64,000 bases of DNA from Citrus sinensis. Taxonomy: Eukaryota > Streptophyta > Magnoliopsida > Sapindales > Rutaceae. The notes beneath the pieces were generated by a model. The model saw only the letters and a program-made list of their open reading frames with translations, made no database searches and had not been told where the DNA came from. Every line of letters begins with the position of its first letter. Position 1 is the first letter of the stretch. Both the position numbers and the translations under genes were made by a program. Of the stretch, positions 1 to 64,000 are shown in pieces. The stretch covers positions 32,879,501 to 32,943,500 of the forward strand of contig NC_068558.1 of the NCBI RefSeq assembly GCF_022201045.2, read 5' to 3'.

Positions 1-3000
1 CTGCTTCAAAGACTCTTGCGTAGTTTCATGAATCTTCTGAAGCTGCTCAATAAAGTCTTCTGCTTTACCGCTTTTACGAACTAAATTTGGAACTTGAGCC
101 AAGTCGATGGGAGCTCGTGGATTATATCCGTAATTCACCTGAAAAGGGCTTAAACCAGTACTACGCTTAACTGCACGGTTATAAGTAAACTCGACTTGAT
201 ATAACTTCTGATCCCACAGCTTCAAGTTATCGCCAACTAGACTACGTAGATGGTTTCCTAAAGAGTGATTGAAAACTTCAGTTTGACCATCTGTTTGTGG
301 GTGGTAAGCACTACTAAAATTCAGGCGAGTGTTAGTCAACTTCCATAATGTCTTCCAAAAATGGCTAAGAAATCGTGTATCCCGATCAGATACTATAGAA
401 CTTGGTAAACCATGCAATCTATAGACTTCTTTGAAGAATAGGCGAGCAACAGTCAAAGTGTTTGTAGTCTTCTTGCAAGCAATGAAGTGAACCATTTTCG
501 AGAATCGATCAACAACAACAAATATTAAATCCATACCCCTCTCAGTGCAGGGTAATCCCAAAACAAAATCCATGCTAATGTCAGCCCAAGGTTGTGTTGG
601 AATCGGAAGCAGCATAGATAACCCAGCATTAGTTGTTGCACCCTTGGAAACTTGACAAATGCGACAAGTCTCGACATAGTGATAGATTTCACGCCTCATA
701 GTAGGCCAAAAATAAGTGTTGGCTATGAGAGCCAAAGTTTTGTCACGACCCATGTGCCCTTCGTTATATAACTCTGCAATGATTTTCAATCTCAAACTTG
801 AGTCAGGAACACACAACTGATTACTCTTGAAAAGGAATTTGTCATGTAAATGATAATCTGAGCGAAACCCTGCCACAACGTCTTCTAATATAGGAGCAAA
901 GTAAGGATCAGAAGCATATAACTCTCGAAATGTGTCAAATCCGAGAACTTGATTATGCATCTGTGTCAATAAAGAAGTTCGTCGACTAAGTGCATCTGCT
1001 ACCCAGTTGGATTCACCAGAGGTATGCTTCACCACAAAAGTAAATTGTTGAAGAAATGTTGTCCACGTGGCATGTCTATGAGAGAGCTTGTCTTGACTAT
1101 TGAGGTATTTTAACGCGGCATGGTCAGTGTATAAAACAAAGTCTTTATGAATTAGATAATGTCGCCAATGTTTTAACGCTTGGACTACTGCGTAAAATTC
1201 CACGTCATAAGTGTTGTAGTGTGCCTTTGCTCCATTCAACTTCTCACTGAAATAAGCTATAGGCTTACCCTGTTGGCTAAGAACAGCTCCAATGTCGACC
1301 TTAGAAGCATCACAATGTACCTCAAAAGTGAGCGAAAAATCTGGTAGAGCAAGTACTGGGGCAGTAATAAACTTTTCTTTGATAATCTTGAATGCCTTAG
1401 TAGTTGCCTCTGTCCAAGAGAATTGTCCTCCTTTCATGCAATCCGTGATTGGTGCCATAATAGTACTGAAATGAGGAATGAATCACCTGTAAAAAGAGGC
1501 CAATCCACGAAAACTTCTGGTGGTGGATAAAGTAATTGGCGGAGGCCAATCTCGAATAACATCCACTTTTGATTGGTCAACAAATATACCATCTTTCGAC
1601 ACCACATATCCCAAAAATAATACTTTCTCTGTCGAGAAAATACATTTGTTTACTACTGTGTATAAACTTGCTGCTCTTAAGGCTGAAAGCACTTCTCTCA
1701 AATGTTGTAGATGTAACTCATGGCTGGTGCTATATATAAGTATATCATCGAAGTAAACAACAACAAACTTTCTAATGAAAGGGCGAAGAACTTGATTCAT
1801 GACTCACATAAAAGTACTCGGAGCATTGGATAAGCCAAACGGCATTACCAACCACTCGTATAACCCTTCGCGAATTTTAAAAGCTGTTTTCCATTCATCT
1901 CTAGGTCGTATTCGAATTTGATGGTAGCCACTTTTCAAATCAAGTTTGACAAAAATTGTTGCTCCACTGAGTAAATCTAACAAGTCATCTAATCGAGGGA
2001 TTGGAAAATGATATCGAACTGTAATTTTATTGATAGCTCGACTATCCACGCACATCCTCCAAGAACCATCTTTCTTTGGAGTCAATAAAGCAGGGACTGC
2101 ACAGGGACTAAGACTTTCATGGATAAATCCCTTTTCTAGTAACTCCTCCACTTGGCGCCTTAATTCTTCATGTTCTGTAGGACTCATACGATAATGAGGT
2201 CGATTTGGTAATGTAGAACCTAGTACCAAATCAATTTGGTGTTGTATATCCCGAAGAGGTGGTAAACCCTGTGGTAGCTCATTGGGGAACAAATCTTGAA
2301 ATTCCGCCAGAATAGGTGTCACAGCTTCAGGAATCTTCGAATCACCGTTACTCTCTTTTCCCAATAAAATGTAGACTTTCTTTGTCTCTACTACAACATC
2401 TATAAATTGCTTCTTGCCTAACAAATAATTACCCAAGTCTTGCTGGAGAGTAAACTCCTTGTTAGGTAGGAGAACGATCTTGGTGTTGTTAAACATAAAG
2501 CTGTAGGTGTTTCTCTTCCCATCATGCACTACGTTTTGATCATATTGCCAAGGTATACCCAGTAATAGATGACAAGCATCCATAGCCACAACATCACACC
2601 AAATTTTGTCTTTATAAATTGAACCAATGGATAAGGAAATTAAGCAACGTTTCAATACTGTCACTTGATTTCCCTTCTTCAGCCATATGAGCTTGTATGG
2701 AGTTTGATGAGGTTCTGTCTTTAAATTTAGCTTTGTTATGGCTTCTTCCGAAATGACATTCTTGCAACTGCCTGAGTCTATGACCATACGACATACTTTA
2801 CCCCCAATTGTGCAAGTAGTCTGAAAGATATTTTGTCGTAGCCACTTGTCTTTGTCTTGCCCTTTAGGAGTGAAGAATGCACGGTTCACGATCAACATTG
2901 GTCCGCTATCACCATGTTCTTTAATAGATTGAGCGCTACCACTACCAACAAAAGTTGGCTCTATAGCGAACTCTTCAGTTTCTTCCTCCTGATGGTCCTC

Positions 3001-4023
3001 GCTTTACTCTGTGCCTATGAATAAGCCTTTACCATATTTTCCTCCCTTTTTACATTCTGTCATTCGGTGCCCATTTTCTCCGCAATTAAAACAGTGTAAT
3101 CCCAAACCCGAGGATTGGGTTTTGCTGCTTTGACCGATTTCACTAGGCTTACTAGTTTTATTTGGAGGATTTGGAGGAGTGAAAGTACGAAATTGGGAAG
3201 TCGGGTTTGAATTATCACGAACAACACTTCGAGCACCCTAAAAGCTTGAGTCATTAGTACGTCGACTAAATTGCTTCTCCAACTGCAAGGCTTGTTGGTG
3301 TGCCTCTGAAACAGAGTATGGATCAAGTAAATTTAATTGGTCTTGAAATTGAGACCGTAAGCCTCCAATGTAGCGGGAAACCTGTTGTTCTTCTGTCTCT
3401 GTCAAGTCATTGCCTGCCACCAACCAATGGAATTCTGTAGTGTAATCATCCACTGATCGATTACCTTGCCTTAAATTCTGTAGCTGTTGGTATAACAGTT
3501 TGGCGTAATTATAAGGCAAGAATGCTCCACGCAAGTGCTTCTTGAACTTTTCCCAAGAATCAATCTTCTTTTTGCCTTGCCTAATCCTTGTGAGCTTAGT
3601 TTGTTGCCACAAAGCTGCTGCTCTTCCACGAAATCGAGTTGCAGCAAGCGAAACTAGTTTATTTTCAGCAACTTCTTTGTATTTGAAAACTTCCTCAATG
3701 ACGTTAATCCAATCCAATAATTCTTCAGGTCGACCACTTCCTTGAAATTCGGGAATGTCAATTCTCAACCCAGATTCCCATCTTCTGTCATCAGTAGACT
3801 CAGTTCTAGGTCAACGCCCAGGGAATGGGTGAGCAAAGCTTCCACTTGATTTGTCTTCACATTCTGGAGTACGATGGTGTTCGTCAAGTAACTCTGTCAT
3901 TCGTGCCATTTGTGCAGCTAACATATCAATTCTGGCTGTCATACTAGCCAGGGCTTCATCTTTCGAAACATCTTCTTGATTGTAAGTTGCAGTATGAGCA
4001 TCACGAACTTTTCTTGGAGGCAT
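1..4023 (-). pseudogene. gag-pol polyprotein of Ty3/gypsy element, broken by in-frame stops
   Basis: The frame opens with MPPRKVRD at 4023. Gag capsid-like sequence follows (about 3240-3770), then a CCHC zinc knuckle CFNCGENGHRMTEC at 3052-3093. Next are a protease with DSGS in the 2700-2800 area, reverse transcriptase with YFDDIL near 1750, RNase H with DASKVDIGA near 1300, and an integrase zinc-binding and core region from about 750 down to the window edge. All segments lie in one frame (codon starts at multiples of 3 on the minus strand). Interruptions are stops at 3811-3813 (TGA), 3238-3240 (TAG), 3004-3006 (TAA), 1801-1803 (TGA) and 1483-1485 (TGA). From 1482 to 1 the frame is fully open. 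No frameshift was seen. Non-functional as written. Confidence 0.93.
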
Positions 4024-4382
4024 TTTTTCAAATTCGGGTTTAAAAATGTAGTGGGGCTAAACTGAAAGTAAATAAAAATTTTAGGCCGAAACTGTAATTA
4101 AGCAAAAGTTTTAGATTTCCGATGACGGTGGTCGGAAATCGAGTAAGGATGGGCGGATCTGAAAGATTTTGGGTTGGTAAGTATGATGGTGGTGGTGATT
4201 TGTCTGAAAAAGTGGTGTTTTGGCCGGAAATTGTAGATAAAGCTGACGGTGTTGGAGGGCTTCGGTTTCCGGTGGTTTGAGCGTCGATCAGCGGTGAGGA
4301 ATGGTGGGAAAGGTTCAGTTGATGGAGAGGAATGGACTGATGGTGGTGGTAGATGGAGTTAGATTCGTGATACCAAGTTTCG

Positions 4383-4394
4383 GCTCTGATACCA
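4383..4394 (-). other. primer binding site (tRNA-iMet type)
   Basis: The minus strand reads TGGTATCAGAGC, complementary to the 3' end of plant initiator methionine tRNA and the usual LTR-retrotransposon primer site. It lies three bases inside the LTR end at 4398. Confidence 0.92.
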
Positions 4395-4397
4395 AAC

Positions 4398-4784
4398 TGA
4401 TGCAGCGAAAGTTTAAAATTCAAATATTCCGTTGATTCTAGAGAATACCGGAACAAAAGAACAACTAAATTCAGGTTGATTCAAAAAATACCGCGAATTT
4501 AAGGGTTACGACTCGTTGATTCCACAGAATACCGAGAATTAACTGTTCAAATACTCACAAAGAGATTTGAAAATTGAAATATTATTAAACTCAAAATTCT
4601 ACCTTCAAAGGCTACAAGAGAAAGCTATTTATAGTAGTAGTAATTATCCTAATTCATGAAGTAAAACAAAATCCTTAATTGAAAGGGAAAGAAAATTTTA
4701 AATTAGAAAGGAATTAAAAAGTCTTTAAACTTTAGTTAATAAGGAAACTAATCCTAGTATAATATGGATTCCTACTCTTCATCA
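4398..4784 (-). repeat. 5' LTR of the gypsy element
   Basis: The boundaries are set by the perfect terminal inverted repeat TGATG (4398) / CATCA (4780-4784) and by the adjacent primer binding site. The part near the primer site holds three imperfect copies of a GTTGATTC-AGAATACCG motif (around 4430, 4476 and 4515). Confidence 0.85.
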
Positions 4785-5246
4785 ATAACTTGCAGCCAGA
4801 AACCAAGTGAATAATAGAATAATTTGAGAGTTTTGTGGTATGTATTGTTATGTCTATAATAGTAATTTAAATTTTGAACAATTTTGTAATAAAAGAATTT
4901 TTTTTTTACAGGTGGATCTAATGTGTGTTTTGGCAGATTAAAATAACCGCACCATTTTTTACAATCACATAATGAGAAAAATTACCAAAATCCCCTTTAT
5001 ATTCTTAGAGATTAATCGTTTTAGAAATTCACTAAATTTTTTTACATTAATTTTTATATTAATTATATTTTATTGAAGTATCAAATTATTGCCACAACAT
5101 GCGAAATCTTTTAATGAGTTTTAAAACATAAAGTAAAAATGTTAAATTTTAGCTAATATTAATAAGAGTAGCAATCTACAATTCATGGGGTACAAAATAG
5201 CTGGATCTACCATATATATAAAATCGAAGAATAGGAAACAAGAATA
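4785..5246. other. AT-rich spacer between the gypsy LTR and the LINE
   Basis: No coding potential or recognisable repeat was seen. It is plain AT-rich sequence with short homopolymer runs. Confidence 0.6.
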
Positions 5247-5265
5247 TTTAATGTACACAATTTTT
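5247..5265. repeat. LINE target-site duplication, copy at the 3' end
   Basis: The 19-nt string TTTAATGTACACAATTTTT is repeated exactly at 10758-10776. The two copies flank the LINE. Confidence 0.9.
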
Positions 5266-5300
5266 TTTTTTAAACTGGCAACTTCATTAAAAGGCAAAAA

Positions 5301-8300
5301 CTACAGAGAAGTAAGTAACCAAGGAGGTGGAACATGACTCCACTCCCCAAAGCCTGACAAAGAACCCCCCACTCGGGCAGCAACATGGGCAGTGGTGTTC
5401 GCAGACCTTCGAACAAAAGAGAATTCAATATCTCTTATAGACTTAACTAAAGCTCTACAGTCATCAAGAATAAGACCATAACCATTAGGACAAGAATAGT
5501 TCTCTGTGAGAGCTTTAAACACCTGAAAACAATCCATTTCAACTACAACACAAGACAATTGCCGCTGCTTAATCCAGCTGAGGATCTCACGCACACCAAG
5601 CGCTTCAGCATCCCTTGCCCCATAACTACCCAGAACACACGTACAGCAAGCTGTCACAAAAATCCCATCAGAGTTGCGAATGACCCCTCCATAACTCACT
5701 TTCCCCTGAGCTGAAAATATTGCAGCATCAACATTACACTTAAGCCATCCTGGATGAGGTGGCGTCCAGCAAATTGCCCCATGACAGCCTTGGATAGAAG
5801 TAGCATTAATGACACCAGAATGCTGCCTCACAGTTTACCATTGAAACAAATAATTCTCAGCAGAGTTAAGGACATGACGCACACTACAGACTTTGTTATT
5901 CCAAACTTTCTCATTCCTGTGGTACCAAATCCTCTAGTATATCATGGCAACAAGGTTACACATCTCTTTATTACAGCAAGTAAAAACTTGCTCCAACCAA
6001 TCAAAAAATAAAGGTTGAGAACCAATTAAACCAAGGGAAGAAGTCAACCAACATGTTTGAGCAAAAACACAGTTCACCAAAGCATGCACAACAGTTTCAT
6101 TTTGCTGATTGCAAAGAGAACAGATAGACATTACCTCGACTCTCTTCCGAATAAGATTATCGGTTATGGGAAGCACATTCATTGCGGCTCGCCAAAGAAA
6201 GATCTTCACCTTACTAGGCACCTCCAAGTTCCAAACTTTCCTCCAAACACCAGATGAAGGGGCGATAACACAATTATTAAGCATTCTATAACAACTGCGA
6301 ACAGTATACAACCCATGGGGGTCTGCCATCTAGTACCATACATTCTTGTCTCTTCGAGAACTAAGCGGGATTTGCAAGATGAGATTCCGGTCTCGAGTAT
6401 CAAAAAGATCTGCCACTGCATCGTAGTCCCATCTACGCTGTCCAGGGACTATCAAACTGCTGACCGGTGCTGTTGCTAATATTTCATTTAAGCTAGTGGA
6501 AATAAAACCATTAGCTGCATCTGGAAGCCAAGGATCCGACCCAATAAGAGTGTTCTGACCACTGCCAACCTGGATCCTACTACCACGAACAATAATATGC
6601 TTGGCTGCCATTAAAGATCTCCACACAAAACTTGGATTATGACCTAAGTCAACCTCTACAATAGATGTGCGAGGGAAATACCGAGCTTTGAAAATTTGGC
6701 CAATAAGAGATTTCAGATTCGTTAACAGCTTCCAAACTTGTTTCCCCAACATTGCCACGTTGAAATCGTGTAGGTTTTTTAAGCCAATTCCTCAATTGGT
6801 CTTCGGCTTACACAGCAAATCCCATTTCATTCAGCGAATACCACCTCTCCCATCACGTCTACTTCCCCACCAGAATGAGTTCATCATAGTTTCTAGTTCT
6901 TTGCAAAGATCAAGAGGCAAAAGATAAACCTGCATAGCATAATTAGGGATAGCTTGAGCCACTATTTTTAACAGAATTTCCTTGCCAGCTCCCGACAACA
7001 AATTCATACTCCAGCTGTAAAGCTTCTGCCACACCCTACCTCGGATGGAACTGAAAACTTCTTTCTTGTTCCTACCAATAAAAGAGGGTAAGCCAAGATA
7101 AGTACCATGGTTAGCAGTAGCATTAACCTCCAATATATGGCAAAATTGCTCCTTTACATCTTCATTAACATTCAAAGTAAAGGAAATTGAGGATTTGCTG
7201 AAGTTCACCATCTGTCCTGACGCCTGACCATACACCCCGAGAATGCACTTAATCAAATGAGTTTCCCTTGGTTAGCCTTGAAAAACAGAAAACAGTCGTC
7301 CACGAAGAATAAATGAGATACAACAGGGGCTCCTCTAGCTACCTGAACCCCGTGGAGCAAACCAGCATGTTCATTCTTACGGATTAAAGCACTTAAACCC
7401 TCCGCACAAAGAATGAATAAGTACGACGACAAAGGGTCCCCTTGACGAAGCCCTCTACTAGGAACAATAGGTCCAATCTCCTTCCCATCCCGAATAACAT
7501 GATACCGAAATGTAGAAACACATAGCATAATCAATGTCACCCATTTAGCATCAAACCCCAGCCTAAGCAGCATAGCTTCCAAGAATGCCCATTTAATTCG
7601 GTTATATGCCTTCGACATGTCGATTTTAAGAACAGCTGCCCCAACATTTCCTTACCGTTTCCTCTTTAAAAAATGCATAATTTCAGAGGATATAAGGATA
7701 TTATCGGTTATGGCTCGACCCGACACAAAAGCACTCTGAGATTCAGACACTACAGAGCCCAGAACAGTTTTCATTCGATTTGAGAGCATTTTAGCGACAA
7801 TCTTGTACAAAATATTGCATAAAGCAATAGGCCTTATATCCGATAGTGACTTTGGTTTTGATTTCTTGGGGATCAACACAATAGATGTGTCATTTAAGCC
7901 CTTAGGAAATGAGCAAGTAGTAATAAAATTTAAACATGCCTCAGTCACATCCTCACCAATATTAAGCCAAAATCTCTAGTAAAAGGCAAGGTTCATACCG
8001 TCGGGACCTGGTGATTTGTCCGGGAGCATTTCGAAGAGAGCCCCTTTAACTTCACTAGCTGAAAAAGGTTCGAGTAGCAAATTGTTCTGCTCAGCAGAAA
8101 CTTTTATCTCCACACAATCTAAGATTTCATCATTTTGACAACCATCAGAAGTAATAACTTGGAGAAGTAGTCAGAAATCAAACCATTTATTTCACCAGTG
8201 TCCTTGAGCATTGCAGAGAGTCGTAATAGAATTCCTTCGCTTTCTTGTAGTAGCCGTAGCATGGAAGAATCGAGAATTCACATCCCCCTCCTTGAGGCAA

Positions 8301-9330
8301 AGCAATCTTGACCTCTGTTTCCAGAAAACCTCCTAATTGTGAAGAAGCTCATTAAACTGCTTCCTAACCTCTGTAAACTCCTCAAGACCAGCTGAATCAC
8401 GACGCCCCCTCAAGAGGGTCATCCATCTTCTACACTTGGAAATACGATTTTGGAAATCCTGAGCTAAGTGACCTTCCCACTGAAGTAAAGCAGTCCCATA
8501 ATTTAAGATTTTTTGTTGAATTGGAAACCCACGCGAGGAAGACCAGCTAGACCGAACCACCTCTGTACAATCAGCCTCTCTCAGCCACATATTTTCAAAA
8601 TGGAATCTTTTATGCCTTCGGGAATGAAGTAAAGGGTTTGGGTCTATAAAAATATGCAAATGATCTGAGGTAGAAGACTCCAGGCTCCAAACCCGAGCTT
8701 CCTTGAATTGGCTTATCCACGAATCAGTGGCCATAACTCTATCCAACCTTTCCTCCACCCAATTTTTCGTCCCCCGAGACCGCTTCCATGTAAATTGATA
8801 ACCCTTTATACCGATGTCAATTAATCCGCTATCAGACACTGCTTATTTAAATCCCTGCAGCTTCCAATTGGGATGCTCATGCTTTCTCGCTTCTCATGAG
8901 CAGCTAAAAGGTCGTTAAAGTCCCCAATGCACACCCAAGGAAGAGAGGACACAATAGATAATGTGCGAAGGAGGTTCCAAGATTCACGCCGACGACTGGA
9001 TTCCGGGAAACCATAGAAGCCCGTCATCCTCCACTTTCCAAGCTCCTGATACTCAACCTCCACATCAATACAATTTCTAGAGAATTTTATTAATCTCACT
9101 TTGCTGCTTGCTTTCCAAAAGAGGGCAATCCCTCCACTTCGGCCCATTGGCTCAACGGCAAACAGCCCCTCATAGCCCAACTTATTTTTTAAGCTTTCTA
9201 ATTTATTTCTATTACAAAGAGTTTCAATAAGGAAAATAAAAACTGGGTTCTTACATTTGGCCCATTCCTCCAGCATTTGAACTGTCCGTGGTTGGCCCAG
9301 CCCACGGCAATTCCAGCTTAGGACACTCAT
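5301..9330 (-). pseudogene. LINE ORF2 (endonuclease, reverse transcriptase, RNase H), broken
   Basis: ORF2 starts MSVLSWNCRGLG at 9330, the usual apurinic-type endonuclease opening, with IGDFND near 8925. A frameshift near 8830 moves the frame. A TAG at 8333-8335 and further stops or shifts near 8210, 7970, 7650 and 7255 split the reverse transcriptase. That domain still shows [52 protein letters not shown] and FVDD (about 7290-7900). The zf-RVT domain (5934-6329) is set off by a TAG at 6327-6329. A C-terminal RVT_3 RNase H segment (KCNVDAAIF, EMDCFQVFKAL) lies at 5301-5831. It cannot make a full protein. Confidence 0.93.
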
Positions 9331-10562
9331 TTGTCTCGGAGGGCCTGATTTACAGGGCCCACCGCTGGTCCATTTTTTGATTCAAGTGGTAAAATCATCG
9401 CTTGGGAAGATACCTCTCCTTCAAAGCCCATTTTGCTGTACAATCCAGCTTGTGACCGTCTCCTGTTGGAATCAGTAACAATTATTCCTTCATCCATATC
9501 ATCCCTAGAATCCGGATTGATATCAATTTCATTTACTGTCCCCGCAACTTGCTTTCCTTTCACACATGATAGAGTCTTAGTAGACACCAGACTGTCACCT
9601 TCCTTATTAACTACCATGCTCCCCACATCCACGTTCTCCTCAATATTCTTAGTGATAGCATGCCCCGGATTTGCGGCAAGAATTGGGCCAATTGCCATGG
9701 TAACTGCGAAGTCCCCGTACCTTCTTTTTTCCTCATCAGCTTCCACCGGCGGTACAGATCTCAGCCACCGTTCGCCAGAATTCATCGCATTTCTTCTATT
9801 TGGTGCCTTCATCCAGTGACAATAAGCTTTCACAATCTCCCCAGGAGGGCATTCATACAATTGGGGACACTGCTTTTCAGTATGGCCAAGAAATCCACAA
9901 ATAAAACAAAATATGTTAAGTCGTTCATATTTAAAATCCACCCAAATCCAATCTCCGCCTGCCTTCTTTAACTTCATCCTTCTCTTCAGAGGTTTTCTAA
10001 CATCTATAGACACTCGGATGCGCATATAGTTTCGCCAAACCCCCATTAGGTTATGCTCATTAGACTCCAGAAAAGTGCCTATGTAATTGCCAATGTCTTT
10101 TAAAATTTTCGTAGACATAAATCCTATTGGCAGGTTGTAAATCTGGATCCAAAACGAAGTAAAATAAAGTGGGACATTACTAGGCTGTTCGTTCTCCTCC
10201 AGCCGCTTAACAAGCAGAATATGTTGATCAAACGTCCACGGTCCTGAGTCAAGAACCCTTTTCACATCCACTTCATGAAAGAATTGGAATAGAAAGAGCG
10301 TGGGAGATAAATCTTTAATATAGACTCCCTTCCCTGGCCTCCATAATGAAGCCATTGTATTCTTCATGGCAGGGAAATTAATAACTTTATCCGTAAGAAA
10401 TCTGCCCACCAAACAAAATCGAAAATCAATACTCACTGGACCACCCTCATTACCAGCATCTCCTTCTATAATGAGCCCCCCTTCCTCCTCATCCAAACAG
10501 ATATGAGCATAGCCATTATTAATCCTGATCTCCGGATTTCCTTCAGACATCGCCATTGACAA
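9327..10562 (-). CDS. LINE ORF1 protein, DUF4283 / CCHC zinc knuckle, intact
   Basis: The 411-residue open frame is uninterrupted. The N-terminal 60-190 region has the DUF4283 pattern of plant LINE ORF1 (LVGRFLTDKVINF, then WRPGKGVYIKDL and GPWTFDQHILLVKR). A CCHC knuckle CFICGFLGHTEKQC follows at about residues 219-232. In such elements this protein binds the element RNA and accompanies it in the nucleoprotein particle. Its stop codon TGA at 9327-9329 overlaps the ATG of ORF2 at 9328-9330 in an ATGA arrangement, which suggests coupled termination and re-initiation. Start chosen as the first ATG (MSMAMSEGN). An internal start at the second methionine is equally possible. Confidence 0.9.
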   Translation of the reverse strand: MSMAMSEGNPEIRINNGYAHICLDEEEGGLIIEGDAGNEGGPVSIDFRFCLVGRFLTDKVINFPAMKNTMASLWRPGKGVYIKDLSPTLFLFQFFHEVDVKRVLDSGPWTFDQHILLVKRLEENEQPSNVPLYFTSFWIQIYNLPIGFMSTKILKDIGNYIGTFLESNEHNLMGVWRNYMRIRVSIDVRKPLKRRMKLKKAGGDWIWVDFKYERLNIFCFICGFLGHTEKQCPQLYECPPGEIVKAYCHWMKAPNRRNAMNSGERWLRSVPPVEADEEKRRYGDFAVTMAIGPILAANPGHAITKNIEENVDVGSMVVNKEGDSLVSTKTLSCVKGKQVAGTVNEIDINPDSRDDMDEGIIVTDSNRRRSQAGLYSKMGFEGEVSSQAMILPLESKNGPAVGPVNQALRDK

Positions 10563-10757
10563 ATAGAGAAAAAGACAAGAAACTAACTAGAAGAGTTTAA
10601 ATTCTGCAAAAAATATGAAAGGAACTTGTCATACAGACAAGACGAGACAAAACTTGTACCAAGACAAGACGAGACAGGTATTTATAGGTTGAAATACATC
10701 AATAAAAATACTGCTTTGGTCTCTTGAGATTGTTTTCTTATTTAATTTTTGTGATTT

Positions 10758-10776
10758 TTTAATGTACACAATTTTT
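10758..10776. repeat. LINE target-site duplication, copy at the 5' end
   Basis: Exact match to 5247-5265. It marks the 5' end of the LINE. Confidence 0.9.
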
Positions 10777-12534
10777 ATTTCCACTTACTTGCATTTTTTA
10801 CATTCCTACTTTTTCTTCGTTTTAGTTGGGGTGTTAGAGAAAACCATAATGGATATATACTTATTACAGTCATTGTAGCGGTCCACAACATTCTTGCACC
10901 ACATTAAAAAAGTGAGAGAGTAACTAAGAAAAAACCTGAAAATTCACTTTTTTTTATTAAGTTGAATTTCTTACACAGTCTCATTTCATTATTCAAAATT
11001 TTTAACTTACTCCAATATTTTAATATTATTCTATATTTAAATATATATTTCTAGTGAATACAAAAGGTTTTGAAAGATGATACAACGAATATGCCTTTTG
11101 AAGAAAAAAAATGGTAAAAAAGAAATTATACAAAAATTTAGAAAACAAAATTTTTTTTAGGTGTTTCATGCATCTAAATGTGTTATAAATGTGAAAAAAT
11201 AAATTGAAAGGATCTTTCACAAATCTTTTGATTTGAGAAGATGAAAATCTATAAATGACACTTGAATAAATCGGGTTTAAGAAAACAAAAAAAAATACTG
11301 TTTTTCCTAGTATATATGTATATAGCTTAAATTATAATTTTTTTTTCTTTTCACCCAATAGCTTTAAAATCTAAAAATCATTTTTTTATTAAAAAGAAAA
11401 GAGGTTGAATAGAGAGTGGGATTGGAAACTTGGTGGAATTGGAAACTTTTAAGTTTGAAGTTTTTGGGAGTGACAGAGAACGAACGGCTGAATAGCATTG
11501 GGTGCAAACAATTGGAGTGGCTTTGGCTTTTTGTAGGACTTCATTGTTCATGTTACTTATTCGACACCTGGCTTCTCATGGGTGGAATTTGTTGATTTTT
11601 ACAACTCACTTCACTATTCACGTGCAGCTTTAGCAACTTGGGACACATGGCTTTGACATGGGTTGAGTTTGTTGTAATGGCTTCTCGTGGGTGGAGTCTT
11701 TTCTGTGATTTGCGATTGACTAATTGGTTAAGGCAAACGATTTGGACTAATTTCGTCTGAGAGATCTACATGTACAATTTAAGAATATAAACGATTTAAT
11801 TTTAACTAAATAGGGAACCAGAAAAGAGCAGATAACTAAAGCTGAGAGATCTATATGTATAATTTAAGACTCGTTAAAATAAATGATTTCAATACAAAAA
11901 GATAAAGTTTAAAAGATTACATTTACAATTGACAGTTTGCTAAAGGACCGACTAAAAAATAAACAATAAAAAAACTTAATTTTCTATAAATTTTAGTAAG
12001 TTTACTTCTTCGATTCTTTTTTTTTTTTTTAATTTTTTATGAATAAACATTTTTTTTATCATTTATGAGAATGGACTATCTTTATTTTAAAGAATAAGAA
12101 TGTCTGCCCAAAAAATGAAACTCAAACCCAAAGGTAAACCACATTTGCCAACTGCCATCAAGAAAAATGCGGTAGCAGAACAATATCAGCAAAATCATCA
12201 AATTAATTATTAATTGGTTTACAATAAGGGGGCGATGTTTCATCTTACAGAAGCAAGGGGCAAAGCCAATCCACCATTAGATTGGCAAATCAAACGAATA
12301 CACAACTCTGCAACCCCAGAAAAATCTTAAAAATAGAGCAGACATAAGAAAAGATTTGTAAATTCTTTTCAAACTAATGATATGTTATATGCAGCCCTCC
12401 AATCCCCTTTTCTTTCGGCTTTGTAAATTCTTTTTAGCCAAAAATATACTTGGATCTGTCGGATCTGATGACACGAACACTTTTTAAGTGTTCATCTGTC
12501 TGCTTAGTGGGATGACGATTCAAGGCCGTTGATA
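10777..12534. other. intergenic spacer
   Basis: AT-rich DNA without a supported gene. A phrase near GGCTTCTCATGGGTGGA occurs twice (about 11569 and 11680) as a diverged local duplication. Long A and T runs are common (e.g. 12018-12030). Confidence 0.55.
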
Positions 12535-13430
12535 CTTTCGGAAACAAAGACAACCTTGAAGCTGATCACCCGGGATCACACCCCCACCTTTTGATGTGTC
12601 AATGGCCTCCCACATTGAACTCCTTAATCCATCTCAGGCCGCTTATCAGGGTTAGCATCCCAGCATCTCTTCATTACATTTGCTAGAGAACTTGGGCAGC
12701 GTCTTGGTATCTCGGGCGTCTCAGATTCTGTTTCAAAATGAATGTAGACAGAAATAAGAAATGGGTTGCATTTTGAGGCATCAATTTTTTTTTTCCCCTT
12801 TTTTGAGGACCTGTTGAAAATGGTCGATTCTTAGAGAAAGATAATATTTGGGCTTGAAGCAGATACTGTACCAGGCGAACCACGGCTGAGGTGACTTCTG
12901 AGAAACTAAACATTACATTTGTATTTCCACCCCAAAAAAAAAAAAACGCTCATAGTAACACGGACAGTCCAAAGCCAACACTTCCCATCATCACATCAAA
13001 TGAAGCAGAAATTAACGGGAGATGGTGCAATTAAGATTTTATAGGAAATGACCTTATATGTATGACTGATCTTCCAGACCTATACCCCACTACATTTTCC
13101 TTGAAACACATAAAGAAAAACTAACAGCCATGAATTATCTTTTTCTAGTAAAAGAAACTGACCTCAAAATCACACTACATATATGCAAGTAGAAAAGGAA
13201 CAGAAATAAAGTCTATACCTCCGGAGCCATGTAACCAAGATTGCCCTCTCCCCCCCCCCCAAGTCAGGTCATTAGGATTTGGGGCTTCAACACCGGCAAC
13301 TACAAGATCAGCAATTTTTACAGTGCGAGTCTTGTTCAATAATAGCATGTTCTCTGTTTTCACATCTCTGTGGACAATCTTCTGTGAATGAAGGTTACTC
13401 AATCTACAAAATATAAGTGCTGAGCTGAAC
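12535..13430 (-). pseudogene. fragment of a plant Raf-like/STY-type protein kinase, degraded
   Basis: Three exon remnants are readable on the minus strand. About 13430-13230 holds the catalytic loop (LHSQKIVHRDVKTENMLL), then an activation segment where the expected DFG reads DLV (IADLVVAGVEA). It ends with an out-of-frame GYMAPE after a run of G near 13250. About 12913-12850 gives SFSEVTSAVVR. About 12725-12535 gives CPSSLANVMKRCWDANPDKRPEM, then a stop and a C-terminal tail resembling the CLCF-RK ending of this kinase group. The loss of DFG, the frameshift at the G run and the early stop all argue against function. The N-lobe is missing. The source is probably an intron-containing gene copied as genomic DNA. 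Confidence 0.8.
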
Positions 13431-13439
13431 AAGATTTCG

Positions 13440-16400
13440 AGTCACAAGCCATCCTCTAGAGCCATAGGGTAACATATGGTAGAAAAATTACAATTACTAA
13501 TGGGGTAGATATAGGTACCCTCAGTCGAGATCAAGTGCTAGCTGGACAACCACTTTGAAAGCTAGTTTCCTTCTCCTGTGGTAAGTTTCATTTCCTTTCA
13601 GATTTTACCACATGTGTTCAGCTTAATTTCTTCAAATTACTCCGATTTAAGACCAAATTAGACTTTCGAATAAGGGCTTAAGCAATATATATAATACAGA
13701 TGACCTAGGAAATGGGCAAGGATACTCTGTAATATGAAGGGACAATTTGGATGTGTTTGCAAAAATGAAAAGACAGTAACCCCTGAAATACTGGATGCGA
13801 TTGATGACTTGACGGTCAATCTAAATTTTTTTTTTTTCTCTCTCTCTAAATTTTTTAAAGCACCAACTACTTTCAGATCCATCTGCCATCTATATTGAGT
13901 ATATTCTAATTATAATTCTATCGTTGTTTGTCCTTAGAAAGCAAATACGTACAAAACTGTATTTAATACTCTATTTTAAACCCACCACCAAAAATATAAA
14001 ATAAAATCAAAATGTATCTATTAAATTAAATAATTTGCAAAAACTACGGCTCTCAATAGTTAGTCTACTTATAGACTAAAGTTATTTATTAATCATGGTT
14101 AATATGAGATGTGTGTAACAAAAAAACAATAGATAGGTGGCTTGCTTTGCTTTTGCTCCAGAAAAATTATCGAGATTTCGGTTAGGCAAACTGAGCAGTT
14201 CAATTTTAGTACAATATTTTGTCTAACAATTTTTAGTTTAGCATTAAACCATAATATCATTTTTTTATTAGCATTAATTTAATTTCTTTTTAATTAATGA
14301 TTATGTTATACGTATAGTGTTACTCTCATCATCGTTTAACTTTTTCATCCACTAATGATTAATGCTTCAACAACATATTACAATTCAGAGAGAATGACAA
14401 TTCCATCCCTCCTTTCTTTCCCCCCCCCCCCCCCCCCCTTTTTTTTTTTTTTTTGCATCACTTAGGTTTCTTGTAGATTTTTAGTACCTCATTTTATCAA
14501 TGACTAACAATGTTAATTGAAAAATTATGCGGTTGGAGGTAAAATATAGTTGGTTTATTGATACACAAAGACACACAAAAAAACGTATTAAAACTGGGCC
14601 AGTTAATGAGGGCCTTTTATGCCGACGCGACGTGATCGTGCAAATATGAAATATTGCACTGAACACTAATGAGCCATGGTCCAAAACAATACCTGGACCA
14701 GTTAATGAGGCTGGCATAGTTTCTATAAATAAGGACTAGCCCAAGTATCAGTCAATCTACGCTTCAGCAATTGGCATCCCAAACAAGTGCTCTACCCTAA
14801 AACTAAGAGTGGACCTTCTAACACCCCTTCAAAATTCTTAGGAATCCTCTTTTTTTTTTTTTTTTATCCCAGTGATTACTATTCTCATTCTAATACCAAA
14901 ATAACATTTTCCTATTAAATTCCATTTACAATTATTTTACTTTATTCCAATTTAATTATTTTAAGGCCTTATTTTGTAATGAGATGCTATAATTTTTAAA
15001 AAATTATAATTATAAAATAAAAGTTAATAATATATAGTAAATATAATTTTTAAAAAATAATAAAGATATACTACATTTTTTATTATAAAAATATAAAATC
15101 AAATCAACTTAGTTTCTAAAATATAATAGTTGATATTTATTAAATATTTTAGTACTATAAAAGTTACAACTCTCCGACTTCAGTTCCAAACACGGACCTA
15201 AAATAGATTGAGACAATGAGTTTGCAAAACTATATGTGAAGTTAAGTGGAGCTTCTTGATAGTCCTTCCAATCGCGATCGTGATAGCACACGTTGAACTT
15301 GGAAAAACATAAGCTGCCGAACTCAATAAGCATTTGCAAAAGATAGTACATCAGGTAGTTTTAAAACAAGTTTTTTTTTAACAAATCAATGTCTTACTTT
15401 TGGTCTTTTTGGATAGATGAGTCACACAAAAAAAAAAAAAAAAAAGCACTCGTTGATTTTTCAGATTTTAGAGAGATAGAAGCGATCGAAGAGTTTGTAA
15501 AGAAAATAAAAATATCCTGGGTGTGTTGAGTTTGCAGAGGGAGAAGCAGGTGGGCGAGTTTGTTCTTCAATAGCGGGGTGTTAATAGCTGTAATGTAAGG
15601 CAAATGGATTGTCCCTTAAGCCCATTCAAACTCGGCCTATATCTAAGGAATAAGTAGGCTTTAATTCTCAAGCTGATTTGGGGGACACTGGGCCAGGCTG
15701 GCTTCGTTTTGCTTTTTGTTTTCTCTCTCGAATAAAATTACCAATTTAAAGTAAAGTTATGGCTACTTTGAAAATGTTCTAAAGTAGAGTAAGAATTATA
15801 ATTATACATATAAAATAATAAATAGTAAAAATTTTATTATAATTTTAATCATGTAGTTATAAAATATTGCTCTACCTTAAAGCGATTTTAACATAGTCGA
15901 ACCCAATTGGTTATATGCGTAAAGTTTCAATAATGCGGTGTGCGTCTTCATGTGTCAAAATTATGATTATTGATTTACTTCTAAATATGTAACGAATTAT
16001 GAGCATTAAATATCTAAATCGAACCATTATTATAAATCTATTCTAATCTATGAGGAATTACCAAATTTTTAATTGAGAATACAATAGATTTATCTCCGCG
16101 CACACATTGACATTCCATCTCTTTACTGTTGCATTGATTTTAGAAAGTTAATTTTATGGTTCTTGCCTCAATGCCCAGCTGCACCATCGTAACAAGTTTT
16201 TCATTGTCGTTAAGAAATTATTCATTCATAATCACTGATTCACTATATTATCGTTATACGAAACATATTTTTGTAATAGATATAGTAAATTATATATACA
16301 ACGAAAAAGCTATTATCAATTAAAAAAAAAGTTGCGGACGTTTGTAATACGCAACATGCTGCACTATAATCGGACCCTAAAATATTAAAATAATAGATAA

Positions 16401-19238
16401 ATTAAAAAATAAATAAAATGTATGTTTTAAGTAAAATATTTTATTTTGTAATATATTAAAATACGTGTTTTACATATTTAAAGAATCTTTGGTTAATAAA
16501 TTATTCCATACATATTTTAAGTTGCCCCATTTTGATAACATAATATTTGCATCATTGCATGCATGAACTTGATCGCTAACATTGATGTTATATGAGTCGC
16601 ATCTGATGAAAATTCCACATGACAAATATTCAAGCGATCGAAATCGATAGACAAATTAATTGTACCATGTTACAGTTAAGATTGGAAAATAATGTATCTG
16701 GCACATCTTCCTTTTATGTGGCAAATTAATGTACATACCATAGAGTACATTTTTCCTTTTACGTGGCCCTCATGACGTAGACGTCGTCCAGGTATAAATC
16801 ATCATGTGACAGTGATTTAATGTGGACGCCTAATGACCAATGAGCTTTTGATTCAATGGGAAAAGTATTGCACTTACAATGATAAGTATAAGAGTTCGAA
16901 CTTCTATAAGAGTATTATGGAGGTTAGTTTCAATTTTTTCTTAATTATCAACTAATTGAGTGGAGACAGTCTCTCCTTTATAAAATATGAGTGGAGTAGA
17001 CACCCCTCGAATATTAGAGAGGATTTAAAGTATTTAGATAAATCCTTCAATGTGTTAATGTATGGCAATAGTCCTAATTATTTAATACGATTATAAATAT
17101 TGTAATTATAATGTCTAATGTAATATTTGTAACAATCTGTGTATAACAAAATAAAAAATATATATGGATGCCTAATGGACCGGCAACATTCAACACTGAG
17201 AGTCAACTCAGTTTTTGTCTTTTAACAATTGTATACCAACAATTTGTGGTCCAAATTTTAACATAATATTATCGTTTAAAGAAAAACAAAATACTTGAGA
17301 ATTTAGTAACCCATTTTTCCACGTGCGGAGTTAAGCTCCCCCTCCATTGCCATTGCTTTTATTTTTCAATAATATCACTTTTTACTTCATATATGAAATT
17401 TTTAAAAGTAGATTTAGTAATCAGATTGTGTGTAAACATCTAGAGTTCCAACGAACTACGCAAGCACGGCATAAAGGATCTTTTTTTTTTTTATTATTCA
17501 AGGCTCTCTAACTGCTAATGATTTTATTCTACGTGTTAATCGAATAATGCTATTGTATAATTGAGATTTAACAATTTATTATATTTTAACTTACTAACCA
17601 CGAATTATTTACGTGAAATTTACTCAGAAAAAAATTCGAGAACATGGTCAGTAAGTGTCCAATTAAACTACGCCACAACAAAAATGATTTGGACATGCTG
17701 ACGATAAACCTTAACTACTACTAGTACTACTTATACGTGCACGTTTGTAATACCAACGGTGAAGCCAGACAGTGTCCAGTTTGATCAAGTATTATGTCAT
17801 TAAGTTTAATTTTTTTCAAAAAATTCATTTTCTTTTTTATTTCTCCTAAATATTTATTTGCCCCCAATATAATTTGTGGTTGTCCCAATTAGCTTTGAAT
17901 AAAATACAAAAAAAATGTAATTACAAATTTCTATTTGAATGATGCTTGGGGAACCCAATTTGTTTCCATCTGATGTGGTATTTATCTATTAAATGATATA
18001 ATAATAATTTTGTTAAATTATAAAACTTATTATCCATTATATAAATGACACAAAGGGTGAGCATTCAGATTATGTTAATCTGAATAGAATTAAACCTAAA
18101 ATTTATTTTGTATTCGGTTCGGTTTAGATTAAAGGGTTGTTTGATTTTTGTCTAAAGTCTTAATCTTAATTTTTTTTTACATTTATAATTTTTATTTTGT
18201 TTGTTTTTTTAATCACTTATATCTAATTATAATATGTTTAAGTTTGAATAAAAAACGTTAAATATTCTGACTTTCATCTTAATGGCAAAACATCTTAATA
18301 AAACTATAATATTCTATCTCATCAATATTCATATTGAATAAATTTATTTCCTATTATATGAATTATCCTTTTAGGTGAGTGTGTATAATAGGTTCATCTC
18401 TTTGTACTTGTATTTACTGTTTTTATAATAGATTTTAAATTTTATTTAATACATTAATTTTAATTCAAATGATTAAACAATTCTTTATTGACTTATGTAA
18501 TTAACAAGAAAAAATATCAGTTTATTGTACTAAAAATAACATTGTCAGTATCATTTATTAATGTAAAAAAATTGCGTTATATATATACTTTGTTAACATA
18601 AACATTATCAATTTTTTAACTAACCAAATAATTTATTTATAACTTGTCATATGCTTAACCAATAATATAAATATTATTAATATTTATGAGATTATATATG
18701 TTAAAATATCATATTTCAGATGTTTTCCTTTCGAAAAATAAACAACTTAATATTTTTATTCAGATATTTAAAAAAGAAAAATAAACATGTCATTCAAATA
18801 TATGTATTTAGACCTATTCAGATTTTAAATAAATTTAGATCTATTCAGATTTCAAATTAAAAAAAAAAATACTTCCTAACCCTTAAAAGTTGAATAAGTT
18901 CAAAATTAAAACTTGATTGATTTTTATTGTGGTTATGGTTAAAAAGAACAATTCCTAATTCTCTTCTCTTCTAATATTGTCCATATGCTCCCCTTTTACA
19001 TTAAAATTCAACTCATGTTATTAATCGGTATGAAATTTAAAGAAATCCAACCCTTCTCTCAATCTTTTTCCATGTCACGTGTTGCGTTCATACGAGCTAG
19101 GGAGACCATAAACTATTTGAGTGAAATATGGACGTAAATTTTGGTACGCACACTTCAACATCATTCAGACAAGAAATGCGCGTTGTCGTCATCTTGTGCT
19201 TAGTTGCTATCAATTGGTTAAAAGATCTCATAATGCAA
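13440..19238. other. long AT-rich intergenic spacer
   Basis: I see no gene in nearly 5.8 kb. The phrase CCAGTTAATGAGG occurs twice about 100 bp apart (near 14599 and 14698). Many short ATTCAGATTT-like motifs lie at 18710-18860, as in decayed transposon ends. A tRNA-B-box-like GTTCGAACT occurs near 16893. None could be assigned to an element. Confidence 0.5.
14420..14454. repeat. homopolymer junction: about 19 C followed by 16 T
   Basis: An uninterrupted C run passes directly into an uninterrupted T run. Run length in an assembly is unreliable here. Confidence 0.9.
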
Positions 19239-19247
19239 TTTCGAAAA
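19239..19247. repeat. MULE target-site duplication, left copy
   Basis: TTTCGAAAA is repeated at 26030-26038 directly outside the other terminal inverted repeat. Nine bases is the usual Mutator-like duplication length. Confidence 0.88.
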
Positions 19248-19316
19248 GGAAAATGATGTTTGTCCCGGGTCAAACCCCGGGTCAAACCCCGAAAATGATG
19301 TAAACGGCGTCGTTTT
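19248..19316 (+). repeat. left terminal inverted repeat of the MULE
   Basis: It matches the reverse complement of the right end: TGATGTTTG, CCCGGGTCAAACCCCG and AAACGGCGTCGTTTT in the same order. Relative to the right end it carries an extra 12-bp copy of GGGTCAAACCCC. Farther in, CT-rich TTTCTTCG repeats (19500-19540) face GAAGAAACGAAA repeats at the other end (25840-25915), so the inverted similarity extends loosely for 200-300 bp. Confidence 0.88.
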
Positions 19317-19681
19317 GATTATTATTTTTTTTCTTTTGGAAAACTCTAAAACGACGACGTTTTGTGATGATATTTTGAGAAGAATAAAATCTATCTTCCT
19401 CTTCGTTTTTGTTTCTTCGTTTCACCTGTGAAAGCAACAGAGCAACAGAGATCCCAACTTGGTCTTGTTCCGTTATCTCTTCATCTCTTCATCTCTTCAT
19501 TTCTTCGTTTCTTCGTTTCTTCGTTTCTTCGTTTCTTTACTTTCCTTCCTCTCCCGAGGTCCAGACATTCGGGATCCACGACGACCGACTGACAGCCACG
19601 ATCATCGTCAACACTGGTAGCACTGGTACTCGAAGCTTGTTCGGGAAATTGAACTCACGAAGCGGCAAAGTTACAGCCCGA

Positions 19682-19831
19682 GGTAATGCTTCGTTTTTTC
19701 CTCTTTAGGTTATGGCAAAATCGGGACGATTTGGTTGATCTAGGTTAGGCTGTCCTGGTAATGCTTCGTTTTTTCCTCTTAAGTTATGGCAAAATGGGGA
19801 CGATTTGGTTGATCTAGGTTAGGCTGCCCTG
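19682..19831 (+). repeat. 75-bp tandem duplication at the start of the leader intron
   Basis: The segment from TAATGCTTCGTTTTTTCCTC through TTGATCTAGGTTAGGCTG occurs twice, starting at 19683 and 19758, with a few differences. The duplication includes the sequence next to the predicted donor site, so two alternative donors may exist. Confidence 0.8.
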
Positions 19832-21309
19832 TTGAATTTAATTTCATTGCTCAACAAGTGCTAAATTTTGTTCCTCTTTGATTTAATGTCATTGCCCTGT
19901 TGAATTCTTGAATTTTGTTCCACTTGAAAGCTGTATTTGCTAAATTTTGTTCCTCTTTAATTTAATTAAATTTTTGAAGACCACACTTTTAATTTTTGAG
20001 TTCTAATTAGTTAGGCATCCGACCCACAATCATGGCATCAGGGTCTCTGACTTAATTTTTGTAACAACAATTACAAAACTATGAGTTAATCTCTTTGAAT
20101 TATTATTGTTGCTAAAGTGTACACTCAATGGAATAAGTTGGTCTTGGTGGGAATTTTTCTAATTACAGTGGTTAATTGTTAAGCACAAGAAGGGTTTGTG
20201 ATGGAACAAATCGATAGAAGTGGGAATTGTAAAGCGAAACAGCAAAACTTAGCCATGACAGAGAGTATTAAGTAGGGCAAATCCAAATAAGATATTCCTT
20301 ATTTGAATCAATTGCAGCTGTTCTCTTTCTGTATTTTATGTTATTTTTTGAATTAATGTAACCGAGTGATGAGGATTAATATTATTGATGGAGGGTTGTA
20401 TTTTATCTCCAGTTGTGTGTGTATAGATTGTGTGCATTTTGGCTTGGGTTCTTTGATAGCCTTTCTGGCATGTTGCTTCTAGTTTTCATAGCTACTGGGT
20501 GGTTGCTAGGTGGTATTTTGGTATTAGCTGGGTGGTATTTTCTAGCATGTTGCTTCTAGTTTGGATATTAGCTGTTGGGTTTCTGGCATTTTGGTATTAG
20601 TTGCTGGCATGTGGCTTGGGTTGTTGGTGGTTTTGGCATGTTGCTGCTAGTTTGTTTTTGGCATTTTGGTATTAGCTGCTGGCATGTGGCTTGGGTTCTG
20701 GGTGGTATTTTCTGGCATGTTGCTTCTAGTTTGGAGATTAGCTGCTGGGTTTCTGGCATTTGGGTATTAGTTGCTGGCATGTGGCTTGGGTTGTTGGTGG
20801 TATTTTTGGGCATGTTGCTGCTAGTTTGTTTTTGGCATTTTGGTATTAGCTGCTGGCATGTGGCTTGGGTTCTGGGTGGTATTTTCTGGCATGTTGCTTC
20901 TAGTTTGGAGATTAGTTGCTGGGTTTCTGGCATTTGGGTATTAGTTGCTGGCATGTGGCTTGGGTTGTTGGTGGTATTTTTGGGCATGTTGCTGCTAGTT
21001 TGTTTTTGGCATTTTGGTATTAGCTGCTGGCATGTGGCTTGGGTTGTGGGTGGTATTTTCTGGCATGTTGCTTCTAGTTTGGAGATTAGCTGCTGGGTTT
21101 CTAGCATTTTGGTATTAGTTGCTGGCATGTGGTTTGGGTTCTGGGTGGTATTTTCTGGCATGTTTCTGGGTGGTTCAGGCAGTAATCATGTTGTTCATAT
21201 GTTCTAGTTTTCTTTTCTTTTAAGTCTAACTAACTGTAATTGCAATTAAAATTTGATTTGGGTAATTTCTTTGGCATTATTAACTGTAATTGTTTCCGTT
21301 TTTGGGCAG
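19683..21309 (+). other. probable 5'-leader intron of the MULE GRF gene
   Basis: A good donor (CCCGAG|GTAATG at 19683) and acceptor (TTTTTGGGCAG| ending at 21309) frame 1.63 kb just before the ATG at 21341. The satellite and its long accidental frames then fall inside an intron, which explains why they need not code. This is inferred from splice signals only. Confidence 0.6.
20541..21170 (+). repeat. 174-bp satellite inside the MULE leader intron
   Basis: TCTGGCATGTTGCTTCTAG recurs at 20711, 20885 and 21059 with exactly 174-bp spacing. A diverged earlier copy lies at 20541. Each 174-bp unit is itself two related halves (about 80 and 94 bp) sharing GGCATGTTGCT-CTAG, GGTATTAG-TGCTGGCATGTGGCTTGGG blocks, so it is a dimeric higher-order repeat. 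As 174 is divisible by three, both strands show long open frames that simply repeat. Confidence 0.9.
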
Positions 21310-21340
21310 TTTATTCCCAAGGGACTATTAACCACAAACA

Positions 21341-21736
21341 ATGTCATCCGAGCTAAGTGAGAATCGGAGCTCATTGCAAATGTGTAATAGATGCGGTAAT
21401 CATATGGAGTTGTTAACGTCACGCACAACAAAAAATCCAAATCGGAAATTTTGGATTTGTAGAGGATGTAAGAACTTTCAATGGGCTGAAGATCGTAAAC
21501 CAACCGAAGAGAAAATAGACTTGTTAGCGGATGAAATTACGAAGTTAGGCTTAGAGATCGAGTGTTTGTCCGTTAAATTTCAATTATTGCATAAAGAACT
21601 TGAGCATATGCGAGAACGTGAAGTGCAGAGGCGATTATTGGATGACGAACTTCGAAAGAGAGAGGCACCGCGATATGATTTTATTAAAATACTGATGATT
21701 GTTGTATTATGTTTTCTCTTAAAGTATTATTTTTAA
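21341..21736 (+). CDS. GRF-type zinc-finger, coiled-coil, C-terminally membrane-anchored protein of the MULE
   Basis: The 131-residue protein begins MSSELSEN. Residues 15-48 form a GRF-type zinc finger with C15, C18, C40 and C43 and the NPNRKFWICRGC signature. GRF fingers bind single-stranded nucleic acid in proteins such as APE2 and TOP3A. Residues about 53-105 are charged heptad-like sequence (EKIDLLADEITKLGLEIECL, then KELEHMREREVQRRLL), likely a coiled coil. Residues 112-131 (IKILMIVVLCFLLKYYF) form one hydrophobic tail segment, so the protein may be tail-anchored in a membrane. Short proteins of this layout are numerous in plant genomes (named At4g04775-like, by recall). Here it sits between MULE ends, convergent with the transposase, in the position of mudrB but unlike the MURB protein family as I know it. 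Its role in transposition is unknown. Confidence 0.85.
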   Translation: MSSELSENRSSLQMCNRCGNHMELLTSRTTKNPNRKFWICRGCKNFQWAEDRKPTEEKIDLLADEITKLGLEIECLSVKFQLLHKELEHMREREVQRRLLDDELRKREAPRYDFIKILMIVVLCFLLKYYF

Positions 21737-21785
21737 GTTGTTTCAAGTTAAAGACTTGTAGACATATGTAATAGCATTTTCATGT

Positions 21786-22140
21786 TAAATTATAATTTGG
21801 CCCCAAAAATTATTCTCAAAATTATACTATGGCCCAAATCATTCTAATATTTTCGAAATTAATCCAATTCTAAACTTTTGAAAATAAACTTATTAATTCA
21901 TAGTATTATGAAATTATAATTTGGCCCCAAAAATTATTCTCAAAATGATACTATGGCCCAAATCATTCTAATATTTTCGAAATTAATCAAATTCTAAACT
22001 TTTGAAAATAAACTTATTAATTCATAGTATTATGAAATTATAATTTGGCCCCAAAATTTATTCTCAAAATTATACTATGGCCCAAATCATTCTAATATTT
22101 TTCAAATTAATCCATTTCTAGAATTTTGAAAATAGACTTA
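21786..22140. repeat. 3 x 124-bp tandem repeat between the convergent MULE genes
   Basis: The unit contains TATAATTTGGCCCCAAAA, ACTATGGCCCAAATCATTCT and AATAAACTTATTAATTCATAG. It starts at 21791, 21915 and 22039, exactly 124 bp apart, and the last copy diverges and is cut short. It lies in the short region where both genes' 3' ends meet and may hold their poly(A) signals. Confidence 0.9.
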
Positions 22141-22345
22141 AGAACTCCATAATTTAAAAAATGTCGAAATACACATACACCAAATTACATTAGTACATTA
22201 GTTGAATAGTACATAAAACATAAGCATAACCTAACTTTGATTACATGCTTGGTTCATTAGTTGAAAACTCCCCTTGATTGGCCTCCTCGAAATTTTGTTG
22301 CGGTGCATGTTGCAAGTGCACATGATGAGCTGGACCGTAATTCAT

Positions 22346-24803
22346 CTAATACTGATAGTAAGGGGGGAAAAATGCATGTTGTGGGGGTGCTTGTTGTGGT
22401 TGCTGTTGTACCAAAAAAAAAAAGTTAAACACAAATTATCAAACATATGACAATGAAAGGAAATAGCAAATAAAAAAATATTACCATAGCCATATTGCTC
22501 TCTTGTGTTGGGATTGTAGTGGCCACCTGAGAGGATAAATCATGTATCTCCGCGTCCTAGGAGTGCAGTCAACACACATTTAAAGTATATATTAAATTAA
22601 TTTAAAATGAATGTATTAAAGTATTAAATTAATCTAAAGTATATACAATTACCTCTATAGTTGTGTTTATTGAAACGTTGTTCGATTTCTGTTTTGGCCG
22701 CTTAAATTGCTTTTGCTTTCTTTGACTAGGTGGACGACCTTTACGCCGACTTACCACTGGATCTTGTATGTTACTACTGGATCCACCATCAATGGTTGTA
22801 TCGTCGTCGTCACATCGAACATTTAGAGAAACATCCTTCATAGCTTTCTCAATCCAACCCATAATGTTTTTATGACTTTCTTCATTTTTGGAAGCTACCT
22901 CAGCAACATCATAAAAAGCAGTGCACTCCTCTCTATATCGCTGATGTTCAATGCTCGAACTCCGTGCATCATAACTGACTTTGACTTTACTATAGAACCT
23001 CCGCACATCTTTCCTCCATCTTCGTAGGATATACTTTTCAGGCAGTAATTGCACACGGTTACGTGACAACACTGCGATAGCGTGTTTGCAAAGAATGCCC
23101 TTGTATTCAAACATTGAGCACACACAACGAATTTCACCTTCATCTTTTTCAAAAATGACTCTAAAAGTCTTTTCTCTACTCTTTTCATCGTTTTCAATAA
23201 CTTCATATTCTGACCCCCCACAACTGAAAACCTCACAATATATCTTATTCACCAGCTCTTGCTGAAATTCTTGAAACTTGGAAATAGTGTACACTTCTTC
23301 AACTTGCTTTTCCATGGCAAAACTGGTACGACATGGCAACCGTTGGCTAAAACTTCGTGCATCTGCTTGCCGTTCTTTCTCAATTTTACTTTCCATTGCT
23401 TTCTCATATTTCTCCACAAATTGCTTCAAAGTTGTCTTCGAGTTAACATACCCATCAAAGAAAGCATTCATACTCTCACTACGCTGAGTGGTTGACATTC
23501 CAGCCCAAAAAGTAGTTTTCACGAATGCTGGAACCCAATGATTTCTTTCCACATACAAATCATTCAACCACTGATTATTTCTAAGATCATATCTATCTAA
23601 CATGTCATGCCAAGCTTCCTCGAATTCAACAGGAGTATGTAAGTCATAAACAACAGAAAGTAATGAAACTCTAATGGCATGATATTCTGCATACCTTCCC
23701 AACTTCTCAGGCACCTTTTTTAATATATGCCACAAACACCATCGATGCCTAGTGTCTGGAAAAACAATCTGAATTGCCCTTTTCATCGCTTTATCTTGAT
23801 CTGTAATGATTCCAAGGGGAGGACACCCAGACATACACGATAGCCATGTGTCAAATAACCACGTAAATGTTTCCGTGTCCTCATGCGAAATCAACCCACA
23901 TCCTAACAAAATTGATTGACCATGATGATTAACTCCTACAAAAGGAGCAAATGGCATGTCATACTTGTTTGTTAGGTATGTGGTATCAAATGTGACAACA
24001 TCCCCAAAGTCCTTATAGGCTGCCCTACTCCTTGGATCTGCCCAAAATACATTTTTTAACCGACCCTCCTCATCTAGGTCAATACTGAAGTAAAACCCAT
24101 CATTTTCTGTTTGCATTTTCTGAAAATACCTCTGAATTGCAATAGCATCCCCTTCTCCGAGTCTTAATCGCCTCACCTTGTCAACATGATTTCTAGCATC
24201 TCTTTCTAAAAATGACACATTTTCAAAGCCACCAGCCTCGACAACAATCGACTTAAAACTTTGAGCCATTTTAATTCCAGCTTCTTCATTTATTTCAAGC
24301 AGCTTTTTAACAAAAGGACTAATGGAACGGTTGCATCGATAATACCTACTCTTGCTCGGACTCACGGCATGATTGTGTTCAAGGATCAAATTTCCAATTA
24401 CCCATTTTCCACTAACAATATCCAAACGTTCTCCAATTTTAGCATTGCATCCAATCTTTTGGTTTGGTTGAAGCCGCAAAACATTAGTGGCTTTGGCTTT
24501 TGACTTGCCGTTTCTCCCACAAGTAAACGTCACATATCTCAAACTCCCATCATCCCCTTTTCTACAAGATCTCCGCATCACTGGAAACCCCTCTTGTAGG
24601 CCATAAGTTTTATAATATTCAAACATTTCATCAGGACTATCAAAAGACATCCCAACCGTAGGCTCAACAACATTTTCCACCACCAATTCCTCATTGTTTT
24701 CTTCCAAATCAGCCCCCTGTAAATCCTGCAATTCCCCAACTTCATCAACCTCCTCCACTTGTTCGAAATTATCCATTAACTGCTGCAAATTAAAATAATT
24801 CAA
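22346..24803 (-). CDS. FAR1/FHY3-related MULE transposase, DDE triad intact
   Basis: The main exon (24803-22654, to codon 717 at 22653) encodes a FAR1-type zinc-binding DNA-binding domain (residues about 53-148, FDSPDEMFEYYKTYG to HNHAVSP). Next is a MULE DDE domain with D273 (TFDTTY), D335 (IITDQD) and E443 (QRSES), then a SWIM finger with C560, C562, C572 and H574. A basic tail (RRKGRPPSQRKQKQFKRPK) may be a nuclear signal or AT-hook. Splice sites add exon 2 (22556-22485, 24 codons) and exon 3 from 22402, both in phase 0. Exon 3 meets TAG at 22346-22348. Without it the frame would run 35 more codons to TAA at 22241, so the stop may be recent. A TTTGCAG acceptor near 24787 suggests a leader intron and the true start at residue 10 (MDNFEQ, 24776). 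The enzyme cuts element ends and inserts them elsewhere, making 9-bp duplications. Confidence 0.9.
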
Positions 24804-25490
24804 TATCTTATTAGTTATTTATCGCAAATTCATTAAATTTTAAAACAAAATTTCAAAAGCAAAATGAAACAACTCAGATGGTAATTACATCTTCTCACAT
24901 TGCTTTTTCTGTAGCCCCTGTATTAATTGCAGATGAAGAAACACAATAATATAATCAACTAGTCTTGAAATAAATTGAGCCATGTATGTAGAAACTCAAA
25001 TCGATTGATACTAATCATAATTCCTTTATTCAGAATAATAATATTAATTCTCTTGCCTTTAAAAAAACAATTCCATTATACCCAATTTAATTACATACAC
25101 AATTATAAAAAAACAGAGCCCAGGTCATTACTCTACCTCCATTCGTTCACAATTTTTTAAATTGATTTTGAATCCTACGAAGCTACAACCCAATTTCATA
25201 AACAACATCATTTCTACATTAAAAATAGATTAACATCATCATCAATTTAGCTTCAACTCTGTTTTTTTTTTCGTAGTGATGCTAACAGCTAATGTATGGA
25301 AACTGTTACAATGTTACTGAAGAAATAAATTCAAGAACATGAGAACTGAAGAAATAAATTCACAGGGAAAAATTTAAAATTAAATTAAAAAACAAAATGC
25401 TACAAAGAAGACAGTACCGAAAAAAAAACTCAAGCTTCCAAAATTCAATCTTTTAGGCACAATGTTATCTTCCTCTGCCGAAACTCAACC

Positions 25491-25842
25491 GAAACCAATC
25501 TTGCTGCTGTTGGTCTTGTTCTTCACTAAATGCAAGGGCTGTGGATCTCGTTCAGCTTAATTAGTAGATGCCGAAACTAATCATGCCGAAACCAATCTTG
25601 CTCGCAGCCGAAACTCAACCGAAACTCAGCTGCTGTTGGTCTTGTTCTTCACTAAATGCAAGGGCTGTAGATCTCGTTCAGCTTAAGATGAAGAGGATGG
25701 AGCAAGGGCTGTGCAAGGGCTTTGGTCTTGTTCTTCACTAAATGCAAGGGCTGTGGATCTCGTTCAGCTGCTGTTGCAAGGGCTGTGGATCTCGTTCAGC
25801 TGCTGTTGCAAGGGCTGTGGATCTCGTTCAGCTTAAGATGAA
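25491..25842. repeat. right-end minisatellite of the MULE
   Basis: GCAAGGGCTGTGGATCTCGT followed by TCAGC occurs about five times between 25531 and 25835, with linkers TGCTGTT or GGTCTTGTTCTTCACTAAAT. A larger block from CCGAAACTCAACCGAAAC to GTTCAGCTT is also duplicated (about 25478-25560 and 25600-25682). It lies upstream of the transposase and could affect its promoter. Confidence 0.85.
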
Positions 25843-25973
25843 GAAACGAAAAAGAAATGAAGAAAGGATGGAAGAAACGAAAGAAATGAAGAAAGCCTGT
25901 AAGAAACGAAAAAGAAAAAAATAAAGAAAACGACGCAAATAAGAAGCCGCGAAGTAAAAAAAAATTTAAAAAC

Positions 25974-26029
25974 AAAACGACGCCGTTTTATATTTTTCGG
26001 GGTTTGACCCGGGGCAAACATCAGCACTC
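25974..26029 (-). repeat. right terminal inverted repeat of the MULE
   Basis: On the minus strand it begins GAGTGCTGATGTTTGCCCCG and continues through GGTCAAACCCCG to AAACGGCGTCGTTTT, as in the left end but with one GGGTCAAACCCC unit instead of two. Confidence 0.88.
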
Positions 26030-26038
26030 TTTCGAAAA
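26030..26038. repeat. MULE target-site duplication, right copy
   Basis: TTTCGAAAA is identical to 19239-19247. Confidence 0.88.
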
Positions 26039-27453
26039 AGTTAAAATTCGACTTGATAATGCTTTTCTGCTTTCCATGTTTGGGGTTAGGTATGACAGGT
26101 GGGAGTGACTTTGATTGTGATAGTCATCAAAAGACACGTAGATTTTACATAATTATCTTAAAATTAAAATTGTATAGTTGTAATTTAAAAATTATGATAT
26201 TAAAATATTTAATAAATACTAACTATTGTATTTTAAAAAATGTGTTAATATAATTTTTCACTTATATAATAGAAAATTTATTATATTTTTAATAATTTAA
26301 AATTATTATTTAAAATTTATATTTATTATATATTATTAATATTTATTTTATAGTTATAATTTTTTTTCTACAATAGTTGTAACTTAAAAGATACAACATC
26401 TCAATCACAATCGCACCCTCAAACATAAACTTATGACTTTTTAAGAAATACATATACTTAGTTTATTATTGTTTTCAGTTAATTTGAAGATATTATATGT
26501 AGTATCCTGATCTATTTTGTGGGATCGATAACGAGATCATGTGTATTTCGATCGAGAAAAGAGATGAAATCTCGACATTAATCATTAACTACTTAAAATT
26601 ATATACAAATGATTATGTGTGTTTGTTCCCAACATTTGAAATCTAGCCATACATTAAAATAAACTTATTAAAATCAGAAATCAGAAATCATTCATTATTA
26701 TCCCCTAGCTAATTATTTCGTGCGGTTAGGAGGATAAATGTCAGCAAGATGGGTCCAATATAATGAAATTGCGGACATTGATGTGTCTTTTCTTGCTTGG
26801 GTATGGTTTGATTTTAATATATAGGTTCAAGATGTTTAAATGTAACAATGTTCATCTGGTACAAACTAAAATCAATTCTCAACAAACATAATTATTAATT
26901 TATCGAGGAAGAAGATGAGTATATACACACACATATATTGGAACATTTTTATATATTAGTCTTAATTTGATCTGGAATTTTAGATTTTATTAAAGTATGA
27001 AAAAACTATTAAACCGTGTGGCTTAATAGTTTTTATAGTTATTACATTATCATACTGCATGGTGTAATAGCTTTTCTAAACTTCACAAAATTCAAGATCC
27101 TGAATTGAAGCGTCTCACTCCCTCTCTCTCTCTCTATATATAGAAATTTTTTAATTTAAAATTTTTAAGTGTCGAAAAGTTTGAAAAAATTTTAAAACTG
27201 TATAATTTTAAAGTTTAATTTCATCATAATACTATGAATCTACGATTTTAAATTTTTTTCGAACTTTCCCAAACTTTAAAATCCCAAATATATATAATCA
27301 CTGACTGATCAAGAAAAGACTTTTATTAGAAGAAAATAAAAAAAAAACTACTCCTTAATTAATTAAACCCAAATGACATATGGTAATTAACAACTAATTG
27401 TTCATCATCTAACGGCAAAGCCAAAGTGTTGATAATTCGATTGGCTAATGATC
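26039..27453. other. intergenic spacer downstream of the bHLH gene
   Basis: AT-rich, with no gene seen. It contains the 131-bp inverted-repeat structure at 26969-27099 and a looser inverted pair (AAAGTTTGAAAAAATTTTAAAA type) at 27170-27290. Confidence 0.5.
26969..27099. repeat. 131-bp foldback sequence (MITE-like or hairpin-forming)
   Basis: The left arm begins GATCTGGAATTTT. The right arm, reverse-complemented, begins GATCTTGAATTTT, and both continue through AAAA-CTATTA-ACC. At the left a perfect 12-bp stem AAAAACTATTAA / TTAATAGTTTTT (27001-27012 with 27023-27034) surrounds a 10-nt loop. Confidence 0.6.
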
Positions 27454-28749
27454 TCAGTCAACCAAGTCATGCAATCTTTGGCAAGCTCTTGAAGTCTCAA
27501 CACCAAGTCTTGAGATTTTAGCCTATATAACATATCAAAATAAGTAGTTAATTTAAACAAATTAAATATGATCGGTTTCTGATAATTAAACTAGAGGAAA
27601 TGGCATATATATTTTTTAATTACCTGGGCACGAACCGTGTGAAAAATTTTATCACCAATAGTAGAAAAGCTAGCACTGACAACTTGAGCACCTTCTTCTT
27701 CGAGAATACTAATAACTTCATACAACATGAAGTTTCTTTGCATCCCACTTATCAAAACCACTTCAATACTAGAACCCAAGTCTTTTAATTCAACCACCGG
27801 AAAATTTGAGCAAATATTATTCGTTTCATCCATAATGTTATTACTACTGTTTGGTTTTATTGACTTCATTGCTTGTTCCTTCATTCTATTCAATTTATCT
27901 ATTCTTTCTCTCAGCTGCTTTATGTAGCAGCAAGCTAGATCCAACCGGTCTTCTTGCGATAGCATACTCTGCAACAAAATTAATTAAATATGTTAGTCTG
28001 GTGTCAGTGAAAATCCGCAATAATATTTACTGGACAGCATTACTGGACAGCAACCAAAAACATACGTACAATTAATGAACAGATTAATGAAAGGGCCCCA
28101 ATAAATGGACTATTAATAGGAAAGGCCACTTTCTTAAATCTCATCCAGAATCCAAAGTAACAGAACGCAATTATCTTTTAAGTAGATAATTATCTCTAAG
28201 TATCATAACTTATAATCCATGAAAATGTAGGAACCACATAAATATTAATATTTCATCCGGTCATTATCAAGTGGCCAGCTGTTGTCTGTGCTTGTGAAGT
28301 ACAAATTAAAGGGTCTGGGGCTCGAACAATGGTCGTATGAATGGAGAGGATGAAACGCTCACACTGCAGTTTCCCGCCGGGTTGGAGGAGGGGGTGGTTG
28401 GGGGGGCCTCTAATATTTTACAGGAGAGAAGGGACTGTAAAAATGTTACAGAAAAACCTAAACCTAAGCAATTTTTAGTTTTTCAACCTATAGAAAGGGT
28501 CATATTTATGAAATGAATAATTAATATATCCATATCATTTGTAAGGAAAAGGAAGAAGGATTGATGATCAGTTACGTTACCCAGTAAGGTCTAGGAGAAT
28601 TAAATGAATAGAAGTACCTTGGAGGCTTTGAAGTGGTGAGAAGGAACGAGAGAAAAAAGCTTGAAGCATAAAGATTTCATGTGATCTCTGCGATTCTTTT
28701 CGATATTTTTTCGTTCAGGTTTTGACGACTTATCGCTTCTTTTCTTCAT
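27454..28749 (-). CDS. bHLH transcription factor (bHLH162/bHLH36-like)
   Basis: Three exons join in phase 0: 28749-28618 (44 codons), 27968-27624 (115 codons) and 27522-27454 (22 codons plus TGA), giving 181 residues. Exon 1 holds the basic region and helix 1 (ERKNIEKNRRDHMKSLCFKL, then SLVPSHH). Exon 2 starts in the loop and carries helix 2 (SQEDRLDLACCYIKQLRERI) followed by an ACT-like domain (EVVLISGMQRNFMLYEVISI, then LEEEGAQVVSASFS). Exon 3 encodes the family-typical end AKISRLGVETSRACQRLHDL. It probably acts as a nuclear DNA-binding dimer; target genes cannot be read from sequence. The start at MKKRSDKS fits the family. An in-frame ATG at 28866 would add 39 unrelated residues and precedes the likely TATA box, so I reject it. 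All splice sites are GT-AG. Confidence 0.9.
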
Positions 28750-28831
28750 TCTTTTCCACTCTTTGCTCACTTCTTCTCGCCAATAAGAGAGGTTGTAGAG
28801 AGAATTGAATGAATCCAAAGAGTTATGTAGC

Positions 28832-28841
28832 CCATTATATA
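28832..28841 (-). promoter_or_regulatory. likely TATA box of the bHLH gene
   Basis: The minus strand reads CTATATAATG about 85 bp upstream of the chosen ATG, leaving room for a short leader. Confidence 0.5.
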
Positions 28842-28869
28842 GACAATTATGGAAGGGAAATATCATATG

Positions 28870-30160
28870 AAGCCTCTCGCTGGTCTATATTGTTCGGTAG
28901 AAAGGACGAGCTGTGAGGCCAAAAATCTGGGGATTAAAGTAATAAAGGTACTTTTTATTGATTGACTCCTGATTGTCTGTTGAAATCAACTTGTAGTCCA
29001 TAGTTTTTACAAATACATCACTTTAGTCCTCTCCAATAAATGCTATCACTTTTGAACTTGTAAAAAGCCAACGATCTAAAGGCATTTTAGACAAAACAAA
29101 TTGTTTGTCTCCTACACTTCCGTTATACATGTAAATCAAATCAAAATATTTTATAAGATTCTTATAGTTAATGTTATCTTCATAAGAGTCATGATATGTT
29201 TATAAAGTTTGTATGCAAAATTTGTATCTCGGATGACCACTAAGTGTTAGATAGTAGTCGACGTTTTATATTTTCATTAATGAGATAATTTCACAACATC
29301 AATGAGTTAATGACACGTTAAAGGTAGATAAATTAGAATACAAACTTTGTATACTATAAATTGAAATACAAACTTTGTATACTAACTTTATACAAACTTT
29401 ATGAGGGTATCATTACTCTTTTAATAAAATAAATTAAGAGAGTATGTAATAAAATATATGTAATGACGTAAAAAATTAAATTTGGCTTTATCCACCCCGA
29501 TATTTTTTTCTTTCGAGAAATGTATATTAACACAAAGTTATAAATTAATAGAGTACAAAAACTCGAGAAGTATTCATAAATTATTATAAATTCATGAAGG
29601 TTATGGGTAACAACTTGAATTTCCATAAAGTATGGATGCTTATAAAAATTAAAAGCAGTAAGTTTAACTTTGAATAGGACAATTGTGGGTGAATAATAAG
29701 AGGTTAAGAGTTTAATTCTAAATAATTACATTTCATTAATTTGATTTGCTAGATCAGGATACAAGGTAACTGGATAAGAAAAATGAGTCGAATAATAGAA
29801 TAATTAGTATTTTTTTTATGGTCAAAAGTGGTCAAGGACCTGTGTAACAAAAAAAAAAAAAAAGAGAACTAGAGAAGACTTAAGTGAAACATTTATGAAT
29901 CCTTTGATTTGTCAAATTTTTGTAAACAAAAGACAAGGAGCCAAATGATAGAAACTCAATAAAATAAAAATAAATCAACATTTCGATTGAATGAACTGTT
30001 TGAGCCACATAAGATGCTTTTTGACTTCTAACTAGCCAAGCGTGGATAATTAGATAATTAGATAAAGATGATATTGTGTTTTCATATCATCACTTATCAT
30101 ATGGGCTTGGTTATAGTCAGGATATTATACATCTCACCTTGACTTTTCCTCCGCGTTCAC
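28870..30160. other. intergenic spacer
   Basis: No gene seen. The phrase AATACAAACTTTGTATACT occurs twice (about 29337 and 29363), itself partly palindromic. Poly(A) lies at 29850-29864. Confidence 0.5.
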
Positions 30161-30173
30161 CGGCCACTTTTTT
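30161..30173. repeat. SINE target-site duplication, copy at the poly(A) end
   Basis: CGGCCACTTTTTT is repeated at 30395-30407. It overlaps the T run that represents the SINE tail. Confidence 0.8.
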
Positions 30174-30394
30174 TTTTTTTTTGTCTTAACTACGAGGTAT
30201 TTTGGAAAGGACTCCAACTGTGGGAGGTACTTTTAAGCCCGTACCACAACTCAGATTAGAAGTCCCCGCTTGAACTGGGAGGCACAAGTTCTCCCAATAA
30301 AGACGACTTTCCTACGACTCGAACTAAAAAGTAAACTAAATCAAACCACGTAAGATGACTCTATTACCAGTGGAGCCAACACTTTATTGGTCGT
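30174..30394 (-). mobile_element. tRNA-derived SINE
   Basis: On the minus strand the 221-bp element begins near ACCAATAAAGTGTTGGCTCC. It contains an A-box-like TGGCTCCACTGG and a B-box-like GTTCGAGTC about 45 bp later, the internal pol III promoter layout. It ends in poly(A) (T run at 30168-30182). A 13-bp perfect duplication CGGCCACTTTTTT flanks it. It makes no protein and would depend on a LINE reverse transcriptase. Family not identified. Confidence 0.8.
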
Positions 30395-30407
30395 CGGCCA
30401 CTTTTTT
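30395..30407. repeat. SINE target-site duplication, head copy
   Basis: Exact match to 30161-30173. Confidence 0.8.
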
Positions 30408-31564
30408 GTGCCTGAACTTTTGTTGTTTTTCTGAGAGGACAAAAAAATTCACAATAATTACTTGCTTTAACATCATCAGTCCACACGTCAGAAGAATTAA
30501 TTAGTATGTTATTCTCATCCAAGTACTAAAATTTCGAAATAAAAAACATGATTTACGGAAAAAAAAAATAATAATTTGACCATGTGGGCGGCTAAAATCT
30601 TAGGATAAATTTGACCATTCTACAAATTTTCTCCAATTATAATGGTGGGGCACACGTTACATTCGTTTAAAATTTTCTCTTCATTGTTACAAGTCATGAT
30701 AAGGATTTGACTTGGAATCCGAAGATGTAATGTAAGTAAATATTTTCCCCAGAAGACGGATACGTGTCAAGCCATTATTTCCTAAATCAGGCAAAGTAAT
30801 CACTAATTAAAATCAACGTGTCTTCACACTGTAAAACGGGGAGTAAGAGTAATCATAGCGGGGAGCATGCCAGAGAATTTGGAGGCTAGCTACGAGTGTG
30901 GAAATTGGCAGAACTGATCCAACCGAAGTTTCAAGGCTTTAACTATGGCTGTATGTACAGGACTTGCTTGACCAGCAACAGCTCATATGCATGCTCATAG
31001 TCACAGCGAAGAATTTAGAGTGTGTAACAGTTGTTAATCAACAGAAGGCTGAGACATAGAATATTTAAGGCTGTCAAACAGCTTGCAGAATCAGTCTGAC
31101 GACTTCATTCTTGACATTGAAATACTTCACATGCTGAATACTCAGACCGACAAGATTCCACATTAAATCAAGGATTTGTTTTTAATTGCTGTAAGCAGGT
31201 ATACAATAACAAACGTGTTTGGTAAACACCTCCATACTTAAGAGTTGATCATTCAACCCAACAACTGCAAAGCGCTGCACAACACTTCAATCTCAATACA
31301 TACACACACACGTGTGTGTGTGTGAATAAACAGCCTAAAATTTTACTGCCAGTAGGGTTATATAAATAGTGGGTATGCGGAATTGGTATGCCACATCTGA
31401 CAACTAATTGTAAGATAACAGAAATCTATCATTTCATGGTCATTGTCCATTTTTGTCATCTGTGGCTTAGGTGCCGATAAATTAGGCAACTGCCCAGTTT
31501 TAGTTGTATCGAGAGCATGATAATTTGGATGCATCCAATCATACAAGTAAGAAGTAATAGCCTG
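30408..31564. other. intergenic spacer
   Basis: No gene seen. It contains a CA/GT palindrome at 31302-31321. Confidence 0.5.
31302..31321. repeat. palindromic microsatellite (AC)5(GT)5
   Basis: Five AC units switch directly to five GT units, forming a perfect 20-bp self-complementary sequence with CACGTG at its centre. Confidence 0.9.
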
Positions 31565-32080
31565 ATCATGGTGTCGATTTGATACGAAAGAAGCAAAGAA
31601 TTAATCAGCTGTGTATCTTAATTTTTAGTGCTCGTATTAGATTTAGCGCTGTGGAAATTAAGAATCTATCTCTGGCAAGGGCAAAAGCGATAGGCCAGGT
31701 TAACGAGGAAAGGGGGACTGGTTCAACCTCAGGAATGAGAGCAAGCAAGTCCAGCTTTGTTGTGCAAGTCACTGTCTTTATCCGATCCGATAAGATAGAT
31801 CTGATGCATATATAGTAAAGAAAAGCTCTTCCGCAAGCCATTTGGGGAAATTCCCTAACGAAAGAATAGTAAGCTTCTTTCCTTGCTACTTGAAAGAATG
31901 CCTTGGCACACTCATACTAGAAGTCAAAGAAAGAACTCGGGTCTAAGCTCTCAACTTCAAGGAAGGGAACCGAAAGAGCAGAAATGTCATCTACCTTTCC
32001 AACGGAATCTTTGCCCGGCTAACGTGAGTTCTAGGAAAAGAGAGACTTTAAGCTAAAGAAACTTTTTTTTAACCTAGACA
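31565..32080. other. possible mitochondrial-derived insert (NUMT)
   Basis: Base composition changes abruptly from AT-rich to a balanced, purine-rich texture (GGAAGGGAACCGAAAGAGCA, CTCTTCCGCAAGCC) like plant mitochondrial intergenic DNA. There is no coding frame and no recognised gene. The call rests on texture alone. Confidence 0.35.
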
Positions 32081-32868
32081 TTCTTCTAAGAGTTCAGGGC
32101 TAATAGGCCCAGTCTGATAGTTATTGGCTGAGAACACAAAATCCTTCCAGAATGAAATCAGAAAAAATCCTTCCAGAATGAAATCAGAAAATCCTTTCAC
32201 TGAAATTGCAGCTCTAGTGTTTGATGGAACAAATTATCAAGTGTGACCTGTTAGAATGGAAGCTTATCTGGATGCTAATGATCTGAGGGAGGCTGTTGAA
32301 CAAATATATGAAGTTCCACCCCTGCCAGACAATTCAACTCTTGCACAAATCAGAAATCAAAAGGAGATGAAGCAAAGAAAATCAAAAGTGTTTGAGGGTG
32401 CATTTCTCGCGGACCAGCCATACCCTAAACGAGGAACCAGTCTCCTTGTAAGTGAGCAGACAGGTGAAGTCTGGTAGCATATATCCAAGACCATGAATTC
32501 TCTGCTCAATCACGAGGACGTCCTCTTCTAAACTATAGTTCGAGCAGGGTTCGTGCTAGGAGCCGAGAGTCTTTCCTGCTGGAGATCGGGGTCGGCAGAC
32601 CCAGTCTATAATGGTTAACGAGACGTGCACTCCTATCCGAGAATCTAGGCACGAAACCCACTCAGCCGCAACTACGACATTTAAGCATCCACTTCCGTGA
32701 GCTAGGGGAGGTGATGGACGTGGATCGTGGGGGCCGGATTCGTATGAAGGCTATAAAACAGTGATCAACGAAGGTTAAGGGGTTAGACACTTTTACACTA
32801 GAACTTAAGAAAAAAGAGTATTTACTGAAAAACGAGAGAAAAACTCATAGGTATTTCACTGCCTAAGA

Positions 32869-33045
32869 GATCATTAGAGAGCCACGAGATCAATAGCCAA
32901 GTTTCCCAAAAAGTAAACATAAATTTCTGACTTGAGACTCGAAGGGTTTACGCTGGGATCATTAGAGAGCCACGAGATCAGTGGCCGAGTTTCCCAAAAA
33001 GTAAACCTAAATTTCTGACTTGAGCGTCGGAGGGTTTACGCCGGG
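32869..33045. repeat. 88-bp tandem duplication within the solo LTR
   Basis: GATCATTAGAGAGCCACGAG begins copies at 32869 and 32957. Both continue to a GGGTTTACGC-GG end. The motif TGACTTGAGCGTCGGAGGG in the second copy is a phrase I associate with plant LTRs. Confidence 0.8.
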
Positions 33046-33255
33046 AGTCCTTACTAAAGTAGGAAACACATGAGCAAGTAGGGGCGAGGGCCGGTATCTC
33101 TTTGATTCACCACCCAGGGGGATTAATAAGGGGGAGCCATCATAATCTGAATTGTCTCTGACCATATCTTATGTGTTCAGGAGTCTGCTAAGTCATAGGA
33201 GGCATAGCTCTGCTCAGTTAGAAGAGTTACGTGAAGTATCCTAGGTTGGTCGTGA

Positions 33256-33263
33256 GTTTGGGA
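33256..33263. repeat. hAT target-site duplication, left copy
   Basis: GTTTGGGA here matches GTTCAGGA at 38555-38562 at six of eight positions. Eight bases is the hAT length. Confidence 0.7.
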
Positions 33264-34869
33264 TAGGGATGGCAATGGATCGGATCTGACCCAAGATCCA
33301 TCTTATCCAAATCCAATCGGATTAGATTTGGGTCAGTGTAAAATAGATTTGGATTGGATTTGGATATAATGTGCAAATCTAAGACGGATTTGTGTAGATC
33401 TGTCTTAATATCTAGATCCAAATGCATATCCACATATCTTTTAATTTTATTTTATTTTTAAAATTGTCTTAACAATTTTGTAATTATAAATGATAGTAAA
33501 TCTCATTCATAGCATCTTAGTAGTAGTATTTACCATGTATTTAATTAAATATCTTAAAACTTAAATATTAATTTTTAAATTTAAATAATAATAGAATAAA
33601 AATTTAAATGATAATAGAATAATTGTCAATTTATTTTATTATATTGACCAAATAAGTTTTAAGGAGTAAATTAATTTCTCCCATACACTAGCACGTATTG
33701 TCTCAAAATTGCTTTCCAAATTGTCCTTGAAAATACTAAAGAGGCATGTGAAAACAATTAAAGGAAGCCTTATATTTTTTATTTCAAAGTCGGCCTTGAA
33801 GTCAGTATCATGATTGATGATTCACGAATTCATGTTACGTATTTCCCTTTATTATTAAAAAAAAGGAAGCCTTTATTCATGAATAGAATTCATGATACCA
33901 TTCGTAAAGGGAAATAATAATTTTTATTATGAGGAAGCCTTATATTGTTATATGACACATAATATAATTTTTTTTTTTACTTATTCACGAATTCGTGAAT
34001 CCTGATACCATTCATACTAAGTGCCGCACTTTAGTTTGCCATAATTTCTTTCAATTATTCATATTCTAGGTCAACTCATTGTCAATCTTGCTCCAACAAA
34101 AAAAAAAAAGTACAACCTCTTTCTTTCTCTTCATTCTACTCTCGCTTCTTTACTCTATTTGAATATTTAGATAAGTCCTTTAATTGCCAAGTAAGTATTT
34201 AAACTTGATTTTTTTTCTATTATTTTCTCATAACATTATTCTCATAACGTCCACATAATTTAATTCTATAATATTGAATTAGGTATATGGTAATCATCAA
34301 ATTACGTATTAGTTTTCCATGTGGGTTAGTTTTTATTTGAATATATCTTAAATTATGACAGTTGATTTCATTAATAAAGGATCCATGTGAATAAAGATTA
34401 AATGAGAAGCATTCAATTATTTATTTAATTTATGCTCCTAATTTTTTATATTATTTACAAATAATTGTATTTATTTACTTGTCTAATATCGATGTGTAAT
34501 ATTAATTTTTTTCAGTGACATAGACGCTTAATGTTTTTGTTTATTTCTTCAATTAGGTGAAATATGGATTTTTGTCCTAATTTACTTCAGTCAGAAAATG
34601 ATGATAATGATGAGTATGATGTTGTTGAAGTAATTGAACCATCAAATGGGATGGAGTTGAATTCAACCTCACCAATTCCTAGCGATGAAACTGCTGATGT
34701 TAGTAAAAAATTGAAGTCTGTTGTGTGGAATCATTTTACGAGGCAAAAGATTAATGGACAATTGAAAGCAATTTGTAACAAATGCAATGGAAAGTTAGTT
34801 GTAGGAAGTGGGACGAACCATTTACAAAAGCACTTGCTTAGATGCCCACGACGTAAGCAACCAGCAATC

Positions 34870-36077
34870 TGAAAAACACGTATGCAACCCAAGAGGGGGG
34901 GTGAATTAGGATTCTAAAAATTATTCAATTTATAAAGAAAAACTTAATGCAAATATAATCCAAATTCAAAGCAAAAACAATTAAGTTGATCACAATGTAA
35001 AAAGATAAGGGAAGAGGGATTCAAACACTGAGATTTTTACGTAGTTCGGCCAACCTCGCCTACGTCCACGCCTCCAAGCTTTCCGGGCTTGAGGATTCCA
35101 CTAAGCAAGCCACCAAGGCTTCAATGCTTACACTTGACTTCCATGGTGTCAATAAACCTTTACAATAAGAGATTATCCCCAATCTCTTAACCCAAGTGTA
35201 TCCCAACACTTATAATCACTCAAAGTAAAAGATTACAAATTGTTTTTGCCTCTCACAATATATAAGATTATACAATGATGCTTAATATGTGAATAGATGA
35301 AACAAGAATGTGTTCTAAGCTCTATGAAGATTGTATTCTCGAATATTAGCTCAATAGTTGTGTTGTGATCAAATCTCTTTGAATTTGAATGAGCTTATTT
35401 ATATCTGCAGCTGAAAACTAGCCGTTATAGACTGTCTGCACACTGTCGGATTGCCGTTAGATAGATATCGGATCGCCGTTTGACTGGTCAATATGACCGT
35501 TGGACTGATTTTTCAAATTGTCGGATCGCCGTTAACTAGATGTCGGATCGCCGTTTATGTCCAGAGGCTACACTTCATTTCTGGTTGCTATCGGCGAGCT
35601 GTTTATCAAATTTGTCGAATCATCGTTTAGGTCCAGAGGCTATAGTTGATATCGGCGAGCTGTTTATCAAACCTGTAGGATCGCCGTTTAGGTCCAGAGG
35701 CTATACTTCAGTTCTGGTTGATATCGGCAAGCCGTTTATCACACATGTCGGTTAGTCGTTTAGGTCCAGAGGCTACTGGTTGATATCGGCGAGCCGTTTA
35801 TCAAACCTGTCGGATCGCCGTTTAGGTCCAGAGGCTATACTTCAGTTCTGGTTGATATCGGCGAGCCGTTTATCACACATGTCGGTTAGCCGTTTTCCAC
35901 AAAAACTGCTGCAGTGAACTATTTTGCAAGATGACTGTTTTGTCTCCAAATCTTTATAAAAAAACTTTATAAAACTTGTCAAAATAGATGAAAAATATGT
36001 TGAGCTTTTAAAAGATTAATCAATCTTAATTATGTTTGTTATCATCAAAATCAATTAAGGAATTATTTAAGTTAACA
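34870..36077. mobile_element. 1.2-kb LTR-like element inserted in the hAT transposase gene
   Basis: It starts TGAAAAACACG and ends AAGTTAACA, flanked by CAATC at 34865-34869 and 36078-36082. Excising it with one CAATC rejoins the hAT coding frame without error, which fixes the ends precisely. No coding capacity was seen, so it is a solo LTR or a small non-autonomous LTR element. The left part contains AACCCAAGAGGGGGGGTGAA and the right part a minisatellite. Confidence 0.85.
35450..35905. repeat. minisatellite with alternating 72- and 61-bp units
   Basis: GTCCAGAGGCTA recurs with CCAGAGG at 35561, 35633, 35694, 35766 and 35828, spaced 72, 61, 72 and 62 bp. Each unit contains GATATCGGCGAGCCGTTTAT and TCGGATCGCCGTTTAG-like blocks. 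The long unit has an extra ACTTCAGTTCT-like stretch. Confidence 0.88.
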
Positions 36078-38554
36078 CAATCAAGAATGCTACGTTGAAT
36101 GCTACTATAAATAAAGGGAAAGTCCAAGTTGGGGCATTTTCTTTTGATCATGAAACTTCAAGAAGAGAGCTTGCAAATATGATTATTAAGCATGAATACC
36201 CTCTTAGTATGGTTGAACATTCTGGATTCAGGAAGTTTGTTGGTTCTTTAAAACCCATGTTTAAGGTCATTTCTCGAAATACGCTGAAGAAAGATATCTT
36301 TAAGCAATATGAATATGAACAGTCTAAAATAATGAAGTTTTTGGCGAGCAATCAAAGTAGAATTTCGATTACTACTGATTTATGGACTTCTAATCAGAAT
36401 ATGGGTTACATGGTTGTCACCACACATTTTATAGATAATTCCTGGAGGTTGCAAAGTCGTCTTAATTATAAGGTACTTTCTATAGCATTATTTATTTATA
36501 TCTTTGTCATTTCCTTTTCATTATGATTAATAAATACTCAATTCATATAATAATATTTTTGTTCTATTGTTTGTCATTTTTATTTAGGTTTATACATATG
36601 ATGTGTCCACACATTGCTGAGGTACTTTCTAATAATTTAATGGAGTGCTTATTAGATTGGAATATTGATGGAAAAATGTGTTCTTTAACAGTTGATAATG
36701 CCACTACTAACAATGCTATTGTTGACATCCTCTTAGACAAACTTTCTAATTCATTGTTATTAAATGAGAGGTTGTTTCATATGCGTTGTTGTTCACACAT
36801 CTTGAACTTGATAGTGAAGGATGGGCTAGATGTCATTAGTGAAACTATTGAGAGAATTCGTAGTAGTGTTTCTTATTGGAAAATGACACCCAAAAGACAT
36901 GACAAATTTATTAAGGGTGTTCGTGATTTAAAAATTTCAAGCACCAAGCAATTGATTCTTGATTGCAAAACGAGGTGGAACTCTACCTATTATATACTTG
37001 ACACTGCTTTAGTTTATAAAGACGTGTTCTCTCGCTTAAAACCACGAGAACCACAATATAAATCATTGCCTAGTGAAGAAGATTGGGAGTTTGCAAAAGA
37101 AATTTGATGTAGGCTTAAATTATTTGATGAAGTTTCAAAATTGTTTTCTGGCACGAAATATCCTACAATGAATTTGTACTTTTATTATACTTGTGAGATT
37201 AGAATATCTATTTCTGAGTGGTTAGGTTCTAATAATGATAAAATAAGGATAATGGCAAAGAAAATGTTAGAAAAATATGACAAATATTGGAGTGTGGTTA
37301 ATGAGTTAATGGCAGTGGCAACTGTTTTGAACACTAGATATAAGATGAAACTAGTATAATACTATTTTCCTATGCTTTATGGAGTTGATTGTGAACATAG
37401 AATTGGGAGTGTCCGTAATTATTGTTAAAGTCAGAATCATATGGACATGTTTATCTATCTAATGAGCCTTTGATTACTCAATCCCCAATGTAGGCATTTC
37501 ATTTAGGAAGGGAACAACGTCAGGCTAGTTTTGAGACATTTATTAGTCAAAGTACTAGTACTGACCACGTGAAGTCTGAACTAGACTATTATTTGGAGGA
37601 ATATGTCATGCCTCGAATTGATACCTTTGACATATTGGGTTGGTGGAAGGTGAATGGATCTAAATATCCTACTTTGTGCAATGTTGCTAGAGATATTTTG
37701 GCTATTCTTCTATCCACAGTTGCATCTGAATCTGCATTTAGTACCAGTGGTGGATTTGTGACACCACATCGTAGTAGACTCCGTCCAAATACATTAGAGG
37801 CTTTAATGTGTTGTCAAGATTGGTTGTTGGTTGAAGATGCTGGTTCGAATTTTTATAATTAAATTATTTATTTCATATTAACTATTTTTTGTCTAACTAC
37901 TTTAATTTTTATTTAATTTTTGTGCTCAAAATCATATGCCTGTTCTTCAACACATACTAGATTGATATATTCAGAAGATGTGGACATGTATGAGGTACAA
38001 TTAACTATATCATTCATATATTTAGTTAAATATAGTCATAATAAAAATAATAAAGTATTAAATATAAATTATATTTAACTTATATGACATTATCTAATGT
38101 TGTAGGAATGATGGTGGTTGTGTTGTGATATCCAAATAATGAAGACAATAGAATATTATATTGATCTTACTCTTGCATTTTTTTTATTACCTTTCTTATT
38201 TGCTTGTTTTGGTGTAAAAGCATAAACTACAATATTTATTAGACTTTTTAGACAAATAATATAATTTAATCATTATCAATACATTTTAGTCTTTAATTTT
38301 CATTCTAAAAAATTATTGCTCTTTTATTGTAAAGTTTTAGAATTCATGATGGAATTAGATTAGATTTGGATTTTAATTTTTTTTTCTAGTTTTGGAGCGG
38401 ATATAGATATCTATTTATTTTTTTGGATCCGGATATGAAGCGAAAAACATGGGTCTTTGATGGATCTGGAGCAGATACAAATCTCAATTTTTATTATAGA
38501 TATGGATTTGGAGTAAAGTAGATCCAATCCATATCTGGCCCATTACCATCCCTA

Positions 38555-38562
38555 GTTCAGGA
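38555..38562. repeat. hAT target-site duplication, right copy
   Basis: GTTCAGGA pairs with GTTTGGGA at 33256-33263, with two mismatches. Confidence 0.7.
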
Positions 38563-41500
38563 GTTGAGGAGAGATCCTGATCGCAGACGAGCAGACACCA
38601 TAATCTCGCATCAACAAAAAGCAAAAGCAACCTTGTTTGCTGCAGTCTCATCTACTATTTTTTCCAAAATAATGACGCTGAAAACAGCCAAGGAAATTTG
38701 GGATTTTTTGAAGCAAGAATACAAAGGAAATGAAAGGGTCAAAGGGATGCAAGTGTCGAATTTGATCCCATAATTTGAGATGTAAAAGATGAAAAAATCA
38801 TAAACAATTCAGGAATATTCTTACAGACATTTTGAGATTGTCAACAAGGTAAGACTCCTTGGCATTGATTTTTCTAATTTTAGTGTTGTTCAAAAAATCC
38901 TAGTCACAGTTCCTGAAAAGTTTGAGGCTACAATTTCATCTTTGGAAAACTCAAAAGATCTGTCAAGTATTACCTTGGCAGAATTGTTAAATGCATTGCA
39001 AGTATTAGAACAAAGGAGGCTTATAAGACAAGAAGGACATGTGGAGGGTGCTTATCAAGCCAAATCACAAAACAACAAATGTGGCAAAAATAAGAAAACA
39101 AACTAAATAAATACAATAAGCTTGGAGGTTCTGCAAGCAGTAACAAAAATAGCCAAAGCAGTAACACTTAAGTCTTTCCACCTTGCGCTTACTGCAAAAA
39201 AGCCAATCATCTACAGAATAAGTGTTGGTGGAGGACAGATGCAAAATGTCACAAGTGTGGTAAGTTAGGGCACATGGAAAGGAAATGCAAGACTCAACAA
39301 CAACAAAGAGAAGCTAAGGTTGTTGAGGATCAACCTCAAGAGGAACAGCTGTTTGCGGTATCATGCTTTGCCACCAACAGCTCCACAGAGAGCTCCTTAT
39401 AGATAGTGGTTGTACAAACCACATGACTTATGATCGAGAGCTCTTCAGAGAGCTTGACAAGACCGCTATTTCCAAAGTCAGAATTGGAAATAGAGCACAC
39501 ATTACAGTAAAAGGTAAATGAACAGTAGCAATTAAAGGCCATACAGATCTGAAATTGATTTATGATGTTTTATATGTTCTTGAAATTAATCAAAATCTTT
39601 TGAGTGTTACTCAATTGTTAGAAAAAAGGCTATAAGGTGTTGTTGAAGATAAGAACTGTGTAATCAAATATGCAAAAGATAGAGAGGTATTCAAAGTTCA
39701 AATGAAAGGCAAAAGCTTTGCCTTGGATTTAATGAAAGAAGAACAGGCTGCTGTACACAGAGAAGATAGCTATGTTGTGCTTTGGCACACAAGATTAAGC
39801 CATTTCCATCATATTACTCTACTCTACATGAAGAAGAACAATCTAGTCAAAGGCTTGCCTGAATTAGAAGAAGAGTCTCCTAAATATGCTACCTGTCAGT
39901 ATGGAAAGAAAACCAGGATTCTGTTTCAACAAAATAAGGCCTGGAGGGCTATACAGAGGTTGCAATTAATACACATAGATGTAGAAGGGCCAATGAAAAC
40001 ACCATCTTTGAATAACAGTAAGTATTATATTGTTTTTATTGATGATTACTCAAGAATATGCTGGATTTATTTTATGAAGCTTAAATATGAGGTTACTGAC
40101 ATCTTTGTGAACTTTAAAGCTTAGGTTGAAACTCAAAGCAGATGCAAGAAAATTTAACAAGTTTTCTGAACATGCAGGCATTGAACATCAGTTGACAGCA
40201 CCTTACACTCCTCAGCAAAATGGTGTTGTGGAGGGGAAAAAACTGGACAATAATGGAGATGGCAAGATGCTTATTTCATGACAAAGGGCTGCCAAAGAAA
40301 TTTTGGGCCGAGGTCGTAAAAATTGCAATTTTTTTATTGAACAGATTACCAACAAAAGCTTTACAGAAAAAGACTCCATTTGAAGCATGGTATGGTTACA
40401 AACCAAAGCTGCTTAATTTGAAGATATTTGGTTGTCTATGTTTCTCTTACATCCCTCAAGTTAAGAGAGACAAATTGGACAAAAAAGCAGAACTTGGGAT
40501 TTTTGTAGGTTATAGCTCAACTTCAAAAGCCTATAGGATCTACTTATCGCAAAACAACAAAGTAATAGTCAGCATGGATGTTCAATTCTTTGAGTTAGAT
40601 AACTGGGGTTAGGAGAATGACAAGAAGCTTAAGGTCGAAGATGAGAATGATGATACGGATAATGAAAATGTTAGAGGAACCATATCACTTTCTGACATCT
40701 ATCAGATGTGTAATATTGTTGTAATGGAGCCTACAGGGTATGAAGAAGCTGAAAATGATTAGAAGTGGATAACTACAATGAAAGACGAGCTAAAGATGAT
40801 TGAAAAGAATCAGACATGGGAGTTGGCAGATAGACGTGAACACAAGAAAGCTATGGGAGTCAAGTGGGTTTACAGGACCAAACTCAATCTTAATGATTAT
40901 GTAAACAAGTACAAGGCAAGACTTGTTATCAAGGGATATGCCCAGGTGTTTGGGGTAGATTTTTTTGAAACTTTTGCCCATGTTGCTAGATTGGATACCA
41001 TAAGGATATTGCTAGCTCTTGCTGCACAGCATGGTTGGGTTATGCACCAAATGGATGTCAAATCAGTTTTTTTTTAATGGATACTTGGAGGAAAAATTTT
41101 TTGTAGAGCAACGTGAAGGGTTTGTTTTTCCAGGACAAGAGGAGAAGGTATATCGACTGAAGAAAGCCCTGTACGATTTAAAACATGCACCAAGGTCCTG
41201 GTATAACAGAATTGACACACACTTAGCAAACTTATGCTTCGAAAAAAGCCTAAGTGAATCTACTTTATATATCAAGAAGGCTGATAATGAAATACTTGTG
41301 GTATCTATGTATGTTGATGATCTACTCGTTACAGGAAGTAGCAAGGAGTTGATTGACAGGTTTAAAAGAAAAAATAAAAAATGTCTTTGAAATGACAGAC
41401 CTTGGGAGGATGACATTCTTCCTTGGTATGCAGGTACATCAAAAGCAAAATGAAATATTTCTATGCCAGCAAAAAATACAAAGGAAATTTTCAAGAAATT

Positions 41501-42252
41501 TAACATGGAAGAATGCAAGCCAACCGCAACTCCAATGAATCAAACGAAGAAGTTTTGCAAAGAAGATGGAGCTGAAAAGGTGGATGAAAGGTTGTATAGG
41601 AGCCAATAGGCTGCTTAATGTATTTAACTGCAACCAGACTAGATATCATGCATGCAGTGAGTTTGCTATCAAGGTATATGAACTATGCTAGTGAAATTCA
41701 TTTTCAAGCAGTAAAAAAAATTCTTAGATATGTTAAGGACACAATTAATTATGGAATAAGGTTTAGTCGAGTTAAAAATTCCAGTTTTCATGGATATTCT
41801 GGTAGTGATTAGGTTGGATGTGTTGATGATATGAGAAGCACCTCAGGTTACTGGTTTAGCTTTGGTTTTGGAACTTTTTCAGGGTGTTCTAAGAAGCAAG
41901 AAATTATTGCTCAATCCATAGTAGAAGCAGAATATGTAGCTGTTGTTGCTGCTGTGAATCAAACCCTTTGGATCAGGAAACTCATGACAGATTTGCATAT
42001 GAAACAACAAGAAGGCACACAAATATTTGTAGACAACCAAGCTGCAATAATCCAGTGTTCCATGGCAAAACAAAACACTTTAAGATAAACCTTTATTTTC
42101 TAAGAGAGGTACAAAGAGAAGGAGAAGTGCAACTGATCTATTGCAAAACAGAAAATCAAAGTATTGACATCTTAACAAAAGCACTTCCAAAGATTAGATA
42201 TGAATTCTTGAGGTAAAAGCGGTGTTTGCAGCTTCAGAGTCAAGGAGGAGAA

Positions 42253-42485
42253 TATTGACTGAAATGACTCATGAAGTTAAATCAGTTTTATTTTTTGTTA
42301 TTTTTTAGGATTATGACTACTTCTTCATGCTATTTTCTTGCACTTAGTTGTTAGACTCAACATGTAGCAGATTTTTCTGCAATTTAATTTTCATTATACT
42401 GTATAAATAGATGATTTTGTTGCTCAATAAAATATAACTTTGCAGTCTCTAAATCAGCCTTCTCTCATTATCTTTATATCCAACA
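42253..42485 (+). repeat. 3' LTR of the copia element
   Basis: It begins TATTGACTG right after the purine tract and ends ATATCCAACA. The end is the complement of a TGTTGGATAT start, so the first bases were probably TG and have mutated. TATA-like TATAAATAG (42403) and AATAAAATATAA (42425) sit where R/U5 signals are expected. Confidence 0.7.
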
Positions 42486-43105
42486 ATTAGTGAAGGTTTC
42501 AGTATCTGAAGCGAGCACAACGCGCCAAACGAAATCAAGGCATGTGCAAAACCAAACCAACAATCATAATAATATTTTCAAGATTCCATTTTTAGACCAA
42601 ACTGCTAATGGGCAGTATTGAACCACAAACAGTACGCATTAACAACCATCATCAAACCCATTTCAGTGCCACCTAAGCAAATCGACATGCAACCCAAACA
42701 CCAACAAATTCCGAACAGGCTCTTGAGTCTTGGCACTTCAACTGGAGTGAATATCAACTGCGGTTAAAAAAGACTTAAACCAAGGACACTTGTCACTATG
42801 TTCATTTGGAATCTCTTCTTTAAGCTGAAAAGACACTTTTACCCAGGCAGCTTTCACTGCTATTTCTAACATGGTCAATATGTTAATGTGATTTGAGTTT
42901 TATCAGCAATGTACTTGACTAGGGTGGTGATCAGAAAAATTCTCACTTAACAAAGTGGTCATTATCATTGATGATACATATAACCTTTTGAACATAATGA
43001 TACATATAATTGAAATTGAATTAAAACAGTATCTTTACCAGTTTCTAAATATCTACCAAATTTTGGCTGACTTGAATTTCTTCAAACCGCATCTATTTTT
43101 AATGT
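42486..43105. other. spacer downstream of the RAP gene
   Basis: No gene seen. It includes the probable 3' UTR of the RAP gene near 43000-43105. Confidence 0.5.
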
Positions 43106-45345
43106 TTAGGCAATGTTGCTGCTGCCTTCACCACCAATGTAATCTTTGAGAATCGCTCTCAAGTAATCTAGCTGCTCAAAACTCCCTTGAAGTTCCTCCC
43201 ACTACAAGTGAAAAAAGTGAAAAAAAAAAAAATTGATCATTTATTATATCAAACAGGTACCAAATCTCAATTAGGAAGATCTTTCAAAAAATGCAAATAT
43301 GTAGATGGAATCAGGATTGTGATAATCAAACTCGCCTCTTGAAGAGACAATGACACCACATTCCAGCCAGCAGCAGCAATGTAGCGGTGTTTCAGCATGG
43401 TATGTCCTAATGGTACCCCTGGAAAGAGAAAGAAGAAGATCAATTGAATGCTAAATTGGTGTGAAATTGGTAAAATAAATTGATCGAACACCAGATGCAC
43501 ACCAGTATTCCTTGAGAAATGAGTTGGTCCATCAATCTCGAATGCAACCTTCTTATCGACCAGAACAGCATCTACAGTATACCCATCCACGGCATATTCC
43601 CTGATCCAATTGAGGCCAGTGCTAACAAGAAGACGAGCTACCTCCTTCTGGAATGATGAAGTCACTTTCTGATTAAACCTCTTTGTTTTCCCAGCACTGG
43701 CAATTTTCTCTTCAAGAACGCTACTGAGAGCCAGCTGAAGATGTGGGTGCTCTAGTTTCAAGCACTGATTCACAAGATGAACTTGAGAAGCGAACATGAT
43801 ATCCTCCCTGTACTGCTCTGAAATCCTTTGCTCTTCAAAACGGCTAATAGTTTTCCATATGTCGGAAAAGAAAATCCGGTCCATTTGTCCAAGTACAGCA
43901 TATGACCAGGCTATGTTTCCGAGTTGATCCCTGTTAAAGCTCAGCACAGGGGAGCTTAAACTTCCTTCAGAGTCAGCATCTCCACTGCTTTTCACACCCC
44001 CATTTTCATTACAGTTTGACAACGCTTTGTTTAAACAACATGTGAATTGAGTGGCATCCTTGAAAGCATTATCCAAAGATTCAAGTAAAGGGTCAGCAGG
44101 CTCATATAAAGAAGCAAAAGCCCATAGCACTTGAGCAAGCTCCTGCTCTTGAAAAGTGTGAACTATATCTGATGCTCTTTTTGCTAATTCTGAAAAGAGA
44201 TCAGGAGCAGAGTGCTGCATTGAAGCAAAGGCACCAGCAACATTAGCAACATTCTGAGAATTGAACTCCCCAACCTTAGTCAAGGCTACCTCAGCAACTC
44301 TATCCATTTCAGACAAATAAAGCAGTTCCCCTCCAATCTTGGACAGTGCCCATGCAATATTTGAGATACCTTGAGCCGAACACTCAGGTAATGCTGTCAT
44401 TGCAATTGCCACAAGCATTGACATCTCTCTCTGGCGGGTAAATGCCAATCTATGAGTAGTCATCATCGAGACTTTCTCCATGTTCTTGGCAATTCGATGC
44501 AGCGCTGTGGCAATGTTCAAAGGGGATAGCGGCGAAGGGCTCAAACCTTTCCCAACCGCCGTAATCATCTCAGCAATTACCTCCAACACCTCTTGGGCAG
44601 TCTGTGCATCCACAATATCTTTGTTCAAGTTAATTTCCTTCCTACGATTAGATGGCCCTGAAAATTGGGATAGCCTATGTACAAACTCTTCAATCGTCTT
44701 CTCCCTCTTTTCTTCAAACATCCCACCTGCCATCATACTCACTGTCCTTCTAAGATCATTCATATCATACCCATTGCCACTACCCATTATATCATCCATT
44801 TTCATATCATCCTCCGAATCAAAATCCAAATCATCATCAGTCACCTTGTTTTTCTTCTCAATCTTCTCTAACTTTTTCTTACCTTTTTTCTTTTTCTTCT
44901 TTACTTTAATCAAATCTTCCATTGAACTAGCCAACCCCCTTGCCTCAATAGACTTAAGCGCAACTTTTCTAGCCCTCACACACCAATCCATCCCTTCGTT
45001 ATCATCCACCACCTTAGATTTCTCTTGTTTCTTTCTCTTCTTGGGAGCTTGATAACCAAAAGGGTCAAGCTCCCCGAGAAACTCCGATTCCCAATCTACA
45101 CTGTCCTCACTTTCCTTCTCTTCACTATCATCAACTTCATCATCCTCAGTAACTCTTCTAATTCTAATATTACTCTCTTTCTTCAAATTCAAACAATTAT
45201 TTCTTCGTAGACCCAACTCGAGTTTTCGGGTAAAAAACCCATTTCTTAGTTTTATCAACGGAAGATTATGAACGGTTGTTGGATTAAAAATGAAGGGTTT
45301 TATTATACAAGTATGATGAGTGAATGTATTTAACAAGCCCTCCAT
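43106..45345 (-). CDS. RAP: chloroplast RAP-domain protein (AtRAP-like, OPR family)
   Basis: Three exons (45345-43503, 43418-43336, 43201-43106) total 2022 bases and 673 residues, close to the Arabidopsis protein's length as I recall it. The N-terminus is basic and Ser/Thr/Asn-rich, as a plastid transit peptide. A long acidic/lysine-rich stretch follows (residues about 60-190), then helical octotricopeptide-like repeats ([67 protein letters not shown]). The C-terminal RAP domain is [20 protein letters not shown] to [14 protein letters not shown]. The homologue binds chloroplast RNA and is needed for 16S rRNA maturation. Intron 1 (84 bp, no stops) can be read through in frame and would insert 28 hydrophobic residues in the RAP domain. 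Intron 2 has a GC donor, and only that splice restores the conserved QEWEEL. Confidence 0.93.
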
Positions 45346-46483
45346 ATTTTTCTTTATCTCATTTACATACTGAATAAAAGAAAAAGATCAGCTTTAATCA
45401 ACGAAAAACAATAAAAACAGAACACGGAGTTTGTTTATTTATCAGGCTACAGATTTTAAAACTGAAAATGAAGAGAATTGCGACAGATTTTGAGAAAGAG
45501 AACGTACGTACCAATGAAGGAACTTCGCTGACTCTTACAGAGATAATGAAAAATAATGAAAAGTGAACTCGTCTCTGAGGTTTTACACGAGGTTTTTGCT
45601 TAATGGCTTGTAAGAATGGAAGGAAGCTCAGACGGATAAGAGACTTCTCATGAAGCGACGTGGTTGGGAAAAATAAAATGTTCACATTATTTTTTTATCA
45701 AAATCTCTTTTGATCTTTTAACATTTAATGGAATAAACTTTTATTACAAAACCCTTAAAAATTCCCTTTGATATTTTTAAATAAAGCCATTTCCATGTAT
45801 TTAATCAAATATTTTTTTAAAAAAAAAGTTGCTTTCGGTAATCCATTCTTATTTCGAGTTAATACTTAAAGATTAAGATCGGTCTGAAATTATTTTGAGA
45901 GCTTTAAAAATGATTTTAAAAAAAAGAATTAGAGTTCACCTTTATAGATTTTTATAAAATGAATAATTTATGAAAAGAGTTTGTGACTCCAGCATAGTAA
46001 ATAAATGATGGATTTCGGTTATCTAATTAATCAAAAATTCCATTTTATTTTGAGTTACTGATTTAAAAAAATAAATAAATACGGCATAAACAGTACGTTG
46101 ATATTGTGATTAGTATTTTGGTACCTTCAACTCCTAGAAAAAACAAAGAATACGCAAGGAAAAGTGAAAGTGAAAAGAGAATCTTTAGATTTGTAGGAGG
46201 TATTCTTCTGCAAAGCCTGCAGCTTGTAAAGAATAATTTATGATTCTAAATTTTTGTCACATACAGAAACTAGATTTTGCTTTCAATTACATTACAGGGC
46301 CACCTTGCATAAATATTGAAGGAATGTACATTAATAAACTAAACTTGGATTGGATTTTTGGTGTTCCCTCAAGAATAGCGAATTTTCATTTCCTTCCTGG
46401 AGATACATAAGTGTTCTATTTATCTTAATTCATAAAACAATCATGGAAGAAGAATCCGATTTTGCCAACGATTGATTTCATTT
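45346..46483. other. spacer between the RAP gene and the AGPase-like gene
   Basis: The RAP 5' leader and promoter probably occupy 45346-45700 and the AGPase-like 3' UTR about 46250-46483. The middle is AT-rich with nothing recognised. Confidence 0.5.
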
Positions 46484-48962
46484 TCATATGATGCTGCCAT
46501 CTGCAATTTCAGCCCCATGAATAATCACCACAATTCCTTCACTGATAATGTAGCCATTAGCTTCTCTATCTCCTTCTTGGACACCATCTTTGTTAATGAT
46601 CTGCATAACAGTAATGATCAAATTTGGTTTCAGCATTGAAAATAAAATGTGCAAACTGCAGATATAACAAGATTCTGCAAAAGCTGAAGTTGACAGCAAA
46701 GATGTACTAGAGGTTTTGCTACTGCGAATTGATGAAGATTGATGGATTTTCCATAATACCAAAACATTTTTGCCAATCCTGGCATTCTTATCTATAACGG
46801 CTTTCTTTATTTGAGTATCTTCACCAATTCCTACTGGAATGGCCTTGTGATTGATACACTTGCCACTGCTTTGAATATCCTCTCCCTGCTGATTGAAACA
46901 TGCTTGTGTTAGAAGTAAAGTAATGAAAAAGAAGCAGCAAATGTTGTTTTTTAAGAACCCTGGATCCCCCCTGGTTGCAAAGCATTCAGAAAAGGCTAAA
47001 TCCAGCTTTGACCAAACAAAACATTCATTTGGAATGACATTAGGAAGCTTCATTTACGTGTGCTCTTTTTGAGAGCTCACTAAAGCATTTAATGAGACAG
47101 AGAATTGAAGGGTATACGAAGTCTAAATATCTCTTACTTGATAGAAATCAGCGCCCATGATCACGGAATCTTCTATTACTGCCCCATCTCCAATTCTTGT
47201 CCTCATACCAATAACTGTACCTTTGATCTTGCACCTCTATTGTTAGAAAGGTCAAAAATGTATTTCCAGACAACAAAGTAAAACGACATTTCAGAAAGAA
47301 TATGCAAAATGCTTTTACTTACATTGATAATGCAACCATCTCCAACGACACTATCTCTTATTACAGCTTCTCTGATCATAGTTGGAGGCAGACACCGAGG
47401 CATGGTGTAGACTGGACAATCTCTATCGTAGAAGCTGCCATGGAAGGAAAGTTTGAGTTAGTTGGCGAGGAGCCATTACATATAGTTTGTAAAATTCACA
47501 AACACAATTTACTTGCATTATCCTTTCAGCCCTTTCCGGTAATTTAGCCACTGACTTATATCTCATATTTGATCTCTTAATGCATTCCATGTTTGCATGG
47601 TAAAATGCTTCTATGCTCCTCATGTCCTCCCAGTATCCATCGAACAGATAAGCTTCAACCTGTCATAACAAAAGTAGAAGGCATGGATGTAGCATATATA
47701 GAAGTAAAAGTGCATTTGCAAAGCTTATGCATAATCTACTTAGTCTGACCTTCATGCCAATGGATATTGCAGCTGGTATTACTTCACTTCCCAAATCGGT
47801 TGCCTCAGGCAAATATTCTTTTAAAAGCCTTGACATTGTATCTCTATTAATGAGATAAATCCCCATACTTGGAAAATTACCAGAAGCAACACTGTCGGAT
47901 TTTCTTGAGCTTTTTCCCTGAATTTTGGGATAAACGCTTCTCAAATAAGCACCTTCCAAAGTCAGAATCAAGTTTTATAAAATGGAGATTGAGGAAGACA
48001 CTTACTGAGATGGAAGTTATTGTTTCCCTCTCTGATTTCATGCTAAATTCTATTACCTGATTCACTGGATTTACTCTCAACAAACCAAAACCAGGGTGTT
48101 TATCTCTTATTGCATTTAAAGCTACAATAGTTATATCAGCTTTGTTATTCCGATGAGCTTCTATTAGCCTCTGATAATCCATTTTGTACAAATGATGGCC
48201 TGGAAGGATAAGAAACTCAGTCACAGGATACTCTTCTAGCACCCACAAGCATCTTCTTATAGCATCAGCATTTCCCTAACAATCAGAACCACAAAACAAA
48301 GAATGTTGTCAAAATGCTGATGCCCAACATCTATTTCAGGAAAAACTAGAGGCTCTGAGGCAGAAATAGAAGTAGACATCAACAAACCTGAAACCAGTCC
48401 TGGTCTTCAAGGCTCTGATATGCAGCAATCACTTCGACAAACCCATCTTTCCCACGAAGTATACCAGAGAAGGCTCTTGAGAGATGGAGATTGAGGGAAG
48501 TTGAGTTGAACTGTGTGAGAGCATATATCTTGTTAATGTTGCTATTAATGCAGTTGCTTACGACTGCATCAACAAGTCTGTAGTTGGCTGCCAAAGGAAT
48601 AGCGCCTTCTGATCTTCTCTTTGTCAATGGGTAGAGTCTTGACTCCGATCCATCTCCAAATACTACTGCTGCAACACTCTGCAACAAACAAATCTTCAAA
48701 CACCAAAGATGGATTTATGTATAATATTTGCTAGAAAGCTTGTGAGTAAAGAAAAATGAACCTGGTCTACTGGAGGGAAAAGTGGAACGGGATAGTAAGG
48801 CTCCTGTGAATTGCATAAGTACAAGCTAGCAGGAAAGGAAGAAGGAAGCTTTGACAAGTGTTTCTGTTGATTGCGTGCCAATCCTAAAATGGGAAGCTTT
48901 GCTTGATGTTTAACAATGATGGGACAAGAAAGCTGCAATGTCACCATGGGAAGAGAGTGCAA
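46484..48962 (-). CDS. APS2: ADP-glucose pyrophosphorylase small-subunit paralogue, probably catalytically inactive (APS2-like)
   Basis: Nine exons fit in phase: 48962-48762, 48678-48388, 48275-48006, 47917-47750, 47659-47556, 47434-47323, 47236-47138, 46888-46760 and 46600-46484, giving about 496 residues. The first 67 residues look like a plastid transit peptide. The fold is that of glucose-1-phosphate adenylyltransferase, with a nucleotidyltransferase domain (RLYPLTKRR, PLAANYRLVDAVVSNCINSN) and a C-terminal left-handed beta-helix (IGEDTQIKKAVIDKNARIGK). Catalytic residues differ. The GGG of the nucleotide loop reads FGDGSESR, the conserved K/RAKPAVP reads RSEGAIP, and the general-base aspartate in the GDHLY motif is histidine (PGHHLYKMDY). 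Arabidopsis APS2 shows the same kind of loss and is considered non-catalytic. It may act as a regulatory partner in the tetramer or be a relic, although the open frame and clean splice sites argue for selection. Confidence 0.9.
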
Positions 48963-50247
48963 GAAAGAGTACAGTATGCAACTTTCTTATAGGTTATGAT
49001 CTGTTAATGTATTTTTGCTTCATTTGTTCCTTCTTGTGCATTTGAGATTTAATAGAGAAAACAAGAGGGGAATAATTTAATTTCTTCTTCCTCATGACTA
49101 CTGCAGAGAGATCTGCCTTGCCTGGCTAGATGTTGATGACCATATGACACAAAGCTGTCAGAGACCTTTGTTTGCGCTATTGTGTTTAACTTTGATTCTA
49201 AGCTTCTTGTTACTTTTCCTTATTCTTTGATCTGATGCAACTTGTTTGCAACTTTCTATGCCAAGAATGCAAAGTTATTTTAAACTTACAAAATTACCAG
49301 GAACAGCTTATTTAGTATTAAAAGCTGCCCTCAGAATGACAACATTACCCTCAAACATACAGAGATGGGATTGGACAAGGACTCTTGAAAATGGAAGTTA
49401 AACCAAATTTCTAATAGTCACTTAAGAAAAAACCTAAATGTTTGCGCAGTTGCCCTTTTATTAGATATTTTGCTGGTTTTGGTTCTTTAGTTCAATTGGT
49501 TACAGTTGGAAGGTTGAAGCTTATAGCCAACACCAGACATTTGGAATGGAGTAATTTCCAAGTCAGGAATTGTCTCGGCTTTTTTGCCTCATGGTTTTAT
49601 TGCCAATTTTCCACATTATTATATTCTCCCACCAAATTAATAGAATTGATTAAAGAACTGATTTAACGTAAATATTTAAGGGTTATGAACAACTTCATGT
49701 GTACAAGGTGGTTTAGGCACCAAATATTAAAAAATGATGAAAATTGCTCAATACGCAAATCAGCAAATCCAAGCAAAAGCCTTAACCATACACATTTCAC
49801 TAGTTTTCTCTCACCCTGAAATCAAACTTCTTCCCACAAGCCATGGCAAATAGGCTTGCTAGCAATGTCACGCCTTTCATGTTTTCAAAATAACACCGCT
49901 AATTCCCTACAATCTGACCATCAATCATGGATGCAAATGCCCTTTATTTTGAATATTGTCATCTAGAAATACATGTGAGAAGCATACAGAATCCAGATTG
50001 TTTCTGATTCAGAACATTACGAAATGCTTTTTCAGTATCTGGGTGACGCGCAGGGAAAAGTATCCAGTATTGAAGCAGTGAACAAATTGCTTATCGTATT
50101 TTGGAATGCTAAGGCTAACCTTTTGCAGATCCCAAAACTGTCCATACAAAGGCTTCAGGTATCATGAAACTACAACAAAAGGCCACTTTCTCAAAAAGAA
50201 AATATGAGCGGAAAAAGGACTCTGTCCAACTCTTCTTGGTGAAACCA
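48963..50247. other. spacer between the AGPase-like gene and lumazine synthase
   Basis: It includes the AGPase-like promoter on the right of 48963 and the lumazine synthase 3' UTR near 50030-50247. No further gene seen. Confidence 0.5.
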
Positions 50248-52768
50248 CTACTTCAGGTGGTGCTCAAATAAAGATGCCATTTCAATCTGCAGCACAAACC
50301 AAAAATAACCATGAAAGAGCTGAATCAACTAGATAAAATATTAATCAAAGCAATTTTTTTTTTTGTCTAGTAAATTATTTTGTCAGAAAAGACCAGCAAG
50401 AAAACAGTACTACACATGCATAAACCATCTGTTAATTAAAAAAATAATGCTGTACCGTACATCAGTGCAATTACTACTGGTACTTGCAATGCTAGGATTC
50501 ATATCTTTTTAATCCAGGACTCTACATAATATATTTACTTCAACGAGTAGCACAATATCACAGATTTAGCAATTAAAATCCAATTGCATGATACTACTTA
50601 ACAGTATTGATTTAACATCAACTTACAGCAGTCAAAGCTGCCTCAGCACCCTTATTCCCAGATTTACCACCAGCTCGATTCAAAGCCTGCAATTATCATC
50701 AAAAGACAACAGTCGCCGATTTTAATTGTTTGATGGCACGAAAAAGACCTAAATTAGTCACATTTCTGGTTTCATGGCATTATAGGTTACCTGGTCCATG
50801 TTATCGCAAGTCAGGACACCAAATATGCATGGAACACCTATTGTACATTGGAAACAACTTCAGTCAGGAACAATGTATAACCAAAGATACAGATCAACAA
50901 AATGATGAGCTGCAATGATATGCTACAGCATAGTTTTCCCGCTGCCCAAAGGCAATTCTTCCAAGGGGATTCAGGTTTGAATTAATAATTCAGGAGGCCA
51001 CTGGCAGGAACTAAGTAAAACCATACTTTGAAGCATCATCCAACAATATGATAATCTACAGGTATCAATAATTTCATTCTTTCACTGGTTTATCTGAATA
51101 ATAACCCAAAAAAATAAAAATAAAAATAAAAATAAAACAATCAAGACCAAGAAAACAATTTTTTTTTTTGGCTCACATATGAGCCACCTCGCTAACAGGT
51201 ATCATCGAAAAGACATACTAGAAGACACGAAACTTAAAGGGTCCAATGTTTGCCATAGACAGAAAATTAGAACAAAATACATCAATGGAATGGAAAGATG
51301 ATAAAGCCAGCGAACATAGATATGGCATGATTCAAATATTAAGACAAGAACATAGATACAAAGAATAAAAACATGTATTGTAGCATTCTTCAATCAAGCT
51401 GAGATCATATCAGACCCAAAAAGCTAGATACAGATATTTCAACACTTGACATTTCAAGGGGTTGAAATGATAAAATTTAATCATATTCAGATAGTAGTTA
51501 CCTCCCATTTGTCCCATATTCTAGTAAAGAAAATACAATCAATTCAACAACAGAAACCAAAAATGAAACAGTAACCTGAATTCACGCCAGCTGAAAGAAC
51601 TCCGGATGCAGCAGAATTAGCTACAGCATCATAGTGAGTAGTATCACCTCTAACCTACTGACCAAAAAAAAAAAAAAATAGGGTTCATGGATTAGGTAAA
51701 CATCAGCAATATTTACTTAAACAATAATACAGTGATGGGAAACCCTTCTTGACCCAAAAATATATACATAAAACAGAAGATATTTTATCCTGTTAACATA
51801 ATTGTGGAGAAACCATACCACGGCACCAATACACAAAACTGCATTATACTTCCCAGACTTCCCTAGCTGTTGTGCAACAACACCAATTTCAAAACTACCA
51901 GGAACCCACACAACCTGGTGAGAAAGTGAAGAGAAGAATCATTACACATTAAAATCTTCTCATCTGAAAGACCAATTTAGAAACCAAATGCTCAAAAGCC
52001 TGCTTGCTTCGCAATGAATCATTCTAGAATTCCCAATAAACAAAATGGAATGCATAAGCAAACATTATAAGAGGGTTCTAATTTACATTTATGGACTGTG
52101 TAGACGAGGCAAAAGAATAAAGCAAAGTCAATATAGCTACATCATTTTGATAAATATAAACAATAAAATGTACAAAATACTTGATAGAACCAAGTACAAT
52201 AAAGAAGAGCTACATACATCAATGTTTTCTTCTTTAACTGAATACTTCTTGAAGGTCTCCAAAGCTCCCTCTAACAGTAGTTTTGTCACAAGCTCATTAA
52301 ACCGTGCAACAACCTTGATGAGAACGAAAAAATAATTAATAACAAAAATGGCCCAGATGAGTATTAACATCATAAAAAGAAAAGGAAACAAATTCGGGTA
52401 AGACAAGTGAATTTGCATTGAAATCAAGAGAACAGACCAAAGCAAAACGGAGCCCCTCATTTTTTGTAAGGAATCCAGTCAAATGCCTCACAGCTTCCGT
52501 TTGTACAAACGATAAACGTTCCTTCCTCTCAATCGCAATCTGGGTTCCAAATCCTGAAACTTAGAAAGAAGTCAACAACAAAACAACGACCCATTCACTG
52601 GAGACCTAAAAAGAAATGGCAAAAAAAAAATGCAAAAAAGAGACCTTTGAGTGAAGAAGAACGTGAAAAGGACATAGAAGTTGGTTTTGGAGAAAACCCA
52701 TTAATGAATTGACGAGATGATGATGCGAGAGGAGAGTGATGAATTGTTGTTTTGAGGTTTAAAGCCAT
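50248..52768 (-). CDS. COS1: 6,7-dimethyl-8-ribityllumazine synthase, chloroplastic
   Basis: Eight exons (52768-52645, 52553-52438, 52313-52218, 51914-51819, 51654-51576, 50837-50791, 50686-50627, 50286-50248) give 657 bases, 218 residues. Residues 1-60 form a Ser/Thr-rich transit peptide. The enzyme joins 5-amino-6-ribitylaminouracil with dihydroxybutanone phosphate, the penultimate step of riboflavin synthesis. Visible family motifs are [18 protein letters not shown], the substrate loop [22 protein letters not shown] with the catalytic histidine, and [18 protein letters not shown]. The C-terminus [17 protein letters not shown] is typical. No lesion was seen. It stands head to head with the DapB gene. 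Confidence 0.95.
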
Positions 52769-53173
52769 TTTTGTTCTGATAACAGCTCAGTGTCAGACTG
52801 AGACTTCAATCTGAGTTTTAAACCCTAGTGTTAGTAGAGTAGTTGGGTAACCGTAAAAGTAAAATGGGTTGAAAAAAACACGACCCAAAACCAAATGAGT
52901 TAACGCGGGTCGGGCTCGGGAAAAAGAGAGGGTTTTCTTTTTGGTTAATTTGCTTCCTCCTTTTTAGTCTTTACTAGCCAGCCACCGTTTAAAACTAGCA
53001 GCCGATTTTGTATTTTTTTAATCATTCTTATTACAAACCCTTTACAGAATTCTCTTTCTTTCTCAAGGTATGTAATCAAAATTTGATCTTCCACTGTAAA
53101 AATCTCAGCTTTTTATAATCCTTTCTAGTTGACGGGGAGGGATGTGATATGGCTTTTTTATGTGGAACAGATA
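52769..53173. promoter_or_regulatory. bidirectional promoter region between lumazine synthase and DapB
   Basis: Only 405 bp separates the two divergent start codons, so leaders and promoters of both plastid-enzyme genes must share it. No strong TATA box is evident on either side. The region includes AACCCTAG (52820-52829), a telo-box-like motif found in many plant housekeeping promoters. Confidence 0.7.
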
Positions 53174-56100
53174 ATGGCATCTTTGCTCAAAGCTCCAACC
53201 AACAACACTTTGCAACTGCATAAGTTGGATTTGTTTACTGGAAGCAGCAGAATCAACAGACAGAGTAGTAATAGTGGTAATGGGAATGTTGCTTTCTCGA
53301 GAAAAAGATCTTTGGTGCCACCGGTTCTGTCAATGTCAGCAACAGGAGCATCAACTAAAGAACATTTGGAAACACCCATGTCCAAAAATTTGCATATTCC
53401 CATCATGGTATTATCTCATATTAACCTTCTACTGCTTTTATTTTCTTTTGGTATGCGATGAATTTTAAAATTTGTGACTTCAATCTTACTATTGGGGTAA
53501 TAAAAGAATGTTTTAATAATCATTTCTTTTCTTTTTTTTGGAGGGGGAAAAAAGATCATTGAATTGATGTTGGATGGCTTGAATTGACTGAATTAGCCAA
53601 GTTTTAGTGATGTTGCTTAGTGACCCGGAGGGGAACTAACTAGAGTTAACAGATATGTTTTTTTCTATGATAATGGACATGAAGCTGTGGCTCCTTGGTT
53701 CTGATGCTAATCATATATTGCTTGCCCTTCGTAGCTGCATTGTCTTGCTTCTACCTGTTTAAGTGTTATTTGATTTTAATTGAACTTTTTGCACTTGTAC
53801 AAGGATGGTAATGAAGTTTATTTATTTAATAATTATTATGTTAGTTTAGCTTTCTATGATGAGCAATAGTGTATATATTGTATGTGTTGATGATACACCT
53901 CATGCTTTATAATTTCATATCCATTATAGGTAAATAGTTGTACTGGAAAAATGGGGAAGGCTGTTATCAAGGCTGCAGATGCTGCAGGACTTGAGCTGGT
54001 TCCTGTATCATTTGGCACAGAAGAGGAATCTGGGCAAAAGGTGGAAGTGTGCGGGAAAGAGATCCAGGTTCATGGTCTTTCTGATAGGGAAAGTGTACTT
54101 GCATCTGTCTTTGATAAATACCCAAACATGATCGTTGTGGACTATACTGTGCCTGCTGCTGTGAATGGTAAGCAATTGTAGTGTTTGTCATTTGAAAAGA
54201 AAAATGCATCTTAAATTTGAAAATTATATTCGGGCAAATAAATACTGGTATTTTGGTGATAGGAGCAATTATTTTTCCTTTTTTAAGATGTTTCAAGTGA
54301 GAAATTACTAGAATCTTTTGCCTAGAGAGATGGTGAATACTGAATAAATTGTGTTCGAAAAAAGGAGCAAAGCCACTGTCCCAAGTTTCTCTTCTTAATT
54401 ATTTAAGTTCTACTCAAATGCTCTAATTATAAGTTGTCATTCTGACTTATCAGTAGTATTAGGACCATTGACCTTGTTTATTTTATAACTTTCTACCGGA
54501 CCTTTAAGATAATACATAGTGGATAATTCAGCCCTCATTGAATTGCTAAGGTGCAGCAGAATGCTTCCTCTGCTGCATTTGCCTTGCTCCATATTTTTTT
54601 AATTTAATGAGGTTGCAAATAATGTAGGTAATGCAGAGCTATATTCCAAAGTTGGAGTGCCCTTTGTTATGGGAACCACTGGTGGAGACAGGGTCAGATT
54701 GCATGAGACAATAGAAAATTCAAATGTTTATGCCGTGATATCCCCACAAATGGGAAAACAAGTAATATGAATTGTACAACTTTAATCGAAAATAAAACTT
54801 AAACACATTTGATTGGTTGTATAAATATCCTAATAGTGTGTTGATTTGATAGGTTGTGGCATTCCTTGCAGCTATGGAAATAATGGCTGAGCAATTTCCT
54901 GGAGCCTTCTCCGGGTATTCTTTGCAGGTACTTTTGTTTCGTAATTTCTTCTTAGGGTTTATCTGATGCTATAATAATAATAATAGATGATGCATTTTTG
55001 TTCTTAGGTGTTGGAGTCCCATCAAGCTGGTAAATTGGACACATCTGGAACTGCCAAAGCTGTTATCTCATGCTTTCAGAAACTAGGGGTGTCTTTTGAT
55101 ATGGATCAGGTGTGTTCAAGGGCGTTTAAGCTGTTATCTTTGAATCTTCCATATGTTATCTTTAGGCTTTGCTATTTGTTATTCAGGATTCCTACATATT
55201 GAAATATTGTGAATATAATAATCATAATGTGATAAAAATGAAATAATGCATAAGTTTTGTATGAATGCCACATAACAGGGATATAGACTTGGGTATTTGT
55301 TTATTTCGTTTAAGTGTATTCAGGCATAGATGTTGACAGCCATGCTTTTGGCTCATATGTTTGGTGTGCACGCATGTCAGTGATTGTCAACTTAACGAAG
55401 AGTGAATAGATTAGCTATTTTGATGTTCTATTGATTGGTAGATTCTAATCTGAATCTTAAGCTCTATTCGGGAGTGCTGCACTGCCACAGCGCTCCCAAA
55501 GGAAGCTTTAGACTGCTATCGGCTTGGTAGACCTTGCTGGTTTTAGAACGTCTAAATTGTTTTGGCTGGTTTTATAATGTCTAATTTGTTTTGGCATTAA
55601 TCCATCTTGTGAATGAATGTGCTTTTGTGTATGTCAAATTATCAATTAGAAACATTGTCATTTTAAAAGTATATTGAACTCTGTTGGATAACTCTTTCTT
55701 GGTTGAAGAAAATGCCTATTTTAAGTTAGTTTTGTCAATTTCCGATGTCTGTCTACCGGCCACAGCTTTGTTATCTTTCTAACAATAATTTTTTATTTCC
55801 TCTGTTGGTTTCATAATCCATAATCTTCCTGCCGTATTCATCAGATACAAATGATTCGGGATCCCAAGCAACAACTTGAGATGGTGGGAGTTCCAGAGGA
55901 GCATTTACCTGGTCATGCATTCCATATGTACCATTTGACATCACCTGATCAAACGTAATCCCAGGCATCCTAGTTTGTTCCCCCTCATTTTTGTCCGGTA
56001 TATATTTTCATTTTCTTCTTTGTTAGATTTTAATCATAAATGACTTCTTCTTTTTTTTTCTGTCTTTTTCTCTCTTCGCAGAGTTTCTTTTGAATTTCAG

Positions 56101-56589
56101 CATAATGTTTGCGGGAGATCAATTTACGCAGAGGGGACTGTTGATGCTGTGCTTTTCCTTTCTAAGAAGGTGCTAATACTTTCACATCTCACATTTTATT
56201 TGCTCTTATTCCGTTGCTTCCAATGATAATATAACCTTTCATTATGTGAATATTGATATAGTTATAATCATTATCATTTATGCGCATGCTTAATTTGACC
56301 GTGCCATAACTTTGCTTTTATAGTATCCTTATCATTCGATGACAACAAATTAACTCGATAGTCTGACCGAAATTAAAATTGCAAAATTGCTTATGATCTT
56401 CTTACTTCTGTAAACATCCAAACATCGACCTTTATGATCTCAAGTTGTTTCGTCTTGAATTTCTTGTTGTGTGATTGCTTCTTACTCAATATTTTCATGC
56501 AAATCGTTGCGTAAAAACAGGTTCAGTTGAAGGCAGACAAGCGTATCTACAACATGATAGATGTCTTGCGAGAGGGAAACATGCGTTAA
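53174..56589 (+). CDS. DAPB: 4-hydroxy-tetrahydrodipicolinate reductase, chloroplastic (DapB)
   Basis: Eight exons (53174-53407, 53930-54167, 54628-54761, 54853-54927, 55008-55109, 55845-55954, 56082-56169, 56521-56589) total 1050 bases, 349 residues. Residues 1-60 form a transit peptide. The nucleotide-binding start is VNSCTGKMGKAVIKAADAAG, with VDYTVPAAVN and GTTGGDR following. The catalytic SH-x3-K region reads ESHQAGKLDTSGTA, and the C-terminal half has FEFQHNVCGRSIYAEGTVDA. The enzyme reduces the cyclic product of dihydrodipicolinate synthase with NAD(P)H in lysine synthesis. The length matches the enzyme paralogues rather than the shorter CRR1 type. All introns are GT-AG. Intron 5 (735 bp) is the largest. 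Confidence 0.94.
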
Positions 56590-59162
56590 AATTTTGTTTT
56601 AGCTATGTTCCTTGTATTAGTATTTAGTACATTCTTCGCTCAACATTTTTGGGATTATGATGAAACGTGCAATGCAATTTTGGATTAGTAACTTTGGCCT
56701 CGCAATATTTTGTTGTCATATACTTTTACTGCTAATTCATGAGAACATGACAGACTAGTTATGAGTTGAAGCCCCACTTTTCGTTGCCATTGTTAAATAT
56801 TTTTGTGCATGCATATAGATATCATTATTTATGGCAAAAAAAAAATAAACATTGACTTTTTTAATTTCATTGATAGATGTTACATGTGATATAAAATAAT
56901 TTTACATCAATTAATTATAGACATGTAAACATATAATAAGTGTGAAATTGAAAAAAAATATTTTGATAATTTATTGCCAACATATGAACAAAAAAGAGTT
57001 TTTATGGGATAAATAATGAAAGGAGATACTGCTTATAAAAAGGACTCTTTATTAGTGTGTTGGATCATCAAGTAATAAAATTTTAGAATCATCAAGTAAT
57101 AGAGTCTTCTATCTTCTTTCTTGTAAAAATCTTTCTCTTACAATAAAATTATTCTTTATATATTTTCTTATTTTTTATCGAATTATTGATAGAACTCAAA
57201 ACTATGCGGTAATTGTATGGGTTTAGGCTATATATGGCACTATGGTTATGTGATTTTTAAGCTACAAATGAAGCCAAACAAAGATATTCTAAAAAAATCA
57301 TTATTTTTTTTCTTGATTTTAATATCTTTTTTTTTTTAAAAGAAAGGTATTCCGAAAATTCATTATTGTTTGTTTTTTAGTTTTACTTCTGTAAAGTTAT
57401 ATATAAATTTCAATGTACTCAAAGATAATCTTACAATTTTTGAGAAAATGTAATAAGATTGAGACTCAGCTATAGTGCAACTATGGTACCAAATTGATGA
57501 TGTCTTCACAAGAAGATAATATAATACTTAAATCAAACCTCATTAATTTTTATTATAATATTATGAAAATAAAAAATTTAATTTAATTTAAACTTTCAAT
57601 CCTTTTTTTTTGTTGGAAAAATTATAGATTCCCCTTTATATCCAAACTAAAATGGGCCATGACATTTACCCCCTTCAAATTAAAAAATGGTACACTTAAA
57701 TCCCTTACACTAATAATTTAAGTTATTTTATAAACCGTAATCATCTATCAAAATGAAACATTATATATGTGTTATGAACAATGTTGTGTTTAATAAATTG
57801 AGTTAATTACCTAATTTAAGTAAGTTTTATTTATTTTTATTTTCATATTTTCTTAGCTTAAAAACTGAAAAATATAAAAATAAGATTAATATATAATCCA
57901 TGATGAGATGAAAATGGAATAACATTAAATTATCTTATTATGGAATAAAACTTCAAAAGAAAATTCAGTATACAAATAGCTTTGTTTATACCAAAATTCT
58001 AAATACAAAAATATAGATTATGTAATTAACTTAACTTATTACAAACGATATTATCATATTACATAAAAAAAAAAAGTATTTTTACAGATGTTTGCTATTT
58101 GCAAAAATAAATTAAATTAATTAGGGGTAAAATGAGCTTTTTATTGTAAAATGACTTAAAAGGTCCATTGCTACCATAATGAGGTTAAGTGTAAGATCTT
58201 TAAATTTGAAAGGGATAAGTATCACAATTCATTTTGAGTTTGGGTATAAATATTTTTAATTTATATTTAAAGCAAAATCCATAATTTTTTCTCTTTTTTA
58301 TTTTAATTTTCGGATAGGGCGAGACTATTTGAAATAATTTTTACATTTTTAATTTATAACTTTTTCCTTTTAGAGTGATGCCATTTCCACCCTTAGAAAA
58401 TCTTATAAACCCCTTTTTCCACTTTACTTTTAAATATTCCTTCATACTTATTTATTAAAAAAGAAAAAGCCAATCTTAAATCTCTCCCGCTAAACATATT
58501 AATTTCCCCTCTCTATAAACTTTCTCATACTGTAGTCAAACTTCAATAATTTTCTTTTGTGACCTACAGTATTTTTATTTTGGTTTAGATTTCCTATCAA
58601 AATATATAAATTCATTTGTGCACTTCTAAATCACTATCCTTCCTTCTTATTTCTTAACAAAATTCCATAAGATGTTGACTTTCTCTCTCTAGAATGAATT
58701 TTAACATTCATTCTTCAAGTGAACTTTTTAAATTCAATATATTTTATTGCGTGAATTATTAAAATTTTTATTGCTTTTTGGATTGTTCATAATTTAAAGT
58801 TCCGACACTTGTCCTACTATTAATTAAGACTCAAAGGAAAGCATTTATCGGTGTCGATGAATGAAAATGGGTTTTGCAAAGGTCACCTTTTGTTTTATAA
58901 AATTATTTCCAAGGTTAAAATCGTAAACATATATGATGCGGGGTTTTATAAGATATTTAAAGGGGTGTTAGAAGCTCAATTGGTTCTTGTATACAAGTTA
59001 AACTAGCGAACTTGCCCAAGTTTTAGTGGGTCGAAACCACTTACCACAACCAAGTTTTTATGACCGACCCGGCCCAGTTTACATACCAACTTCAAGAGCA
59101 ACTTTGATCTTCGAACTTCCGCACAGCTTGGTGACTTGGTTTCGTTCAATTCAAGCAAAACG
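56590..59162. other. intergenic spacer with a putative MITE
   Basis: AT-rich. Apart from the inverted-repeat element at 57614-58291 and the PARG promoter and leader near 59000-59162, nothing was recognised. Confidence 0.5.
57614..58291. repeat. putative 680-bp MITE or foldback element with about 100-bp inverted ends
   Basis: The left arm reads GGAAAAATTATAGATT, CCAAACTAAAATG, TTCAAATT and ACACTTAA in order. The right arm, reverse-complemented, reads GAAAAAATTATGGATT, CCAAACTCAAAATG, TTCAAATT and ACACTTAA in the same order. The target duplication is unclear because the flanks are T-rich. No coding capacity. Confidence 0.6.

Positions 59163-64000
<4,838 letters not shown>

Follow-up and report, generated by a model that had tools for sequence, protein, structure and literature searches.

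A complete two-gene Mutator-like transposon in Citrus sinensis and its convergent GRF-type second gene, a probable accessory gene under purifying selection

Does the second gene of a two-gene Mutator-like DNA transposon (MULE) belong to the element, or was it captured by chance? The question is raised by positions 19248–26029 of the window, a 64,000-nt stretch of Citrus sinensis contig NC_068558.1. A sequence-only reading had proposed a MuDR-like element there, with matching terminal inverted repeats, a perfect 9-bp duplication and a second clean gene converging on an intact transposase gene. The locus is a complete two-gene MULE of 6782 bp, with the following features.

19239–19247, no strand: left target site duplication, 9 bp, TTTCGAAAA
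19248–19332, plus strand: left terminal inverted repeat region, beginning GGAAAATGATGTTTG; imperfect, with an internal repeat
21341–21736, plus strand: gene 2, 131 aa: a zinc ribbon of the GRF type, a long helix and a hydrophobic tail at the C-terminus (residues 113–127)
22346–22402, minus strand: transposase exon 3 (last), predicted from a gene model only
22485–22556, minus strand: transposase exon 2, predicted from a gene model only
22653–24776, minus strand: transposase exon 1, with FAR1, MULE and SWIM domains and the DDE residues kept; the unspliced ORF extends to 22629
25958–26029, minus strand: right terminal inverted repeat region
26030–26038, no strand: right target site duplication, 9 bp, TTTCGAAAA

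The two copies of TTTCGAAAA are exact, and their length lies within the 8–11 bp of MULE duplications. Terminal inverted repeats, as in the MULE superfamily, consist here of outer blocks (19254–19279 and 25998–26023) matching over 26 nt at 96% and inner blocks (19302–19332 and 25958–25988) matching over 31 nt at 87%; the two termini disagree at bases 2–6, and the outermost bases are imperfect. Gene 2 on the plus strand converges on the transposase gene on the minus strand, and the ends, the duplication and the gene order are thus as first proposed. In maize MuDR, too, two oppositely directed genes lie between terminal repeats (PMC9168764). Both ORFs of the window MULE are open. A tblastn search of the 64-kb window found no further FAR1/GRF element.

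The transposase ORF occupies 22629–24803 on the minus strand, with a probable start ATG at 24776 and 715 aa from there to the stop. According to the gene model, the gene probably comprises three exons with GT-AG borders at both introns and encodes 750 aa. Pfam detected FAR1 (52.5 bits), MULE (PF10551, 126 bits) and SWIM (37.4 bits) domains, all above cut-off. Residues D273, D335 and E443 of the 724-aa ORF were found in FDTTY, TDQD and RSESMN, respectively, so that these residues and the SWIM finger are intact as claimed. The PF10551 match and the DDE residues identify a MULE-type DDE transposase, and the N-terminal FAR1 domain and C-terminal SWIM finger place it in the FAR1/Jittery type.

MuDR makes 9-bp duplications, and its transposase is not known to belong to the FAR1 type found in the window MULE; the comparison of gene 2 with mudrB is one of layout. 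Barley Abermu, described as closest to MuDR, also carries a second gene in the opposite orientation; this antisense ORFR is of unknown function, divergent between species and reportedly without similarity between distant hosts (PMC9168764). Jittery/FAR1-type MULEs, which share the N-terminal FAR1 domain and C-terminal SWIM finger with the window MULE, are listed with one ORF (PMC6446971), and Jittery and Os3378 are given one gene (PMC9168764), whereas most of the citrus FAR1-type loci listed below have two. No published link between GRF proteins and MULEs was found in the open-licence literature, judged mostly by title and abstract, and the word 'GRF' occurs neither in PMC9168764 nor in PMC4334395.

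Gene 2 scored 26.1 bits with PF06839 (GRF ribbon), barely above the cut-off of 25.9. Its four cysteines (C15, C18, C40 and C43) were invariant across a 9-row alignment, as were the NPNR and FW residues, and score and cysteines together assign it to the PF06839 family. Among GRF relatives, the scores fell below cut-off in CitMule (13.8 bits) and L061 (23.8), and Pfam gave no PF06839 match in L085, L091 and L092. The most hydrophobic 15-mer of gene 2, residues 113–127, ends 4 residues before the C-terminus and was matched by 2 of 2000 shuffles; the tail hydropathy of the CitMule GRF protein was equalled by 21 of 2000. In all 20 open accessory proteins checked (7 + 13), the top hydrophobic 15-mer ended 0–9 residues from the C-terminus. 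Gene 2 therefore has, by hydropathy only, the extreme C-terminal segment of a tail anchor. AlphaFold2 predicted three strands followed by a single helix at residues 56–130 (mean pLDDT 83, pTM 0.36). Matches to zinc-ribbon folds were weak (best E 0.14, just the short ribbon being able to match), and so was the best match in a sequence search of the PDB (RPB9, E 0.06). The finger and the hydrophobic C-terminal segment read from the letters were thus recovered, together with a long predicted helix. This architecture suggests that the protein may bind nucleic acid and be anchored in a membrane. The C4 ribbon is common to APE2, TOP3A, NEIL3 and ZCCHC4; in these GRF proteins it is part of a larger enzyme, whereas in gene 2 it is followed by a short helix and a hydrophobic tail.

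If other copies of the MULE consistently lacked a GRF gene, the pairing would look like chance capture, and a count of convergent transposase/GRF pairs within 10 kb had been suggested. We made this count in the Citrus sinensis genome, searching from the transposase as a check on bias from picking loci by GRF. The best 62 of 1014 genome candidates were scored for the FAR1-type query and the best 150 of 789 for a non-FAR1 query; because only the best candidates were scored, all totals are lower bounds from a non-random sample. The FAR1-type rows were reduced by hand from 67 to 61 loci and set against 107 GRF loci (among the matches listed of 170). A convergent GRF gene lay within 10 kb at 37 of the 61 listed loci, with none on the same strand and none upstream, versus a mean of 0.10 and a maximum of 3 pairings in 500 runs of random placement. 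A consistent lack of GRF is thus not what the other copies show. The remaining 24 comprised 12 loci with a convergent gene for an RNase H1 N-terminal domain and tail, three with a GRF gene apparently interrupted or eroded, and nine with no convergent second gene in any gene list. Two of these nine, L076 and L078, had no second gene in the 4.5 kb downstream of each, and their transposases were stop-free in the matched part. At another, C3:32189082, an RNase H1-N match was seen on the same strand 6.3 kb away. Viewed from the GRF gene, a convergent MULE transposase or a portion of it was located downstream in 37 of 40 loci examined (28/30, L042, 7/8 and L074) and was absent from L013, L016 and L060; the GRF-first and transposase-first sets overlap and are not independent.

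The GRF gene was located inside terminal repeats and target duplications at unrelated genomic sites. L058 is flanked by TTTTAGTTA, and L061, with 139-bp repeats, by TAAATTAAT; separate CitMule-type copies carry the distinct 9-bp duplications TTGTTGAAA, TTTAATCAA and TAAGTTCTT. L042 matches CitMule_1 in position (near 6.79 Mb on chromosome 3), length (6927 bp against 6926 bp), duplication (TTGTTGAAA), a quoted motif of 18 bases and a gene model whose five exons encode exactly 795 aa. CitMule_1, a transcribed citrus MULE, is associated with a deletion found in a clementine sport; CitMule was placed near Jittery, and the available part of the paper describes one gene, the transposase (PMC4334395). 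L042 nevertheless contains a convergent GRF-like gene of 132 aa (L042:6603–7001), which that part does not mention. The window and L042 transposases are 60% identical and the two GRF proteins 42%, with an identical layout. As CitMule members exceed 99% identity to CitMule_1 (PMC4334395), the window MULE is a relative belonging to another subfamily.

The pairing extends to a non-FAR1 clade of MULEs. Its transposase rows were reduced by hand from 150 to 146 loci; a second GRF list was reduced from 144 rows to 108 by removing second fragments and rows that had entered the count of FAR1-type GRF, and the RNase H1-N list by hand from 50 to 41. A convergent GRF gene was found at 72 of the 146 listed loci: 46 of 50 close members (at least 60% identity), 6 of 13 at 50–60%, 20 of 69 at 40–50% and 0 of 14 below 40%. 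None lay upstream and two lay on the same strand, so that 72 of 74 GRF-bearing listed loci were convergent; random placement gave a mean of 0.275 and a maximum of 2 (200 runs). In a sister FAR1-type subfamily the RNase H1 N-terminal-domain gene has the same place and orientation as GRF and a similar tail, and the transposases of that subfamily (two sequences) grouped with those of GRF-bearing L059 and L067 with support of 100. Because one domain replaces the other in this way, the conserved feature seems to be a membrane tail that carries a nucleic-acid-binding head; RNase H1 N-terminal domains are known binders of RNA:DNA hybrids and double-stranded RNA.

Distances among GRF proteins and among transposases were correlated (r = 0.75 over 33 loci, 0 of 5000 permutations); of the 37 loci left after three retrieved twice had been set aside in advance, 33 could be used. 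The dN/dS ratios of both genes, whose estimation had also been proposed, show purifying selection on the GRF gene, whose more diverged pairs fall clearly below 1: 0.205 for window vs L059 (LRT 27.9), 0.29 for window vs L058 (12.9) and 0.17–0.28 in four second-clade pairs with dS about 0.5. The transposase gave 0.125–0.21 in six pairs. A ratio of 1 was not rejected in the close GRF pairs window/L014 (0.44), window/L015 (0.40) and L014/L015 (1.27), nor in any of 10 RNase H1-N pairs (0.34–1.74, largest LRT 3.76).

Chance capture of GRF by the window MULE was rejected by the counts from both directions together with dN/dS. The suggestion that short GRF proteins are MULE cargo fits the Citrus sinensis genome insofar as they are MULE genes; 'cargo' is too weak a word, since purifying selection acts on gene 2 and a second MULE clade carries it too. 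The recurrent linkage, the correlated divergence and dN/dS indicate that gene 2 is kept by selection on the element, and we consider it very probable that these MULEs have in it an accessory gene that is conserved and selected. Little is understood about MULE second genes, and here one recurs over dozens of elements under selection, including CitMule, the family tied to the chromosomal deletion in the clementine sport. If this is valid in other plants, many short 'GRF' annotations would be explained and transposon genes would be easier to mask. Copies with two open frames occur naturally in the Citrus sinensis genome, so the function of gene 2 is directly testable.

A membrane-tailed nucleic-acid binder is unexpected in a nuclear DNA transposon and suggests a membrane step in transposition or in escape from silencing. 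From its family, the FAR1-type DDE transposase would cut and reinsert the element at the terminal repeats. In the gene 2 protein, a helical stalk would join the zinc ribbon, the expected nucleic-acid binder, to a tail anchor at the C-terminus. The tail would enter the ER or nuclear envelope, with the head towards the cytosol or nucleoplasm, where it may bind element RNA or RNA:DNA hybrids and so shield element expression from small-RNA silencing or aid the use of transcripts. We infer this to be the likeliest mechanism, and put it forward tentatively. More doubtful is a wider proposal, that at least two deep plant MULE clades share an accessory gene missed or read as a host gene. It would consist of a GRF or swapped-in RNase H1-N head on a membrane tail, would act at the ER or nuclear envelope to shield element RNA or hybrids against silencing, and would correspond in function, and perhaps by remote descent, to mudrB and barley ORFR.

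Gene 2 could instead be a strict transposition helper, anchored in the nuclear envelope, with a ribbon that grips DNA ends or intermediates, single-stranded or hybrid, and furthers reinsertion, as thought for maize mudrB. Single-stranded DNA is bound by the GRF ribbons found in repair enzymes. The convergent layout is MuDR-like, and mudrB is apparently required for integration (PMC6446971). We regard this role as possible but unlikely, for two reasons: the domain that replaces GRF is better suited to RNA targets, and a C-terminal tail usually directs a protein to the ER. Less likely again is that gene 2 opposes host silencing otherwise, for example by titrating a silencing protein at the membrane, with nucleic-acid binding secondary; a comparison is VANC, the anti-silencing protein of the Arabidopsis VANDAL elements. 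An arms race could yield a much changed sequence with its architecture kept, as between the window and CitMule GRF proteins, but dN/dS is low, not raised, in the more diverged pairs, and the cysteines, NPNR and FW are invariant.

That an ancestor caught gene 2 as host cargo and dragged it along functionless is highly improbable. MULEs frequently capture host genes (PMC6446971) and certain copies have just one of the two genes, but against this stand the purifying selection, the fixed position and orientation, the occurrence in both MULE clades and the swap for a dissimilar domain within an unchanged architecture. Finally, for the view that the GRF genes are host genes beside which MULEs merely insert, we found no supporting point and give it next to no credence, as GRF lies within repeats and target duplications at unrelated sites and the GRF-bearing listed loci within 10 kb are convergent in 37 of 37 FAR1-type cases and in 72 of 74 non-FAR1 ones.

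The element in the window is 6782 bp long (19248-26029), with inverted repeats at its left and right ends and an exact 9-bp repeat, TTTCGAAAA, on both flanks. As shown by Pfam searches, a FAR1/MULE/SWIM transposase is encoded on the minus strand, and the three catalytic residues named in the sequence-only reading were found where it had placed them. In our gene model the transposase probably has two extra small exons. A 131-aa ORF on the plus strand is convergent with the transposase gene. Its product contains a four-cysteine ribbon, a long predicted helix and a hydrophobic C-terminal segment stopping 4 residues before the end; the GRF match passed the Pfam cut-off narrowly (26.1 versus 25.9 bits).

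To survey partner genes of FAR1-type transposases, 67 rows were merged by hand into 61 loci, the totals being lower bounds for the best-scored candidates of one genome. Among the matches listed, a convergent GRF gene lay within 10 kb at 37 of the 61 loci, with none on the same strand and none upstream. Random placement gave a mean of 0.10 and a maximum of 3 (500 runs). The stop-free loci had a convergent GRF gene in 10 of 15 cases among the matches listed. Half of the 24 loci without a listed GRF gene (12) had, among the same matches, a convergent gene instead that resembles one (RNase H1-N) whose protein joins an RNase H1 N-terminal domain to a hydrophobic tail. Three of the same 24 resemble interrupted or eroded GRF genes:

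C1:1268228, GRF remnant, last 11 residues beside a retrotransposon (E 0.096)
C5:30074575, apparently split element of locus L064, GRF gene ~10.4 kb distant
C5:38680405, GRF remnant of 27 residues (E 0.0055)

For 9 of the 61 loci no convergent second gene was found among the matches listed. One of the nine has an RNase H1-N match on the same strand 6.3 kb off, and another (C3:36228120) is a transposase piece 19.8 kb from the GRF gene of locus L013. Two more, L076 and L078, showed no second gene in 4.5 kb of downstream sequence, and the remaining ones were judged from the lists alone. Some of the nine may be MULEs with just one gene, or host genes related to FAR1. At L078 and L095 (C3:39802585-39804669) the FAR1-type transposase frame is stop-free and 52% identical, with no second gene in the 4.5 kb downstream; this could be a MULE with a single gene or a FAR1-related gene of the host.

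Relatives of the GRF protein are numerous elsewhere in the genome, including an identical copy on C9 and a 98% identical copy on C2. Among 30 loci fetched through searches with this protein, the window locus counted in, 28 had a convergent transposase C-terminus no more than 1.5 kb downstream. L013/L068 and L016/L069, GRF copies of the window family, had no transposase within 5 kb downstream. The convergent piece 19.8 kb from L013 is 96% identical and is perhaps separated from the GRF gene by an insertion. Three near copies, L039-L041, were read at length; each has an open GRF frame and a broken transposase frame, so the window copy is the sole one of four with both frames open. L058, of another subfamily, has its own terminal repeats and a 9-bp duplication, TTTTAGTTA. 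L057 and L059 also have their own terminal repeats, and their duplications are weak because they consist of homopolymer sequence. Both genes of L059 are open; its transposase frame (722 aa) shares 60% identity with that of the window, and its GRF gene 64%.

A divergent GRF group of eight copies, identical across 132 aa, led to locus L042, in which a TTGTTGAAA pair spaced 6927 bp encloses a transposase ORF of 711 aa and, convergent with it, a GRF-like gene of 132 aa. From its sequence we identify L042 as CitMule_1 of PMC4334395, since the chromosome, length, duplication, quoted motif (L042:2289) and a predicted 5-exon model of exactly 795 aa agree with the passages of that paper. The transposase alone explains the 795-aa gene described there; the word GRF does not occur in its main text, and its sections examined do not describe the GRF gene. 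The same paper reports that CitMule is transcribed and that a copy lies inverted at a 2-Mb deletion carried by the Arrufatina sport. Ends were fetched for seven further CitMule-type copies: two have their own perfect duplications, a third has a near match, and the fetched stretch did not reach the far end of the other four. Four stop-free CitMule-type transposases of equal score, each beside an identical GRF gene (C3:6791039, C3:46305520, C8:13627805 and C8:28579005), are probably a recent burst.

At L061 a GRF/tail gene is convergent with a transposase of a second MULE clade, which has MULE and SWIM domains, gave no FAR1 match in three scanned pieces, is 27% identical to the window transposase across 92 residues and appears to be MURA-like. 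The element is 5385 bp long; its 139-bp repeats agree at 89% and its duplication is perfect. Among the matches listed, a convergent GRF gene was found at 72 of 146 loci of L061-type transposase, a lower bound; it was upstream at none and on the same strand at two (random placement mean 0.275). By transposase identity, the listed matches were paired at 46 of 50 loci at or above 60%, 6 of 13 at 50-60%, 20 of 69 at 40-50% and 0 of 14 below 40%. This falloff with distance may be real, or the GRF genes may be too divergent for the query. L074:1652-5217 is a probable deletion derivative of this clade. Its 133-bp inverted repeats are 98.5% alike, its GRF gene is open and its transposase is reduced to C-terminal parts; a target duplication was sought there and not found. 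A GRF gene near-identical to that of L074, at L060, L070 and L071 (C8:12.94 Mb), has only FAR1-type fragments close by and is bracketed by inverted repeats of ~350 bases (79%).

Five RNase H1-N genes were read (124-144 aa, each with a C-terminal hydrophobic tail), and the three scanned with Pfam scored 54-65 bits for the RNase H1 N-terminal (Cauli_VI) domain (cut-off 21). Four occupy the place of the GRF gene beside a listed FAR1-type transposase, in convergent orientation:

L080:101-472, RNase H1-N gene, open
L081:154-525, RNase H1-N gene, open
L082:116-487, RNase H1-N gene, open, the one without a listed convergent transposase
L083:40-471, RNase H1-N gene, open
L084:102-521, RNase H1-N gene, open

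A tree built from 13 transposase cores joined the RNase H1-N subfamily, represented by two sequences, to the GRF-bearing L059 and L067 with support of 100, and the latter two were set apart from it with support of 72. Rooted on L095, the same tree nested the RNase H1-N subfamily inside the GRF-bearing elements (ingroup support 74). Most likely, therefore, the GRF gene gave way to one with a different head and a similar tail, position and orientation being kept.

Pairwise maximum-likelihood dN/dS, saturated where dS > 2, was 0.205 (LRT 27.9) for the GRF genes of the window and L059, 0.29 (LRT 12.9) for those of the window and L058, and 0.125-0.21 for six transposase pairs. Close GRF pairs ranged from 0.06 to 1.27, several without rejection of 1. 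The second clade gave 0.19 for L061/L074 (LRT 26.2), 0.17 for L085/L092 (LRT 24.2) and 0.11-0.42 over all 15 pairs; for the RNase H1-N genes a ratio of 1 was rejected in none of 10 pairs. GRF and transposase distances were correlated (r=0.75, 33 of 37 loci usable).

The second gene is linked to the transposase in a convergent layout and is under selection, and its architecture is evident in the predicted protein, which may bind zinc and nucleic acid and insert into a membrane. Single strands are bound by GRF ribbons, hybrids and double-stranded RNA by RNase H1 N-terminal domains; nucleic-acid binding would be the feature common to the GRF and RNase H1-N heads. A tail anchor suggests the ER or nuclear envelope. 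We tentatively favour a protein that would bind element RNA or hybrids, by which silencing might be eased or expression aided. A helper of DNA intermediates is a slightly less favoured alternative, and action by another anti-silencing route is unlikely.

Two-gene MULEs with a second gene in the opposite direction have been described in MuDR and, in passages of PMC9168764, in Abermu (ORFR), so this layout is a known kind. The Jittery group, which is FAR1-type, has one ORF according to passages of PMC6446971 and PMC9168764, whereas most of the FAR1-type loci listed here have two genes. Within the open-licence papers searched, the following are new: that FAR1-type MULEs regularly carry a GRF/tail gene as partner, that CitMule has such a gene, that it turns up again in a second MULE clade, and the probable head swap from GRF to RNase H1-N.

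A tandem array of ~124 bp (21780-22100) lies between the GRF and transposase genes of the window element and aligns in several registers with L040 and L041. A minisatellite-like stretch at 20450-21180, 5' of the GRF start codon, is perhaps inside a 5' intron of that gene, and the long ORFs of both strands within it look like by-products.
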